Assembly (NCBI GenBank): GCA_902550805.1 | Contig: CACDAL010000006.1 | Coordinates: 1-64,000 of the forward strand | From: an uncultured Pelagibacteraceae bacterium | GTDB lineage: Bacteria; Pseudomonadota; Alphaproteobacteria; Pelagibacterales; Pelagibacteraceae | Length of the DNA: 64,000 nucleotides | Direction of reading: 5' to 3' | Part shown: positions 1 to 64,000 of the stretch, piece after piece | Position numbering within the stretch: position 1 is the first letter of the stretch | How the letters are laid out: each line of letters begins with the position of its first letter | Made by a program: the position numbers and the translations under genes | Notes under the pieces: model-generated | Database searches by the model: none | The model's input: the letters and a program-made list of their open reading frames with translations, nothing else | What the model was told of the DNA's origin: nothing

Positions 1-230
1 ATTTTAAACTTGTTAAAGGAGAAGATCTTTTGACACTTTATCAATTTAAAACAAAAACTGCCCAACATTATTTTTGTAAAGTTTGTGGCATTCATACTCA
101 CAATAGACCTAGGAGTAATCCAAAAATCTATGGTATTAATATTGCTTGCATTGAAGGTATCAAGCCATTTGAAATAGAAAATGTTCCAGTAAACGATGGA
201 GAGAACCATCCGCTAGATCAAAAAAAATAA
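1..230 (+). CDS. C-terminal part of a GFA-like (glutathione-dependent formaldehyde-activating family) protein, truncated by window start
   Basis: Frame is open to base 1; CKVCGIHTHNRPRSNP resembles the GFA zinc-binding region. Confidence 0.6.
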   Translation, partial: FKLVKGEDLLTLYQFKTKTAQHYFCKVCGIHTHNRPRSNPKIYGINIACIEGIKPFEIENVPVNDGENHPLDQKK

Positions 231-238
231 TATTTTAT

Positions 239-1165
239 ATGCAATCAATTGCTGAGTGTTATAAAAAAGTTAGTAAAGATTGTTTTAAATTTATAAAATC
301 TCAAGAAACTCCAAAAGATAAATTTAAAAATAAAGAAAAGACGATTAGATCTTTAGTTCCAATTAGTTTTTGGATTGCAAGAAAAGCTAGTAAAAAAAAT
401 CCATACATTGTAGGTTTGGCTGGAGGCCAAGGGGCAGGCAAAACAACAATCACTTCAATTATATCAATTATCTTAAGAAAATATTTTAAATTAAATGTTT
501 TTGTAATTTCAATTGATGATTTTTATAAAACTAGAAAAGAAAGATTTTTATTATCTAAAAAAATACACCCTTCATTAATGACCAGAGGAGTTCCAGGAAC
601 ACATGATATAAATATTATGTTAGATTTTTTTAAAAAAGCAAAGAGCAAAAAATTTAAATCTTTAAAACTTCCAAAGTTTAATAAAGCTATTGATGATAGA
701 TATAAAAAAAAATTATGGTATTCGATTAAAAAAAGACCCAATGTTATAATTTTTGAAGGATGGTGCGTTGGCGCTAGAGCTGAGAAAAAAAATACTCTTA
801 AAATAGCAATAAATTCTCTAGAAAAAACGGATGACAAAAAATTGATATGGAGAAAGTTTGTAAACCAGCAATTAAAATCGAGATATAAAAAATTATTCAG
901 CAAATTAAATTGCTTATTGTATTTAAAAGCAAATAATTTCAGTTTGCTTCAAAGATGGAGATTAATTCAGGAAAAAAAGCTTTGGTTAAAAAATAAAAAA
1001 TCAAGTAATAATAAAATTATGAGCAAAAAAGATATTTTTAAGTTTATGCAAACCTATCAAAGAGTGACACAAAATATGTTTAGATATACACCAAAATACG
1101 CATCAATTATTTTAAATTTAAATAGTAATCATCAAATTAAATCTGTTGTATACAAAAAGAAATGA
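239..1165 (+). CDS. P-loop kinase, D-glycerate 3-kinase-like
   Basis: Walker A GLAGGQGAGKTT, SIDDFYKTR, IFEGWCVG motifs typical of the glycerate kinase/PRK-like family. Confidence 0.75.
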   Translation: MQSIAECYKKVSKDCFKFIKSQETPKDKFKNKEKTIRSLVPISFWIARKASKKNPYIVGLAGGQGAGKTTITSIISIILRKYFKLNVFVISIDDFYKTRKERFLLSKKIHPSLMTRGVPGTHDINIMLDFFKKAKSKKFKSLKLPKFNKAIDDRYKKKLWYSIKKRPNVIIFEGWCVGARAEKKNTLKIAINSLEKTDDKKLIWRKFVNQQLKSRYKKLFSKLNCLLYLKANNFSLLQRWRLIQEKKLWLKNKKSSNNKIMSKKDIFKFMQTYQRVTQNMFRYTPKYASIILNLNSNHQIKSVVYKKK

Positions 1166-2454
1166 GAAAAATAATATTTGTTACAGTCCTAGTATTTTTA
1201 TTTTCAGCTAATGCATTTGCTGTTACTTTATATGATGCACTAAATCAAACATATCAAAATAATACCCAATTAAATGCCGAAAGAGAAAATATAAAAGCGT
1301 CTGAAGAAGATATAAATATTTCCGAAGCTGATTATAAACCATCTCTTACTTTAAGTGGATCAAAGAGTTTTGAAAACACGAATGAACTAACAAAACAGAG
1401 TGGTGGCGATGCTAGCGTTTCAGATGTAAATCCTTTAACTTCATCAATAAAATTAGAGCAAACTTTGTTAGACTACGGAAGAGATATTGCTCATGAGAAA
1501 AATATTATTGGACTAGATCTTGCAAAAGCAAAGTTTCTTAAAAAAGAACAAGAAGTTCTTTATAATGCAATAGATGCATTTGCTTCATTAATTTTAGCTA
1601 GAGAGAAATTAACAATTAATAGAAGAAATTTAAATTTACTAATTAAACAAGTAGAAAATGATAAAGTTAGATTGGATAGAGGTCAAATTACAACAGCCGA
1701 TTTATCACAATCAGAGTCATCGCTAGCAGGAGCAAAGGCTCAATTCACTCAAGCAAAAAGTGAATTGATGATTGGTAAATTAAATTATGAAAATATAATT
1801 GGAAATCTTTTAGATCCAAATAAACTTAAAAAATCTTCGAAAGCAATTGCAATAATTCCAAGCAGCTTATCCCAAGCCATCGAACTTTCAAAACAAAATA
1901 ATCCAGAAATTAAAATTGCAAAACTAGAATTAAACCAATCTGAAAAAGATTTTGCCATTTCTGAAGCTGACTTAAAACCAACTGCATCTTTGTCATTAGA
2001 AAAATCTTATTCAGATGATTTAAGTGCAACATATAATCGAAGAGATAAAGATATTTTAAAAGCAACAGTTAGCTGGCCTTTTTATTCTGGAGGAAAAAAA
2101 AGATCAAAGATTAATAAAAATTCTAATCTTATTTATAGAAAAAGGTTATTGTTAGAGGATGCGATTAAATCTACCGAAACAATAGTGGGGAGCGCCTGGT
2201 CTTCATTAGAATCTTCAAAAAGTTTCTTAAATTCTGTGATTGCACAAGTTAAAGCTGCGAAAATAGCAAACGAAGGAATTGCCGAAGAATATCAGAGAGG
2301 CTCAAGAACAACTCTTGATGTAATTCAATCAAACTCTCTTATGTTATCTGCTGAAATTTCCCTAGCCACTTCTCAGAAAAACTACTTAATTGCACAGTAT
2401 AATGTTTTGAAATCTATTGGTTTGCTCAACAAAAGTTATCTAAAACTTAAGTAA
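1162..2454 (+). CDS. TolC-family outer membrane efflux protein
   Basis: Signal peptide, TLYDALNQTYQNN start, duplicated coiled-coil/OEP pattern. Confidence 0.85.
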   Translation: MRKIIFVTVLVFLFSANAFAVTLYDALNQTYQNNTQLNAERENIKASEEDINISEADYKPSLTLSGSKSFENTNELTKQSGGDASVSDVNPLTSSIKLEQTLLDYGRDIAHEKNIIGLDLAKAKFLKKEQEVLYNAIDAFASLILAREKLTINRRNLNLLIKQVENDKVRLDRGQITTADLSQSESSLAGAKAQFTQAKSELMIGKLNYENIIGNLLDPNKLKKSSKAIAIIPSSLSQAIELSKQNNPEIKIAKLELNQSEKDFAISEADLKPTASLSLEKSYSDDLSATYNRRDKDILKATVSWPFYSGGKKRSKINKNSNLIYRKRLLLEDAIKSTETIVGSAWSSLESSKSFLNSVIAQVKAAKIANEGIAEEYQRGSRTTLDVIQSNSLMLSAEISLATSQKNYLIAQYNVLKSIGLLNKSYLKLK

Positions 2455-2562
2455 TTTATATAATTTTAAACAATTTCAAGAAATTTATTGCCAAAGAGAA
2501 CAAAATGTGTACATTTATTTTCATGATTCGAATATTAAAAAACGAAAAAAAAGAGGCAAAAA

Positions 2563-3684
2563 ATGACCAAAAATAACCTAAAAGTGGTGAAATCTACAAA
2601 AGATAAAGAATTAGAAGATAAAGAAAAAAACAAGGCACTAGACGCAGCAATAAGCCAGATCACAGATAACTTTGGAAAAGGTTCTGTAATGAAGCTTGGC
2701 GAGCAAAAAGCTATGGATATTGAATCTGTTTCAACAGGATCTTTAAGCTTAGACCTTGCTCTAGGAATAGGTGGTCTTCCAAAAGGAAGAATTATTGAAA
2801 TTTACGGTCCAGAATCTTCTGGAAAGACAACTTTAGCATTACAAGTTGTGGCAGAAGCCCAAAAAGCAGGTGGTATTTGCGGATTTGTTGATGCGGAGCA
2901 TGCATTAGACCCAGTTTATGCAAAAAAATTAGGAGTTGATACTGAGGAATTATTGATTTCTCAACCAGACACTGGAGAACAGGCATTAGAAATTACTGAT
3001 ACTTTAATTAAATCAGGATCTATGTCAGTTATTGTAATCGACTCTGTTGCGGCATTGACCCCAAGAGCAGAAATTGAGGGAGATATGGGAGATCACCATG
3101 TTGGTCTTCAAGCAAGATTAATGAGTCAGGCTTTAAGAAAATTAACTGGTTCAGTTTCTAGAACAAATACAATGGTTATTTTCATTAATCAAATAAGAAT
3201 GAAAATAGGAGTTATGTTTGGAAGTCCTGAAACTACTTCAGGTGGAAATTCATTAAAATTCTATTCTTCAGTCAGAATGGATATTAGAAGAATTGGTGCA
3301 ATTAAGGAAAAAGAAAATATTATTGGAAATGCAACGAGGGTAAAAGTGGTTAAGAATAAAGTATCACCACCATTTAAAGTTGTTGAGTTCGATCTCATGT
3401 ATGGAAAAGGAATTAGCAAAGTAGGGGAACTAATCGACCTTGGTGCCAAGGCAGATATTGTAGAAAAAGCTGGAGCTTGGTATGCTTACAAAGGTGAAAA
3501 AATTGGTCAAGGTAGAGAAAATGCCAAACTTTACCTTGAACAAAATCCAAAAGCTGCTGCTGAAATCGAAATGGCAATAAGAGAAAAAGCTGGTGTAATT
3601 TCAAAAAAAATTGAAGGGAATCCATTGAACGACGAGAAGACAGAAGAAGAAACAAAAAAAGAAAATCCCATTAAAAAAAATTAG
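2563..3684 (+). CDS. recA: Recombinase RecA
   Basis: [13 protein letters not shown], canonical full-length RecA sequence. Confidence 0.98.
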
Positions 3685-3703
3685 CAAATAACTTTTAGTT
3701 ATT

Positions 3704-3732
3704 AAAAAGGCGCTCATTAGGGCGCCTTTTTT
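3704..3732 (+). terminator. Rho-independent terminator after recA
   Basis: AAAAAGGCGC ... GCGCCTTTTTT stem with T tract. Confidence 0.9.
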
Positions 3733-3780
3733 CCCTTTACATGTATAGACATCAAATAAAAATGCTGTATTTTAAAAAAT

Positions 3781-6444
3781 ATGGCAAAAACATTAAATGA
3801 TATAAGAGAAAATTTTCTTAAATATTTTGAAAAAAACGATCACAAGATAGTTGAATCAAGCAACTTGGTACCAAACAATGATCCTACCTTGATGTTTGCC
3901 AATTCAGGAATGGTACAGTTTAAAAATGTTTTTACTGGATTAGAAAAAAGAGATTACCAAAGAGCAACAACTTCTCAAAAATGTGTAAGAGCTGGAGGAA
4001 AACATAACGATTTAGAAAATGTTGGCTACACTCCAAGACATCATACTTTCTTTGAAATGTTGGGAAACTTTTCTTTTGGAGATTATTTTAAAGAAAGAGC
4101 AATCGATCTTGCTTGGAATTTAATAACAAAAGACTTTGGCTTAGACAAAGATAGACTTTATGTAACTGTTTTTCATGAAGATGATGATGCTTTTAATTTA
4201 TGGAAGAAAATAGCGGGTTTTAACGATAATAAAATTATTAGAATATCCACAACAGATAACTTTTGGTCAATGGGAGAGACGGGTCCATGTGGACCTTGTT
4301 CTGAAATATTTTATGATCATGGAGATCACTTAAAAGGAGGATTACCTGGGAGCAAAGATGAAGATGGTGATCGTTTCATTGAAATTTGGAATTTAGTCTT
4401 TATGCAGTTTGAACAGATATCAAAAGAAAAAAGAATTGATTTACCAAAACCATCAGTTGATACCGGTATGGGATTAGAAAGGATTGCAGCCTTATTACAA
4501 GGAACACATGATAATTATGAAACAGATCATTTTAAAAAATTAATTGAATCTATTTCTGAAACTGTAAAAGTTAAACAAGATCAAAATAATATTTCAAGCT
4601 TTAGAGTTATAGCTGACCATTTAAGAGCTAGCTCCTTTTTGATAGCCGAAGGAGTTTTGCCTTCTAACGAAGGGAGAGGATATGTTCTTAGAAGGATCAT
4701 GAGAAGAGGAATGCGACACTCTCATTTGCTTGGATCAAAACAACCAATTTTTTATAATATCTTTAAAACCTTAATGGATGAGATGAAAGGAAGCTATCCA
4801 GAGTTACAGAGAGCAGAGTCTTTGATTAAAGAAACTTTAAAGATGGAAGAAGAAAAATTTTTAGTACTTCTGGATAGAGGAATAAAAATTTTAAATAATG
4901 AAATAACCAAAATAGACAAAGTTCTTCCTGGAGAAGTAGCTTTCAAACTTTATGATACTTATGGTTTTCCATTAGATTTAACAGAAGATATTTTAAAAAA
5001 TAAATCTTTAAAAATAGATAATGAAAAATTTCATAATCTTATGAAAGAGAGTAAAGAACTTGCTAAAAAGAATTGGAAAGGATCAGGTGACAGTGCAATA
5101 GATGATATATGGTTTGGCATTAAAGATAAATTAGGTTCTACAGAATTTTTAGGATACGAAACTAATCAAGCCGAAGGAGTTATTGTTTCATTACTGAAAG
5201 ATAATAAGGAAGTTGAAGTTTTAAATCCAGGAGACGAAGGAATGATTATAGTTAATCAAACTCCATTTTATGGTGAGTCAGGAGGTCAGATTGGTGATAA
5301 GGGAGAAATTATCTCAGGACAATTTAAATTTGAAGTATCTGATGTTCAAAAAAAATTAGGTGATTTATTTGTACATTATGGAAAAGTTAATAGTGGCTCA
5401 GTAAAATTAAACCAGAATGTAGAAATGAAGATAGATATCCAAAGAAGAGATAATATTAGGGCTTATCATTCAGCAACTCATTTACTGCATGAGTCATTGA
5501 GAAGAGTTTTGGGCTCACATGTTACTCAAAAAGGATCTTTGGTAGAACCAGAGAGACTTAGATTTGACTTTAGTCATATGAAGCCAATTTCTTCAGACGA
5601 AATTGAAAAAATAGAAACCTTTGTTAATTCAATGGTAGAAAAAAATACAGATGTTAAAACTAGATTGATGACACCCAAAGAAGCAGTAGAAAATGGTGCA
5701 CTTGCATTATTTGGAGAAAAATATGGTGAAGAAGTTAGAGTGTTATCAATGGGCAATGAAGAAACTAAGTATTTTTCAACGGAGTTATGTGGAGGCACTC
5801 ATGTAAGAAACACTGGTGATATTGGCAAATTTAAAATAATTAGCCAATCTTCAATAGCAGCAGGCGTTAGAAGAGTAGAAGCTCTTAGAGACAAACAATT
5901 AGAAAATTATTTAAAAAACAAAGAAAAATTATCTGACCAATCTGCTCAAAAGGAAGAGGAAATAACAAGAAATTTATCAGAACAAATAATTAAACTTGGA
6001 GGAAAACCAAACTTAGATAACCAAAATAAAAAAGAGTTAACTAAAGAGTTATCAAGACAACTTGATCAATTAAATATAAAATTAATATTAGAAGATAAGT
6101 CAAAAAATATAATTAAAGATGAAAAAATTAATGGAGTTAAATTAAGACTCCAAAAAGTTATAGATCTATCGCCTAAAGATTTAAGAAAATTAGTTGATAA
6201 TGGAAAAAAAGAATTAGGAGAAGGAATAGTAATAATATTAGCAAGCAAAGAAGACAAAGTAGGTTTGGCAGTAGGTATTACTGATAAATTAACAAAAAAA
6301 TATGATGCAGTTAAGTTTGCAAAAATTGGTTCAGAAATAATTGGAGGAAAGGGTGGAGGTGGAAGAAAAGATTTTGCTCAAGCAGGAGGTCAAGACTTAA
6401 CTAAAGTAGAAGAAGTTTTTGAAAAACTTAAATCTTTAGTTTAG
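3781..6444 (+). CDS. alaS: Alanyl-tRNA synthetase
   Basis: Full-length AlaS including HxxxH editing motif (HSATHLLH) and C-terminal DHHA1 domain. Confidence 0.97.
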
Positions 6445-7650
6445 CTTTTTTTGTAGCTCTCCATCAATTTTATCAAGAAATTGATTAGTTGTTAGGTATT
6501 TTGTTGATGGTCCAACAAGAATTGCAAGATCTTTGGTCATGGATCCATCTTCAACAGACTTGATGCAAACTTTTTCTAAAATTTTTACAAATTTTTTTAG
6601 ATCTTCATTTCCATCAAGTTTTCCTCTTTGATAAAGGCCTCGAGCCCATGCAAATATAGAAGCTATTGGATTAGTTGAAGTTTCTTTACCTTGTTGATGC
6701 AATCTGTAGTGTCTAGTCACTGTTCCGTGTGCTGCTTCGGCTTCTATGGTTTTTCCATCTGGAGACATTAGAACGCTGCTCATTAAACCTAATGATCCAA
6801 ATCCTTGAGCTACAGTATCGGATTGAACATCTCCATCATAATTTTTACATGCCCAAATATAATTTCCATTCCATTTCATGGCACATGCAACCATATCATC
6901 TATTAGCCTATGTTCGTAAGTAATCTCTCTTTCTTTAAATTTTTCTTTAAATTCGTTTTCATAAACTTCTTCAAATAAATCTTTAAATTTACCATCATAT
7001 TTTTTTAAAATTGTATTTTTAGTAGATAAGTAAACTGGCCATTTTCTATTCAAACCATAATTCATGCAGGCTCTTGCAAAATCTTTTATTGATTGGTCTA
7101 GATTATACATTGATAGGGCTACTCCTGGCCCTGGAAAATTAAACACTTCAAATTCTTTTTTTTCTTTTCCATCTTCAGATGTCCATTTAATTTCCAATCT
7201 TCCTTTGCCAGGAACGTGAAAGTCGGTAGCTCTATATTGATCACCAAATGCATGTCTACCTATACAAATTGGATTGGTCCAACTAGGGACTAATTTTGGA
7301 ATATTTTTACATATTATTGGTTCTCTAAATACAGTTCCACCAATTATATTTCTTATAGTGCCATTAGGAGATCTCCACATTTTTTTTAAACTAAACTCCT
7401 TAACTCTAGATTCATCAGGTGTAATAGTTGCACATTTAATTCCAACTCCATTTTTTTTAATTGCGTTTGCGCAATCAATTGTTATTTGGTCATTTGTTTT
7501 GTCACGATTTTTTATACCGAGGTCATAGTATTCAATTCCTAAATCTAAATACGGAAGAATTAACTTATTTTTTATAAAGTCCCAGATCACTCTAGTCATT
7601 TCATCGCCATCTAGCTCTACTATTGAATTTTTTACCTTAATTTTACTCAT
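6436..7650 (-). CDS. icd: NADP-dependent isocitrate dehydrogenase
   Basis: [17 protein letters not shown], eukaryotic-like Icd family; start trimmed to MSKIKVKNS at 7650. Confidence 0.95.
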
Positions 7651-7724
7651 TTTTTGATATATCTTATTAGTTGAATTTCTTCTTTTAGTATACATATTAA
7701 TCCAAAATTATCAATTTAGCGATT

Positions 7725-8372
7725 ATGACAGATAAAATTTTTCCAAAAATTCACGACGAAGGTTTCAAGTTTATTGTTATTTTTATAATTGCAACGATTG
7801 TGCTTTATTTCATAAATGGATTTTTAGGTTTTATTGGATTGGTTCTAACAATCTGGTGTTATTATTTTTTTAGAGACCCTGAAAGAATCCCAATAGAAGA
7901 TGAAAACTATCTAACAAGCCCAGCAGATGGAATAGTATTGCAAGTTTCAGAAACCAATGGACCTAAAGAGCTTGGTTTAGAAAGTAAAAAATTTAAAAAA
8001 GTTAGTATATTTATGAATGTATTTGATTGTCATGTTAATCGAGCTCCTTGTTCAGGCACAGTCACAGAAATATTATATAAACCAGGAAAATTTATTAATG
8101 CATCACTAGATAAAGCAAGCGAAGATAACGAGAGAAATTATTATAAAATTAAAAATTCTCAAGGTGAGGACATCATAGTAGTTCAGATTGCTGGCTTAAT
8201 CGCAAGAAGAATAGTTACGGAAACTTCAGTTAATCAAGAATTGAGACAGGGATCAAAAATCGGAATGATAAGATTTGGCAGTAGGGCAGAATTGTATTTT
8301 GAAAATTATGAGCCTCTAGTAAAGATAAATCAAAAAACCTACGCTGGAGAAACCTTGATAGCAAGAAGATAA
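7725..8372 (+). CDS. psd: Phosphatidylserine decarboxylase
   Basis: SPADGIVLQV, FMNVFDCHVNRAP, RFGSRAELYF (GS cleavage site). Confidence 0.93.
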   Translation: MTDKIFPKIHDEGFKFIVIFIIATIVLYFINGFLGFIGLVLTIWCYYFFRDPERIPIEDENYLTSPADGIVLQVSETNGPKELGLESKKFKKVSIFMNVFDCHVNRAPCSGTVTEILYKPGKFINASLDKASEDNERNYYKIKNSQGEDIIVVQIAGLIARRIVTETSVNQELRQGSKIGMIRFGSRAELYFENYEPLVKINQKTYAGETLIARR

Positions 8373-8376
8373 TCAT

Positions 8377-9174
8377 ATGGAACAACCAAATAAAAATATT
8401 AAATTAGTTTCAAATAAAAACTCTAGAGTAATTCTTCCAAATATATTAACTTTAGTAGGTGTATGCATAGGATTAAGTTCTATAAAGTTTGCATTTGATG
8501 GAAATTTTAAACTATCTATTATCGCAGTAATTGTTGCTGGAATTATTGATGGACTTGATGGAAGAATAGCCAGATTGATTAAAGGAACTTCAAAAGTTGG
8601 TAAAGAACTAGATTCATTAACAGACGTGATTAGTTTTGGAGTAGCTCCAGCATTTATAATGTATTTTTGGGCCCTATCTGAAATTGGAAGATTGGGATGG
8701 TTAGTATCTTTAATTTATGTAGTTTGTGTAGCTTTAAGACTTGCAAGATTTAATGTTACTTCAGAAGAAGAATCTTCTTGGAAGGATAATTTTTTTGAAG
8801 GCATACCTTCTCCTGCTGGAGGAATCTTGGTTCTTATGCCTTTGATTTATAGTTATAGTGAAATACAATTTTTTAATCTAAACAACAATATTTTAGTACC
8901 TATTTTGTTTATAACCATTTCAATTTTATTAATTAGTAAAATTCCTACATATTCTTTTAAAAAAATTGTAGTTCCAAGAAGCACAACAATATTTTTATTA
9001 TTTGTTGTGATTTTATATTTTGGTCTGTTATTAGTTTATACATTCAACACATTAATTATTTCTGGAGTGGTATATCTTTTAATAATTCCTATTAGTGCGA
9101 CTCATTATTTAATGATTAATAAAAAAAATAAGACTAAGAACGAAAATATTGATCATCACGAAGATGTGTTGTAA
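8377..9174 (+). CDS. pssA: CDP-diacylglycerol--serine O-phosphatidyltransferase
   Basis: DGLDGRIARLIKGTSKVGKELDSLTD CDP-alcohol phosphatidyltransferase motif. Confidence 0.93.
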   Translation: MEQPNKNIKLVSNKNSRVILPNILTLVGVCIGLSSIKFAFDGNFKLSIIAVIVAGIIDGLDGRIARLIKGTSKVGKELDSLTDVISFGVAPAFIMYFWALSEIGRLGWLVSLIYVVCVALRLARFNVTSEEESSWKDNFFEGIPSPAGGILVLMPLIYSYSEIQFFNLNNNILVPILFITISILLISKIPTYSFKKIVVPRSTTIFLLFVVILYFGLLLVYTFNTLIISGVVYLLIIPISATHYLMINKKNKTKNENIDHHEDVL

Positions 9175-10074
9175 ATGAAAGAAAATACCATTATTTCTTT
9201 AGCAGATGCTAATTATTTTGATTTATTAAATGAGTTAGTAGATTCTATAAAAAGGTTTGAAAAAAGCAAAGAAATAGCAATCTGCATTATGGATGCTGGA
9301 TTAAAAAAAGATCAGATTGAAATTCTAGAAAAAAAAGTAGATCATATTAAAAAGGCAGAATGGGATATAGAGGTTTCAAGTTTTAAAGTTAAAGGAAGAG
9401 AATGGTTAAAAAGTCAGGTATCAAGAGCATTTTTACCAAAATATTTTCCTGGCTATAAAAAATACCTATGGATTGATGCGGATGCGTGGGTCAACTCTTG
9501 GTATTCAATTGAATTATTTTTAAAAGGCTGTGAAAATAATAAGCTAGCAATAGCAACATCAGCCGACAGATCTTACGGAAGGGTGTTGAGAGCCGAATGG
9601 TTTCTGGGAAGTTTTGCAAGAATTAAATCTCAAAACTATAAACATGCAAAATCTTCAGGATTTTCTGAAAAAATTGCAAGAGAAGTAGCTTTAAAACCAC
9701 ATTTAAATATCGGAGTATTTTCATTAGAGGCAGACGCTCCTCATTGGGATGTATGGCAAAAAAATTTAAAAAAGGCTTTGTCATCTGGAAAAATATGGGG
9801 CTCAGAACAAATCGCAATGAATATTACAATTTATTCAGACAACCTTGAAGTTGAAATATTGCCAGCTTATTGCAATTGGACTTTAATTGAAGCAATAAAA
9901 TTTGATACAAAAAATAATAAATTTGTTGAGCCATACCTGCCAAATCATGAGATAGGAATAATTCATTTTGCAGGAAAAAATAATGATCAAATTCGAAATA
10001 ATAAAAACTTTATTTCAAAAATTAAGACTTTAGAAGGTGATACCATTGATAAAAGTTTAAGATTTAGGAATTAG
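9175..10074 (+). CDS. Putative glycosyltransferase (GT-A/GT8-like)
   Basis: KKYLWIDADAWVNSW DxD-like motif; WGSEQIAMN. Confidence 0.55.
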   Translation: MKENTIISLADANYFDLLNELVDSIKRFEKSKEIAICIMDAGLKKDQIEILEKKVDHIKKAEWDIEVSSFKVKGREWLKSQVSRAFLPKYFPGYKKYLWIDADAWVNSWYSIELFLKGCENNKLAIATSADRSYGRVLRAEWFLGSFARIKSQNYKHAKSSGFSEKIAREVALKPHLNIGVFSLEADAPHWDVWQKNLKKALSSGKIWGSEQIAMNITIYSDNLEVEILPAYCNWTLIEAIKFDTKNNKFVEPYLPNHEIGIIHFAGKNNDQIRNNKNFISKIKTLEGDTIDKSLRFRN

Positions 10075-10686
10075 TTGAAAAAAAATAAATTTTCAAAAAA
10101 TTGGATAATTAAACAAAAAAGAGATATTTACGTTAAACAATCAAAAATCGAAGGATATAGATCTAGAGCGGTATATAAATTACAAGAAATAAATAAAAAA
10201 TTTAAAATTTTAAAAAATGGTATTAGCGTCGTAGATTTAGGAGCGGCTCCAGGAAGCTGGTCGCAGTTTGTTTCTAGAAATTATAAAAATTCTAAAATAG
10301 TTTCAATAGATCTAAAAGAAATGGATGAAATAGAAAATATTTTTCAAATAAAAGGCGATTTTACTGACGAACAACAGCAAAAAAAAATTATTGATTATTT
10401 TGGTAACAAAATTGATGTGGTTATTTCTGATATGGCAGTTAATACAACGGGAAACAAAAATGTAGACTCATTAGTCACAGGAGAATTGAGTATTGAAGCA
10501 TTAAATTTTTCAACTAATACACTTAAAAAACAAGGAAGTTTCGTATCAAAAATTTTTATGGGCAAGTCTTTTAATGAAATTGTTGAAATGAGTAAGAGAA
10601 AATTCAAAGAAGTTCATGTATTTAAACCACCAGCAAGTAGAAAAAACTCAAAAGAAAACTTCATTATTTGTAAACAATTGAAATAG
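10075..10686 (+). CDS. rlmE: 23S rRNA 2'-O-methyltransferase RlmE (FtsJ family), TTG start
   Basis: GYRSRAVYKLQEI, VVDLGAAPGSWSQ, PPASRKNSKENFIIC. Confidence 0.92.
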   Translation: MKKNKFSKNWIIKQKRDIYVKQSKIEGYRSRAVYKLQEINKKFKILKNGISVVDLGAAPGSWSQFVSRNYKNSKIVSIDLKEMDEIENIFQIKGDFTDEQQQKKIIDYFGNKIDVVISDMAVNTTGNKNVDSLVTGELSIEALNFSTNTLKKQGSFVSKIFMGKSFNEIVEMSKRKFKEVHVFKPPASRKNSKENFIICKQLK

Positions 10687-10727
10687 TAATTCTTTAATTT
10701 TTCCAATAAACAATGTAAAAAATAATC

Positions 10728-11156
10728 ATGAAACTAATTTTGATTTTTTTACTTTCCTTTGGATGTATCTTTTCAGCATTTTCTAAAGAAAATAATTTTT
10801 TTGATGAAGCAAAAAAATTGTATGAAGAAGAAAAATTTGAAGAGTCGAAATTTTTATTTCAGAGAAATATTGTATACAATCCTAAAGACGCAAAATCTTA
10901 TCTTTATTTGGCAAAAATTTATAAAAAAGAGGAAGATAATTCTGAAGAAGAAAAAAATATCAATACAACATTGTTATTAGAACCTAGAAATGAAGAGGCC
11001 ATGTATTTATTGATAGAAATTGAGATTGAGAGATCAAATTTTTCAAAAGCAGAAGAGTTAAAAAACGATTTTAAATCAATATGCTCCACGTTGTGTGAAA
11101 ACATAACATCTATAGATAGTCGACTTAAAGAATTTGAAAAAAAAGATGCATCTTGA
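10728..11156 (+). CDS. Small exported TPR-like protein
   Basis: Signal peptide plus tandem TPR-like helices. Confidence 0.6.
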
Positions 11157-12708
11157 AGATAGACTTAACAAGATCTTAATAATTGATTTTGGTTCACAAT
11201 TCACACAACTTATTGCAAGAAAAATAAGAGAACTTGGAGTTTACTGTGAAATTATTAGCCATAACAAAATATCAAAAAAAAAATATTTAGATGACGATAT
11301 AAAAGGATTAATATTGTCTGGAGGGCCACTTAATGTTTATCAAAATAAAAAAGTAAAATTTAACAAAAAAATATTAAACCAAAACATTCCCATTCTTGGC
11401 ATTTGTTTTGGACATCAAATTATTTCTAAAGTAATGGGTGGTAAAGTAAAACAATCTAAATCTAGAGAATTTGGATTAGCAAAGGTAAAACAAGTTAAAA
11501 ACAGTATTTTAACAAAAAATTTTTTTACAAAAGGTGAAAGCAATGTATGGATGAGCCATGCAGACGAAGTAACAAAGCTTCCAAAAAACTTTGATGTTAT
11601 AGCCAAAAGTTCTAATTCAAAATTGTGCGTAGTTGAAAATACAAAAAAAAATTTATATGGAATTCAATTTCACCCTGAAGTAACTCATACAAATAAAGGA
11701 AAAATAATTCTAAAAAATTTTGTATTTGATATATGTAAATTAAGAAAAAATTGGTCAGCAAAGGATCAAAAAGCAAAACTTATCAAAGAAGTTAGAAAAA
11801 AAGTTGGAAATTCAAAAGTAATTTGCGCCTTATCGGGAGGAGTAGATAGTAGCGTTGTTGCAAAATTATTATCAAAAGCAATTGGAAAAAAATTGATATG
11901 TATTTTTGTAAATACTGGTTTGCTTAGAAAAAATGAAGAAAAACAGGTTGTAAATACTTTTAAAAATAAATTTAAAATTAACTTAATTTATGTAAATGCT
12001 GAAAAAGATTTTTTGTCTAAATTAAAAAATATATCTGACCCTGAAAAAAAAAGAAAAATCATAGGAAATTTATTTATTAAAATTTTTGAAAAATACGCAA
12101 AAAAAATTAAAAATGTTAAATTTCTTGCCCAAGGAACGCTTTATCCAGATCTTATTGAAAGTAAGTCAGTTACAGGAAGCCAAACTTCAAAAATTAAATC
12201 TCACCATAATGTTGGAGGTTTGCCAAAAAAAATGAATTTAAATTTGGTTGAACCGTTAAAATATTTATTTAAAGATGAGGTAAGAAAACTTGGATTAGAA
12301 TTAAATCTGAATAAAGAGATTATTTCTAGGCATCCTTTTCCTGGCCCTGGATTGGCAATACGAATGCCAGGATTAATAACAAAAGAAAAAATTAATATTT
12401 TGAAAGAAGCTGATTATTATTTTATTAAAGCATTAAAGGACAACAAATTGTATCATAAAATCTGGCAAGCATATGCTGCTTTGCTTCCCGTTAAAACGGT
12501 TGGTGTTATGGGAGATAATCGCACATATGAATATTTATGTTTATTAAGAGCAATTACGTCAGAAGACGGCATGACAGCAGATTTTTTTGAATTCAAAAAA
12601 ACCTTTATGCAATCAATATCTAACCAAATAGTCAATAATATAAGAGGAATTAATAGAGTTGTTTATGATGTTACCTCTAAACCACCAAGCACTATTGAAT
12701 TAGAATAA
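11146..12708 (+). CDS. guaA: GMP synthase (glutamine-hydrolysing)
   Basis: [19 protein letters not shown]-terminal PPSTIELE; start taken at MHLEDRLNK. Confidence 0.97.
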
Positions 12709-12734
12709 TAACTAATTATAAAATAAGTTAAATT

Positions 12735-13154
12735 ATGAAATATTTACACACAATGATTAGGATCACCAATGTTGAAGAATCATTAAGATTCTTTTGCGAA
12801 GGGTTGGGACTTAAAGAAACAAGAAGAATGGAAAATGAAAAAGGAAGATACACTTTAATCTTTCTTGCTGCACCGAATGATGAAAAAGCAGAAATAGAAT
12901 TAACTTATAATTGGGATGGAGACAATTTAGGAGAAGGTTCAAGAAATTTTGGTCATTTAGCTTATAGAGTAGAAAATATTTATGAGACATGTCAAAGATT
13001 AAAAGATATGGGCTATACGATTAATAGACCTCCAAGAGATGGCCATATGGCTTTTGTTAGATCTCCAGATAAAATCTCAGTTGAAATTCTTCAAGAAGGA
13101 AACTTGGAACCCAAAGAACCATGGGCTTCCATGGAAAATACAGGATCTTGGTAA
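12735..13154 (+). CDS. gloA: Lactoylglutathione lyase (glyoxalase I)
   Basis: MKYLHTMIRITNVEESLRFFCEGLGL, GHLAYRVENIY. Confidence 0.9.
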   Translation: MKYLHTMIRITNVEESLRFFCEGLGLKETRRMENEKGRYTLIFLAAPNDEKAEIELTYNWDGDNLGEGSRNFGHLAYRVENIYETCQRLKDMGYTINRPPRDGHMAFVRSPDKISVEILQEGNLEPKEPWASMENTGSW

Positions 13155-13164
13155 ACTTTAATTA

Positions 13165-13941
13165 ATGTTTGCAAAAATAAATTCTTTTAAGTCAAAAAAG
13201 AATAAATCTAAAATAGTTTGTCTTACAGCATATTCAAAAAATATTGCACAAATAATTGATAAACATACTGATTTAATTTTAATAGGAGATTCTCTTGGGT
13301 CAGTTTTATATAATTTTAAATCAACAAGAAGTGTAACTTTGGATATGATGATTGAACACTCAAAAAGTGTACGTAAAGGAATTTCAAATAGTTTAATGAT
13401 AGTTGATATGCCATTTAATACTTACAACAATCCAGCTCAAGCATTAAAAAATTGTAAAAAAGTTATGAGGATAACTAAATGCGACGGTGTTAAACTTGAA
13501 GGTGGATTAAAAATTATGAAAACAGTTAATCTTTTGGTTAAAAACAAAATTCCAGTAATGGGACATCTTGGAATTATGCCACAGCTTACAAAAGGAAAAT
13601 TTAAATCTAAAGGAAAGTCAGCAAAAGAAAAAAAAGAAATTATTAGAGATTCAAAACTTTTAGAAAATGCAGGGGCATTTTCCATTGTTCTAGAATGTGT
13701 CGAAAAAAATTTAGCTAAAGAAATTACCAATTTAATAAGCATTCCTACAATTGGAATTGGATCATCTAATAATTGTGATGGTCAGGTATTGGTTACAGAT
13801 GATATTTTAGGATTAACAGAATCGAAAATAAAATTTGTAAAAAAATTTACTGATATAAAAAAGACAATATATTTTGCGGCAAAAAAATTTAAGAAAGAAG
13901 TGAAATCAAAAAAATATCCTACTAAAAAATATTCTTATTAA
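13165..13941 (+). CDS. panB: 3-methyl-2-oxobutanoate hydroxymethyltransferase
   Basis: CLTAYSKNIAQIID, GDSLGSVLY, VMGHLGIMPQ. Confidence 0.92.
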   Translation: MFAKINSFKSKKNKSKIVCLTAYSKNIAQIIDKHTDLILIGDSLGSVLYNFKSTRSVTLDMMIEHSKSVRKGISNSLMIVDMPFNTYNNPAQALKNCKKVMRITKCDGVKLEGGLKIMKTVNLLVKNKIPVMGHLGIMPQLTKGKFKSKGKSAKEKKEIIRDSKLLENAGAFSIVLECVEKNLAKEITNLISIPTIGIGSSNNCDGQVLVTDDILGLTESKIKFVKKFTDIKKTIYFAAKKFKKEVKSKKYPTKKYSY

Positions 13942-14549
13942 AAATATTTAATATATTTTTCGTTGATATTAAGAATTTCTAAATCCACTAATCCGCCAAT
14001 AATTAATTGAATAGCGACAATTAAAATAAACGCTAAACCCACATAAGCAATCCAAAGATGTTTTTGTATGTAATTTGCTAAATATGTTGCCAAAGCTCCT
14101 GTTAAAACAACAGACAAAACAAGACCAAAAATCATAAAACCAAAGTAATCTTTAGCTGCGCCAACCACACCAATAACATTATCAAAACTAATAGTTATAT
14201 CTGCGAACAGAACTTTATAAATACTTTTTATGTATGAAGGTTCCATTGATTTTTTCTTTGGAGATTTAATTTTTTTAATCTCAAATAAGTCTTTTCTTAA
14301 ATCATTTACTATCCAAACTAATAGAAGACCACCAAGAATCTTTATAAAATAAAATTTAAATAAATAAGTAGCAAATATTGCAAATATAATTTTAAATACT
14401 AAAGCTCCAGCGACTCCCCAATAAATTATTTGCTTTCTGTTTTTAGGTACAAAGTTTGCGGCAATTAAACCAATAATAATTGCATTATCTGCTGCAAGAA
14501 TTATATCAATAAAAATAATCTGAAGTAAAATTATAGACTGTTCTAACAA
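13938..14549 (-). CDS. TerC-family integral membrane protein
   Basis: IDIILAADNAIIIGLIAANF and DITISFDNVIGVVGAA repeated TerC motifs. Confidence 0.88.
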   Translation of the reverse strand: MLEQSIILLQIIFIDIILAADNAIIIGLIAANFVPKNRKQIIYWGVAGALVFKIIFAIFATYLFKFYFIKILGGLLLVWIVNDLRKDLFEIKKIKSPKKKSMEPSYIKSIYKVLFADITISFDNVIGVVGAAKDYFGFMIFGLVLSVVLTGALATYLANYIQKHLWIAYVGLAFILIVAIQLIIGGLVDLEILNINEKYIKYF

Positions 14550-14620
14550 GGTGAATTTATAATATTAGAAAATTTATATTATTCAATAAAAAATAATTAA
14601 ATTATATTTTAAATAATAAA

Positions 14621-14653
14621 AAAAAGGCGATCGTATTAACGATCGCCTTTTTA
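14621..14653 (-). terminator. Strong intrinsic terminator, perfect 14-bp stem with ATTA loop
   Basis: AAAAAGGCGATCGT-atta-ACGATCGCCTTTTT, downstream of the substrate-binding protein gene. Confidence 0.9.
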
Positions 14654-14668
14654 AATCTTATTTATTTA

Positions 14669-15925
14669 TTATTTCTGAGACCAAGTTGGCATAGGGTATT
14701 TTAATTTACAAGCTGCTAATTCAAATGGATATACTGTACAGTATTTACCATTTTGAACTTGCATTAAAATTCCTCTTGTTTTCTCGTTCTGTCCATCTGC
14801 GCCAAACTTTATTCCTCTGTAAGGAACAATTAATGAATCAGATGACATATCAAGATTAACTAATGCTTGTCTAATTTTTTCTGGATCTGTTGAACCAGCA
14901 TTATTAATTGCATTAGCTAAAGCCATAAAACCAGTAAATGCTCTTGCAGGAACATCTGACAAGTCTCTTCCACCAGAATGTGTTTTGAAAAGATCATTTA
15001 CAATACCAATCATTGGAATTGTAGTGGCCAAGTCAGTATTAAACGGTGATCTTGTTATTACACCTTCTGATTTACTACCCATTGTTGCTATAAACTTAGG
15101 ATCTGTATAACCTGCATTTTGTGCAACTAAAAGTTTTGGATTGTAATCAAGTTCTTTAGCAGTATTTAAGAATAAATATGCATCTGCAGTATAAGATGAA
15201 GGCAATAAAACATCAGGATTTTTTGCTTTTAATCTTTGTACTTCAGAACTTAGTGTAGTTGTTTTTGCTTTATAACTAATTTTTTCTACAACTTTGTATC
15301 CCTGGTCATTTGCCATTTTATTTTGCGTTCCACCACTATCAGATCCCCAAAGTGTATCTTCGTGAATAATTCCAACAGTTTTAAGTTTATTGTTATTTTT
15401 TTTGTTAAAATCATTCATGAATTCAAACATTAATTGAGTAAATTCACCATCATGTGGAGTTACTCTAAAGAAATATTTAAATCCTCTAGTTGTTAATTTA
15501 GGCGATGTTGACTCACCATTTACCCAAGGTATTCCCGCTCTTTCAGTAACTTGACTAGCTGCTCCTGTAACTGAAGAGTAATAAGCACCAAACATTGCAT
15601 TAACTTTATCTGAGTTTAACATTTTTTCTGTTTCTCCAACTCCAACATCTGGTTTTCCACCGTGGTCACCAACAACAATTGATATTTTTCCGCCACCAAG
15701 ACCTTTAAGCCCAGCATCTTTTGCTAAAGGCATGCCAGCTATGTTGTGACTATTATTTATAATATCCAAAGCAGTTTTTACCGCTGCAACCGCATCCTTA
15801 CCAACTTGAGCAACTGGACCAGTTAAAGGATATAGCACTCCTATTTTGACATCTTCTGCAGCACTAATTGCTGGTGCAGAAACTAATGACATAAAAGTGA
15901 ATACTGTAAGTATTAATTTTCTCAT
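14669..15925 (-). CDS. Branched-chain amino acid/urea-type ABC transporter substrate-binding protein
   Basis: Signal peptide; VKIGVLYPLTGPVAQVGKDAVAAVKTALDIIN. Confidence 0.9.
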   Translation of the reverse strand: MRKLILTVFTFMSLVSAPAISAAEDVKIGVLYPLTGPVAQVGKDAVAAVKTALDIINNSHNIAGMPLAKDAGLKGLGGGKISIVVGDHGGKPDVGVGETEKMLNSDKVNAMFGAYYSSVTGAASQVTERAGIPWVNGESTSPKLTTRGFKYFFRVTPHDGEFTQLMFEFMNDFNKKNNNKLKTVGIIHEDTLWGSDSGGTQNKMANDQGYKVVEKISYKAKTTTLSSEVQRLKAKNPDVLLPSSYTADAYLFLNTAKELDYNPKLLVAQNAGYTDPKFIATMGSKSEGVITRSPFNTDLATTIPMIGIVNDLFKTHSGGRDLSDVPARAFTGFMALANAINNAGSTDPEKIRQALVNLDMSSDSLIVPYRGIKFGADGQNEKTRGILMQVQNGKYCTVYPFELAACKLKYPMPTWSQK

Positions 15926-16032
15926 TTATTTTCCCTCTTATTTGTTTATTTAAAATACAATCTAATACTATATGTGATATCAATTCAATGTTTTTATATT
16001 CAATGAATATTTATAAAATTTATATTTAATAG

Positions 16033-16899
16033 ATGACATCTGAAATTATTTTACAGGCAATAGTAACAGGATTAATGATGGGATTAATTTATGCATTAAT
16101 TGCAGCAGGTTTAAGTTTGATATTTGGATTAATGGATATTGTAAATTTTGCTCACGGAGAACATTTAATGCTGTCTATGTTTTCATCTTTCTGGCTGTGG
16201 TCATTGTTTGGAATAGATCCTATTTTTTCAATTCCAATTACTATTTTACTAATGGCTCTCTGTGGAATAGTTACACATTATTTTTTAATTAGATACATCT
16301 TAAAAGCTAAAATGTTAATTCAAATTTGTGCAACTTTTGGATTATCAATATTTATAAGATCAATAGCGCAGCTATTGTGGACTCCAGACTTTAGAAACGT
16401 CGACAAACCTCTTTTAGAAGGAAGATTAGAAGTCGCATCAGTTTTTATTGGACAACCACAATTAATCGCTAGCATTGTTTGCTTAGCTGCATTCATCGGG
16501 CTCTATTTGTTTGTTACTAGAACCGAAACAGGCTTAGCTCTTCAGGCTACAGCTCAAGATAGACATGCAGCAGAAATTTTAGGAATTCCTTCGAATAAAA
16601 TGTTTGCGATTGGTTGGGCAATTGGACTTGGCTGTGTAGGAGTAGCTGGAGGCATGATGTCAAATTACTTTTTTATATTCACAGATGTTGGAATTAATTT
16701 TGCTTTATTTGCTTTTGTTGCTGTGGCATTGGGTGGGTTTGGAAGCATTATCGGATGCCTGTATGCGGGAATAATAATTGGTTTAGTGGAATCATTAGGA
16801 GGCTTACTTATAGATCCATCATTTAAACTTTTATATGTTTTTGCAATTTATCTATTAGTTGTAATTTATAGACCACAAGGATTATTTGGAAGATATTGA
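16033..16899 (+). CDS. livH: Branched-chain amino acid-type ABC transporter permease (LivH-like)
   Basis: GLMMGLIYALIAAGLSLIFGLMDIVNFAHGE. Confidence 0.88.
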   Translation: MTSEIILQAIVTGLMMGLIYALIAAGLSLIFGLMDIVNFAHGEHLMLSMFSSFWLWSLFGIDPIFSIPITILLMALCGIVTHYFLIRYILKAKMLIQICATFGLSIFIRSIAQLLWTPDFRNVDKPLLEGRLEVASVFIGQPQLIASIVCLAAFIGLYLFVTRTETGLALQATAQDRHAAEILGIPSNKMFAIGWAIGLGCVGVAGGMMSNYFFIFTDVGINFALFAFVAVALGGFGSIIGCLYAGIIIGLVESLGGLLIDPSFKLLYVFAIYLLVVIYRPQGLFGRY

Positions 16900-17911
16900 T
16901 ATGAACAAATTAGATATTGCAAAATCAGAACCTCTTTGGAATACAAATAAAAACATAATATACATAATTAGTTTTGTACTAATGTTTTTGATAGCTTTAC
17001 CTCTTTTTGGTCTTAACTCTTTCTATCTTCATCTTTTTATTATGATTTTTATGCATGCTGTTATGGCTCAATCATGGAATGTAATTGCAGGATTTTCAGG
17101 ACAAATCAGCTTAGGTCATGGAGCATTTTTTGGAATCGGGGCTTATTCAAGCTCCTTCTTTTTTGTTCAATATGGAATTTCACCTTGGGTAAGTATTTTT
17201 ATTGGAATGTTTTTTTCTGCCATAGTTGCTGTTTTAATTGGTATTCCAATGCTTAGATTGAGTGGGCATTATTTTGCAATTGCGACATTATTAATAGGCA
17301 TTAGCTTTCAAGTAGTGTTTCAAAGATGGGAATTGGTAGGAGCGGCCTCAGGTCTTTGGGTTCCACTTACGCAAGGAGACTCATGGTCATCACTACAATT
17401 TCATAGCAGCAAAGCTCCATATTATTATATTTTTTTGTTTTTTCTTGTTATATCATTTTTTGCAGTTTGGTTATTAAATAGATCTAAAATAGGTTTTAGA
17501 TTGAGAGCTGTAAGAGATGATGCTCAAGCTGCATCAAGCTTGTCCATAAGTGTTTCAAACTATAAAATTATAGCCTTTGTAATTTCAGCAATGATAATGG
17601 CGCCAATGGGAAGTTTGTTTGGTCAATACATATTAATTATTGATCCAGATAGAATGTTTAATATTGAAATTTCAATTATTGTTTTATTGATAACTGTTTT
17701 AGGAGGTATAGGAAATATTTGGGGCCCCTTAATTGGTGCGGCAATTTTAATTCCAATTTCAGAATATTCTAGAATTTATCTTGGAGGAACGGGAGGAGCT
17801 GTAGATCTAATATTTTATGGATTAATATTAATGATAATTTGTATTTTTCGACCTGAAGGACTTATTTCATTTGTGCCAAAAGATATTTTAGAAAGAAAAA
17901 AACAAAGATGA
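16886..17911 (+). CDS. livM: Branched-chain amino acid-type ABC transporter permease (LivM-like)
   Basis: QSWNVIAGFSGQISLGHGAFFGIGAYSS. Confidence 0.88.
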   Translation: MEDIDMNKLDIAKSEPLWNTNKNIIYIISFVLMFLIALPLFGLNSFYLHLFIMIFMHAVMAQSWNVIAGFSGQISLGHGAFFGIGAYSSSFFFVQYGISPWVSIFIGMFFSAIVAVLIGIPMLRLSGHYFAIATLLIGISFQVVFQRWELVGAASGLWVPLTQGDSWSSLQFHSSKAPYYYIFLFFLVISFFAVWLLNRSKIGFRLRAVRDDAQAASSLSISVSNYKIIAFVISAMIMAPMGSLFGQYILIIDPDRMFNIEISIIVLLITVLGGIGNIWGPLIGAAILIPISEYSRIYLGGTGGAVDLIFYGLILMIICIFRPEGLISFVPKDILERKKQR

Positions 17912-18630
17912 AAATTTTAACTGTAGAAAACTTGAGCAGAGCATTTGGCGGCATAAAGGCAAATGAAGATATTTCTTTTGAAGTAGAGAAAGGAAAAGTG
18001 TTGGGAGTTATAGGTCCTAATGGAGCAGGAAAATCAACACTTTTTGATTTGATTACCGGTTATACGAAACCAGACAATGGAAAGATCTTATTTGAAAATA
18101 AGAACATATTTGGACTAAAACCAGACAAAATTAGCGGCTTGGGAGTAGGCAGAACTTTCCAAAAATTAAAACCTTTTGCAGATCAAACGCTATTAGAAAA
18201 TGTAATGATCGGTGCATTTGTAAAAGAAAATAATATTAAAAAAGCAAGAAACGATGCGCTCGAAATAATAGAATTTGTTGACTTAATAGAAAAACGTCAT
18301 CATTTCGCAAGAGAACTTTCTACAGGGCAAAGAAAAAGATTAGAAATGGCTAGAGCAATGGCAATAAAACCAAAATTATTATTAATGGACGAAGTAACAG
18401 GCGGAGTAGATCAAAAAACAATTCCTGGATTAGTAGAACTTATAAAAAAAATGAGAAATTTAGGAGTAACGATAATTACAATTGAACATAATATAAATAT
18501 TATAATGGAAATTTCCGATAGTATTTTAGCTTTAGATCAAGGTAAAAAAATTGCTTTTGGATCACCCAAAGAAATTCAAAATAACAAAAAAGTGATTGAT
18601 GCTTATTTAGGTACGGTTGATGATGCTTGA
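17908..18630 (+). CDS. livG: ABC transporter ATP-binding protein (LivG-like)
   Basis: GPNGAGKSTLFDLITG Walker A; LivG-type sequence. Confidence 0.88.
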   Translation: MKILTVENLSRAFGGIKANEDISFEVEKGKVLGVIGPNGAGKSTLFDLITGYTKPDNGKILFENKNIFGLKPDKISGLGVGRTFQKLKPFADQTLLENVMIGAFVKENNIKKARNDALEIIEFVDLIEKRHHFARELSTGQRKRLEMARAMAIKPKLLLMDEVTGGVDQKTIPGLVELIKKMRNLGVTIITIEHNINIIMEISDSILALDQGKKIAFGSPKEIQNNKKVIDAYLGTVDDA

Positions 18631-19327
18631 TATTAAAAATATAGATGTTTTATATGATGATTTTCAAGTTATTTGGGATGTATCATTAAATGTAAATAAT
18701 TCAGAAATGGTAGCACTTTTGGGACCAAATGGATCTGGAAAAAGTACAGTATTAAATACTGTAAGTAATTTAGTTGAACATAAAAAAGGGGAAATATTTT
18801 TTGATAAAGAGTTAATCTCCAATATTCCAACTTATCATAGAACGTCCATAGGTATTTCCCACGTTCTTGAAAGAAGAAGAGTTTTTCCTCACTTAACAGT
18901 TAAGCAAAATCTTTTATTAGGTGCGTGGCACCCAAAAGCCAAAGAGTCTTTGGATAAGTCTTTATCAAAAATTTATAAAATTTTTCCAAAACTTGAGAGT
19001 AGATCTTCCCAACTTGCTCACACTATGTCAGGAGGTGAGCAACAAATGCTAGCTATTGCAAGAGGTCTAATGGGTTTGCCAAAATTATTGATGGTTGACG
19101 AACCTTTTTTAGGATTATCTCCAATGGTAGTTAAAGATTTAATTAGTATTTTTAAAAGTATCGTAAGCGAAGGAATATCCATCCTTTTTGTTGAACAAAA
19201 TGTAAGGTTAGCTTTAAGTATGGCGGATCGTGGCTATGTTCTAGAAAGCGGAAGGTTAGTTGTTTCAGGAAGCTCCAAAGACTTAATTGATAGTGACAAA
19301 GTTAAAAAAGTTTTTTTAGGAAGTTAA
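18617..19327 (+). CDS. livF: ABC transporter ATP-binding protein (LivF-like)
   Basis: GPNGSGKSTVLNTVSNL, MSGGEQQMLAIARGLM. Confidence 0.88.
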   Translation: MMMLDIKNIDVLYDDFQVIWDVSLNVNNSEMVALLGPNGSGKSTVLNTVSNLVEHKKGEIFFDKELISNIPTYHRTSIGISHVLERRRVFPHLTVKQNLLLGAWHPKAKESLDKSLSKIYKIFPKLESRSSQLAHTMSGGEQQMLAIARGLMGLPKLLMVDEPFLGLSPMVVKDLISIFKSIVSEGISILFVEQNVRLALSMADRGYVLESGRLVVSGSSKDLIDSDKVKKVFLGS

Positions 19328-19328
19328 A

Positions 19329-20114
19329 TTAAAAAGCTGCCAAATCATCATTTAATTTATCAGTAATAAGCATTTTGCCAGGACTATGAGTTATACAAAA
19401 ATCAGGTTTTGCTTTTTCTAAAATTGATTGAGGAGTAACTCCACAAGCCCAAAAAACAGGTATTTCATTATTTTTTAAAGGTCTAGGAGGATCTCCAAAC
19501 TCTGGTTTCATTATATCTTTAATACCAATTTCATCTGGATTTCCCAAATGTATGGGTGCACCATGAACCGCAGGAAATCTTGAGCTAATTTCAATAGATC
19601 TAATAGCATCTTTTGAAATTAAAGGTCTCATAGAAACGACCATTTTACCTGAAAATTGTCCAGCCGTTTCGCAATCGATCGATGTTTGATACATGGGTAC
19701 TATCGTATCATTTTGTATATGTTGCATTTCTATTCCAGCTTCTATTAAAGGTAATTCAAAAGACATCGAACAACCTAATACAAAAGTTACCAGATCATCA
19801 TTCCAATATTTTTTTATATCAAAAGGTTCATCAACTAATTCACCTTTTTTCCAAACTCTGTACTGCGGAACATCTGTTCTAATATCAATTTCACCTAAAT
19901 CCTTTAAAGTTGGGTCACCTTTATTTCCAAGACCTATTAATGGACAAGGTTTAGGATTTTTTTGACAAAATGACTCAAAATCCGAAGCATATTTACTTGG
20001 AAGTATACATAGATTTCCTTGAACATATTTGTATGCAGTACCTGCTGTTTGTTCTGTGTATTTATTTTCTCTTATTATTTTTCTTGCTTCAGTTGGATTT
20101 TGAACATCAAGCAT
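19329..20114 (-). CDS. DUF1445 putative hydro-lyase / D-glutamate cyclase-like
   Basis: [61 protein letters not shown]. Confidence 0.82.
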
Positions 20115-20130
20115 AACTATTTTTCATTAT

Positions 20131-20904
20131 CTAAATAAATTTTTTCATTTTATTTAATGGTTTTAAATATAAACCATTATCTAACAAATTATCTCTTATA
20201 GATTTTGCTGTAGCCAGTGAACTTTCGTTATCTCCATGTATGCAGATAGAGTCAATTTCACAAGGTATTTTTTTTCCGCTAAAGCAATTAAGTGCTTGGT
20301 TTTTTACCATGCTTAAAACGTGTTTTTTTGCTTCATCTGGGTCTGTAATCAAGGCATTTTGTTTTTTTCTAGAAACAAGATTACCATCATCTTCGTAATT
20401 TCGATCTGCAAATATTTCACATGCTATTTTCATATTTAATTTTTTTGCAGCTTCTTCCATCTTAGATCCTGTTGGAACTAAATAAATAAGGTCTTTGCTT
20501 ATTTCGTTTATGGATTTTGCAATCGTTGTTGCTAATTCAATATCTTCACAAGCCATGTTGTTTAATGCTCCATGAGGTTTGATGTGAGTAACATTTTCTC
20601 CATATTTAGATGCTATCTCTTGTAAAATTGCATATTGATCGATTATTAGTTTTCTAACTTCTGAAGATGATAAATTCATTCTTTTTCTTCCAAAATTTTC
20701 TGGATCATTAAAAGAAGGATGAGCGCCAATGCTAACTCCATTTTTTTTAGATATTTCAACCACTTGATTCATCGACTCATCATCGCCAGCGTGGTAGCCA
20801 CACGCTACATTTGCTGAATTTACTATATTAAGCAAATCAGGATCATACTTATTTGAATGGTGCTTTGATTTCTCACCTAAATCACAATTGATATTAATTT
20901 CCAT
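20131..20904 (-). CDS. pxpA: 5-oxoprolinase subunit A (LamB/YcsF family)
   Basis: INCDLGE, NVACGYHAGDD, IGAHPSF, ITHIKPHGALNN-type motifs, CIHGDN; start trimmed to MEININCDLGE. Confidence 0.9.
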   Translation of the reverse strand: MEININCDLGEKSKHHSNKYDPDLLNIVNSANVACGYHAGDDESMNQVVEISKKNGVSIGAHPSFNDPENFGRKRMNLSSSEVRKLIIDQYAILQEIASKYGENVTHIKPHGALNNMACEDIELATTIAKSINEISKDLIYLVPTGSKMEEAAKKLNMKIACEIFADRNYEDDGNLVSRKKQNALITDPDEAKKHVLSMVKNQALNCFSGKKIPCEIDSICIHGDNESSLATAKSIRDNLLDNGLYLKPLNKMKKFI

Positions 20905-20932
20905 AGTTTTATTACTTGAAGTATAACATGGC

Positions 20933-21607
20933 ATGATAAAAAATATATCAAATCTTGGTGACTCGGCTTTGTACTGTGATTTTGGAAGCAAAGTAAATAA
21001 GGAAATTAACTCTAAGGTAATACAATATTTTAAAAATATAAAAGATAAAAAAATAGAAGGTATTACCAATATAACTCCTTCCTATAATAAATTAATAATT
21101 TCATTTGATATGAGGATTGTTAATTTTACTAACCTTAAAGAAAAAATCGAAAATTTAAATTTAAAGGAATTTATAAATAAAAAAGGTAATGTAATAAAAA
21201 TACCCATTTGTTGCGACAAAGATTTTTCACTTGATCTTAAAAGATTGGAAAAAAAACTTAAAATATCTGGAGATAAAATTTTAGAAAAATTTTTCTCAAG
21301 AAGATATTATTGCTACATGACGGGTTTTATTGCTGGCCATCCTTTTTTAGGAGATACCGACGAATTTATAAGAGCAAAAAGATTGGAAACTCCTAGAGTT
21401 AAAATCCCAAAAGGTTCAGTTGGTTTAACAGAACAATTTTGCAATATATATTCTTTCGAAAGTCCTGGTGGCTGGAATATAATTGGTAATACACCGTTAA
21501 ATATTTTTGATAAGAAAAATGAAATAAAGCCAAATTTAATCAATCCAGGTGACACAGTTATTTTTGAGCAAATTTCAAAAGAAGAACATAAAAAATACAA
21601 TGACTAA
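20933..21607 (+). CDS. pxpB: 5-oxoprolinase subunit B (KipI/allophanate hydrolase subunit 1 family)
   Basis: GFIAGHPFLGD, PRVKIPKGSVGL, SPGGWNIIGNTP. Confidence 0.88.
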   Translation: MIKNISNLGDSALYCDFGSKVNKEINSKVIQYFKNIKDKKIEGITNITPSYNKLIISFDMRIVNFTNLKEKIENLNLKEFINKKGNVIKIPICCDKDFSLDLKRLEKKLKISGDKILEKFFSRRYYCYMTGFIAGHPFLGDTDEFIRAKRLETPRVKIPKGSVGLTEQFCNIYSFESPGGWNIIGNTPLNIFDKKNEIKPNLINPGDTVIFEQISKEEHKKYND

Positions 21608-22547
21608 AAATAATTTTGAAGTAATCAGACCTGGTATAAATACAACATTTCAGGATTTAGGTAGAAATAGTTTATACCATATTGGAATTCCTTTTAGTGG
21701 AGCAATGGATAATAGAAATTTTATTTTAGCCAATGCTATTGCTGGAAACAAAGAAAATACACCTGTAATTGAGTTTGCATATCAAGGACCACTATTAAAA
21801 TTTAAAGGTGAAAAAATTAATTTCAATATAACAGGAAATGTAAGTTTCAATGTGATTAAAAAAGATGAAAAAATAGAAGGTAATTGCTACGAAAATTATT
21901 CTTTAGAAGAAGGAGACCAGCTAGACATAATTTCTACAAATAAATCTATTTATGGTTATTTAGCTATTAGTGGAAACTTTGAAGTTCAATTTCAATGGGG
22001 TAGTTGTTCCACTAATACAAAAGCAAATGTTGGAGCTAATGATGGTAAAAAAATAGAAAAAGAACAAGTAATTAAAGTTACAGATACTCATTCTCACAAT
22101 TCAAAAAGAAAATTGGATTATATAAATTCTAAAATAGAAAATATTAGAGTTATTAAAGGAACAAATTTTAATTATTTTTCAGAAGAAGGAAAAAAAAAAT
22201 TTTTTGAAAAAGAATTTACAGTAACAAAATTAACTGATCGAATGGGAATGAGACTAGAAGGACCAAAAATTGAAAATATTGTTGATACAAATATAAAATC
22301 TGAAGGTATAATAAAAGGAGTAATTCAAGTACCAGCAGATGGAAATCCTATAATTATGCTTTCCGATCATGGAACAATTGGAGGTTATCCAAAAATTGGT
22401 GTTGTTATAAGTTCAGATTATGACAAATTAGTTCAATTGCCACCAGGGTCAAAAATTAAATTTAAAGAAATTAATTTATCAGATGCAGAAATATTATTTA
22501 GGCTATATGAAATGGAAACTCAAAATCTAATTTCTAAAATTAAATGA
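21600..22547 (+). CDS. pxpC: 5-oxoprolinase subunit C (biotin-dependent carboxyltransferase/KipA family)
   Basis: VIRPGINTTFQDLGRNSLYHIGIPFSGAMD, SDHGTIGGYPKI; start trimmed to ATG at 21600. Confidence 0.88.
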   Translation: MTKNNFEVIRPGINTTFQDLGRNSLYHIGIPFSGAMDNRNFILANAIAGNKENTPVIEFAYQGPLLKFKGEKINFNITGNVSFNVIKKDEKIEGNCYENYSLEEGDQLDIISTNKSIYGYLAISGNFEVQFQWGSCSTNTKANVGANDGKKIEKEQVIKVTDTHSHNSKRKLDYINSKIENIRVIKGTNFNYFSEEGKKKFFEKEFTVTKLTDRMGMRLEGPKIENIVDTNIKSEGIIKGVIQVPADGNPIIMLSDHGTIGGYPKIGVVISSDYDKLVQLPPGSKIKFKEINLSDAEILFRLYEMETQNLISKIK

Positions 22548-23413
22548 ATTTAATTTCAAAATTACCAGGACCATTATTAGTATTTCTAGGTGCATTTTTT
22601 TTAAGTTTTGGAGGTTTAATAGTTAAATCATTTGAAGGTGCCACATTATGGCAAATTCTTTTTTGGAGACAGTTATTTTTTGTTGTTTTGGTTAGTATTT
22701 TTTTATTTTTCACATACAAAAAAAAAGTATTTGTTGCTTTATACGAATCGGGAATGCCAGGTTTTTTTGGTGGAATAATACTTGGTTGTGGTTTTAGCGC
22801 ATATGTTTTTGCAATGTATAATACAACAGTTGCTAATGCTAATTTTATTATTCAAACACAGGCTATCTTTTTGGCAATTTTTGGTTATTTATTTTTGAAA
22901 GAAAAAATATCAAAATTAACTTTAAGTTCTATAATTCTTGCAATTTCAGGAATAATATTAATGCTCGGTAGTTCTTTGACTCCAGGACAGTTGTCAGGAA
23001 ATCTTGTTGCTTTTGTAATGCCAAGTTCATTTGCTGTTTTAATAATAATAGTAAGAAAATATCCTAATGTTGATATGTTACCTCTACAACTCTTTGCAGG
23101 AATAATAGCTATGTTAATTGGTTATTTTGTTTCGACGAAAATTAATATATCCACAAATGATATCTTATTAGCTTTTGTAGCAGGATTTTTTCAAGTTGGA
23201 CTTGGTTTTATTTTTATAACTATAGGTGCAAAAAAAACTTTATCAGCAATGGTGGGAATATTAATGATGACGGAGGCAGTTTTAGGACCTCTTTGGGCGT
23301 GGATCTTTTTAGATGAAAATCCACAATTTATTGCATTAGTAGGTGGATCAATAATTATATTTGCTGTTTTTATTCAATTTTACTCCTTGTTACAAAAAGA
23401 AAAAAAAACCTAA
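22544..23413 (+). CDS. EamA/DMT-family transporter
   Basis: Ten hydrophobic helices, duplicated EamA pattern. Confidence 0.85.
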   Translation: MNLISKLPGPLLVFLGAFFLSFGGLIVKSFEGATLWQILFWRQLFFVVLVSIFLFFTYKKKVFVALYESGMPGFFGGIILGCGFSAYVFAMYNTTVANANFIIQTQAIFLAIFGYLFLKEKISKLTLSSIILAISGIILMLGSSLTPGQLSGNLVAFVMPSSFAVLIIIVRKYPNVDMLPLQLFAGIIAMLIGYFVSTKINISTNDILLAFVAGFFQVGLGFIFITIGAKKTLSAMVGILMMTEAVLGPLWAWIFLDENPQFIALVGGSIIIFAVFIQFYSLLQKEKKT

Positions 23414-23433
23414 AAGATTCTACATATATATGC

Positions 23434-23439
23434 TATAAT
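23434..23439 (+). promoter_or_regulatory. Candidate -10 element (TATAAT) for the gcv operon
   Basis: TATAAT 6 nt before the first riboswitch P1 strand (starts about 23445). Confidence 0.5.
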
Positions 23440-23444
23440 TTTTA

Positions 23445-23600
23445 TACGGGAGAGACTACTTAATGTAGCGCCGAAGGAGCAACCACCCCGGAAACTCTCA
23501 GGCAAAAGGACCGTACATATTAACTCTGGAAAGAGAATTATTCTCGCCGAAGGAGCAAATCTCTCAGGCAAAAGGACAGAGGGGGTGAATTGAGAGTTAA
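23445..23600 (+). ncRNA. Tandem glycine riboswitch upstream of gcvT
   Basis: Two aptamers each with GCCGAAGGAGCAA ... CTCTCAGGCAAAAGGAC signatures, followed by gcvT. Confidence 0.96.
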
Positions 23601-23601
23601 T

Positions 23602-24708
23602 ATGGAATCTAAAAAAACATCTTTATTTAATCTTCATCAAAAACATGAAGCAAAATTTGTTGAATTTGCAGGATATAAAATGCCCATTCAATATAAAGAT
23701 GGAATTATTCAAGAACACAAATTTACTAGAACAAAATCAGGCATATTTGATGTCTCCCATATGGGGCAATTATTTATCCGTGGCAAGGAAGATTTAACTA
23801 AAAGTTTAGAAAAATTATTCCCATTAGATTTAAAAAAATTAAATTTAGATCAAAGCAAATATTCTTTTTTAATGAATGATGAAGCTGGTATTTATGATGA
23901 TTTAATTATTACTAAAATTAAAGAAGGATATTTAATTATTTTAAATGCAGCGTGTAAAAATCAAGATTATAAAATTATTGAGGAAAAATTGGACAATAAT
24001 TATGAAATGAATTTAAGTGAAAATTTATCATTAATTGCAATCCAGGGACCTGATGCAAAAAACGTTCTTGAAAAAGTAATACCAAATTCAAATAAACTTA
24101 AATTTATGAATGGAAAAAATTTTAATTTTGAAGATAGTAGTATTTATATTACCCGATCTGGTTATACAGGAGAAGATGGGTTTGAAATTTCTATTAATAA
24201 CAATAAAACTCAGAAACTTGTGGAATTGCTGTTAGAAAATGGTTCAAAATTAATAGGTCTAGGAGCTAGGGATACGCTGAGATTAGAAGCGGGCCTATGT
24301 TTGTATGGAAATGATATAGATTTAAAAACTAGCCCAATAGAGGCAAACCTTAAGTGGGCTATAGCAAAGAGTAGAATTGAAACAGATTACCCCGGGTCAA
24401 ATATAATTAAAAATCAAATTAAAAATGGAGTAAAAAAATTAAGAGTTGGCATAAAACCTGAAACAAGAGTTATAGCAAGAGGGGAGACAAAAATTTACAA
24501 TGATCAAAATAAAGAAATTGGAAAAATTACTAGTGGAACATTTGGTCCAAGCGTAGAATGTTCAATAGCTATGGGATATGTGGAAAATACTTATTGTTCC
24601 ATAGATACAAAAATTTTTTTGGAAGTAAGAGGAAAAAAAGTGCCAGCGAATATTTGTAATTTGCCATTTTATAAAAAAAATTATTTAAAAGGAGAGATAA
24701 ATGTCTGA
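23602..24708 (+). CDS. gcvT: Glycine cleavage system T protein (aminomethyltransferase)
   Basis: [38 protein letters not shown] at 23602 preferred over upstream TTG. Confidence 0.95.
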
Positions 24709-25081
24709 AGTTAAATTTTCTAAAGAGCATGAGTGGGTCAAATTAGAAGGGGAGGTAGCAACAATTGGTATAACAAAACATGCAGCGGAAATGTTGGGTG
24801 ATATCGTATTTGTTGAGCTTCCAGAAAAAGGGTCAAATGTAGAAAAAGATGGATCGGCAGGAGTAGTTGAATCAACCAAAGCTGCAAGCGATGTTTACAC
24901 GCCTTTAAGTGGAGAATTAATTGATATAAATCAATCAATTGTTGATGATCCCTCAAAAATAAACAAAGATCCAGAAGGTGATGCGTGGTTTTTTAAACTA
25001 AAAATGAAAGATAAATCCGAAATAGGCAGTTTAATGAACAGAGAAGAATATGATAAATTTTCAAAGGAAAACTCGAGCTAA
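24701..25081 (+). CDS. gcvH: Glycine cleavage system H protein
   Basis: [30 protein letters not shown] lipoyl site. Confidence 0.96.
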
Positions 25082-27945
25082 TGTTACATAATTCTGAAAA
25101 AGATTTTATTAAAAGGCACATAGGTCTTAAAAAAAAGGAAGAGAAGAAAATATTAAATGAAATCGGCTATAAATCATTAGATGAATTGATAACCAAAACA
25201 GTTCCAAAAAATATCTTACTAAAAGATCAACTTAATATTGGAGAATCAAATTCTGAGTACGAGGCATTAAGAAAGTTAAGACTTATTTCTAAAAAAAACC
25301 AAATTTATTCAAACTTTATTGGAATGGGTTATTACGGAACTTACACACCAAACGTAGTCGTGAGAAACATATTTGAAAATCCAGGTTGGTATACTTCATA
25401 TACTCCATACCAACCAGAAGTAGCTCAAGGAAGACTAGAGATGCTTTTAAATTTTCAGCAAATGATAATTGATTTTACTGGAATGGATATAGCTAATGCT
25501 TCTTTGTTAGATGAAGGTACTGCTGCTGCTGAAGCAATGAGTTTGAGTTATAGATTAAACACCAAGGATAGTAAACTAGTTTTTGTATCTGAGGACTGCC
25601 ATCCACAAACAATAAATGTAATTAAAACTAGAGCTGAACCGATGGGTTTAAAAATAATTATTGGCAATGATAATGAGTTAAATAAATTATCTGAAGATTT
25701 AATATGTGGTATTTTACAGTATCCTGGCACTCTAGGAGATATAAAAAATCCAAGTGAGAGTATTAGCAAAATTCATAAAAAAAATGGAAAAGCTATTTTA
25801 GCTTGCGATCTTTTAGCATTAGCAAAACTTAAAACTCCAGGAGAGTTGGGTGCAGACATTGCAATTGGAAGTTCTCAAAGATTTGGTATTCCAATGGGTT
25901 ATGGGGGACCTCATGCAGCTTTTTTTGCAACTAAAGACGAATATAAAAGATCGATGCCCGGAAGAATAATTGGTGTTTCAGTTGATAGAAATGGAAACAA
26001 GGCTTACAGATTAGCTCTTCAGACTAGAGAACAACATATTAGAAGAGATAAGGCAACAAGCAATATTTGTACAGCGCAGGCTTTGCTGGCTATAGTATCA
26101 GCTGCATATGCTATATATCATGGTCCAAAAGGAATTAGAACAATTTCTGAAAGAGTATCTCAATTAGCAAAAAATTTTGCCGATAAATTAAAACAATCTG
26201 GTTATGAGTTATATTCAGATTTTTTCTTTGATACTGTAACGATTAAGACTAAAGAAAAGACTGAACAAATATATAACAATGCACTATCTCAAAAAGTAAA
26301 TATTAGAAAAGTAAATTCTGAATTATTGGCAGTTTCATTTGATGAAAAAAAAAATGTATATAGAGCAAATCAATTGTTAAAAATATTTAATTGTGCAGAG
26401 TCTATAAAAGAAAATCCAACCGAAAGTTTGCCAAACTTACCAAAAAATTTACTAAGAACATCGAGTTATTTAGAACATCCAGTATTTAATAGCTATCATT
26501 CTGAAACTGAAATGCTTAGATATTTAAAAAAACTTGAAGACAAGGATATCGCACTTAATCGTTCAATGATTGCCTTGGGATCCTGTACAATGAAATTAAA
26601 TGCTGTTGCTGAGATGATACCAGCAAGTTGGAGAGAGTTTTCAGAACCCCATCCTTTTGTGCCAATTGAACAAATGGAAGGTTATAGAACACTTTTTACA
26701 GACTTAAAAAATTGGTTAAGATCTATCACCGGTTTTTCAGGAGTATCACTCCAACCTAATGCCGGAGCACAAGGCGAATATGCTGGTTTGATGGTGATTA
26801 GAAAATATCATCTAGAAAGAGGTGAAAAAAATAGAAATATTTGTTTAATTCCAAGTTCTGCGCACGGAACTAATCCTGCTAGCGCACAAATGGTAGGAAT
26901 GAAAATTGTTGTCATAAATTGTGATAAAGAAGGAAATGTTGATTATGAGGATTTAAAAAAGAAAACAGAAATACATTCAGAAAATTTAGGAGCTCTTATG
27001 ATTACTTATCCTTCCACACATGGAGTTTTTGAAGAAAAAATAACTGATATTTGTGAATTAATTCACAAACATGGAGGTCAAGTATATATGGATGGAGCAA
27101 ATTTAAATGCTCTAGTAGGAATAGCTAGACCTGGAAATTTTGGTCCAGATGTTTGTCATATTAATTTACATAAAACATTCTGTATTCCTCATGGAGGAGG
27201 AGGGCCAGGTATGGGCCCAATTGCCTGTAAAAGACATCTGGAAATTTATTTACCATCACATCCAGTTATTAAAGATTGTGGACCAGCTTCAGGTATAGGA
27301 GCTATTTCTGCTGCACCATGGGGAAGTTCTAGCATTTTACCTATTTCATGGATGTATATAAAAATGATGGGATCAGAAGGTTTAAAATTAGCAACGCAAA
27401 TTGCAATATTGAACGCAAATTATATTGCACATAAACTTAAAGACCATTTTCCAATATTATACAAAGGATCCAAAGGCAATGTGGCTCATGAATGTATTAT
27501 AGATATAAGAGCAATTAAAAACGAAACAGGAGTGACAGAGGAAGATATTGCAAAAAGGTTAATAGATTTTGGATTTCACGCACCCACAATGTCCTGGCCA
27601 GTTCCTGGAACCATGATGATAGAACCTACTGAAAGTGAAAGTTTAAAAGAATTAGACAGATTTTGTGACACCTTAATAAAAATTAAATCAGAAATTAATA
27701 AAATTAAGTCAGGCAAATTCGATAAAATTGATAATCCTATAAAAAATGCACCTCATACAGATTTAGAATTAGCTTCAAATGAATGGAAACATAAATATAC
27801 AAGAGAAGAGGCTGCCTACCCATCAAAATTTTTAAAATCTAATAAATTTTGGCCACCAGTTGCAAGAGTTGATAACGTTTATGGTGATAAAAATATTTTT
27901 TGTTCTTGCCCAGGCATGGATGAATTTAAAGAAGACGCCGCATAA
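25081..27945 (+). CDS. gcvP: Glycine dehydrogenase (decarboxylating), single-chain P protein
   Basis: Full-length P protein, NLHKTFCIPHGGGGPGMGPI PLP region. Confidence 0.96.
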   Translation: MLHNSEKDFIKRHIGLKKKEEKKILNEIGYKSLDELITKTVPKNILLKDQLNIGESNSEYEALRKLRLISKKNQIYSNFIGMGYYGTYTPNVVVRNIFENPGWYTSYTPYQPEVAQGRLEMLLNFQQMIIDFTGMDIANASLLDEGTAAAEAMSLSYRLNTKDSKLVFVSEDCHPQTINVIKTRAEPMGLKIIIGNDNELNKLSEDLICGILQYPGTLGDIKNPSESISKIHKKNGKAILACDLLALAKLKTPGELGADIAIGSSQRFGIPMGYGGPHAAFFATKDEYKRSMPGRIIGVSVDRNGNKAYRLALQTREQHIRRDKATSNICTAQALLAIVSAAYAIYHGPKGIRTISERVSQLAKNFADKLKQSGYELYSDFFFDTVTIKTKEKTEQIYNNALSQKVNIRKVNSELLAVSFDEKKNVYRANQLLKIFNCAESIKENPTESLPNLPKNLLRTSSYLEHPVFNSYHSETEMLRYLKKLEDKDIALNRSMIALGSCTMKLNAVAEMIPASWREFSEPHPFVPIEQMEGYRTLFTDLKNWLRSITGFSGVSLQPNAGAQGEYAGLMVIRKYHLERGEKNRNICLIPSSAHGTNPASAQMVGMKIVVINCDKEGNVDYEDLKKKTEIHSENLGALMITYPSTHGVFEEKITDICELIHKHGGQVYMDGANLNALVGIARPGNFGPDVCHINLHKTFCIPHGGGGPGMGPIACKRHLEIYLPSHPVIKDCGPASGIGAISAAPWGSSSILPISWMYIKMMGSEGLKLATQIAILNANYIAHKLKDHFPILYKGSKGNVAHECIIDIRAIKNETGVTEEDIAKRLIDFGFHAPTMSWPVPGTMMIEPTESESLKELDRFCDTLIKIKSEINKIKSGKFDKIDNPIKNAPHTDLELASNEWKHKYTREEAAYPSKFLKSNKFWPPVARVDNVYGDKNIFCSCPGMDEFKEDAA

Positions 27946-27950
27946 CATTA

Positions 27951-29189
27951 ATGAAAATTGCAGTTATTGGTTCAGGAATATCTGGTTTAAGTGCTGCTTA
28001 TTATTTATCAAAAAAACATCATGTCGATTTATTTGAAAAAGAAGATCATTTTGGAGGCCATTCTCATACGATAGATATTTTGGTAAATGAAAAAAAAATT
28101 TCTGCAGATATAGGTTTTATTGTATTTAATCATAAAACCTATCCTAATTTAATTAATTTTTTTAATGAAAATCAAATTGCTATTGAAAAAAGCGATATGT
28201 CTTTTTCAGTAAATGTTAACAATACAAATTTTGAGTACTGTGGAAAAGGCTTGAAGGGAATATTCTCTAAGAAATCAAACTTATTTAATCTTAAATTTTT
28301 AAGAATGTTTTTTGATATAGTTAGTTTTTATAAATCATGTGATAAAATCAATAATTTTGATGAAAAAATTACATTAGGAGAGTTTTTAATTAAAAAAAAA
28401 ATGTCAAAGGAATTTATTGAATATCATTTAATTCCAATGGTTTCAGCAATATGGTCAATGCCACCGTGCGAAGCTAACAAAATGCCTTTAATATTTTTTT
28501 TAAAGTTTTTTCAGAATCATGGCTTGTTTAAATTAAAAAATAGACCTCAATGGTACACAGTTTCAAATAGAAGCAAGACTTATGTAAATAAAATTTTAAC
28601 TAAAATTAGTGGAGAATATTTTAAGAATTACAAAATTAATCTAATAAAGAGAATACCTACCGGTGTACAAGTTTATTATGGAGAAAGTAATGAATTTTTT
28701 GATTATGACAAAGTCGTTTTATCAACTCATGCAGATGAAGCACTTTCTTTAATTGAAAATCCTTTAGAAAAAGAAAAGAAAATATTGTCGAATTTTAAAT
28801 ATAAGGAAAATTTAGCAATTATACATACCGATGATAAAGTTATGCCAAAAAATAAAAATGTTTGGTCATCATGGAATTCTTATGTTGATAATAGAAATTT
28901 AAAAATAAATTCTTTAACTTATTGGCTTAATCTTTTGCAAAATTTAAAATGTAGTCAAAACATTTTTTTAACGTTAAATCCATTTGTGGAAATTCCTGAA
29001 GATAAAATATTAAAAAAAGTTAAATTTACTCATCCTTATTTTGATCAAAATGCTTTAGATCAACAAAAAAATTTGAATATTTTGCAAAATAAAAAAAATA
29101 TACTATTTTGTGGAAGTTATTTTGGTTACGGTTTTCACGAAGATGGAATAAAATCATCCATTGAAATGCTTAAAACCTTAAATGATTAA
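27951..29189 (+). CDS. FAD-dependent amine oxidase/desaturase-like protein
   Basis: IAVIGSGISGLSAAYYLSKKHHVDLFEKEDHFGGHSHT dinucleotide-binding fold. Confidence 0.85.
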   Translation: MKIAVIGSGISGLSAAYYLSKKHHVDLFEKEDHFGGHSHTIDILVNEKKISADIGFIVFNHKTYPNLINFFNENQIAIEKSDMSFSVNVNNTNFEYCGKGLKGIFSKKSNLFNLKFLRMFFDIVSFYKSCDKINNFDEKITLGEFLIKKKMSKEFIEYHLIPMVSAIWSMPPCEANKMPLIFFLKFFQNHGLFKLKNRPQWYTVSNRSKTYVNKILTKISGEYFKNYKINLIKRIPTGVQVYYGESNEFFDYDKVVLSTHADEALSLIENPLEKEKKILSNFKYKENLAIIHTDDKVMPKNKNVWSSWNSYVDNRNLKINSLTYWLNLLQNLKCSQNIFLTLNPFVEIPEDKILKKVKFTHPYFDQNALDQQKNLNILQNKKNILFCGSYFGYGFHEDGIKSSIEMLKTLND

Positions 29190-29943
29190 AGATTCATTAA
29201 TTTACAATGGCAAAGTAATTCATCGACGTTTTAAACCTAAAGAACATTATTTTAAATATGATGTATTTTCGTTATTAATTAATTTAGACGAATTAGAAAA
29301 GATCCAAAATAAAATTAAAATATTTTCTTATAACAAATTTAACATTTTAAGTTTTTTTGATAAAGATCATGGTCCTAGAGATGGAACTTCTCTTAAAAAA
29401 TGGATAATTAAAAATTTAAAAGAAATAGGAATTGATGATGATAATATTCAAATTAAACTATTATGTTATCCAAGAATTTTTGGATATGTATTTAATCCAT
29501 TAAGTGTTTTTTTCATCTATGATCAAAAATCAAGATTAATATCGATCTTATATGAAGTGAAAAACACTTTTGGAGAACAACATACTTATATTTTTAAAAC
29601 TAAGGATGAAAAGACTATAACAAATAATTGTAGTAAAAAATTTCACGTTTCACCTTTTATTGAAATGGATTGTCATTACTATTTTAGAGTATTAAAACCA
29701 ACAGATAAAATTTCAGTTATAATTGATCAAAGAGATAATGATGGAAAGCTTCTTTACGCCTCTCAGGATGGAGATGCTAAAGAATTTAACGAAAAAAATT
29801 TACTAATTTCCTTTATTTCCCATCCTTTAATGACTTTTAAAATTATTACTGCAATACATTATGAAGCATTAAAACTATGGTTAAAAGGAATTAAACTTGT
29901 TAAGAAAAAATTTAAAATAAAAAATAATATATCAATTGAATAA
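29182..29943 (+). CDS. DUF1365 family protein
   Basis: YNGKVIHRRFKPKEHYFKYDVF, YPRIFGYVFNPLSVFF. Confidence 0.88.
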   Translation: MIKDSLIYNGKVIHRRFKPKEHYFKYDVFSLLINLDELEKIQNKIKIFSYNKFNILSFFDKDHGPRDGTSLKKWIIKNLKEIGIDDDNIQIKLLCYPRIFGYVFNPLSVFFIYDQKSRLISILYEVKNTFGEQHTYIFKTKDEKTITNNCSKKFHVSPFIEMDCHYYFRVLKPTDKISVIIDQRDNDGKLLYASQDGDAKEFNEKNLLISFISHPLMTFKIITAIHYEALKLWLKGIKLVKKKFKIKNNISIE

Positions 29944-29945
29944 AA

Positions 29946-31124
29946 ATGAATTTAAATAAAATTTCAGATAAAATAGTATTTAAAACTTTAAAATTTATTA
30001 AACATGGAAATATAAAACTAATTAATTATGACAATCAAAGTTATGACTTTGGTGACACTGAAGATAATTTAAAAGTTACAATAAAGATCAATAAACCTGG
30101 ATTAACCTATCAAATCATAAAAAGTGGAAGCATTGGTTTGGCTGAAGCTTATATTAGAGGCGATTTTGAAACAGATAATCTTACCAACTTAATAGAACTG
30201 ACTGCAAAAAATATAAAATTAATATACAGATTTTCAGGATTATTAGACTTTCCTTTAATCAATAATATAAAAGGTATTTTTATTAAAAATAATAAATTAA
30301 GAAGCAAGGAAAATATCGCAAAGCATTATGACCTTGGAAATGAATTTTTTGCATTATGGTTAGATCCTAGCTTAACATATTCTAGCGCCATATTTGAAAA
30401 AAAAGAATCAAACTTAGAAACAGCCCAAATGAATAAATATAAAAAATTACTTTCTTTATTACATCCAAAGCCAGGAGATAAAATTTTAGAGATAGGGTGT
30501 GGCTGGGGAGGATTTGCTGAATTCGCAGGCAAGAATTATGATATTAAAATGGATTGTATAACAATATCTCAAAAACAATTTGAATATGCTTCAAAAAGAA
30601 TCTTTGAGAACGGACTTAATGAAAAAGTCACAATTAAATTAAAAGACTATAGAGATATCGAAGACAAATATAATTCTATTGCATCAATTGAAATGATTGA
30701 AGCTGTAGGAAAAAATTATTTATCAAGTTATTTTAATACAATCAAATCCAATTTATCTGAAAATGGAAAAGCTGCAATTCAAGCAATAACAATTGATGAT
30801 AATTTATTTGAAAGATACAAAACAAAGCAAGATTTTATTCAAAAATATATTTTTCCAGGGGGTTTTTTACCATCTAAAAAAAGTTTATACAGCCTTACAT
30901 CAAGCAAAGGATTGTCAATTGAAAGATACGACTCTTATGGATTTCATTATTCAAGTACTTTAAAATTATGGAGAGACGAATTTTTAAATAAATGGGATCA
31001 AATATCTAAGCAAGGTTTTGATTTAAATTTTAAAAGAATGTGGAATTTTTATTTATCTTATTGTGAAGCTGGGTTTAAATCTAAAAATATTGATCTGATA
31101 CAATTTTCATTGCAGAACAGATAG
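29946..31124 (+). CDS. Cyclopropane-fatty-acyl-phospholipid synthase family SAM methyltransferase
   Basis: IAKHYDLGNEFFALWLDPSLTYSSAIF, ILEIGCGWGGFAEF. Confidence 0.9.
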   Translation: MNLNKISDKIVFKTLKFIKHGNIKLINYDNQSYDFGDTEDNLKVTIKINKPGLTYQIIKSGSIGLAEAYIRGDFETDNLTNLIELTAKNIKLIYRFSGLLDFPLINNIKGIFIKNNKLRSKENIAKHYDLGNEFFALWLDPSLTYSSAIFEKKESNLETAQMNKYKKLLSLLHPKPGDKILEIGCGWGGFAEFAGKNYDIKMDCITISQKQFEYASKRIFENGLNEKVTIKLKDYRDIEDKYNSIASIEMIEAVGKNYLSSYFNTIKSNLSENGKAAIQAITIDDNLFERYKTKQDFIQKYIFPGGFLPSKKSLYSLTSSKGLSIERYDSYGFHYSSTLKLWRDEFLNKWDQISKQGFDLNFKRMWNFYLSYCEAGFKSKNIDLIQFSLQNR

Positions 31125-31131
31125 TGGAAAA

Positions 31132-31680
31132 ATGAAAATTACTAAATTGATAAGCTCATTGTTATTGATAATATTTGTTGTATTTATTACAAATTCAATA
31201 TTAAAAAAAAATATGAAACCAGAAGATTTTCAAGGAACAGAGCCAGTAATTAAAATTGAAGAATATTTTGTTGGTCAAGTTAAAGCCTGGGGACTTTTGC
31301 AAAACAGAAATGGTAAAGTTACAAGGCAATTTAAAGCAGACATGTTAGGAAAATTTGAAAATGGTATCTTAACTTTAGAAGAGGACTTTTATTGGACTGA
31401 CGGAGAAAAACAAAAAAGAATTTGGAAAATAGAAAAATTAGATGAGAATAATTATAAAGGTTCAGCACCGGATGTAGTTGGAAATGCTAGAGGTTATCAA
31501 TATGGTTCTGCATTTAAGTTTGAATATGATCTTTTAGTACCTTTCAAATCAAAAAACATTAAAGTTTCTTTTGATGATTGGATTTTTAAACAAGACGAGA
31601 AAGTTGCCATAAATAGAGCAACGCTTACAAAATTTGGATTTAAAGTAGGTGAATTAACTGTATTCTTTTTAAAAAATTAG
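31132..31680 (+). CDS. DUF3833 family exported/lipoprotein-like protein
   Basis: GQVKAWGLLQNRNGKVTRQFKADMLG, DFYWTDGEKQKRIWKI. Confidence 0.8.
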   Translation: MKITKLISSLLLIIFVVFITNSILKKNMKPEDFQGTEPVIKIEEYFVGQVKAWGLLQNRNGKVTRQFKADMLGKFENGILTLEEDFYWTDGEKQKRIWKIEKLDENNYKGSAPDVVGNARGYQYGSAFKFEYDLLVPFKSKNIKVSFDDWIFKQDEKVAINRATLTKFGFKVGELTVFFLKN

Positions 31681-32429
31681 AGCTTTTGTAGTTTTGTAAG
31701 CTTCTTTATTAAATAAAAATATAATCGATTAGGTAATATTTTTAGTAATTTTAAAATTAAAGTAAGCTCTTTTGGAAAATCAATTTCAAAACTTGAACCA
31801 TTTACTAGCCCATTATAGATTTTGTCCGCGGCAAATTCTGACGTTTTTAAAAATGGCATTCTAAATTCATTCTTATCTGTCATTGGTGTTTTTATAAAAC
31901 CAGGTGAAACTAATGAAACTCTTACATTATGTCTTCCAAAATCAAAATAAAGACTTTCTGCTAAATTATTAAGTGCAGCTTTTGAAGCTCCATAGCCTGT
32001 AGAATTGGGTAAACCTCTATATCCAGCTACAGAAGAAACAATAGATATATGGCCACTATTTTTTTCTTTAAAATATTTTTCTACTACTTTAATACAATTT
32101 AAAGTACCAAAGAAATTAACTTCCATAACATTTTTCATTTGATCAATATCAATATCTTTTTCTTTTTTTGGATCCCAAGTTCCAGTAGAAAAAAAACAAA
32201 TATCAATACTTTGATATTTGTTTTTGATTTGCTCAAATATTTCTTTACACTTTTCTTTATTGGTTACATCTAATGGAAATGGAGAAATATTTTTATTTAA
32301 TTCTGAAATTTCATTCAATAAATCTTCTCTTCTAGCAGATGCGGCAACCTGCCAACCTTCATTTGCAAATTTTAATGCTAGAGCCCTTCCTATCCCGCTA
32401 CTAGCACCAGTAATCCATATATTTTTCAT
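31677..32429 (-). CDS. Short-chain dehydrogenase/reductase
   Basis: GASSGIGRALALKFA; YGASKAALNN. Confidence 0.88.
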   Translation of the reverse strand: MKNIWITGASSGIGRALALKFANEGWQVAASARREDLLNEISELNKNISPFPLDVTNKEKCKEIFEQIKNKYQSIDICFFSTGTWDPKKEKDIDIDQMKNVMEVNFFGTLNCIKVVEKYFKEKNSGHISIVSSVAGYRGLPNSTGYGASKAALNNLAESLYFDFGRHNVRVSLVSPGFIKTPMTDKNEFRMPFLKTSEFAADKIYNGLVNGSSFEIDFPKELTLILKLLKILPNRLYFYLIKKLTKLQKL

Positions 32430-32490
32430 AAATTTATTCTATCTACTTTTAAAAAAAATGTAATATTAAGGTATAATATAAAAACGATTC

Positions 32491-33594
32491 ATGGATGATA
32501 TAGTAATAGTTGGTGGAGGCATAATAGGAGCGGCAACAGCTTACTTTTTGTCTAAGGAAGGCAGAAAGGTTAAGGTAATTGAAAGAGATCCTACTTATAA
32601 ATCTGCGTCATTTCCTTTATCATTGGGCGGATTTAGAAGACAATTTTATCAAAAAGAAAACATACTTCTTGGAAAATTTGCTAGAGAATTTATTTTTCAA
32701 ATTCCTGAATTATTAAAAACAGAAAAGAATCCAAATCCAACTGCCAGCATGGTACCAAATGGATATTTATTGATGTTTGGACCAAATGATGCTGAAGAAC
32801 AATATAGAGCTTTAGAAAATCACAAAGAATGTAACGCTGAAACTAAAAATATAAAAGGTTCTGAATTAAATAAAATTTTTCCATATATTAATAATGAAGG
32901 CATTGAAACCGCAACTTATACGGACAATAAAAGCGAAGGATGGATAGATCCTTTTATGTTTCATAGCGCTCTCAAAAGCAAAGCAATAGAACTTGGATCT
33001 GAATTTATAAAGGGTGAAGTTAAAAGTTTATCGGAAATAAATGCTAAAACTATAGTGTCAGCAGCTGGTTGTTGGACAAAAGAACTTTTAGAAGATATTC
33101 CAGTAGTTCCTCAGAAGCATACAGTTTTTAGAGTTAAATGTCCCAAACACTATCCTGAAATGCCATTAACAGGAGATTTAACTACAGGCGTATATTGGAG
33201 ACCAGAAGGTAATGAATATTTGGCAGGTTCTCCAAAATCTTTATTTGATGCTGAAGATCTTGAACCAGCATGGAATGATTTTGAAGAAATGGTTTGGCCT
33301 GCTCTTGCAAAAAGGATTCCTGCATTTGAGGAGTTAAAGTTAACAGGAGGATGGGCTGGTTATTATGATTGTAATAAATTAGACAATAATGCAGTTGTAG
33401 GAAAGCATCCAAAATATGAAAATGTTTATATGGCTTCTGGATTTACTGGAAGAGGATTAATGCAAGCACCAGGAATAGGGAGAGCACTTACTGAATTGAT
33501 TACCACAGGCAGTTATCAAACAATTGATATCAGTGTTTTTGCTGTAGAAAGAGTACTGAATAGTCATGCTAGACCTGAACCTTACGTATTGTAA
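32491..33594 (+). CDS. FAD-dependent oxidoreductase (DadA/sarcosine oxidase-like)
   Basis: DIVIVGGGIIGAATAYFLSKEG; GFTGRGLMQAPGIGRALTELI. Confidence 0.85.
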   Translation: MDDIVIVGGGIIGAATAYFLSKEGRKVKVIERDPTYKSASFPLSLGGFRRQFYQKENILLGKFAREFIFQIPELLKTEKNPNPTASMVPNGYLLMFGPNDAEEQYRALENHKECNAETKNIKGSELNKIFPYINNEGIETATYTDNKSEGWIDPFMFHSALKSKAIELGSEFIKGEVKSLSEINAKTIVSAAGCWTKELLEDIPVVPQKHTVFRVKCPKHYPEMPLTGDLTTGVYWRPEGNEYLAGSPKSLFDAEDLEPAWNDFEEMVWPALAKRIPAFEELKLTGGWAGYYDCNKLDNNAVVGKHPKYENVYMASGFTGRGLMQAPGIGRALTELITTGSYQTIDISVFAVERVLNSHARPEPYVL

Positions 33595-33598
33595 TTTT

Positions 33599-34177
33599 TT
33601 AAGAACCCCAAATATTATTTAATATTTTTTCTCTTTTACAAGCCTTTTTGTATCTTAAATAATTTAAAAAATATTCTTGATAATAATCTTGATGTTTGTC
33701 TTCTGCTTTATAAAAAATTTCAAATTTTTTTACATATGTAACAACTTTTTTTTCAAATTTTTTTTCAAATTTTTTTATATATTTTTCTATTAAATCTTTC
33801 TGATGTTTGTCTTCATAAAACGCAACAGATCTATAACTATATCCTTTATCACAAAATTGACCATAAGCATCAAATGGATCAATATTAATCCAAAAATTTT
33901 TTAATAATTCTTCATAGGAAATTTTTTCTTTATCATAAATTATTTCGACAACTTCAAAATGTCCTGTATCACCATAAGTAACTTCTCTATATGTTGGATT
34001 TGCAGTTATACCTCCAGAATAACCTGAAATAACTTCTTTAACTCCTTTAAGATTTTCAAATGACTCTTCCATGCACCAAAAACATCCACCAGCAAAATAA
34101 GCCTTAGATAAATTTTGAGCTTTTAAAATTGTTGATGAATTAAATAAAATTAAAAAAATAAAAATAAAAAATTTCAT
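33599..34177 (-). CDS. msrA: Peptide-methionine (S)-S-oxide reductase, exported
   Basis: AYFAGGCFWCMEESFENLKGV; signal peptide. Confidence 0.93.
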   Translation of the reverse strand: MKFFIFIFLILFNSSTILKAQNLSKAYFAGGCFWCMEESFENLKGVKEVISGYSGGITANPTYREVTYGDTGHFEVVEIIYDKEKISYEELLKNFWINIDPFDAYGQFCDKGYSYRSVAFYEDKHQKDLIEKYIKKFEKKFEKKVVTYVKKFEIFYKAEDKHQDYYQEYFLNYLRYKKACKREKILNNIWGS

Positions 34178-34927
34178 TTAAAAATTAAAAATATTGAACC
34201 CCATTCTTATAGCAACAAAAATAACTAAAATGGAAGTAATTAAAGCTAGTATTTTTGTTGAAAATAATTTTATATTTAAAAAATTTCCTATTTGTCCACC
34301 AATAAAGACAGCTATCAATAAGTAAAAATATTCTTTAATTTCAATTAAATTTTGATTTTTGCTTAATTGGCCAATTATTCCAAATATAGAATTTATTAAA
34401 ATAAATAATGAAACAGAAGTAGTTATATATTTGGGGTTGGCCACTCTAAACAAATAAAGAATAGGTCCTAAGAAAATACCTCCGCCTATACCAACAATTC
34501 CTGATACAAATCCTAACGATACACCTATTATAAATGAAAAATATACAGGTAAGGCTTTGTAGCTTGATGAATTATTTTCATAGGATTTAAAATTTACCAA
34601 TAATAGTATTCCCGCAATTACTAAAACAAAGAATAAAATTATTTCAAATAATTCTTTCTCAATTTGCATCGAACCTCCAAAAAATGCAAAAGGTATTGAG
34701 CCAAATAAATAAGGTAAAAGAAGTTTTAAATTGAAATTTCCTGCTCTTATATAATTAAATGAGTTTCCAGAAACCACAATTATATTGCAAGCTAAAGCTA
34801 TAATTGGGAAAATTGTATATGGTATTCCCCATAAAAGTAATAATGCTAAATAAGTGGAACCCCCTCCAAAACCTACGCTTGAGTAAATTAATGCAGTTAC
34901 AAGAAAAAAAATTGATAATATAATCAT
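34178..34927 (-). CDS. TauE/SafE family sulfite-exporter-type membrane protein
   Basis: IYSSVGFGGGSTYLALLLL; GFVSGIVGIGGGIFLGPIL. Confidence 0.88.
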   Translation of the reverse strand: MIILSIFFLVTALIYSSVGFGGGSTYLALLLLWGIPYTIFPIIALACNIIVVSGNSFNYIRAGNFNLKLLLPYLFGSIPFAFFGGSMQIEKELFEIILFFVLVIAGILLLVNFKSYENNSSSYKALPVYFSFIIGVSLGFVSGIVGIGGGIFLGPILYLFRVANPKYITTSVSLFILINSIFGIIGQLSKNQNLIEIKEYFYLLIAVFIGGQIGNFLNIKLFSTKILALITSILVIFVAIRMGFNIFNF

Positions 34928-34938
34928 AAAAATAAATT

Positions 34939-35439
34939 ATGAATGTAAATATAGCATTATTAACAGTTACTGACACAAGAACTTTAAAAACAGATAAATC
35001 CGGGAATTTACTTTTAAAAAAAATCAAAAAAGCCAAGCATAATTTAATTGAAAGAAAAATTTGCAAAGATAACAAAAAAGATATTAAAAAAATTCTTAAA
35101 ATTTGGATAAAAAAGAAAAAAATAGACGTTATTATAACTACCGGAGGAACAGGACTAACTGGAAGAGATATTACTCCGGAAGCAATAGAGGAAATTGCAG
35201 ATAAAAAAATACCTGGCTTTGGCGAAGTTTTTAGATATGTCAGCCTTAAAACAGTTGGAACTTCTTCTATTCAATCTAGAGCATGCGCTGTACTGGCTAA
35301 AGGAAAATATATTTTTGCTCTTCCTGGATCATCAGGGGGAGTTACAGATGCATGGGATAAAATTTTAGTTCATCAATTAAATATAAATCATAAACCTTGT
35401 AATTTTGTAGAACTATTTCCGAGATTAAAAGAAAAATAA
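34939..35439 (+). CDS. moaB: Molybdenum cofactor biosynthesis protein MoaB/Mog
   Basis: IALLTVTDTRTLKTDKSG; TTGGTGLTGRDITPEA; ALPGSSGGVTDAW. Confidence 0.9.
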   Translation: MNVNIALLTVTDTRTLKTDKSGNLLLKKIKKAKHNLIERKICKDNKKDIKKILKIWIKKKKIDVIITTGGTGLTGRDITPEAIEEIADKKIPGFGEVFRYVSLKTVGTSSIQSRACAVLAKGKYIFALPGSSGGVTDAWDKILVHQLNINHKPCNFVELFPRLKEK

Positions 35440-35441
35440 AA

Positions 35442-36296
35442 TTATTTATTTTCTCTGGTGGCAATAAATACACCAAAAGAAGCAATCAAAAATCCGATAA
35501 TATCGAAAGAAGTTAGAGATTCATTTAAAAATAACCAAGCCATAGCTGCCGATGTTACGGGAATTAAAAAAAATATTGTTACAGTTTTGCTAGCGGAATT
35601 ATTTTTTATTAAATACATAAGTATAGTGAATGCTCCAAAAGATACTAAAATAATTTGATGACTCATTGCAATTATAAAAGTTTTAGTAAAATTTATATAT
35701 GGATCTACAAATAATAGAATTACAATTAAGTGAAATAAACATCCTCCTATTGCCTGGTACATGTTGCTTACTGACAATGGTAAATTATAACTTAATTTTT
35801 TTTGCCAAAGAGTTGATGAAGTAATTGCAATTAGCGCAACAAAAGAAGCTAAAATTCCAATTGCAGGTAATGCACTCCCAACATCAAATCCCAAAACTAA
35901 AGCTGCTCCAACAAATCCTAGAAGAACTCCAACCCATTGTTTCCAGGTAACTTTTTCTTTTAATATTGGACCGGCTAAAGCATTTGTTAATATAGGCTGA
36001 AGAGTAACAATTAATGCTGCTATTCCTGTAGGCAAACCTTTTGAAACTGAAAAAAAAACTCCACCTAGATAAAAACCATGAAATAGCACGCCACTAAATA
36101 TAGATTGTATAATATGTTTTTTTTTATCAATAATAATTTTTTTTGTGAAAAGAGAAAAAACAAAAAAACCTAAAGCAACAAAAAAAAATCTAAAACATAA
36201 CGCCGTAAATGGTTCGCTGTTATCTACAATTGGTTTTGTTGTAATAAAAGCTGAAGACCAAAGTAAAATAAAAGCAAAAGGAAACAATCTTATCAT
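35442..36296 (-). CDS. EamA/DMT-family transporter
   Basis: FAFILLWSSAFITTKP; duplicated EamA helices. Confidence 0.85.
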   Translation of the reverse strand: MIRLFPFAFILLWSSAFITTKPIVDNSEPFTALCFRFFFVALGFFVFSLFTKKIIIDKKKHIIQSIFSGVLFHGFYLGGVFFSVSKGLPTGIAALIVTLQPILTNALAGPILKEKVTWKQWVGVLLGFVGAALVLGFDVGSALPAIGILASFVALIAITSSTLWQKKLSYNLPLSVSNMYQAIGGCLFHLIVILLFVDPYINFTKTFIIAMSHQIILVSFGAFTILMYLIKNNSASKTVTIFFLIPVTSAAMAWLFLNESLTSFDIIGFLIASFGVFIATRENK

Positions 36297-36311
36297 TTAA
36301 GAGAAAAATAT

Positions 36312-36557
36312 TTATTTTTGATATTTTTCTTTCCACTCGGGGTATGGCATTCCATAAACATGCTCTCTAGCATTTGGATCTGAAATTTCTATACCTTTTT
36401 TTCCAGCTTCTTCCCTGTACCATTTTGATAAACAGTTTCTACAAAATCCAGCAAGATTCATTAAGTCAATATTCTGAACATCTTTTCTATCTCTCAAATG
36501 ATTTAATAATCTTTCAAAAGCTGCTGATTGTAATTCTTTTTTAGTATTTTCATCCAT
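36312..36557 (-). CDS. DUF1244 family protein
   Basis: VQNIDLMNLAGFCRNCLSKWY; VYGMPYPEWK. Confidence 0.88.
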   Translation of the reverse strand: MDENTKKELQSAAFERLLNHLRDRKDVQNIDLMNLAGFCRNCLSKWYREEAGKKGIEISDPNAREHVYGMPYPEWKEKYQK

Positions 36558-36644
36558 ATTTTATTATGTTTTAAATTTGAAATTTTTAAGATCTTATCAA
36601 ATAAATTTGGAAAAACAAAAATAACTGTGCAATAAATTTATAAA

Positions 36645-37655
36645 ATGAAAAATTTATTAGATGAAAAAATTTTAGAAGAAGCAAATTTGTGGATAAAAGA
36701 TGATCATAAAGTAACTTTAGCTACTGTTATAAAAACTTGGGGATCATCCCCGCGCCAAGTTGGAAGCAAAATGATTGTAAATGAAAAAGGTGATTTTTCA
36801 GGATCTATATCTGGAGGATGTATAGAGTCTTCTGTAGTAGGAGAATCTATGCAATTAATAAAAGATGACGAGCCATTCAAAAAGATTGAATTAAAAGTTT
36901 CTAATGAAAATGCTTGGGAAGTAGGACTTGCCTGCGGAGGAGAAATTACAATTTATCTTGAACAATTAAATCAAATGAAAAAACAATTATTAGAACTAAT
37001 TATAAACAAGAAGAAACACAAAAAGGAATTTGCAATAATTGCTAATATTTCAACAGGAGAAAGTTGTATTTTTGAAAAAAACAAACCTATAGACAAAAAT
37101 TTTGAAAAACATTCTGATGCAATAAATAATTACTTTAACAATAAACAAAACGGAATTATTGAAAACACAAATATTTTTATTGATACGTATTTAAGACCTA
37201 TAAAAGTGATAATAGTAGGAGCGGTCCATATAGCTCAATATTTAGTAGATTATTCAAAAAATTTAAATTTTGAAATATTTATAATTGATCCCAGAGGTTA
37301 TTTTGCATCAGAAAAAAGATTTCCCAATATGAATATTGTCAACAAATGGCCCAAAGAAGCTTTCGAAGAAATAGAAACAGATTCAAACACTGCTTTAATT
37401 GCTTTAACACACGATCCAAAAATAGATGATCCGGCTTTGCAGCATGCTTTAAAAAATAAATTTTTTTATATAGGTGCCTTAGGTAGTAAAAAAACTCATA
37501 TAAATAGATGCAATAGATTAAAAGAAGCCGGATACAGCGATGAAGAAATTAGTTCTATTCATGGACCTGTGGGTATTAAGCTTGGAGGAAAATCTGCTCC
37601 AGAAATTGCTTTATCAATTACAGCTCAGCTAGTTTTGGAATCTCACAAATTATAA
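36645..37655 (+). CDS. XdhC/CoxI family molybdoenzyme maturation protein
   Basis: TVIKTWGSSPRQVGSKM, GSISGGCIES, C-terminal Rossmann domain GALGSKKTH. Confidence 0.9.
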   Translation: MKNLLDEKILEEANLWIKDDHKVTLATVIKTWGSSPRQVGSKMIVNEKGDFSGSISGGCIESSVVGESMQLIKDDEPFKKIELKVSNENAWEVGLACGGEITIYLEQLNQMKKQLLELIINKKKHKKEFAIIANISTGESCIFEKNKPIDKNFEKHSDAINNYFNNKQNGIIENTNIFIDTYLRPIKVIIVGAVHIAQYLVDYSKNLNFEIFIIDPRGYFASEKRFPNMNIVNKWPKEAFEEIETDSNTALIALTHDPKIDDPALQHALKNKFFYIGALGSKKTHINRCNRLKEAGYSDEEISSIHGPVGIKLGGKSAPEIALSITAQLVLESHKL

Positions 37656-38093
37656 TTGAATACTAACACCTTTTAACCATTCACTTTCTTCATTAGAGTA
37701 ATGTTCTTTTTTCCATACAGGTGTTCTTTTTTTTATCTCTTCTATAATAAATCTAGAAAGATTGTATGCTTCATCACGATGTCTACATCCAACTCCAATG
37801 ATAATACTTTTCTCTTTTACATCCAAATAGCCTTTAATATGTTCAATAAATACAGCTTTATCTTTTATTTTTAATTTACTCTCAGATTCTTTATAGATTT
37901 CTTCAAAACTTTTAATAACCATCGTATCTCTTGAATCGTACGTAATACCAATTACTTTTTTATTTTCATTTATACCTCTAACTGTTCCAACAAAATAAAT
38001 AATCGCTCCAAAGTTTGAAGATGATAGAAATTTTTCTGCTTTTAAAATATCTATTTTTTCTTTTGAAGAATCTATAATTTTAGCATGTAACAT
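37650..38093 (-). CDS. moaE: Molybdopterin synthase catalytic subunit
   Basis: FVGTVRGIN, HIKGYLDVKE, GCRHRDEAYN, TPVWKKEHY. Confidence 0.9.
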   Translation of the reverse strand: MLHAKIIDSSKEKIDILKAEKFLSSSNFGAIIYFVGTVRGINENKKVIGITYDSRDTMVIKSFEEIYKESESKLKIKDKAVFIEHIKGYLDVKEKSIIIGVGCRHRDEAYNLSRFIIEEIKKRTPVWKKEHYSNEESEWLKGVSIQL

Positions 38094-38362
38094 TAACCGC
38101 CTCCAATAGGTGGAATAATTCCAATTACTTGGTTATTATTAATTTTGTAGTTTTCGGAAATAATTTCATCCTCTTCAGAACAAAAAGCAGAACTTTGAAC
38201 TAATTTTTTTAAATTTTGATTACCTTTAAAATTTTTCTCAATGAATTTTAGTATTTGAATTTTTATATCTTTTATTGAACTATTTTTTTTAACCTCTAAT
38301 TCTAAAAAGTTATTTTTACTTAAATCTTTAGTAGCACCATAAAGTTCAACAGAAACTTTCAT
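38093..38362 (-). CDS. moaD: Molybdopterin synthase sulfur-carrier subunit
   Basis: Ubiquitin-like MoaD with C-terminal IIPPIGGG, overlapping moaE by 1 nt. Confidence 0.85.
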   Translation of the reverse strand: MKVSVELYGATKDLSKNNFLELEVKKNSSIKDIKIQILKFIEKNFKGNQNLKKLVQSSAFCSEEDEIISENYKINNNQVIGIIPPIGGG

Positions 38363-38364
38363 AT

Positions 38365-38910
38365 TTAAAAAATGTCATTTAAAAAATCTGGCAATCCATT
38401 AGGGTTTTTCCAAAGACCAGTTTTTCCACCTTCTTTAATAAGAAGTTTAACATTGTTTATTTCCAAATGTGGATTAACAATTTTACACAAATCATAAATA
38501 GTAATTAAAGCTGCATTCACTCCCATTATAGCTTCCATTTCAACACCTGTTTTTGCTACAGCAGATACTACACAGAAAACTTCTAAAGAATTATCATTAT
38601 CATGCATAACTATTTTGGCTGTTGTATGATCAATTGGAAGTGGATGACAAAGAGGTATTAATTCACTTGTTTTCTTTACACCTAAAATTGCAGAGATTTC
38701 TGCTAGAGCAATTGGATCACCTTTTGGCATTTTTTTTGTTTTAATAAGATCAAAAATTTCTTTTCCTACATAAATTTTTCCAGAAGCTAATGCACGTCTA
38801 AAAGTTTCTTTTTTTGAAGAAACATCAACCATATTAAATGAATTTTTTTTAAATAATTCACTTGCCCAATCTTTTAATTCGTCCTGGTTAATTATTTTTA
38901 ATTTAGTCAA
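38365..38910 (-). CDS. moaC: Cyclic pyranopterin monophosphate synthase
   Basis: FNMVDVSSKKETFRRALASG, PLCHPLPIDH, EMEAIMGVNAAL. Confidence 0.93.
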   Translation of the reverse strand: MTKLKIINQDELKDWASELFKKNSFNMVDVSSKKETFRRALASGKIYVGKEIFDLIKTKKMPKGDPIALAEISAILGVKKTSELIPLCHPLPIDHTTAKIVMHDNDNSLEVFCVVSAVAKTGVEMEAIMGVNAALITIYDLCKIVNPHLEINNVKLLIKEGGKTGLWKNPNGLPDFLNDIF

Positions 38911-39903
38911 TTATCCTCCTGTTTTAGATAAATTTTTAGTTAAACCAGTTTCACCCAATTCTAAATAGTGAGATTCTTTTTTGAATTGCATTTGTTTTAA
39001 TATTAAATCTTTTAGCTCATTAAGTTGATCATCTTTTTGTAACAAATGTCTAACACTTATTCCAGTATTTCCAAATAAACAAAGTCTTAGATCTCCCCTA
39101 GATGTAATTCTTAAGCGATTACAAGTTTTACAAAAATCTTTTGAATAAGGAGCTATTATTCCAAACTTACCTTTATATTCAGGGTTTATATAATTTAGAG
39201 AAGGACCTGCGTCTCTTCCTAAGGTTTGGTAAATCCAATTATTTTCATTTAAATAATTCTTGAAGATCTTAGATGAAACATGATATTTTTTAAAATATTC
39301 TAAATTATCCCCAGTTTGCATTAATTCTATATATCTAAAATCAATTTTATTATTTTTAATAAAGTCTGACCATTTATCAAAATCTTTTTCTGAGGAGTTA
39401 ATTCCATTTAGTAGAACAGCATTAATTTTAACATTTTCAAATCCCAGATCTTGTAGATTTTTTATTCCTTGTAAAATTTCTTTCAACCTATCATGACCGG
39501 TAACATTTTTAAAAGTTTCACGGTCAAGACTATCTATGCTTATATTTATTCCGTTTAAACCACTATCTACTAATAACTTTGCTTTTTTATCTAAATGATA
39601 GCCATTTGTTGTTATTACAACTTTTTTTATTCCAGATTCAATTTTTAAAATTTTAATAATTTCAAAAAAATCCTTTCTCACAGTAGGTTCTCCTCCTGTA
39701 ATTCTAATTTTACAAACTCCTAATTCAGAAAAGGATTTTGCGAGACGCTTAATTTCATCTAGATGAAGAAATTTTCTATTATCACTTTTATCAACCTGGT
39801 AACCATTTGGTAAACAATAGCCACATTTGAAATTACAAACATCTGTGATCGACATTCTAATGTAAGGAAATGTTCTACCAAAACTATCTTTAAGAATATT
39901 CAT
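38911..39903 (-). CDS. moaA: GTP 3',8-cyclase (radical SAM)
   Basis: SITDVCNFKCGYC, CKICxRI-type second cluster FCKTCNRLRITSRGDLRLCLF, C-terminal TGG. Confidence 0.94.
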   Translation of the reverse strand: MNILKDSFGRTFPYIRMSITDVCNFKCGYCLPNGYQVDKSDNRKFLHLDEIKRLAKSFSELGVCKIRITGGEPTVRKDFFEIIKILKIESGIKKVVITTNGYHLDKKAKLLVDSGLNGINISIDSLDRETFKNVTGHDRLKEILQGIKNLQDLGFENVKINAVLLNGINSSEKDFDKWSDFIKNNKIDFRYIELMQTGDNLEYFKKYHVSSKIFKNYLNENNWIYQTLGRDAGPSLNYINPEYKGKFGIIAPYSKDFCKTCNRLRITSRGDLRLCLFGNTGISVRHLLQKDDQLNELKDLILKQMQFKKESHYLELGETGLTKNLSKTGG

Positions 39904-39940
39904 TAATAATATTTTAGCACAATTTTTTGTGTAAAATAAA

Positions 39941-42715
39941 TTAATTCTGGGTTAATTCTGCTTGATTTTCTTTAGGTTCAATTTCAGTTTTGAATTGATT
40001 AGAAATTTTTTGTACTTCTACTGATGAAACTTTATATTCAGCACATTTAGTTTCTTCATCTTTACCATGGCCAGTTACCATATTGACCATATATTCTGGG
40101 AAATGAAATGTTGTAAATACTATGCCTTCTTTTACTTTATCTGTAACTTCAACTTTTAGAGCAACTTCTCCTCTTCCTGAATACAGTCTACCTATATCTC
40201 CTGTGTTTAAATCTCTTTTTTCAGCATCTTTTGGATGTACTAATAAAATATCTTCAGAAACAATGTTAACGTTTTTTGTTCTTCTAGTCATAGTAGCCGC
40301 GTTATAATGTTGCAAAACTCTACTAGTAGTTAGAATTAATGGATAATCATCTTTATTTTTTTCAATTTCCGCAGACTCTTTAAAATCAAAGTTTTTAAGT
40401 CTTCCTTTTCCAAGCTTGAATGTTTCTTTATGTAAAATTTTAGTATCAGTACCATCTTCTTGTACTGGCCATTGTAATCCTAATTTTCCTAATCTTTCTC
40501 TTGTAACTCCTTTAAAGAAAGGAACTACGTCAGCTATTTCTGCAAGCACTTCATCAGCATCATATGTTGCTTGATTAAAGCCAAGTTTTTGCATCATGTC
40601 GGTAACAATTACACCATCTGGTTTTGTTCCTGGCAAAGGTTCTGCTGCACGATTTACTCTTTGTATTCTTCTTTCTGTATTTGTAAAAGTTCCATCTTTT
40701 TCTAAAAAAGTCGTTCCAGGAAGAACTACATTTGCGAGTTTAGCTGTTTCACTCATAAATATTTCCTGAACAACTAATAGCTCAAGTGAGTTCATGGCTT
40801 CAACTACATGGCTACTATTTGGGTCAGTCTGAACTATATCTTCCCCGATAATCCATAGAGCTTTTACTTCTTTATTTATTGAGGCATCAAAAATTTCAGG
40901 TATTTTTAATCCAGCTTTTGTTGGATGAATGACACCATATTTTTCTGTATAGAATTCCTGAACTTTTTTGTCTGCAACGTTAAAATATCCTGCTCCTTGA
41001 TGTGGTTGACAGCCCATATCAGCCGCACCTTGAACATTATTTTGTCCTCTTAATGGATTTACTCCAACTCCAGGTCTTCCAATATTACCAGTTATCATTG
41101 CAAGATCAGCAATTAACATAACAGTTTTAGAACCTTGTTCATGTTCTGTAACTCCTAATCCGTGGAATTCCATTGAGTTATTTGCAGTTGCATATGCAAT
41201 TGCAGCTTCTTTAACTAATTGTTTATCTACTCCAGCAACTTCAGCTAATTTATCAATATCTTGTTTTTCAATTTCCTTCAAAAATGTATCAAATCCTTCA
41301 GTTCTAGTTTCGACAAATTTTTTGTCATACATTTTGTGCTTAATAATAAAATAAAGCATCATGTTAAGAACTGCCACATTTGTTCCTGGTCTTAGTCTAA
41401 TGTGATAGTCTGCAAGTTTTGCAAGTTCAGTGGTTACAGGGTCTAGAACAATAAGTTTTTTGCCTTTCATTACTTGTTGTTTAATTTTTGATCCTGTAAC
41501 TGGATGAGCATTGGTTGGATTTGCTCCAATGACTAAAAATAAATCAGCGTGATATATATCTTCAGTTGAATTTGTTGCAGCGCCTGTGCCAAAAGTTTGT
41601 TGCATACCCCAAGCAGTTGGTGAATGACAGATTCTTGCACAACAATCTATATTGTTGGTCCCAATTGCTGCTCTAATCATTTTTTGAAATACATAATTTT
41701 CCTCGTTTGTACATCTGGCTGAAGAAATACCCGCAACTGCATCAGGTCCATTGCTTTTTGTAATTCTATTTAATTCTTTTTTTATATAATCATATGCTTC
41801 ATCCCATGAAGCCTCCTCAAATTTGCCATTTCTTTTAATCATTGGACTTTTTAATCTGTCCGGGTGATTATAAAAACCAAATGCATATCTTCCTTTAATG
41901 CAAGTATGACCTGCGTTAACTTCGGTTTCTTTTGGAGTATCAATCGCAACTACTTTATTGTCTTTAATTGAAGCTTCTAAATTGCATCCAACACCGCAAT
42001 ATGAACAAGTTGTTCTAACTTTTTTATCTACTTTTACGGATTTTGATTGAAATACATCAGAAATAGCATCTGTAGGACAGGTGTGAGCACATGCTCCACA
42101 AGATACACATGAAGAGTCTCCAAATAACATATCATTGTCTGTTGTTATTCTGGATTCAAATCCTCTGCCGCTCATGGTTAGTACAAATGAACCTTGAATT
42201 TCATCACATGCTCTAACGCATCTTCCACAATTAATACAATTGTCTAAATTCATTCTCATGTAATCATGAGAAGTATCTCTAGGAATTCCTTTGTGTTGTT
42301 TTGGTTTATTGTATCTATGTTCTTTAATTCCTAAATCATTAGCCACATCTTGGAGTTCACAATTATTATCAACTTCACAAGTATCACAGTTCATAGGATG
42401 GTCAGTTAAAACTAATTCAACAATATTTTTTCTTAAATCACTTAATGTTTCATTGGTTGTAAAGATGTGTTGATTTTCTCCAACAGGAGTATGACATGAG
42501 GCAACTACTTTTGTTGGACCATCTTTTTCTAACGCAACTTCCACAGAACATACTCGACAAGCACCATATGGAGCTAAATTAGGATCATCGCACAAAGTTG
42601 GAACTTTTTTTTCACCAAGATAGCTTTTTACAAATTTTAGAATTGAAGTATGTTTTGGGCCTATTTCGTATGGCTTTCCGTCTATATAAGCAATTTTTCT
42701 TTTTTCAGCACTCAT
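39941..42715 (-). CDS. fdhF: NAD-dependent formate dehydrogenase alpha subunit (Cys-type, with N-terminal 2Fe-2S and 4Fe-4S domains)
   Basis: TCSYCGVGCNLE, CCARICHSPTAWGMQ, NPLRGQNNVQGAADMG. Confidence 0.93.
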   Translation of the reverse strand: MSAEKRKIAYIDGKPYEIGPKHTSILKFVKSYLGEKKVPTLCDDPNLAPYGACRVCSVEVALEKDGPTKVVASCHTPVGENQHIFTTNETLSDLRKNIVELVLTDHPMNCDTCEVDNNCELQDVANDLGIKEHRYNKPKQHKGIPRDTSHDYMRMNLDNCINCGRCVRACDEIQGSFVLTMSGRGFESRITTDNDMLFGDSSCVSCGACAHTCPTDAISDVFQSKSVKVDKKVRTTCSYCGVGCNLEASIKDNKVVAIDTPKETEVNAGHTCIKGRYAFGFYNHPDRLKSPMIKRNGKFEEASWDEAYDYIKKELNRITKSNGPDAVAGISSARCTNEENYVFQKMIRAAIGTNNIDCCARICHSPTAWGMQQTFGTGAATNSTEDIYHADLFLVIGANPTNAHPVTGSKIKQQVMKGKKLIVLDPVTTELAKLADYHIRLRPGTNVAVLNMMLYFIIKHKMYDKKFVETRTEGFDTFLKEIEKQDIDKLAEVAGVDKQLVKEAAIAYATANNSMEFHGLGVTEHEQGSKTVMLIADLAMITGNIGRPGVGVNPLRGQNNVQGAADMGCQPHQGAGYFNVADKKVQEFYTEKYGVIHPTKAGLKIPEIFDASINKEVKALWIIGEDIVQTDPNSSHVVEAMNSLELLVVQEIFMSETAKLANVVLPGTTFLEKDGTFTNTERRIQRVNRAAEPLPGTKPDGVIVTDMMQKLGFNQATYDADEVLAEIADVVPFFKGVTRERLGKLGLQWPVQEDGTDTKILHKETFKLGKGRLKNFDFKESAEIEKNKDDYPLILTTSRVLQHYNAATMTRRTKNVNIVSEDILLVHPKDAEKRDLNTGDIGRLYSGRGEVALKVEVTDKVKEGIVFTTFHFPEYMVNMVTGHGKDEETKCAEYKVSSVEVQKISNQFKTEIEPKENQAELTQN

Positions 42716-42718
42716 GTA

Positions 42719-44377
42719 TTAATTATCTATTAATATATCATTTTTTAATTCATCACCAAAATATTTCAATATATTCATAATAGGAGTAGGTATAGCCCCA
42801 CATAAAGCGCAAAGGCATCCTTTTTGCATTGTTATAAGCAATTCATTAAGTAATTTAAGGGGAATTTTTGCTGTTTTATTTTTTACTTGATCAAACATTT
42901 CTTTTCCCCTGTAGGATCCAAGTCTTCCTGGGAAGCATTTACCACAAGATTCTTCAGCAGAAAATTCAAATAGATGGTGAATATAATCAATCATATTAAA
43001 GTTTTTCGGAATGCTAACAACACTTGCATGGCCCAACATAAAACCGCCAGCTGTAAATTCTTGAAAATCAAGATTTAATTTTTCTACTTCAGCCAATGGA
43101 ACCACGCCTCCAAGAGGACCTCCAATTTGAAATGCTTTAATAGGTTCTTTATATCCACCTCCAATTTCATTAAAAATTTTTTTCATAGATGTGCCCATAT
43201 CAATTTCATAAACACCTGGTTTATTAAAAAAACTATCTAAGCAAACTAGTTTAGTTCCTGCTGATTTTTTATTACCGATTGCAGAAAACTTTTCGGCTCC
43301 GTTGATTAAAATACCTGTAGCAGCCGCTAAACTTTCTACGTTATTAACTACAGTAGGCTTTTTGTACAATCCTTCCGTAACAGGAAAAGGAGGTCGTACA
43401 TCAACTTCTGCTCTTCTTCCTTCAATTGATGCAATTAATGCAGTTTCTTCTCCGCATATGTATGCACCTTGTCCAATACAAATATTTAGATCAAAAGAAA
43501 AATCTGTTCCAAGAATTTTTTCTCCTAATAATTTTTCACTTTTTAACAAATTAATCGAACCGTTAATAGCCTCTATAGATTTTGGGTATTCACCTCTGAT
43601 ATACAAAACTCCTTCATTTCCACCAATTACATATCCACAAATAACCATACCAAATAATACTTTTAAAGGCTGATCTTCTAGTAAATAACGATCAGAGAAA
43701 GCACCTGAGTCACCTTCGTCTGCATTACAAACAACATATTTTTTTTCAGAATTTGTTTTGCTACAAAAATCCCATTTCATTCCGGTTGGAAATCCTGCAC
43801 CACCTCTACCTGTCAAATTTGAATCTAAGAGTGATTTAATAATTTTTTTTTTATCAGTTTTTAAAAATTTATTTAAAAGCTCTTTAAATTGATCGACGTT
43901 TGATAACTTGTCATCCATTAAAAAACTTGTAGTAGCATAACTTTTTGAAAAAAATTTTTCTTGTTTAATTTCTTCTCTGTTTATTATTTGATCTATTTTT
44001 TTTATATCTTCTCCTGCATAATTTTCTCCATCGTAATGAAATGCATGATTTTCGTAACAGTGGCCTAAGCAAAACATTTCTCCTACTTTATCTTTACCTA
44101 GCTTTTCTTGTAATTTTTCCTTAAGAGGTATTTGTGTTCCAGCACACATACAAGCACTTCCATTACAAACAAAAGCTTTTTTCTTTCTATGAGAAGGTCT
44201 TAGGAATTCGTAAAAACTTTCAGCACCATGGACTGTGGATATGCCCATTTTATATTTATCTGCCAATTCTTTCATGCCTTGATCATCATTAGAATTTAAT
44301 GATCTTTCAGACATTTTTTGGAATAGATTGTTTTTTAACCCAATCCTTCCAGATAAATTACTAATATTTTTCGACAC
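42719..44377 (-). CDS. fdsB: Formate dehydrogenase fused gamma-beta subunit (NuoE-like + NuoF-like)
   Basis: N-terminal CNGSAC...CLGHC 2Fe-2S domain, then LTGRGGAGFPTGMKW and ESCGKCFPGR. Confidence 0.88.
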   Translation of the reverse strand: MSKNISNLSGRIGLKNNLFQKMSERSLNSNDDQGMKELADKYKMGISTVHGAESFYEFLRPSHRKKKAFVCNGSACMCAGTQIPLKEKLQEKLGKDKVGEMFCLGHCYENHAFHYDGENYAGEDIKKIDQIINREEIKQEKFFSKSYATTSFLMDDKLSNVDQFKELLNKFLKTDKKKIIKSLLDSNLTGRGGAGFPTGMKWDFCSKTNSEKKYVVCNADEGDSGAFSDRYLLEDQPLKVLFGMVICGYVIGGNEGVLYIRGEYPKSIEAINGSINLLKSEKLLGEKILGTDFSFDLNICIGQGAYICGEETALIASIEGRRAEVDVRPPFPVTEGLYKKPTVVNNVESLAAATGILINGAEKFSAIGNKKSAGTKLVCLDSFFNKPGVYEIDMGTSMKKIFNEIGGGYKEPIKAFQIGGPLGGVVPLAEVEKLNLDFQEFTAGGFMLGHASVVSIPKNFNMIDYIHHLFEFSAEESCGKCFPGRLGSYRGKEMFDQVKNKTAKIPLKLLNELLITMQKGCLCALCGAIPTPIMNILKYFGDELKNDILIDN

Positions 44378-44393
44378 CAGTCTCCTTTTGCAA

Positions 44394-45236
44394 TTAGTTT
44401 TTTAATATAACTCTGCTTATATTGCTATAGATATTAAAACTTTCTTCTTTTACAAAACCTAGCAAAGTCATGTCAAAACGTTTTGCTAGATCTATGGCGA
44501 GACTTGTGGGCGCACCTACACCTGCCATTAAACCTATATTTGCCATTAATCCTTTTTGAACTAACTCAAAATTTAATCTTCCTGAACATGCAATAAATTG
44601 TTTTTTTGGATTAATAATATTTTTATGAAAAGTATATCCAATTAGCTTGTCTAAGGCATTATGTCTTCCCACGTCTTCTCTAGTTGCAATCACTTCTCCA
44701 TTTTCATCTATTAATGCACTAGCATGTATACCACCAGTTTTTGCAAATTCTGATTGTTTGTTTATTAAAAGATTTGGAGACATCATAATTATTTCTTCTT
44801 TAATTTTTGGAAAAGATAAATCTAATTTTTCTTTTTTCATCACTTCTATAGAATCAAGAGAAGTTTTTCCGCAAACACCACAAGAAGAATTTGTTAAAAA
44901 ATTTCTTTTTAATCTACCCACATCCAGATTATCTGTATTATTTATAGTTGCCTCTATTACATTTTTTAAATTGTAATCTCCAACATCATCACCTTTTTTT
45001 TCTATAGATTCTATTTGATTAAAGTTATCGATTATTCTTTCATTAAATAAAAAACCTCTAATAAGATCTTCATCGTCGCCAGGAGTTCTCATCGTAATGG
45101 ATATATTTTGAGTTTCCCAATTATTATTGTTTTTAAATTTTAATCTCATTTCCAATGGTTCTTCCACGGAAACAGAGTCCTTGAATTCTTGAATGCTTGA
45201 ATTTTTATATTTTGAAATACTATACTTTATATCCAT
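44394..45236 (-). CDS. fdhD: Formate dehydrogenase sulfurtransferase FdhD
   Basis: SSCGVCGKTSLDSI, TGGIHASALID, REDVGRHNALDKLIG. Confidence 0.93.
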   Translation of the reverse strand: MDIKYSISKYKNSSIQEFKDSVSVEEPLEMRLKFKNNNNWETQNISITMRTPGDDEDLIRGFLFNERIIDNFNQIESIEKKGDDVGDYNLKNVIEATINNTDNLDVGRLKRNFLTNSSCGVCGKTSLDSIEVMKKEKLDLSFPKIKEEIIMMSPNLLINKQSEFAKTGGIHASALIDENGEVIATREDVGRHNALDKLIGYTFHKNIINPKKQFIACSGRLNFELVQKGLMANIGLMAGVGAPTSLAIDLAKRFDMTLLGFVKEESFNIYSNISRVILKN

Positions 45237-45701
45237 TTATATAGGATATTTCTTTTTCAGAATTAGTCGATTTAAAATTATACCAAAAACTAAAATTATA
45301 ATTGAGCCTGAAATTATTGGATTAATTAAATAATCCAAGGAAACACTACCCATTATTACAATTATAGGATTTCCACCTGCAGGAGGATGAGTTACGTTCA
45401 ATATAATCATCAAACCTACGCCTACGCCAACAGCTAGAGGAATAGTAATATAAATTGGAAAAGGGACAAAATATAAAAAAAACATTCCACATATCGTCGT
45501 TAAGACATGTCCGAAAAATATATTTTTAGGTTGAGCAAATGCATTCTCAGGGTAACCATATAATAAAACCATTGAAGAGCCAAAAGAAGCTATCAAGAAA
45601 ATACCGTACTGAGTTTTGTAAGTTAACAAAGTTAAAGCAGCTATAGTTATAGTAGAAAACAAACCAGCCACCAAAGCTTTAATTATATTTTCTTTTTTCA
45701 T
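45237..45701 (-). CDS. HPP family four-helix membrane protein
   Basis: FGSSMVLLYGYPENAFAQPKNIFFGH, THPPAGGNPIIV. Confidence 0.85.
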   Translation of the reverse strand: MKKENIIKALVAGLFSTITIAALTLLTYKTQYGIFLIASFGSSMVLLYGYPENAFAQPKNIFFGHVLTTICGMFFLYFVPFPIYITIPLAVGVGVGLMIILNVTHPPAGGNPIIVIMGSVSLDYLINPIISGSIIILVFGIILNRLILKKKYPI

Positions 45702-46099
45702 TTTAAATTTAATGCCTTTGCAAGAGTTTTAAATGGTAACAAAATACATTCTTTTCTAGAAATATTTTTTTTGTTAAAAAGAATCTCTAAATTTTTCCAC
45801 TCTTTTGGAAATTTAATTTTGTTATTTTCAAAAAAGTTATCAATTATAGAAATAAATTTTTTAACTGTTTTGACAGATTTATTTATAGAAGATTTAGATA
45901 GCATGCTTACCGAAGCTTGGCAGTAAATACATGATTTACATTGGTAAGCAAAATCAATAATTTTTTCTTTTGAAACCTTTAAACTTATCTGCATTTCATC
46001 TCCACAAAGATGGTTTTTTTGTTTTGCAATATGAGTGCAATCGTCAATTATTTTGTGGTTTTTTGTGTCCGCTGCAATTTTTAAAATTTCTAAATCCAT
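45698..46099 (-). CDS. IscU/NifU-N-like iron-sulfur scaffold homologue, divergent
   Basis: HLCGDEMQISLKV ... CKSCIYCQASVSMLSK ... RKECILLPFKTLAKAL matches the three-Cys IscU layout. Confidence 0.7.
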   Translation of the reverse strand: MDLEILKIAADTKNHKIIDDCTHIAKQKNHLCGDEMQISLKVSKEKIIDFAYQCKSCIYCQASVSMLSKSSINKSVKTVKKFISIIDNFFENNKIKFPKEWKNLEILFNKKNISRKECILLPFKTLAKALNLK

Positions 46100-46143
46100 T
46101 TATTCATCTTTAATTAAACGATAGATGACTTATATTTAATTTA

Positions 46144-46749
46144 ATGATTGAAAACAATATTTTAGGAGTTGTATTAGCAGGCGGAAAATCACAAAGATTT
46201 GGTAGCGACAAGGCATCGGTAAAATTTGGAGATAAATCTTTAATTGAACATACTATTTCAAAAATTGAAAACAAGTTTAAGGAAATATTGATTATTTCAA
46301 ATAGTGATAAAAATTATTTCAAAAAAAAAAATATTTTTTTAACTAAAGATGTAATTGATGGATATCTTGGTCCGTTGGTTGGTGTTTTATCAGCAATGGA
46401 TTGGATTGAGAAAAATAATAAAAGCTATAAATGGATAGCAACATTTCCATGCGATACTCCACTTTTTGATGAAAACGTTATAGAGAAAATTAAAAGTTAT
46501 ACAAATAAAACAAATAAAAAACTATGTTTTTTAAAAAACAACAATAAGAGACACAATATATTCGGTTTATGGTCTCTAGAACTTAAAGATATTTTATTAG
46601 AAGATATAGAGAATGGATTTAGAAAAGTTGAAGAATGGGCTAATAAAATAGGATGTGAAATTATAGAGATAAATTCTGAAAACGATTATAATTTTTTAAA
46701 TATAAATACAAAAGAAGATTTAGAAGAAGCAAAAAAAAATTTTAAATGA
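46144..46749 (+). CDS. mobA: Molybdenum cofactor guanylyltransferase
   Basis: GVVLAGGKSQRFGSDKASVKFG; FPCDTPLFDE. Confidence 0.92.
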   Translation: MIENNILGVVLAGGKSQRFGSDKASVKFGDKSLIEHTISKIENKFKEILIISNSDKNYFKKKNIFLTKDVIDGYLGPLVGVLSAMDWIEKNNKSYKWIATFPCDTPLFDENVIEKIKSYTNKTNKKLCFLKNNNKRHNIFGLWSLELKDILLEDIENGFRKVEEWANKIGCEIIEINSENDYNFLNINTKEDLEEAKKNFK

Positions 46750-47999
46750 ATTCCTATCAATCAGCATTAAAAAAAATTAAAAAAAATAAATTATTAATAA
46801 AAAACGAAATAATTAATACAAAAAATTCTTTAAATAGAATTGCCGCTAAAGATGTTTTTTCACCAACAAACTATCCCGCTTCTAATAACACAGCATTTGA
46901 TGGGTTTGCAGTTAATTCAAAAGAAACAAGATTTTTAAGTAATAGCAAAAAAAAGAAATTTAAAATCATCAAAACTCTAGCAGCAGGAGACAATCCTCAT
47001 ATAAAAAAAATTCCAAAATTTTCAGTTATAGAGGTTATGACTGGAGCTATCATCCAAAAACCATTTGATACTATCATACCAATTGAAAAAATTAAATTTT
47101 TTCCTAATAAATTAAAAGCCAAGTACATAATTTTGCAAAACAAAATAAAAAAAAATCAATTCATCAGACCAATTGGTTCAGATTTTAAAAAAGGAACAAA
47201 GATAATAAAAAAGGGACAATTTATAAACTCATCACACATACTAGCTTTTAAAACTTTGGGTATAGATAAAATTTTTGTAAAAAAAATTCCAAAAATAATC
47301 TTTTATCCTACCGGAAGCGAATTATCAGAAATGAAAAAAATACCTAATTGGAAAGTAAGAAATTCTAACGGCGCTTATTTAGACGCATTTATAAAAAATT
47401 TGCCAATAAAATTTTATACAAAAAAAACTATTAGGGATAAGGATATAAATAACTTTAAGAGAGAGATTAAAAAGAATATTGTGATAAAGTCAGATTTGAT
47501 TATTACTTCTGGCGCAGTTTCAGCTGGTAAATTTGATTTCATTCCAAATGTCATTAAACAGTTTAATTTAAAAAGTTTTTTTAAAGGAGTTGCAATAAGA
47601 CCTGGAAAACCATTATTATTTGCAAAATTTAAAAACAACATGTGCTTTTTTGGTTTGCCTGGCAATCCAATTTCTACAGTAGCTTGTTTTAGATTTTTTG
47701 TTTTACCACTATTGTTTAAGTCATTAGAAATAACGACTGAAAAACCAATAATTGCTAAGATAAAAAATAATTTTTCAAAAAAAAAAAAAATTACGAGATT
47801 TATTAAAGGTAAATTAACTTTTTCAAAAAAAGGTTATGCAGAGTTTGAAATATTTAAAGGTCAAGAGTCATACAAAATAAACCCATTTACAAAATCTAAC
47901 GCATGGGGTGTATTTAAAGAAGGTACTTCTATGTTCAGAAAAGGCACTTATATTGAATGTTATTCTTCTTCTGGATTCAATGAATTTTTAATTAATTAA
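46746..47999 (+). CDS. moeA: Molybdopterin molybdenumtransferase
   Basis: NTAFDGFAVN, VMTGAIIQKPFDTIIPIE, PTGSEL, FGLPGNPIST. Confidence 0.9.
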   Translation: MNSYQSALKKIKKNKLLIKNEIINTKNSLNRIAAKDVFSPTNYPASNNTAFDGFAVNSKETRFLSNSKKKKFKIIKTLAAGDNPHIKKIPKFSVIEVMTGAIIQKPFDTIIPIEKIKFFPNKLKAKYIILQNKIKKNQFIRPIGSDFKKGTKIIKKGQFINSSHILAFKTLGIDKIFVKKIPKIIFYPTGSELSEMKKIPNWKVRNSNGAYLDAFIKNLPIKFYTKKTIRDKDINNFKREIKKNIVIKSDLIITSGAVSAGKFDFIPNVIKQFNLKSFFKGVAIRPGKPLLFAKFKNNMCFFGLPGNPISTVACFRFFVLPLLFKSLEITTEKPIIAKIKNNFSKKKKITRFIKGKLTFSKKGYAEFEIFKGQESYKINPFTKSNAWGVFKEGTSMFRKGTYIECYSSSGFNEFLIN

Positions 48000-48038
48000 A
48001 TATATTTTCTTGTTTCATAAATAAAATAATAATAAATA

Positions 48039-48950
48039 TTGCGGATGCCAGATTTAAAAAATCCTAAAGTTGCAATTCCTGTTGTTCTTATAGCTGGTAT
48101 TTTTTGGTCTTTTGGACCCTACGTTGTTAGACACATTGATCAACCTGAAACTGCTCCATGGCAATATTTATTTACAAGAGGCATGGTTATTTTTTTGTTG
48201 TTAAATATTTATCTATATTTGGAAGAAGGTTTAAATTTTTATAAAAATTATCTAAAAATTGGTTTTGCAGGATTAATTGGAGGTATAGGACTTGGAACTG
48301 CTATGATCACATTTATTTGGTCAATAACAAATACTACAGCCGCAGTTACTTTATTATGTCTAGCGGCAATGCCTTTTATAACGGCACTTCTAGGTTTTTT
48401 ATTTTTAAAAGAAAGAATTTCAATAACTGTTTGGATATCAATATTTGTCGCTACTTTTGGCATAACTGTTATGGCATTGGGTAATTCTGAAAAAAATTCT
48501 TTAATAGGTCTAATTTTAGGTTTGGCTTCAGCATTTGGATTTTCAATATTTTCTGTTAGTTTAAGATGGAGGGTAGAAACACCAAAATTTACTACAGTTG
48601 CAGTTGCCGGCTTATTTTGTTTTTTATTTTCTACAGTGATGATTTCAATGAATGACGCTAACTTTTTATCTAGTGGAAAAAATGAAGCTTTATTCGCTAC
48701 CCATGGAACTCTAGTCTGTTTGGGTCTTATTTTATATTCAATAGGATCGAAAAATATACCTGCAGCCGATTTAACACTTTTATCTTTAACAGAAGTTATT
48801 GGAGGAATATTTTGGGTTTGGTTACCTTGGTTAGGCATTAATGAGGTGCCTTCAACAAATACTATAATAGGAGGTTTCTTTATTTTTATAGCTATATTTT
48901 ATTATAGTTTAATAATGCAAAGCAACAGGAGATTCATTGGTTTAAATTAA
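48039..48950 (+). CDS. EamA/DMT-family transporter
   Basis: Ten hydrophobic helices, EamA motifs; start (48039 or 48045) uncertain. Confidence 0.85.
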   Translation: MRMPDLKNPKVAIPVVLIAGIFWSFGPYVVRHIDQPETAPWQYLFTRGMVIFLLLNIYLYLEEGLNFYKNYLKIGFAGLIGGIGLGTAMITFIWSITNTTAAVTLLCLAAMPFITALLGFLFLKERISITVWISIFVATFGITVMALGNSEKNSLIGLILGLASAFGFSIFSVSLRWRVETPKFTTVAVAGLFCFLFSTVMISMNDANFLSSGKNEALFATHGTLVCLGLILYSIGSKNIPAADLTLLSLTEVIGGIFWVWLPWLGINEVPSTNTIIGGFFIFIAIFYYSLIMQSNRRFIGLN

Positions 48951-50168
48951 ATGGAAAGGCCAGATTTTTTTGAACTTAAAAATGGATCAAAAGTAAAATT
49001 ACCTTTTACTGATAAGGAATATCAAAATCGTTTAGAAAAAATAAGAACAATCATGTCAAATAATAATGTTGATATGACAATTCTTACCTCTATGCATAAT
49101 ATAGCTTATTACACTGGATTTATTTATTGTTCTTTTGGAAGGCCTTACGGATGTTTAATAACACAAAATAAAATAGTTACCATTTCGGCAAATATAGACG
49201 CAAGCCAACCATGGAGAAGATCATATTGTGAAAATATAATTTATACAGATTGGAAAAAAGATAATTTTTTAAAAGCAATAGTATCAATAATTGGAAGAGA
49301 TGATCCTCCTAAAACTGTTGGTATTGAGAATGATCATATTACCTTGGATATAAAAGAAAAATTGAATTCTATTTTTAGCTTTTCCAATTTTAAAGATATT
49401 TCAAAAGAATTAATGAATCTTAGAATGATAAAATCTCAAGAAGAGATAAATATCATTAAAAATGGAGCAAGAATAGCCGATCTGGGTGCTGAAGAAATAG
49501 TAAAACATATAAAAGTTGGACAGAGCGAATTAGAAATTGCTATTGCCGGAAGAGATAGGATGGAAAGAGAAATTGCTAAAATCTATCCCAATGCAGAATA
49601 TATGGATACTTGGGTTTGGTTTCAGTCAGGAATAAATACTGATGGAGCCCACAATCCAAAAACAAATAGAAAACTTATTTCTGGTGATATTTTGTCTTTA
49701 AATACTTTTCCGATGATTTCTGGTTACTACACAGCTCTTGAAAGAACATTATTTGTTAATCATGTAGATGATGAATCTCTAAAAGCCTGGGAGGCAAATA
49801 TAAAAGTTCATAAGAGAGGGTTGGAGTTAATTAAGCCGGGAGCAAAATGTTCTGAAATTTGTGAAGAGTTAAATGATTTGTTTGCTCAATTAGGTTATTT
49901 ACAATATAGAACTTTTGGTTATGGACATTCTTTTGGTGTACTTTCACATTTTTATGGCAGGGAAGCAGGTCTTGAATTAAGAGAAGATGTAGAAACTGTT
50001 TTAGAAAAAAATATGGTTATATCAATGGAGCCTATGATAATGATACCAGAAGGAAAGCCTGGGGCAGGAGGCTATAGAGAGCACGATATTCTGGTTATTA
50101 AGGATGATGATGCAGACAATATTACCAAATTTCCTTTTGGACCAGAAAATAATGTAATAAAAAATTAA
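48951..50168 (+). CDS. M24-family Xaa-Pro peptidase/creatinase-like protein
   Basis: Creatinase N domain (NVDMTILTSMHNIAYYTGFIYCSFGRPYG) and pita-bread C domain. Confidence 0.85.
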   Translation: MERPDFFELKNGSKVKLPFTDKEYQNRLEKIRTIMSNNNVDMTILTSMHNIAYYTGFIYCSFGRPYGCLITQNKIVTISANIDASQPWRRSYCENIIYTDWKKDNFLKAIVSIIGRDDPPKTVGIENDHITLDIKEKLNSIFSFSNFKDISKELMNLRMIKSQEEINIIKNGARIADLGAEEIVKHIKVGQSELEIAIAGRDRMEREIAKIYPNAEYMDTWVWFQSGINTDGAHNPKTNRKLISGDILSLNTFPMISGYYTALERTLFVNHVDDESLKAWEANIKVHKRGLELIKPGAKCSEICEELNDLFAQLGYLQYRTFGYGHSFGVLSHFYGREAGLELREDVETVLEKNMVISMEPMIMIPEGKPGAGGYREHDILVIKDDDADNITKFPFGPENNVIKN

Positions 50169-51284
50169 ATGAGCGAAGAGAAAATTATAGTTAACAGTTG
50201 GAATGAGTGGGATCCTTTAAAACATGTCATAGTAGGAAAAGCCGACGGAACATGTATACCAGCACCTGAACCAGCTTTAGATGCTAAAGTTCCAGAAGAT
50301 TCTGATATGAGAGGACAGTTTGGTCCTAGAACTAAAGACACCGTTGATAAAGCTAATCAATTACTTGATGATTTTTCAAATATTTTAATAAAAAGGGGCA
50401 TTAAAGTTGATAGACCAGATCCAATAAATTTTAATCAAAAAACATCCACTCCTGATTGGGAATCCGAAACCATGTTTGGTTGCATGCCCCCAAGAGATGT
50501 TTTGTTAACTGTTGGGAATGAAATTTTAGAAGCGACTATGAGTTATAGATGCAGATGGTTTGAATACTTATGCTACAGACCTTTATTAAAAAAATATTAT
50601 AATTCGGACCCTAATATGCGTCATGAATCAGCACCAAAACCAAGATTAACTGATGCAGATTATAGAAAAGACTATTTGTCAGACAAAATTGGGATTCAAA
50701 AAAGATTGGAATGGACTGAAAATAAATTTTTTGTGACAACAGAAGAAGAACCTCTATTTGATGCCGCTGACGTATTGAGATTTGGAAAAGATTTAGTAGT
50801 ACAACATGGATTTACAACAAATCTTAAAGGAATAGATTGGATAAAAAGACATTACAAAGATCACAGAGTTCATGCTGTTAATTTCCCAGGAGATCCATAT
50901 CCTATTCATATAGATGCTACTTTCACACCTATCAAAGAAGGTTTAATAATTAATAATCCTCAAAGAAAACTTCCTAAAGAACAAAGAAAACTTTTTGAAG
51001 ATAACGGCTGGGAAATAATTGATTCTGCTCAACCTGCTCACAATTCACCCCCTCCTTTATGCTATTCTTCAGTTTGGTTATCAATGAATGTATTAGTTTT
51101 AGATTCAAAAACAGTATGTGTTGAAAAAAGTGAAGTTTATCAAGCTGAACAATTAGACAAACTAGGAATGGAAGTAGTTCCTGTTGAACTTAGAGATGCT
51201 TATGCTTTTGGTGGCGGTCTTCATTGTTGTACAGCGGACGTATATAGAGAAGGAAAATTAAAAGACTATTTTCCCAAACAATGA
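50169..51284 (+). CDS. Glycine amidinotransferase-like protein (GATM family)
   Basis: NSWNEWDPLKHVIVGKADG, MFGCMPPRDVLLTVGNEILEATMSYRCRWFE, GGGLHCCTADVYREG catalytic Cys region. Confidence 0.88.
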   Translation: MSEEKIIVNSWNEWDPLKHVIVGKADGTCIPAPEPALDAKVPEDSDMRGQFGPRTKDTVDKANQLLDDFSNILIKRGIKVDRPDPINFNQKTSTPDWESETMFGCMPPRDVLLTVGNEILEATMSYRCRWFEYLCYRPLLKKYYNSDPNMRHESAPKPRLTDADYRKDYLSDKIGIQKRLEWTENKFFVTTEEEPLFDAADVLRFGKDLVVQHGFTTNLKGIDWIKRHYKDHRVHAVNFPGDPYPIHIDATFTPIKEGLIINNPQRKLPKEQRKLFEDNGWEIIDSAQPAHNSPPPLCYSSVWLSMNVLVLDSKTVCVEKSEVYQAEQLDKLGMEVVPVELRDAYAFGGGLHCCTADVYREGKLKDYFPKQ

Positions 51285-51512
51285 TTAGTTTGGATTATTT
51301 TTTAAAAATTCAATATATTTTATAACTTCATTAAATTTTTCATCTTCAATATCTTTATAACTTGCATTAAATTTACTTTTTACACAAATAGCTACATGGG
51401 CATAAGGATTTCTTCCTTTTGGATGATTTGGATGTTCTGGAAGTTGACCTTCCAAATAATCGCCAGCTTCCTGAATAATTTTCCAGAGTTTACTTGCGTT
51501 TTCTTTGTTCAT
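51285..51512 (-). CDS. Small conserved-looking protein of unknown function, 75 aa
   Basis: Intact ORF; first 20 codons are duplicated at 53494-53552. Confidence 0.65.
   Translation of the reverse strand: MNKENASKLWKIIQEAGDYLEGQLPEHPNHPKGRNPYAHVAICVKSKFNASYKDIEDEKFNEVIKYIEFLKNNPN
51454..51512. repeat. Direct repeat A, copy 1 (59 bp)
   Basis: 57/59 identical to 53494-53552; differences at 51462 (g/a) and 51507 (g/a). Confidence 0.98.
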
Positions 51513-51538
51513 TCACTTTCAAATAATGATTTATCTCT

Positions 51539-51562
51539 AATATTTCTAGTTTCATTTCTAGT
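51539..51562. repeat. Direct repeat B, copy 1 (24 bp, aatatttctagtttcatttctagt)
   Basis: 24/24 identical to 53352-53375. Confidence 0.95.
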
Positions 51563-51587
51563 ATCCTTTAAAATCCTATAATAGAAT

Positions 51588-53336
51588 TTATTGTCCCAAA
51601 GACTCTTTTGCTTCATCAACAGTATAATTTGTTCCATGTTGTTCATTGTATGCTGAAACTGCGTCTGCGAAACTACTATAACCTAAACCTTGAGCTGTTG
51701 CTTCTAGATCTACTGAAACACCAGCAGATGTTGCGGCCCTAATAGTATCAGCTACCTCTTGAAGACTACTATTAGCAGCAGCTGCTATTTGACCAGCATC
51801 AAAAGAGCTTATAGAGCCTGATTGAAGCGCATTGATAATATCTACATTATCTTGATAGGCCGAAGCATATTCTTCAACAGACCAGTTAGCACCATGTTGT
51901 GCGTTTGCTAAATCTGTTAAGTCAGAATAGTTATTAATATCTATTCCATAAGCATCACCAAAAGATCTAGCAAAATCATCAAGTGTAAAAGAAAATTCGA
52001 ATGACTGCGTATTTAAAGTTAGATCATTTCCAATTTGTGAAAAATTATCAGAATTAGTTTTAATCAAATTGTTAAACTCTTCTAAATCTATTAGTTCTTT
52101 AAAATTTTTCATAGCTAGTTGTGCTTTTATTGACTCAATTTCATCTTTAGACAAAGTTATTTCAATTCCAGCTTCATCAACGATTGATTTTGGAATAGGA
52201 TTTTTCCAAGCATTAGCCCAATCACTAAGTTTCCAATCTTTCATTTCAGTAGCTGAAGCAACCATAAGGTTTATAGTATCTAATTTTACATTTAGCTCAT
52301 CCTTATATACATTTAAAAATCTATTTACTGGAACATTAGAATTTTCTAAATTTAATATATGTAGCTGAATGTCATTTGATTTAATATTTTTATTAAGTTT
52401 CATCGATTTAGTTATTTTTCCTAATATTTCTAATTCTTCTTGTTGAAAGTCATCAAAATTAGCATTTGATAAATCTTGTTCAAATTTTTTTGGTATTTTG
52501 TCTTTTTTTATATTTTGAAGCACAAATTCTGAAATCTTGTATCCACTTAATAACGCTTCGAGATTCTTATCTCTTAATTTTTCAATTTCTATGACAAATG
52601 AAGTTAAAAGCTCATAATCTTTGTTGTCTCTATTTTTCTTTAAATCCTTCGATAAAGCTTTAAAAATTTTATTATATTCCTTATCAAATTTTTTTTCACT
52701 CAATCTCATATTTATTCTATCCTCAGTAAGAGATTTTAATTTGGATATATTTTTTGAGATTTTATTATGTATTTTTATTGATTTTTTTTCTTCTTTAGAA
52801 ATTTTTATAGTTTTAATTTCAGCCTGATTTAAAAGCTTGTACAAAGTGTAATATCTTTTAATAGCTGTTTCAGGACTATCATATAAAGTAAGACCTAGCG
52901 CCTCTCTCATTGATTTTTTTGCTTTACTTAGCCCGTATAATTTTTTTAAATTTCTTTTAGTTGCTGCATTTACTTTGGGATATTTTATCTCGAATATTTC
53001 AAGTGATTTTTTGTTTTCTTTTAATTGTTGCATATAAAAATATTCAAAATATGCCATTCCTAAGATGACTCTATCTGTATATTTTTCCATTAATCCTTTT
53101 TGAGTTATAAATATTTTAATAAATTTTTTGTTAGCAATTGTTTGTTTTTTATAAAAACCAGTTGCTGTTTCTGGAAACATACCTATTGGAGAAAAATCAA
53201 TTTTTTCAAAACTTCCAATATCATTTAGGTCATCTAAAAATACACCTAATTTAATTTCTTTTTCTGATCTTTCGTTGCTATTGGCAATATTTAAATTTAA
53301 AAAAATTAAAAGAATATAAATTACAATTTTTTTCAT
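51588..53336 (-). CDS. Exported 582-aa protein of unknown function, Lys-rich helical body and Ala-rich C-terminal repeats
   Basis: Signal peptide MKKIVIYILLIFLNLNIANS; C-terminal pair YSDLTDLANAQHGANWSVEEYASAYQ / YSSFADAVSAYNEQHGTNYTVDEAKESLGQ. Confidence 0.75.
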   Translation of the reverse strand: MKKIVIYILLIFLNLNIANSNERSEKEIKLGVFLDDLNDIGSFEKIDFSPIGMFPETATGFYKKQTIANKKFIKIFITQKGLMEKYTDRVILGMAYFEYFYMQQLKENKKSLEIFEIKYPKVNAATKRNLKKLYGLSKAKKSMREALGLTLYDSPETAIKRYYTLYKLLNQAEIKTIKISKEEKKSIKIHNKISKNISKLKSLTEDRINMRLSEKKFDKEYNKIFKALSKDLKKNRDNKDYELLTSFVIEIEKLRDKNLEALLSGYKISEFVLQNIKKDKIPKKFEQDLSNANFDDFQQEELEILGKITKSMKLNKNIKSNDIQLHILNLENSNVPVNRFLNVYKDELNVKLDTINLMVASATEMKDWKLSDWANAWKNPIPKSIVDEAGIEITLSKDEIESIKAQLAMKNFKELIDLEEFNNLIKTNSDNFSQIGNDLTLNTQSFEFSFTLDDFARSFGDAYGIDINNYSDLTDLANAQHGANWSVEEYASAYQDNVDIINALQSGSISSFDAGQIAAAANSSLQEVADTIRAATSAGVSVDLEATAQGLGYSSFADAVSAYNEQHGTNYTVDEAKESLGQ

Positions 53337-53351
53337 TATTAATTTATCTAA

Positions 53352-53375
53352 AATATTTCTAGTTTCATTTCTAGT
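53352..53375. repeat. Direct repeat B, copy 2
   Basis: 24/24 identical to 51539-51562. Confidence 0.95.
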
Positions 53376-53430
53376 TTTTTAATTAAATTGATGAGTCTTT
53401 AAGCGATTTATTTTAAGTTAACTTTTTAAT

Positions 53431-53490
53431 ATCCGCATAAGTGCTGTAGTTTAATGCAGCTTAATGTGGATTAGGTTGAACCTCTAATCC
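53431..53490. other. Two overlapping, mutually exclusive hairpins
   Basis: ATCCGCAT(53431-53438)/ATGTGGAT(53464-53471) with internal GCTG/CAGC, and GGATTAG(53468-53474)/CTAATCC(53484-53490); shared bases 53468-53471. Confidence 0.6.
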
Positions 53491-53552
53491 CGTAAATAAT
53501 CACCAGCTTCCTGAATAATTTTCCAGAGTTTACTTGCGTTTTCTTTATTCAT
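53484..53552 (-). pseudogene. 22-codon remnant or leader ORF MNKENASKLWKIIQEAGDYLRD, duplicated 5' end of the 51285-51512 gene
   Basis: Identical first 20 residues to the small gene, then RD and a TAG stop inside a hairpin arm. Confidence 0.75.
53494..53552. repeat. Direct repeat A, copy 2 (59 bp)
   Basis: 57/59 identical to 51454-51512. Confidence 0.98.
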
Positions 53553-54624
53553 CTTTTGGTAACCAAGAATTATACAAAGGATTATCTTTATCTATTGGGA
53601 GTTTAATATTTTTATTTTGTCTTGATGAATCATATACAGCTGTAACAAATTCTAATGATTTCCTAGCATCTAATAGAGTCACTTCATCGCTTGGTAAACC
53701 ATCTAACTTATTTGCAATTTCATCAAACATGCCTGCATACCAGGACTTAGGTTTCTTTATTTTTGATAATACTTCATCAATTTGATTTTGTGTTATGGGC
53801 GCTCTTGCTAAAAATTTCCATTTATCATCAGCAGGATTGTAGGGTTTGTCTGGAGAAGCTCCAGACTCTACTGTTAATCCCTCAAAACAAAATCGAAGTC
53901 TACTAGTATCATTTGCTGCTCCAAGTGTAATAGAGCTTGTAACTAAAGATCCATTTGACATCTCAATTGAAAGAGCGGCACAGTCTTCAACCTCAATATC
54001 ATTTACTCTAGTTGTTAATTTTGCAAATACATTTGAAACTGGACCTAAAATCATACTTACTAAATCATGAATATGAATTGAATGACTTAATATTGCACCA
54101 CCTTGTTCGCCCTCCCAAGTTCCTCTCCAAGGTTTAGAATAATAATCTTTTCCTCTATTCCAATGTGTTTCTAATGATGCAACAAGGGGTTTGCCCACAA
54201 GACCTGATTTAATTAGTGCTTTAAATTTAGAAAATCCTAAACCATATCGATATTGAAAAACTGGAAATATAAATTTACCTGTTTCTTTACTAATTTTTTC
54301 TAGTTCATCTATTTCTTTTAAACTAGATACTAATGGTTTTTCACAAATAACATGCTTTCCTGTCTCTAATGATTTTTTACAAGCAGAAAAATGTAAATGA
54401 GGTGGTAGACAAATATCAATAATATCAATTTCTTTTTCTTTTAAAACATCATCAAAATTAAGAGAAACTTTTGTTTTATTGTTTGAATGTAAAATTTTAT
54501 CAATAGCTTCTCTTGTTAAACCACACAAAGTATGAATATTAAATCTCTCAGATACTTTTTGAAAATCCTCAAAATGTTTAGCTCCTATATTGGTTCCAAT
54601 TACTCCAACTTGATATTTTTTCAT
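53545..54624 (-). CDS. Gfo/Idh/MocA family oxidoreductase
   Basis: YQVGVIGTNIGAKHFEDFQ; VICEKPLVSSLKEIDELEK. Confidence 0.88.
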   Translation of the reverse strand: MKKYQVGVIGTNIGAKHFEDFQKVSERFNIHTLCGLTREAIDKILHSNNKTKVSLNFDDVLKEKEIDIIDICLPPHLHFSACKKSLETGKHVICEKPLVSSLKEIDELEKISKETGKFIFPVFQYRYGLGFSKFKALIKSGLVGKPLVASLETHWNRGKDYYSKPWRGTWEGEQGGAILSHSIHIHDLVSMILGPVSNVFAKLTTRVNDIEVEDCAALSIEMSNGSLVTSSITLGAANDTSRLRFCFEGLTVESGASPDKPYNPADDKWKFLARAPITQNQIDEVLSKIKKPKSWYAGMFDEIANKLDGLPSDEVTLLDARKSLEFVTAVYDSSRQNKNIKLPIDKDNPLYNSWLPKDE

Positions 54625-55631
54625 TTTTTTTCAGCTTGTTCTTGAGCTTTTATTGCAAGTTCCATTGAAAGGTAGGTTAGTTCTTGTGGACATGCAGTCT
54701 CAGTTCTATTTAAAACATCATGAATTAAATTACTGAAGTAGGGAAGTTTAACAGCAGAACAATCAATGTGTTTAACCTCATTATTGTTTGCTAAAAACAA
54801 ATGATTACCTTTTTCAGATTTTGCTAGATCGGTATACTTTCTTATTTCTATAAAACCTTTATCTCCAAGTATTAATAATCTACCATCTCCCCAAGTTGGA
54901 AGTGCATCTGGAGTAAACCAATCAAGACGAACATAACAATGCCCACCATTTCCAGTTAAATTAACTTCACCAAAATCCTGAAAGCCAGGTAGTTCTTTTT
55001 TTGTAGTATTTTCTACTAATGCATGGTTGATTTTTGCTTCATTTGAATTTGTAAAAACTAAAAATTGGTGAATTTGGTGTGAACCTATATCGGTAATAAT
55101 TCCACCATAACTTTCACGATCATAAAACCATTCAGGTCTTTCATAATTCCCTTGTCTATGCGGACCTGTGCCAATTGTTTGTTTTACTTTGCCTATCTTA
55201 CCTTCAGTTACTAATTCCTCAGCTTTTGCAACTGCCGCAACATGAAACCTTTCTGAAAAATTTACAGACCATATTTTACCTGAATCTTTAACTGTTTTTT
55301 TGAGATCACTTAATTGATTTAAAGTTGTACAGCCTGGCTTATCCACCATAACATCTTTACCAGCATTCATTACTTGAATAGCAAGACTAGCTCTATCTTT
55401 TGGAATAGATGATATTAAAATCATATCAATACTTTGATCTTCTAAAATTTGTAATTTTTCATCAACTCTTTTAATTTTTGGATATTTTTTATTAAATTCT
55501 TTTAAGGTTAAGGGAGAGCCATCTGTCCACCAGCTTTCGCAAACACAACCTTCTTTTAACATTTCATCAAGCATGTCAAATATATGGCCATGATCGATAC
55601 CCATTACACCTATTTTTAGAGGCTTGTTCAT
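54621..55631 (-). CDS. Gfo/Idh/MocA family oxidoreductase
   Basis: KIGVMGIDHGHIFDML; VMVDKPGCTTLNQL; GGIITDIGSHQIHQFL. Confidence 0.87.
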   Translation of the reverse strand: MNKPLKIGVMGIDHGHIFDMLDEMLKEGCVCESWWTDGSPLTLKEFNKKYPKIKRVDEKLQILEDQSIDMILISSIPKDRASLAIQVMNAGKDVMVDKPGCTTLNQLSDLKKTVKDSGKIWSVNFSERFHVAAVAKAEELVTEGKIGKVKQTIGTGPHRQGNYERPEWFYDRESYGGIITDIGSHQIHQFLVFTNSNEAKINHALVENTTKKELPGFQDFGEVNLTGNGGHCYVRLDWFTPDALPTWGDGRLLILGDKGFIEIRKYTDLAKSEKGNHLFLANNNEVKHIDCSAVKLPYFSNLIHDVLNRTETACPQELTYLSMELAIKAQEQAEKK

Positions 55632-56459
55632 TTAATATTTACCTATTTTTTTTGATCCACTATAGAAGATTTTATTTAATTCGTCGTTTGCTTTTCTTCT
55701 AACTTCAACATTTTTAGAATCCATTAGTTGCTTAGCCCTTGGAGCGTATTCATGATATTTAAAATTATCTTCACCTCTTGCTTTTTGAACATACATTTTG
55801 CCTAAAACTTGATCGACATCACTACCTATGTAACTTTGAATAACAAAACCAATTCTTCTATCTTTGCTATGATTTAAACCAGAGCCATGCACTATTTTAG
55901 GATGATGCAAAGACATTTGTCCTGCTTTTAAAACAACTGGTTTAGTTTCTTCTAATGGAACATTTTCTACTGTTTGACCTCTAGTTAATAAATTACCTTC
56001 GTCAAATTTTTGATTATGTTCTTTTAAACCATCTTTATGAGAACCTACCCACATTCTCATGCAACCATTTTCTTCGCTTGTATCCGTTATCGCTATCCAC
56101 GCAGTTACCCAATTGTAAGGCTCTAATCCTATATACTTTGCATCCTGATGAAAGCTTACAAATCCTTTTTCTGATGGGTTTTTAATAAAAAGAGTAGTTC
56201 CACAAACTAAAATATTTTTTCCAATTATGCTTTCAACTGCATTTAGAATTTTTTCATTATGTGAAACTTTATCAAATACTGGAGAAATTAAGTGAACATA
56301 ATTTCTACCAGAATCTTCTAGTTCTTTAGGCCATTTATTTTCAATAAATTCAATTTCATTTCTAATTTCATTGGCTTCATCTTTAGTCAAAACATTCACA
56401 GGAGAAACATAACCTTCGTCATTATATTGTTTGAGTTGATTTGAGGTTAAATAAGTCAT
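55632..56459 (-). CDS. Phytanoyl-CoA dioxygenase (PhyH) family protein
   Basis: FHQDAKYIGLEPYNWVTAWIAITDTSEENGCMRMWVGSHK; start trimmed to MTYLTSNQLKQY. Confidence 0.9.
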   Translation of the reverse strand: MTYLTSNQLKQYNDEGYVSPVNVLTKDEANEIRNEIEFIENKWPKELEDSGRNYVHLISPVFDKVSHNEKILNAVESIIGKNILVCGTTLFIKNPSEKGFVSFHQDAKYIGLEPYNWVTAWIAITDTSEENGCMRMWVGSHKDGLKEHNQKFDEGNLLTRGQTVENVPLEETKPVVLKAGQMSLHHPKIVHGSGLNHSKDRRIGFVIQSYIGSDVDQVLGKMYVQKARGEDNFKYHEYAPRAKQLMDSKNVEVRRKANDELNKIFYSGSKKIGKY

Positions 56460-56492
56460 ATTGTTTTTTGAATAAAATTTTTTCAAGAATAT

Positions 56493-57272
56493 ATGAATTG
56501 TACAATTTCATCTATACATTATTGTCCAGTCAAATCTGTGTCTTTTCAAAGTATAGAGAAATGTGATATTACAAAAAATCTTGGGATGGCTAATGATAGA
56601 ATGTTTGCTTTTTCAAGAAGTGTCGATTTAGAAAAAGCAAAAATAATTGAAAAAAATCCCAATGAAAGAAAATTAAATAATTTTTTAACATTAAAAAACT
56701 CACCTATTTTAAATAAATATAATTTTTCTTACAAAAATAAAATATTAACTCTTACTCAAGATAATAAAGATTTAATATCAATATCTGCGGATGATCAAAA
56801 TGAGAGATTGCAGCTTTCAAATAGATTAATGGAGCTAGAAAATTCATTAATAAAGCCTATTTTTTTATTAAAAAATACCGACTTTCCATTTTATGACACC
56901 TCTCACTCAAACAATGTTTTTAACTCAATGTCCCTAATTAATCTGAATAGCATTAAAGATTTTGAAAATAAAATTAATGAAAAAATTGAGCTTCAAAGAT
57001 TTAGAGCAAATTTTTATGTGGATGGAATCGAAGCTTGGGAAGAACGTAATTGGATAGGAAAAATTATTAAAATAAACAACGTTTCTTTTAAAGTTGAAAA
57101 AAATATTCCAAGATGTGTTGCTATAAATTTAAAACCAAAAACAGATGATAATTCTTTAAATTTACTACAATCATTAAAAAAAACTTATAATCACTTTGAT
57201 ATGGGAATTTATTTAGCTGCAGTAAGCAATGGAAATATAGAAGTTGGAAACAAAATAGAAGTTAACACATAA
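56493..57272 (+). CDS. MOSC domain protein
   Basis: YYCPVKSVSFQSIEKCDI; RFRANFYVDGIEAWEE; RCVAINLKP. Confidence 0.88.
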   Translation: MNCTISSIHYCPVKSVSFQSIEKCDITKNLGMANDRMFAFSRSVDLEKAKIIEKNPNERKLNNFLTLKNSPILNKYNFSYKNKILTLTQDNKDLISISADDQNERLQLSNRLMELENSLIKPIFLLKNTDFPFYDTSHSNNVFNSMSLINLNSIKDFENKINEKIELQRFRANFYVDGIEAWEERNWIGKIIKINNVSFKVEKNIPRCVAINLKPKTDDNSLNLLQSLKKTYNHFDMGIYLAAVSNGNIEVGNKIEVNT

Positions 57273-57339
57273 AAATTTATTTTAATCAACCTGCAATTGT
57301 ATTTTTGAGACTGTACAAATATCTTCTATTTTGATTTAC

Positions 57340-57364
57340 TCTCCGATTAACTTAATTAGGGAGA
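57340..57364 (+). promoter_or_regulatory. Possible 5'UTR hairpin covering the ehuB Shine-Dalgarno
   Basis: TCTCC (57340-57344) complementary to GGAGA-type 57360-57364 immediately before ATG 57370. Confidence 0.4.
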
Positions 57365-57369
57365 AAAAA

Positions 57370-58215
57370 ATGAGTAGATTAATAAAATTGTTTACAGTTT
57401 TACTTGTTCTTCTTTTCAGCATTTCATCAGTTAGCGCTAAAACATTAACTGAAAGACTTGCGGATGGACACAAGTTGAGACTTGGTTTTGGTACTGCTGT
57501 GCCATGGGCTTATGCTGGCGATAATGGTGAAGCTTTAGGATTTGTTAACATGATAGCATTAACAGTACTTGAAGAAATGGGAATTACAGAGCACGAAACC
57601 AAAGTTTTTGAGTGGTCAGGTTTAATTCCAGGAATTAATGCAGATCGTTCAGACATGATAACTGGAGGTATGTATATTTTAAAAAGCAGATGTGAAAATA
57701 TAGACTTTTCTGATCCAATAGGAGTATTTGGTGATGCAATGTTGGTTCCTAAAGGAAATCCTAAAGGAATTAATAATTATGCAGACGTTGTTAGAACAGG
57801 AGCTACACTTGTTACCGGTACTGGTTTCAATACCGTAGAAGCTGCTAAAAAATTTGGCGTACCTGATAGTCAAATGTTATTAGTAGAAGGTGAAGTAGGA
57901 ATACTTGCAGCTATGAAAGCAGGAAGAGCTGATGCGGCAGTTCAAACTTTTTTTGGCGCAAAAGAGCATGAAGAAAAAACTGGTGGTGCATTTGAAGTAA
58001 CTGATCCTAAGGCTATGCCAAAAGAAACTGTAAACGTTGTCGGAATTGGTTTTAGAAAAAGTGATGATAAATTCAGAGAAGCATTCAATGCTGCTTTAGC
58101 TAAAGTTTTAGCTAATCCAGGTAAAATGTTAGAGAGAGCTGGTAAGTATGGGTATGATAAAGCTCAACTTCCTCCTCCAGATATGACTACAGAGTGGGCT
58201 TGTTCAACTAAGTAG
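57370..58215 (+). CDS. ehuB: Ectoine/hydroxyectoine-type (amino acid family) ABC transporter substrate-binding protein
   Basis: Signal peptide; TLTERLADGHKLRLGFGTAVPWAYAGDNGEALGFVN. Confidence 0.82.
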   Translation: MSRLIKLFTVLLVLLFSISSVSAKTLTERLADGHKLRLGFGTAVPWAYAGDNGEALGFVNMIALTVLEEMGITEHETKVFEWSGLIPGINADRSDMITGGMYILKSRCENIDFSDPIGVFGDAMLVPKGNPKGINNYADVVRTGATLVTGTGFNTVEAAKKFGVPDSQMLLVEGEVGILAAMKAGRADAAVQTFFGAKEHEEKTGGAFEVTDPKAMPKETVNVVGIGFRKSDDKFREAFNAALAKVLANPGKMLERAGKYGYDKAQLPPPDMTTEWACSTK

Positions 58216-58235
58216 TATTAAAAATATAATTATTA

Positions 58236-58273
58236 ATCAGGCGACTTAAAAATAAAGTCGCCTGATTTTTTTT
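58236..58273 (+). terminator. Intrinsic terminator between ehuB and ehuC
   Basis: ATCAGGCGACTT-aaaaata-AAGTCGCCTGAT perfect 12-bp stem followed by T tract. Confidence 0.9.
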
Positions 58274-58294
58274 AAATTAATTTAAGGTAATACA

Positions 58295-58966
58295 GTGAGC
58301 TATTTTGCATTTTTAGCTGAACACGGGACGACATTACTTCTAGGAACAGTCACTACTATAAAGGTTTTGATATGTTCTATGATTTTATATGTAATTATTT
58401 CTATGATTTTTGGTTTGATGCGTTTATCCAAAAATCTAATTATTCAAGGAATAGCTACTGTATATATAGAATTTTTTAGAGGAACTTCATTATTAGTCCA
58501 ACTGTTTTGGGTCTATTATGTTTTGCCTTTTTTTGGGCTTTCATTAGAAGCTTTTGTTGCAGGAGTTGTTGCCCTGGGAATGAATTTTGGAGCTTATGGA
58601 GCTGAAATAGTAAGAGGAGGAATATTAGCTGTCCCCAAAGGACAATGGGAAGCCGCGCATGCCCTTAATTTTAGTCCTGCAAAAAGAATTAAAAGAATAA
58701 TTATTCCACAAATATTTCCAATTATTTTGCCACCTGCAGCAAATTTAACTGTAGAACTTTTAAAAGCTACTGCATTAGTTGCGCTTGTTACAGTAGTTGA
58801 TTTAACTTTTGAAGCGAAACAAATTAATTCAATTACTTGGCTTTCAGCTCAATGTTTTGGAACAGCTTTATTAATTTACTATATTATAGCTCGCTTTGCA
58901 CTTGTACCTTTTTTAAGATGGCTAGAAGTTTTAGCTGCAAGAAAAGTTGGAAGAGGAAAGGCTTAA
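58295..58966 (+). CDS. ehuC: Amino acid-type ABC transporter permease (EhuC-like), GTG start
   Basis: EFFRGTSLLVQLFWVYYVLPFFG, EIVRGGILAVPKGQWEAAHALNFS. Confidence 0.82.
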   Translation: MSYFAFLAEHGTTLLLGTVTTIKVLICSMILYVIISMIFGLMRLSKNLIIQGIATVYIEFFRGTSLLVQLFWVYYVLPFFGLSLEAFVAGVVALGMNFGAYGAEIVRGGILAVPKGQWEAAHALNFSPAKRIKRIIIPQIFPIILPPAANLTVELLKATALVALVTVVDLTFEAKQINSITWLSAQCFGTALLIYYIIARFALVPFLRWLEVLAARKVGRGKA

Positions 58967-58970
58967 TATT

Positions 58971-59648
58971 ATGGAAATGGGTTTTAGATGGGATTTTGCA
59001 TACGAAATATTGCCGAATATGTTATGGGCAACTTTAAATACTATAATTGCTGCGGGAGTAGGATATGCGATAGCTCTTGTTGTTGGTTTATTTTTTTTAT
59101 TAGGTCAAAGAACACCATCAAAAATTATAAATGGAATAAACAGAGAAATAGTTGAATTTATTCGTTCAACACCACTTTTGATACAGTTATTTTTTGTATA
59201 TTTTGTTTTACCTCAATTTGGAATAACTTTATCAGCTTGGCTTTGTGGGATGATTACAATTGGACTTCATTTTGGAACTTACCTTTCTGAAGTTTACAGA
59301 GGAGCTTTGGAAGGTGTTTCAAAAGCTCAGTGGGAAGCATGTAGAGCACTAAACTTTTCCACAACTTATACTTATAGAAAAATTGTTTTACCTCAGGCTT
59401 TTCCAATAGCAATTCCAGGTATGGGAAATTATTTAGTAGGAATTTTTAAAGATACTCCTTTGTTATCGACAATTGGTGTCGCAGAACTATTTCATGCAGC
59501 AACGGCAGTAGGAGGATACAATTATAGATACTTGGAACCTTACACAATGGTTGGTATAATATTTTTAATTCTTTCTATTCCTGCCGCAATGTGGGTAAGA
59601 AAATTAGAGAGAACTGTAAATGTAGCTCAAGGAAAAATAAAACAATAA
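58971..59648 (+). CDS. ehuD: Amino acid-type ABC transporter permease (EhuD-like)
   Basis: EFIRSTPLLIQLFFVYFVLPQFG, EVYRGALEGVSKAQWEACRALNFS; ATG at 58971. Confidence 0.82.
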   Translation: MEMGFRWDFAYEILPNMLWATLNTIIAAGVGYAIALVVGLFFLLGQRTPSKIINGINREIVEFIRSTPLLIQLFFVYFVLPQFGITLSAWLCGMITIGLHFGTYLSEVYRGALEGVSKAQWEACRALNFSTTYTYRKIVLPQAFPIAIPGMGNYLVGIFKDTPLLSTIGVAELFHAATAVGGYNYRYLEPYTMVGIIFLILSIPAAMWVRKLERTVNVAQGKIKQ

Positions 59649-59660
59649 TAGATTAATATT

Positions 59661-60452
59661 ATGGAAAATAAAAATTCTGATGAAATAATAGTAAAATTTG
59701 AAGAAGTAACAAAACAATATGGCGACCTAGTAGTTTTAGACAAACTTAATTTGGATATCAAAAAAAATGAAATGGTTTCAATTATTGGGCCATCAGGATC
59801 AGGCAAAACAACAGTTCTACGAGTTTTAATGACTTTAGAAAAAATTAATGGAGGAGTTATCCATTTAGATGGTGAAACTCTTACACATATGAATTTAAAT
59901 GGCAAACAAGTTGAAGCTAATGAAAAATATTTAAGAGAAAGACGTTCAAAAATTGGAATGGTATTTCAACAATTTAATCTTTTTCCCCATATGACAGCTC
60001 TACAAAACTGCATTGAAGCACCAGTAGAAGTGCTTGGAATGAAAAAAGAAGAAGCCGAGGAAAGAGCTCTTGATTTGCTTGAATTAGTTGGGTTAACTGA
60101 CAAAAAAGATCAACATCCTTCAAGACTATCTGGAGGTCAACAACAAAGAGTAGCGATAGCCAGAGCGCTAGCAATGAGACCAAAAGTTATGCTTTTAGAT
60201 GAAATTACTTCAGCTTTAGACCCAGAAGTTGTTGGAGAAGTTCTTAACGTTATTAGATCATTAAACAAAGAACATAATTTAACCATGATAATGGTTACTC
60301 ACCAAATGGGTTTTGCTAGAGAAATATCGGATCGGGTTTGTTTTTTTAATGACGGTAAAATTTTTGAACAAGGACCTCCTGAAAAATTATTTGGTGATCC
60401 ACAAAACGAAAGAACAAAACAATTCTTACATGCTGTTCTTGATGCAAATTAA
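59661..60452 (+). CDS. ehuA: Amino acid-type ABC transporter ATP-binding protein (EhuA-like)
   Basis: GPSGSGKTTVLR, LSGGQQQRVAIARALAM. Confidence 0.85.
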   Translation: MENKNSDEIIVKFEEVTKQYGDLVVLDKLNLDIKKNEMVSIIGPSGSGKTTVLRVLMTLEKINGGVIHLDGETLTHMNLNGKQVEANEKYLRERRSKIGMVFQQFNLFPHMTALQNCIEAPVEVLGMKKEEAEERALDLLELVGLTDKKDQHPSRLSGGQQQRVAIARALAMRPKVMLLDEITSALDPEVVGEVLNVIRSLNKEHNLTMIMVTHQMGFAREISDRVCFFNDGKIFEQGPPEKLFGDPQNERTKQFLHAVLDAN

Positions 60453-61762
60453 TTTTGATTTTCCTTACTAGATAAATCTACACCAGCATCAGGATCTAAC
60501 TCCATACCTAGCGGTGTAATATTTCTTGGCATTGGTGTAAATGTATTATCAGGATTTTCTTCAGTTGATCTTCTGGTCATTCTATAAATTCCAAATACAC
60601 CAATTAAAGTTTGAAAAATAAATAAAAAAATAAATATACCGTTAGGACCAAAATGTCTCATAAAAAATGAACACACAAACGGAGCAGACATTGCACTTAG
60701 TCCGAATATGATTTGCATACCAGCACCCGCAGATACAAATTTTTCTTTTGGTAAAAAATCATTTACATAAGCAAGATTAAGGGAAAACAATGGTAGAGAC
60801 ATCCCCGCATAAAGACTTATAAATATATAAAACAACATTCTATGATTAGTAATATGTTGAAGTACAGTTTTCCAATTAGAAGATAGATTTATAAAGTCCG
60901 GCGACACTGAAACAGAAAAATAACATAAAACTGTTAATACAGAGCCTAATAACGCTGTAATAATTAATATAAATCTTCTATCAAAACGATCCGATAAATA
61001 TCCTATTGGCCACTGGAATATAGCTCCTGAAAGTGTAATTAAAAATAAATATAAAGAAATTTCTAAAACTGAAAAATTCATTAAAGCTCCAAAAACCGCA
61101 CCCATTGTAAATATTGCTGGATGAATAAATCCTACACAAAACATACTAAATGTTGCAAGAGGAGAAATTTTATATAATTCTTTTATTTTAATTCGAGATG
61201 TTTTTTTAAAAGTCGGTGGTTTACGTTTTGTAAGAAGTATAGGCACTAATGCAATGGATAGTAGTAACGAAACTAAAATGAACGGTTCATAATTTTTTGG
61301 ATTATTAAAATTTAAAAGAAGAGTTCCTAAACCAATTCCCACAAAAGTTATTATCATATAAATTGATAAAACTTTTCCACGTGTTTTATTAGTTGCTCTA
61401 TCGTTAAGCCAGCTTTCAACAACTACAAATATACTTATAATACTGAAGCCAGTCATAAATCTTCCAAATATCCAAACATATGGATCAACAATAACTGAAT
61501 GCAGCAAAATACTTAAAGATGCTGTTGAAGCAAAAGCAGCAAAAACTCTAATATGTCCAACTTTACCTACTAAATTTGGAACAACATTTGCACCAACAAA
61601 ATATCCTATAAAATATCCAGACATTAGAGCGCCTGTTGCTATAATATTGAAATTTTCCAAGACCGCTCTTAGTCCTAATAAATTACCCTGTAAACCATGC
61701 GCTATTATAAGAACACCATAACCAAGAAAAAGTGCCCAAGAATTTTTAATAAGATTTCCCAT
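60449..61762 (-). CDS. MFS transporter
   Basis: Twelve hydrophobic helices; YLSDRFDRRFI motif. Confidence 0.87.
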   Translation of the reverse strand: MGNLIKNSWALFLGYGVLIIAHGLQGNLLGLRAVLENFNIIATGALMSGYFIGYFVGANVVPNLVGKVGHIRVFAAFASTASLSILLHSVIVDPYVWIFGRFMTGFSIISIFVVVESWLNDRATNKTRGKVLSIYMIITFVGIGLGTLLLNFNNPKNYEPFILVSLLLSIALVPILLTKRKPPTFKKTSRIKIKELYKISPLATFSMFCVGFIHPAIFTMGAVFGALMNFSVLEISLYLFLITLSGAIFQWPIGYLSDRFDRRFILIITALLGSVLTVLCYFSVSVSPDFINLSSNWKTVLQHITNHRMLFYIFISLYAGMSLPLFSLNLAYVNDFLPKEKFVSAGAGMQIIFGLSAMSAPFVCSFFMRHFGPNGIFIFLFIFQTLIGVFGIYRMTRRSTEENPDNTFTPMPRNITPLGMELDPDAGVDLSSKENQN

Positions 61763-61812
61763 TTTTGTGTGACTATGCCTTTTGTATAAAAAAGCAAGTA
61801 GTTAGTTTTTTA

Positions 61813-62676
61813 TTATGTTTTTTTTAAGGCTAAGAATGAATGAGTTGCGATTGTTAATATAATTATAGAACCTCCTATTATGGTTTCCAAACTAGGCTGC
61901 TCGTTAATTACAAGCCACACCCAGATTGGTCCAAGTATAGTTTCTAGTAAAAAGAAGAGATTAACTTCAGCGCCAGTTATAAATCTTGGAGCTATAGTTA
62001 CCAAAACAAAAGGTATGGCGACACACATTACACACATTAAAGGTACGTAGAATAAATCTCTTCCTATCAATTCGAAACTTTCTACAAAGAAAAATGCAAA
62101 AATAGCAACACACAATTTACCTATGACAGCCGAAGGAACTAGATCTCTATTTTTAGCGTATCTTGCAAGTGTTGCATTACAAGCTAAACCAAGCGCCGTT
62201 ATAAAACCAAATAAGTCACCATAAAGATTGCCTAATTTAAGAGAGTCGTAAAATATGTATATACATGCAAAAAATGTAACCAGTATAGCTATCCATGTTT
62301 TTTTATCAGGTGCTTCTTTCAAAAATATAGCACCTAATATAGCCGAAAGCATTGGAGCTAGGGCAATCATTACCAATGTATTGGCAACATTGGTATTTTG
62401 TATTGATATTAGGAAAGTAATATTACAAGCAGAGAAACTTATAAAATAAAATATCCCAGGATAACCAATACCTATTAAAGCTTTTAAAAAATTACTTTTG
62501 TAAAATAATAATAGTCCAATTAAAACAACCACAAAGGGTATAGCACCTCTGTAAAACAACATTCCCCAAGTTTCTATATTAGACAATCTTATTAACAATG
62601 AGTCTGGTGTAAGTAACATAACAGCCACAAACGCTAATAAAGAACCTTTTTGTTGGTTGGTTGAATTTTTAAACAT
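61813..62676 (-). CDS. EamA/DMT-family transporter
   Basis: Ten hydrophobic helices; LLETILGPIWVWLVINEQPSLETIIGGSIII. Confidence 0.85.
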   Translation of the reverse strand: MFKNSTNQQKGSLLAFVAVMLLTPDSLLIRLSNIETWGMLFYRGAIPFVVVLIGLLLFYKSNFLKALIGIGYPGIFYFISFSACNITFLISIQNTNVANTLVMIALAPMLSAILGAIFLKEAPDKKTWIAILVTFFACIYIFYDSLKLGNLYGDLFGFITALGLACNATLARYAKNRDLVPSAVIGKLCVAIFAFFFVESFELIGRDLFYVPLMCVMCVAIPFVLVTIAPRFITGAEVNLFFLLETILGPIWVWLVINEQPSLETIIGGSIIILTIATHSFLALKKT

Positions 62677-64000
62677 TAGAATTTACTTTCTATATAATTA
62701 TTAACTTCAGCTAGATTTTTTAATTTTTTGGAACAAGTTTGGTTTTTACATACCACAATACTTCCGTCTGATTCATCTACATTTTTATAAACAAATGTTG
62801 CTCTACCCAAATAGTTTTTTTGTAAATCATTTTTTATTTCTTTTATTGATTCAGGTTTCCCAAAAAAAGTAAATGAAATATTATCTTCACATAAATCTAA
62901 AGTTTTAATAAAACTAAACATCTGAGAATAAAATGAATTAAGCACTTGATGGAATGATTTTTTTAGAATTTCAACTTTATCTTTCCAAAATTTATCATTT
63001 GTGATTGTGTAAAGTTTATTACACAAGCTTAAATATACGCTATTTCCGTTTGGAATATTGCTATCATTTATGTCAATAGGACTGGCAAAAAGATCGTTCT
63101 CTTTAATTATGTTTTTTTGTAATAATTGAGAATCTTTATTATAAAAGATTTCCCATATTTCTTTCATTATAGTAATTGATTTTTCGAGTGATCTTTCATC
63201 ACCATCAACCTCATATATTGTAATTAACAACATAGCATAATAGACGTAATCTTCTAAAAATACGTCTATTTCACTAGAATTATAACAATGATAAATTTTT
63301 TTAGATAATTTTTCACTTAAGATTTTTAAAGCATCTAAAGCATCATTTTTAAGTTTACTGTCTTCTAGTACAATAGAGGCATTAATTAGAGTATCTAAAA
63401 GAAAAGCATTTAAATCTGTTTGTGATTTATTATCAAAAAATGGTTTAATTCTCTTTTGTCTTTCTTGAATAAGTTTTTTTTCAATTTCAACAATTTTATT
63501 TTCTTCTTCTTCTGTAATTTCTTTGTTTGACTCAATTAATATGTTTTTTCCTTCAAAATTTCCTGTATTTGAAATTTCATATTTTTTTTCAAATAAAGAC
63601 AAATCATTTTGAAGAAGATTTTTTAATTCATCGTATGACCAAACATAATACTTTCCTTCAACACCTTCACTATCTGCATCATAAGCAGAACCATATAAAT
63701 TTTCGTTATTTTTAAATTCTTTATTTAGGAAATTAATTGTTTGTATAAGTTTTTTTTTAAAATATTTTTTTTTAGTTTTTTGATAAAATCTAGTTAAAAG
63801 ATTTACGTACTGAATATTGTCGTACAACATTTTTTCAAAATGTGGAATAATCCATTTTTCGTCAACAGAATATCTAGCAATACCACCTTCTAATTGATCA
63901 TAAACTCCTTTTGAAGAAATATTAGATAATAATGTTTCTACTGGTGTTAAATATTTTTGATTATTTGTTTTCAAATAAAAATAAAAGATAGCATCAAACA
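62676..64000 (-). CDS. Thioredoxin-domain/N-acylglucosamine epimerase-like protein (YyaL/DUF255 family), truncated at window end
   Basis: GVYDQLEGGIARYSVDEKWIIPHFEKMLYDN; frame stays open to base 64000, so the TTG at 63974 is not a real start. Confidence 0.85.
   Translation of the reverse strand, partial: FDAIFYFYLKTNNQKYLTPVETLLSNISSKGVYDQLEGGIARYSVDEKWIIPHFEKMLYDNIQYVNLLTRFYQKTKKKYFKKKLIQTINFLNKEFKNNENLYGSAYDADSEGVEGKYYVWSYDELKNLLQNDLSLFEKKYEISNTGNFEGKNILIESNKEITEEEENKIVEIEKKLIQERQKRIKPFFDNKSQTDLNAFLLDTLINASIVLEDSKLKNDALDALKILSEKLSKKIYHCYNSSEIDVFLEDYVYYAMLLITIYEVDGDERSLEKSITIMKEIWEIFYNKDSQLLQKNIIKENDLFASPIDINDSNIPNGNSVYLSLCNKLYTITNDKFWKDKVEILKKSFHQVLNSFYSQMFSFIKTLDLCEDNISFTFFGKPESIKEIKNDLQKNYLGRATFVYKNVDESDGSIVVCKNQTCSKKLKNLAEVNNYIESKF

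What the first reader, a model, noticed from the sequence alone, without database searches (positions are those of the whole stretch)
51454..53552. About 2-kb gene insertion bracketed by a 59-bp direct repeat that regenerates the 5' end of its target gene
Seen directly: 51454-51512 and 53494-53552 are 57/59 identical direct repeats and correspond to the first ~20 codons (with ATG) of the small 75-aa gene at 51285-51512. The bracketed segment (51513-53493) holds a single 582-aa exported protein. The upstream copy starts in translational overlap with the Gfo/Idh gene (GATGAATAA), so that is probably the ancestral position of the small gene. The downstream copy is now the functional 5' end. Integrating elements are known to regenerate a target gene end by duplicating it, but here there is no recognisable integrase or transposase, the duplication is far longer than a typical transposon target-site duplication, and the host is a streamlined genome. 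This could be an undescribed cargo-insertion route or a non-autonomous element.
Basis: partly seen in the sequence, partly recalled or inferred. Interest (0 to 1): 0.85.

Follow-up and report, generated by a model that had tools for sequence, protein, structure and literature searches.

The report
Satellite-linked gene cassettes in SAR11
In the ocean's most abundant bacteria, one small gene is a docking site where short gene cassettes, many of them carrying anti-virus genes, insert one behind another without breaking the gene, apparently using the integration machinery of small virus-like satellites that dock at the same spot.

Summary
In detail: 51454-51512 and 53494-53552 match at 57/59 and bracket one 582-aa gene. 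It is one case of a widespread, previously unseen (to my knowledge) insertion system in Pelagibacter (SAR11). The exact empty site exists in a relative (Gfo/Idh directly followed by the intact small gene). Of 106 distinct small-gene loci, 53 are occupied and 49 empty. I recovered 77 distinct cassettes (median 2 kb, up to three in tandem). Most share conserved ends around a ~60-bp core, and most have their own matched pair of iteron sites (Z). One cassette is 99.8% identical over 2,297 nt in two genomes whose left flanks are unrelated. Two circular IMG/VR elements (9.0 and 8.9 kb) carry the same iteron-core-iteron site immediately upstream of a tyrosine integrase, plus primase-helicase and RusA genes. 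A SAR11 single cell holds that element integrated at the same small gene. Cargo cassettes contain no satellite gene. Best reading: non-autonomous gene cassettes that integrate by satellite-type tyrosine recombinases at the 5' end of this gene and regenerate it. That they are mobilised in trans is inferred, not shown. Cargo is rich in restriction-modification and other defence genes plus exported proteins.

The parts
51285..51512 (-). Target gene: 75-aa protein of unknown family, intact; its 5' 59 nt come from the inserted element
   Evidence: ORF list; no Pfam or NCBIfam match; found in 123 of 201 genus genomes
51454..51512 (-). Right (attR-like) core copy; functional 5' end of the small gene
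   Evidence: Direct repeat 57/59; U motif upstream plus gene downstream
51525..51562 (-). Z_U arm site: ACTAGAAATGAAACTAGAAATATTAGAGATAAATCATT (two ~10-bp iterons + GAGATAAA)
   Evidence: (D4)
51562..51580 (-). Conserved block before Z_U (TATAGGATTTTAAAGGATA; consensus TATAGGATTTTATAGGATAA)
   Evidence: ATAGGA near the right end of 53 of 77 cassettes, against 0.016 per 70 nt elsewhere; coordinates
51588..53336 (-). Cargo: 582-aa exported protein, no known family
   Evidence: homologues 89-92% in G044 and G050, 38-55% in G022 and G051
53337..53375 (-). Z_D arm site, same variable bases as Z_U
53377..53440 (-). Cassette-specific conserved block TTATGCGGATATT...AAATAAATCGCTTAAAGACTCATCAATTTAA; function unknown
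   Evidence: (column conservation)
53441..53491 (-). D region next to the core: GGGATTAGAGGTTCAACCTAATCC then CAYAYTA-type iterons
53494..53552 (-). Left (attL-like) core copy: displaced original 5' end of the small gene, overlapping the Gfo/Idh stop
   Evidence: empty site in G070
53545..54624 (-). Gfo/Idh/MocA oxidoreductase, left host flank
   Evidence: Pfam
50169..51284 (+). Arginine-deiminase/amidinotransferase-like gene, right host flank (conserved synteny)
   Evidence: Pfam, just below its cut-off; synteny

Best explanation
The segment from within one 59-61-bp core to within the other is an integrated, non-autonomous gene cassette. A circular cassette carrying U(Z)-core-D(Z) recombined with the core in the 5' end of the small gene (attB), through a satellite-type tyrosine recombinase supplied by another element. 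This left a displaced native 5' end next to Gfo/Idh (attL) and gave the small gene a replacement 5' end from the cassette (attR). Repetition builds tandem arrays. Shown: insertion with an empty counterpart, sharp ends, matched arm-like sites, recent horizontal movement of whole cassettes, and complete circular satellites with the same att site and an adjacent integrase, one relative of them integrated at the same gene. Inferred: that the satellite integrase acts on the cassettes in trans, that cassettes circularise, and that they travel in helper-phage particles.
For: Flank table of 186 distinct core copies: 61 element+element, 65 element+gene, 46 host+element, 11 host+gene (empty); 3 do not fit. 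Exact empty site in G070. Census 53 occupied / 49 empty / 4 ambiguous. Core positions 1-21 follow the upstream flank and position 51 leans to the downstream flank, placing the exchange inside the core. Z_U and Z_D share 6.14 of 7 variable bases within a cassette against 3.36 +/- 0.17 when shuffled. Cassette 99.8% identical over 2,297 nt in two genomes, with left flanks at 63% (background level) and the small-gene 3' part at 82%. Circular L086 and L186 (29- and 81-bp terminal overlap) with U-core-D just upstream of a 581/571-aa integrase. Integrase has conserved R396, K423, K517xxR520, H544, Y554 and phrog_1 integrase E=1e-22. G159 carries the satellite at this gene. One cassette's Z_U scores 37 of 39 against satellite L186's Z_U. 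L197: two cassettes then a full satellite in tandem at a tRNA-Leu-type core.
Against: No cassette was seen as an excised circle, and the cassette-specific block was not found in IMG/VR. The window's genome has no satellite integrase (genome only 80% complete). Only 5 of 300 genus genomes carry a recognisable integrase of this family, few for the number of occupied sites. Some cassettes are composite or lack a clear Z. In G050 and G150 a 582-family gene lies next to the small gene without cassette ends, so some arrangements arose otherwise.
Confidence: 0.82

Rival explanations
1. The cassettes are decayed satellites: each once carried its own integrase and lost it, keeping only att sites and cargo; they no longer move by site-specific recombination.
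For: Same att anatomy as the satellites; a broken integrase in the G159 satellite; fused cassettes with internal Z pairs.
Against: None of the cassette loci holds any satellite gene by tblastn; cassettes share their own conserved blocks absent from the same place in the satellites; near-identical whole cassettes occur in genomes with unrelated left flanks.
Confidence: 0.12
2. RecA-type homologous recombination between 60-bp core repeats (after DNA uptake or transduction) spreads and reshuffles cassettes; no integrase is needed today.
For: The core is nearly invariant and repeated in tandem; no resident integrase in the window's genome; fused arrangements exist.
Against: Does not explain the cassette-specific matched Z pairs, the satellite integrase placed beside the same site or single insertions at sites with no previous copy. 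It may add to array shuffling.
Confidence: 0.1
3. Integron-type system (attC cassettes with an IntI integrase).
For: One-to-few-gene cassettes in tandem arrays with a ~60-bp repeated site; looks and may work like a cassette platform.
Against: No GTTRRRY motif in the predicted site and only one RYYYAAC; the core is a piece of a host coding gene; the matching integrase is phage-type and sits on satellites; the own-genome recombinase is unrelated to it.
Confidence: 0.02
4. Transposon insertion with an unusually long target-site duplication, or an assembly artefact.
For: Direct repeat flanking an insert.
Against: No transposase; a 59-61-bp duplication always at the same gene position; tandem re-use of the site; the same structure in many independent single-cell assemblies.
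Confidence: 0.01

Closest known systems
dusA-associated integrases and genomic islands (PMC4482086)
   Same: Tyrosine-recombinase islands inserting within the 5' end of a protein-coding gene; the paper has a section arguing that integration may restore the gene, and shows circular excised forms by PCR
   Different: There the integrase is the one universal feature of the islands; here cassettes are ~2 kb, integrase-less and stacked in tandem, and the integrase is on separate ~9-kb satellites
PICMI phage satellites of Vibrionaceae (PMC10803314)
   Same: Integrase + DUF5906-type primase + small regulators, no capsid-remodelling genes; a small gene overlaps int (L086 and L186 also have a small ORF overlapping the int stop)
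   Different: Different hosts and target site; no AlpA or Fis match proven in L086/L186; helper phage unknown; integrase-less cassette arrays were not found in the passages read
Tycheposons (Prochlorococcus; cited in PMC10872708, PMC11389934; original paper not held)
   Same: Marine tyrosine-recombinase cargo elements at tRNA genes; the tRNA-Leu relatives L195-L197 look alike
   Different: This site is a protein-coding gene; cassettes are mostly 1-3 genes with matched iteron arms
Integron cassettes / CALIN arrays (as described in PMC11389934)
   Same: Tandem gene cassettes lacking an integrase, possibly moved in trans
   Different: No attC, no IntI; phage-type core with arm iterons
Additive flexible genomic island in Ca. 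Methylopumilus marked by repeated tRNA-Lys ends (PMC10872708)
   Same: Array of inserts separated by repeats of a gene end
   Different: tRNA end; no arm sites or satellite partner in the passages read

Membership tests
Tyrosine-recombinase integrative elements (phage-type attP/attB) | Direct-repeat att sites left by insertion, empty attB in relatives | tested here: met
Tyrosine-recombinase integrative elements (phage-type attP/attB) | Integrase encoded by the element itself | tested here: not met
   Absent from the window cassette and not detected in the other cassettes; present on satellites with the same att. The cassette is therefore filed as a non-autonomous dependant, not as an autonomous member
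Tyrosine-recombinase integrative elements (phage-type attP/attB) | Arm-type sites flanking the core in attP | tested here: met
   Matched Z iterons on both sides; binding itself not tested
Tyrosine-recombinase integrative elements (phage-type attP/attB) | Catalytic R-K-(H/K)xxR-(H/W)-Y set in the satellite integrase | tested here: met
   R396, K423, K517/R520, H544, Y554 invariant in five proteins; Pfam PF00589 just under cut-off, phrog_1 E=1e-22
Phage satellite, PICMI-like (for L086, L186, L194, not for the cassette) | Integrase + DUF5906-type primase, no structural genes, under 20 kb | tested here: met
   L086; L186 primase is 66% identical to it. L194 has a different primase-like protein
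Phage satellite, PICMI-like (for L086, L186, L194, not for the cassette) | AlpA and Fis regulators as in PICMI | tested here: inconclusive
   Only weak HTH/Fis-family matches (E about 0.02)
Phage satellite, PICMI-like (for L086, L186, L194, not for the cassette) | Induction and packaging by a helper phage | not testable with these tools
   Only circumstantial: contigs come from a viral collection (IMG/VR)
Integron / CALIN | attC sites with RYYYAAC/GTTRRRY and IntI integrase | tested here: not met
Transposon / IS | Transposase and short target-site duplication | tested here: not met
   59-61-bp fixed core, no transposase
Tycheposon | Integration at a tRNA gene | tested here: not met
   Target is a 75-aa protein gene; related satellites L195-L197 do use the 5' half of tRNA-Leu(UAA)

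The most novel reading that the evidence does not exclude
SAR11 runs an integron-like cassette economy operated in trans by phage-satellite integrases: integrase-less cassettes are parasites of satellites, and matched iteron arms (at least 28 variants seen) act as a specificity code deciding which satellite integrase can move which cassette, at two docking sites (the 75-aa gene and tRNA-Leu).
Probability: 0.45. Interest if true: 0.92.

Novelty: new variant of a known kind. Interest (0 to 1): 0.84.

Why it matters
SAR11 is among the most abundant cell types in the ocean, with a streamlined genome, yet is highly diverse in gene content; how single accessory and defence genes enter it is largely open. 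This gives a concrete, countable route: a hot spot occupied in about half of the loci examined, with defined ends, cargo and a candidate recombinase, so gene flow can be followed in metagenomes by one DNA signature. It also suggests a layer below phage satellites (elements that use the satellite's integrase) and a natural, compact att-site toolkit for an organism that is hard to engineer.

Tried and rejected
Own-genome hit C4:81508 (L003) to the inner repeat: chance, lies in ordinary genes. The 1-kb gene between the amidinotransferase and the small gene in relatives: threonine aldolase by its sequence, not an integrase. Resident Xer-like recombinase as the agent: unrelated to the satellite integrase. 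Integron attC: motifs absent. Cassette-specific block in viral contigs: no match. L086 integrase in the 50,697 phage records: no match. PDB profile search of the integrase: no match. Simple crossover mapping narrows the exchange only to about core positions 22-50. The original VEIME and tycheposon papers are not held, so priority could not be checked there.

Full report
Observation. The 59-nt repeat 51454-51512 / 53494-53552 is present at 57/59 identity. On the minus strand it is the first ~20 codons of the 75-aa gene 51285-51512. The second copy starts inside the last codons of Gfo/Idh. Between them lies one 582-aa gene with a signal-peptide-like start and no known family. A second, inner direct repeat (51525-51562 / 53337-53375) was already visible (D4).

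Not unique to this genome. A search of 201 genomes of the genus found the small gene in 123 and, in many, extra partial copies covering only its first 20-25 codons, up to four per genome. I read 40 such regions. The partial copies lie in direct orientation, 0.6 to 8.6 kb apart, upstream of the complete gene where that is on the contig, with different cargo in between. A DNA pattern for core plus adjacent element sequence found 97 stretches in genome contigs, all those listed being Pelagibacteraceae/Pelagibacterales and mostly single-cell genomes.

Sharp ends. Aligning all copies gives a core of about 61 bp starting at the ATG/GTG. Upstream of the core is either host sequence or a conserved element segment (U). 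Downstream is either the rest of the gene or another conserved element segment (D). Of 186 distinct copies, 61 are U+D (cassette-cassette boundary), 65 U+gene (right end), 46 host+D (left end), 11 host+gene (empty), and 3 do not fit (reversed-sequence controls reached at most 8.8 and 8.0 bits against a threshold of 8). Variation at core positions 1-21 follows the upstream flank; positions 22-50 are nearly invariant or uninformative; position 51 leans to the downstream flank. So the exchange happens inside the core.

Empty site. In G070 the Gfo/Idh gene ends TGGTTGCCCAAATAA and is followed at once by the intact small gene ATGAATAAAGAAAACGCAAGTAAACTCTGG...GATTATTTGGTAGGACAATTGCC. A census of the retrievable complete copies gave 106 distinct loci: 53 occupied, 49 empty, 4 ambiguous.

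Mobility. The same cassette (2,297 bp, three genes) occurs in L046 and L054 at 99.8% identity, while the sequence to its left aligns at 63% (the level of unrelated AT-rich DNA) and the small-gene part to its right at 82%. In L046 it shares the array with a second cassette; in L054 it stands alone. The window's cassette is 90% identical to one in G044, which lies there in front of another cassette. Other pairs show 96-98% cassettes with diverged flanks; one pair (L180/L058) has equally similar flanks and may be vertical.

Arm sites. Most cassettes have at both ends a Z motif, ACTnnNNNNN..ACTnnNNNNN...GAGATAAAwCAA: Z_U shortly before the core and Z_D about 100-150 bp after it. The variable bases differ between cassettes (28 variants of the six bases checked) but agree within a cassette: 6.14 of 7 against 3.36 +/- 0.17 for shuffled pairs (58 of 77 cassettes had both). 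Three cassettes contain internal Z-like sites without a core and look fused. Cassettes also share a block before Z_U (TATAGGATTTTATAGGATAA; ATAGGA near the right end in 53 of 77) and a block before Z_D (TTATGCGGATATT...AAATAAATCGCTTAAAGACTCATC).

The integrase. The first pattern matched one viral contig, L086, and a looser one matched L186 as well. Both are circular by terminal overlap, 9,041 and 8,922 bp unique. Each has U-core-D directly upstream of a 581/571-aa tyrosine recombinase, plus an AEP/DUF5906-type primase-helicase and a RusA-like resolvase, and no structural gene was found. The integrases are 62% identical and keep R, K, KxxR, H, Y. In both, Z_D lies in the first codons of the integrase gene (encoding KLxxKLxxxEIKQ): in L086 its second iteron, AAACTCGAATTA, equals that of Z_U; in L186 the agreement is weaker. 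In the SAR11 genome G159 a related element, with the same gene order and a broken integrase (59-72% identical), lies directly in front of the complete small gene with a U motif between. So satellites use the same attB. By tblastn no satellite gene occurs in the cargo-cassette loci. One cassette's Z_U scores 37 of 39 against that of circle L186.

A second docking site. Three more distant satellites (integrase about 30% identical) sit at the 5' half of tRNA-Leu: L195 and L196 carry 42- and 41-bp direct repeats, 8.8 and 7.8 kb apart, one of which belongs to a complete tRNA-Leu(UAA). L197 shows two cargo cassettes and then a satellite in tandem, with Z motifs of the same design. This is the most direct sign that cassettes and satellites share one recombination system.

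Cargo. In 80 cargo proteins the commonest families were restriction-modification and related defence: type I, IIG, II and III methylases and nucleases, GmrSD, caspase, helicase-nucleases. Others are small exported proteins; 20 share an MKK[LI]LG start.

How it most likely works. A cassette circle (U-core-D) recombines with the core in the small gene, catalysed by a satellite integrase that binds the core and the Z arms. The gene regains a working 5' end from the cassette; the old 5' end is displaced. Because attR keeps the core, further cassettes can dock. Insertion, ends, arm matching and the satellite's use of the same site are shown by sequence. Trans action, circles and packaging are inferred. 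The low frequency of recognisable integrases (5 of 300 genomes) fits cassettes that outlast transient satellites, but also fits a largely fossil system.

Known versus new. Integration at gene ends with regeneration is known (dusA islands, PMC4482086), as are minimal marine satellites (PICMI, PMC10803314) and cargo elements at tRNAs (tycheposons, cited in PMC10872708 and PMC11389934). Integrase-less cassette arrays are known for integrons (CALIN, PMC11389934). I found no report of this hot spot, of its cassettes or of these satellites in SAR11 in the papers held; the original VEIME and tycheposon papers could not be read. I therefore call it a new variant of a known kind.

Noticed in passing
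L261:4979-5260 (G050) and L260:3511-5800 (G150): 582-aa-family genes lie 1 to a few bp upstream of the small gene without any cassette end: either the chromosomal source of the cargo (captured by faulty excision) or a decayed insertion.
   Followed up: partly
L197:2419-6075: Cassette at tRNA-Leu with six similar type-IV-prepilin-like ORFs (KAFTLIELLVVVAIIGILAAVGVVAYNGYT...), followed by another cassette and a satellite.
   Followed up: no
cargo ORFs in L047, L062, L063, L105, L108, L112 and others: Twenty otherwise mostly unrelated cargo proteins start with the same signal peptide, MKK[LI]LG(I/V)VVLGLL, suggesting a shared 5' gene module.
   Followed up: no
L086:5724-5850 and L186:5126-5200: The integrase N-terminal codons (KLxxKLxxxEIKQ) double as the arm-type DNA site, so the site and the protein N-terminus must change together.
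   Followed up: partly
L120:648-6528: Composite cassette with two internal Z sites of different type and no core between them.
   Followed up: partly
L060:8987-12324: Interval between two cores holds TypA/BipA and a DEAD-box helicase, housekeeping-like genes unusual as cargo.
   Followed up: no
51284-51285: The window lacks the threonine-aldolase gene that lies between the amidinotransferase-like gene and the small gene in many relatives (e.g. L046:3245-4294).
   Followed up: no
53377-53440: Conserved block present in most cassettes but not found at the same place in the circular satellites; possible accessory-protein or packaging site.
   Followed up: partly

Follow-up and report, generated by a model that had tools for sequence, protein, structure and literature searches.

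CIMEs, which are related to ICEs, are att-flanked segments that lack an integrase and depend on a helper. SAR11, the ocean's most abundant bacteria, have small genomes with few known mobile elements and a strongly variable gene content. Several other described systems are close to the one reported here. PICMI-type phage satellites are recognized by a hallmark set of an integrase, AlpA, a DUF5906 primase, and Fis (PMC10803314). Tycheposons and VEIMEs, named in PMC11389934 and PMC10803314, are presented there as cargo-bearing integrative elements at tRNA or other sites that are linked to island variation in streamlined marine bacteria, and tycheposons carry a tyrosine recombinase in the account given by another citing paper (PMC10872708). 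Integron cassettes and CALIN arrays are tandem single-gene cassettes at one site whose recombinase is supplied elsewhere (PMC11389934), and in the fGI-2 additive islands of Methylophilaceae, as sketched in PMC10872708, recurring tRNA-end repeats separate the additions. In Dehalococcoides, 31 ssrA-specific islands occupy one site and an integration module is present in only 16 of them (PMC3146451). Apart from the PICMI gene set and the tycheposon recombinase, the units described below share these respective traits. The Dehalococcoides islands are larger (vcr islands are about 12 kb), have a tmRNA target, and carry integration genes in many cases.

The locus analyzed here lies in a 64,000-nucleotide stretch of DNA, referred to as the window, from the source genome G000. 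In our reading, to which we assign a probability of roughly 80%, the segment that extends from one copy of a repeat (A2) to the other (A1) is a non-autonomous integrative cassette that is moved in trans by a satellite-type tyrosine integrase and that carries ORF582 as cargo. The features of this locus are as follows.

50169..51284, plus strand: downstream border, a conserved amidinotransferase-like gene (synteny; weak ADI match below the cut-off)
51285..51512, minus strand: target, a conserved 75-aa protein gene whose 5' end is re-supplied by the cassette (translation; relatives)
51454..51512, minus strand: right att core A1, the first 20 codons of the intact 75-aa gene (repeat A; the identity of transferred cassettes breaks inside the core)
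51539..51562, minus strand: right B, a direct-repeat pair, proposed right integrase arm sites (exact repeat)
51563..51581, minus strand: right-end box TATAGGATTTTAAAGGAT, found in most right ends (right-end listing; the same box occurs at tRNA-Leu cassettes)
51588..53336, minus strand: cargo ORF582, a 582-aa protein with an apparent signal peptide (ORF)
53352..53375, minus strand: left B, in which ACTAGAAATG and AAACTAGAAATATT form a pair of direct repeats, the proposed arm sites of the integrase on this side (exact repeat, arm match, satellite attP)
53383..53400, minus strand: AAAGACTCATCAATTTAA, a conserved box of cassette left ends with no counterpart seen in satellite L129 (alignments)
53440..53489, minus strand: left-end repeats, phased nnCACAnTA units of about 10 bp that are also present in satellite attP (left-end alignment)
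53494..53552, minus strand: left att core A2, a truncated 75-aa gene (codons 1-20) with a stop codon directly behind it (97% to A1)
53545..54624, minus strand: upstream neighbor, a GFO/IDH/MocA oxidoreductase whose stop overlaps the start of A2 (Pfam)

The first-pass annotation had reported a 24-bp repeat on both sides of ORF582, and direct reading of the window bears out its account. The two exact copies of B (51539-51562 and 53352-53375) stand 25 bp beyond the stop codon of ORF582 and 15 bp ahead of its start codon, and each contains a TTTCTAGT doublet at 12-bp spacing; with its flanks, the similarity extends over 46 bp at 85% identity. No further match to B with 3 or fewer mismatches was present in the window (0 in 100 shuffles), and B does not recur elsewhere in the assembly of G000 (1.08 Mb, 80% complete). 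B is therefore unique to this locus in G000, contrary to the ubiquitous intergenic occurrence that had been named as the observation that would overturn a link to mobility. The outer repeat A (A1, 51454-51512, and A2, 53494-53552) is 59 bp long with 97% identity between copies, and translation of the minus strand showed that it comprises the first 59 bp (20 codons) of the 75-aa gene at 51285-51512. An intact copy of this gene lies downstream of the insert and a truncated copy lies upstream, so that the minus strand reads oxidoreductase, A2 (truncated start, then a stop codon), 118 bp, B2, ORF582, B1, and A1 with the whole 75-aa gene. The A2-to-A1 segment is ∼2.04 kb, and both copies of B fall within conserved cassette ends of ∼180 bp (left) and ∼75 bp (right).

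ORF582 has no Pfam family above the cut-off; a match to DAXX_hist_bd below the cut-off falls in a lysine-rich coiled stretch and was disregarded. Relatives of ORF582 were found in 12 of 200 other genomes. At L075 (G050), a close relative leads directly into the 75-aa gene, without a right arm. Distant relatives lie ∼2 kb upstream of tRNA-Leu copies in G022 (C3:82610-84358) and G076 (C12:12094-13833).

The 75-aa gene is present in 116 of 201 relatives and in 459 stretches of GTDB genomes, and the amidinotransferase-like gene adjoins or is near it in nearly all same-genus loci, as judged by synteny. In more than 12 same-genus genomes, the intact 75-aa gene is preceded, at a distance of 1-6 kb, by a second copy of approximately codons 1-20, and G024 has three such copies. 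At the DNA level these truncated copies have a common end point, which is followed by a common left end; such a copy heads 17 inserts in a first set and 56 in the set of complete modules. In the left end, ...GATTATTTGGGG and a TAG stop are followed by three or four ∼10-bp units (nnCACACTA), TTATGCGGA, the box AAAGACTCATCAATTTAA, and a B-type pair. A typical right end has TATAGGATTTTATAGGAT, then another B-type pair and AGATAAAAC..., and finally the ATG with which the next copy begins. Other cassette-bearing loci likewise have a B-type pair in front of the intact 75-aa gene. A left-end query gave matches in 133 of 399 same-genus genomes; it was matched over most of its length in 60 of the 399 (15%; manual row count), the other matches being to an arm-like stretch only. 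Weak matches in G473, G294, G382, G048, G320, and G004 (L222-L227) lie within a conserved coding gene and were rejected as cassettes. The 56 complete modules come from 48 loci, are 793-6847 bp long (median 2020 bp), and form tandem runs of up to three. Single-cell assemblies account for many of the related genomes, and the pattern is found in many independent genomes and in the single-contig genome G465 (99% complete).

An empty site is known as well: in G070 (L071), the oxidoreductase gene directly abuts the 75-aa gene. As in a site-specific integrative element, then, a segment of the target gene is repeated at both ends of the insert, the target is restored, and an uninserted site exists. 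The repeat order and the empty site agree with the earlier argument that the A-B-ORF-B-A layout could not come from one tandem duplication, and together they rule out a tandem duplication of ORF582. The suggestion that A is a target duplication holds to the extent that A is a duplicated att core within the target gene. It does not hold for a staggered-cut duplication, since A is always the same 59-bp gene start, whereas a transposon is expected to produce a short duplication of an arbitrary target; A is instead the core of a site-specific recombination. The B-B joined scars that the first-pass annotation proposed to look for at empty loci were not found and are not expected, as the empty site is a direct join of the upstream gene to the 75-aa gene.

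The B-type pairs provide a further regularity. Each is made of two direct repeats, ACTnnnnnn, at a spacing of about 12 bp and followed by AGATAAA, and the variable bases differ by module (AGAAATG, TGTAG, CGAAAC, ATACC, AGGCAC, and others). Within a module the left and right arms agree, with a mean alignment score of 15.9 compared with 4.7 between modules (N = 46 distinct pairs; permutation test, p = 5e-5, best of 20,000 permutations 8.4). Paired recognition sites for one protein would behave in this way. We had also entertained the idea that a duplication of the gene carried B along as a shared promoter or leader, because B stands before both start codons; this was rejected, as B pairs also accompany unrelated cargo and match by type. 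B-like pairs, which the first-pass annotation proposed to look for around other genes in SAR11 genomes, are present at both ends of other inserts in same-genus relatives. Its suggestion that a mobile cassette could have B as its recombination site or terminal motif is supported by B-type direct repeats at both ends of 56 units, a few of which are eroded. The arms of L056, L198, and L171 are unmatched, and L056 and L196 have cargo that is 99.7% identical and right arms that differ, which suggests end swapping between arm types. Because some modules have unmatched arms, homologous recombination also shapes the modules.

A search of viral contigs recovered core A in two contigs. One of these, L129 (9070 bp), has a 29-bp terminal repeat and was therefore read as circular. 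It contains, in order, a right B pair, A, 10-bp units, and a B pair inside the first codons of an integrase gene (MNEKLDIKLELGEIKQ...), so that left B in cassettes takes the position that the start of the integrase gene has in satellites; beyond position 116 of the left-end model, L129 no longer matches. Its 568-aa tyrosine integrase matches a PHROG integrase (8e-23) and scores one bit below the cut-off for Pfam PF00589, with two relatives above it. R383, R507, H531, and Y541 are at the expected tyrosine-recombinase active-site positions and are invariant in six relatives. The other genes of L129 encode an AEP/DUF5906 primase, a RusA-like resolvase, and small proteins, some of them DNA-binding-like; no capsid gene was recognized in this contig. 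An alignment search identified four further ∼9-kb contigs of the L129 family, all with terminal repeats. L336 and L337 have core A and paired arms like L129, and L338 and L339 have a different core (TTGAATAAGCGTTGGTATTCCT...), which implies that a further target gene exists.

In the attP of the circular viral contigs L129, L336, and L337, the right arm, core A, the repeats, and the left arm inside the integrase start follow one another, and the right arm of L337 is identical (27/27) to that of the cassette L182_2069; the arms of L129 and L216 match those of other cassettes at 24/26 and 25/27 positions. A core with flanking repeated arm sites is therefore found in the cassettes and likewise in the attP of an integrase-bearing element. 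Given the same arrangement in satellite attP, B is best read as the integrase arm-type sites that flank core A. L216 (G239) is a degenerate satellite at the 75-aa site, L130 is a satellite-like provirus joined to the 75-aa gene, and relatives of the satellite integrase are present in 7 of 399 genomes, several of them at other sites. A search of annotated phages with the integrase gave no match, and a search of solved structures gave none either. One further integrase (G406) lies beside a tRNA-Ser-like 5' sequence, at which ARAGORN calls no tRNA. At L207 (G074 C10), the C-terminal part of an integrase stands behind an alanyl-tRNA-synthetase-like start, probably as an amplification chimera.

L129, L336, L337, L217, and L218 resemble PICMI-type satellites (PMC10803314) in their size of 8-9 kb, tyrosine integrase, DUF5906-type primase, and lack of recognized capsid genes. 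They differ from that type in having a RusA-like resolvase and in that AlpA and Fis were not convincingly found, the best candidate being a marginal Fis-like match (L129/L217). The cassettes are unlike PICMI satellites altogether in having no PICMI genes, and the window cassette holds ORF582 only. When viral contigs were searched for cassettes with the 18-mer AAAGACTCATCAATTTAA, only unrelated contigs were returned, and cassettes may be too short for this collection; the matches in L131-L136 are chance occurrences in phage coding genes, and these contigs were rejected as cassette-bearing. The sequence data and viral contigs used here showed neither excision nor a circular form of a cassette, nor a cassette within a virus particle.

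The satellite integrase was absent from the 56 modules at the 75-aa site (tblastn) and from 24 tRNA-Leu cassettes, and none of the 80 cassettes contained a satellite gene for replication or integration, either complete or in fragments. Only two satellite genes, both of L130, have relatives among cassettes. A cassette without an integrase needs a helper in trans for its movement. As in CIMEs, attL and attR are present without a recombination module, but the proposed helper here is a phage satellite rather than an ICE, and the cassettes form a large family in which the left end is standard, the arm types are matched, and the cargoes number in the dozens. The cassettes have neither the own integrase of an integrative element nor the hallmark tyrosine recombinase of a tycheposon, and they target the 5' end of a protein gene or the 5' half of a tRNA, which also sets them apart from tycheposons as the citing papers portray them. 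G000 and 12 of 13 checked genomes (including G465) have only one tyrosine recombinase, and the thirteenth, G082, has one more. This resident recombinase is conserved, has 305-325 aa, the size of Xer, and is encoded in G000 at L315:1023-1940 (C9).

The 123 cargo ORFs fall into 92 families. They include type I and IIG restriction enzymes, an EcoRI-type methylase with a GmrSD/HNH nuclease, and a C5 methylase, as well as a Z1 helicase, a GmrSD-Schlafen protein, TypA with a DEAD helicase, DHDPS, a multi-gene transport-like operon, an SDR, TetR, and many small secreted proteins. One L201 cargo is 69% identical to a gene of satellite L130. Many cargo genes begin with the signal peptide MKKLLGIVVLGLL (L188, L061, L084, L198, and other right ends), and the right-end box resembles an out-of-frame remnant of the MKKLLGIVVLGLL coding sequence; this box may serve as a homology point for cargo exchange.

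Evidence for transfer between divergent hosts came from L181 and L182, whose cassettes share 99.8-100% identity over the ∼2.3 kb that runs from the repeats through the right arm, compared with 71% for the upstream flank, 84% for the rest of the 75-aa gene, and 82.9% for the downstream gene. The identity breaks inside A on both sides, and variants inside A give conflicting hints on the crossover point. Similarly, L064 and L183 have cargo at 98% and a target gene at 82% identity.

A second site was found at tRNA-Leu(TAA), the 5' 39 nt of which occur in two or three copies on one contig in 35 of the 86 genomes having that sequence (manual count). Most of the units at these loci (L316-L335, L217, L218, and L220) have the same right-end box, matched B pairs, and no integrase, and the arms again agree within units (9.8 versus 1.8 between units; N = 26, including two satellites; p = 5e-5). 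This site is also occupied by two satellites of 8-9 kb. The tRNA-Leu cassettes bring along a replacement for the ∼65 bp in front of the tRNA, probably its promoter, and a 279-aa cargo is 97.8% identical between the two sites. A search of viral contigs for the tRNA-Leu junction pattern gave no match. Compared with fGI-2 of Methylophilaceae, for which tRNA-end repeats alone are described in the part of PMC10872708 that treats it, the arms, the matched ends, and the satellite source are new here.

Recurrent and precise insertion, common and matched ends, the lack of an integrase, an att design shared with satellites, and transfer between divergent hosts are features that can be read directly from these sequences, and they suggest the following mechanism as the most economical one. 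The circular cassette would consist of right arm B, core A, the left-end repeats, and left arm B, and a tyrosine integrase of the type found in ∼9-kb Pelagibacter phage satellites would recombine it with the core with which the 75-aa gene begins, so that the near side regains an intact gene and the far side is left with a truncated 5' end. Each B pair would be bound by the arm-binding domain of the integrase; its type, which varies by cassette and must agree at both ends, would set which integrase can act. Having no integrase of its own, the cassette would move only with a helper in trans, and repeated insertion at one core would build arrays that carry single genes or small operons, often restriction systems. 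We infer that satellite integrases are the movers, that they bind the arms and catalyze recombination in trans, and that cassettes are packaged and transferred in particles.

Other explanations of these data differ in how well they account for the ends of the inserts. Insert ends resemble satellite attL and attR, and G239 has a degenerate satellite at the 75-aa site, so the inserts might be decayed satellites or prophages that lost their interior, kept a passenger gene, and are no longer mobile. We regard this as quite improbable. The absence of any integrase, primase, or resolvase fragment from 80 cassettes makes satellite decay an unlikely origin of each insert, both ends are intact and matched in nearly all cassettes, the conserved cassette-specific left segment is missing from L129, and the near-identical cassettes of L181 and L182 in divergent hosts partly refute it. 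A site-specific step might instead have been only the founding event, and the cassettes might now travel chiefly by transduction or DNA uptake and homologous recombination via the core, the arms, and neighboring genes. The occurrence of one cargo with different arm types, the unmatched arms of some modules, and the near identity of the 279-aa cargo at the two sites are in line with this idea; however, the L181/L182 identity corresponds to exactly the cassette, ending inside the core on both sides with unlike flanks, and homologous recombination alone would not keep left and right arms matched. Spread mainly by this route therefore seems unlikely to us.

A conserved tyrosine recombinase of 305-325 aa in essentially every checked genome could in principle move the cassettes in the manner of an integron. 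We give this very little credence: the enzyme is present equally in genomes without cassettes at the site (G012 and G082), its Xer size leaves no room for an arm-binding domain, its gene lies away from the cassettes, and it is satellite attP that the cassette arms match. That many related genomes come from single cells raises the prospect of a chance repeat or a single-cell amplification chimera, which is refuted by the same architecture at 48 loci of independent genomes, in the single-contig genome G465, and in circular viral contigs, and has practically no chance of being correct.

An integrase-free cassette presumably served by satellite integrases departs from the full definition of each known class that we tested, and an earlier mention in SAR11 is possible, the comparison with tycheposons and VEIMEs being drawn from citing papers. 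Judged by site description, integron cassettes differ in having attC sites for an integron integrase (IntI) rather than long att sites with arms, the cassettes here being about 2 kb each. On balance, SAR11 would appear to host a two-tier system in which phage satellites depend on phages and integrase-free cassettes depend on satellite integrases, with the arm pairs acting as a swappable address code and with single genes and anti-phage systems shuttled among at least two sites, integron-like without an integron.

A cassette with recognizable ends would provide a mechanism for the variation in gene content of SAR11, and these ends let the mobile genes of SAR11 be listed by sequence. Arm type offers a direct test of which satellite serves which cassette, and the many restriction-system cargoes tie the cassettes to phage resistance in SAR11. 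These results suggest a parasitic dependence one level below that of phage satellites.
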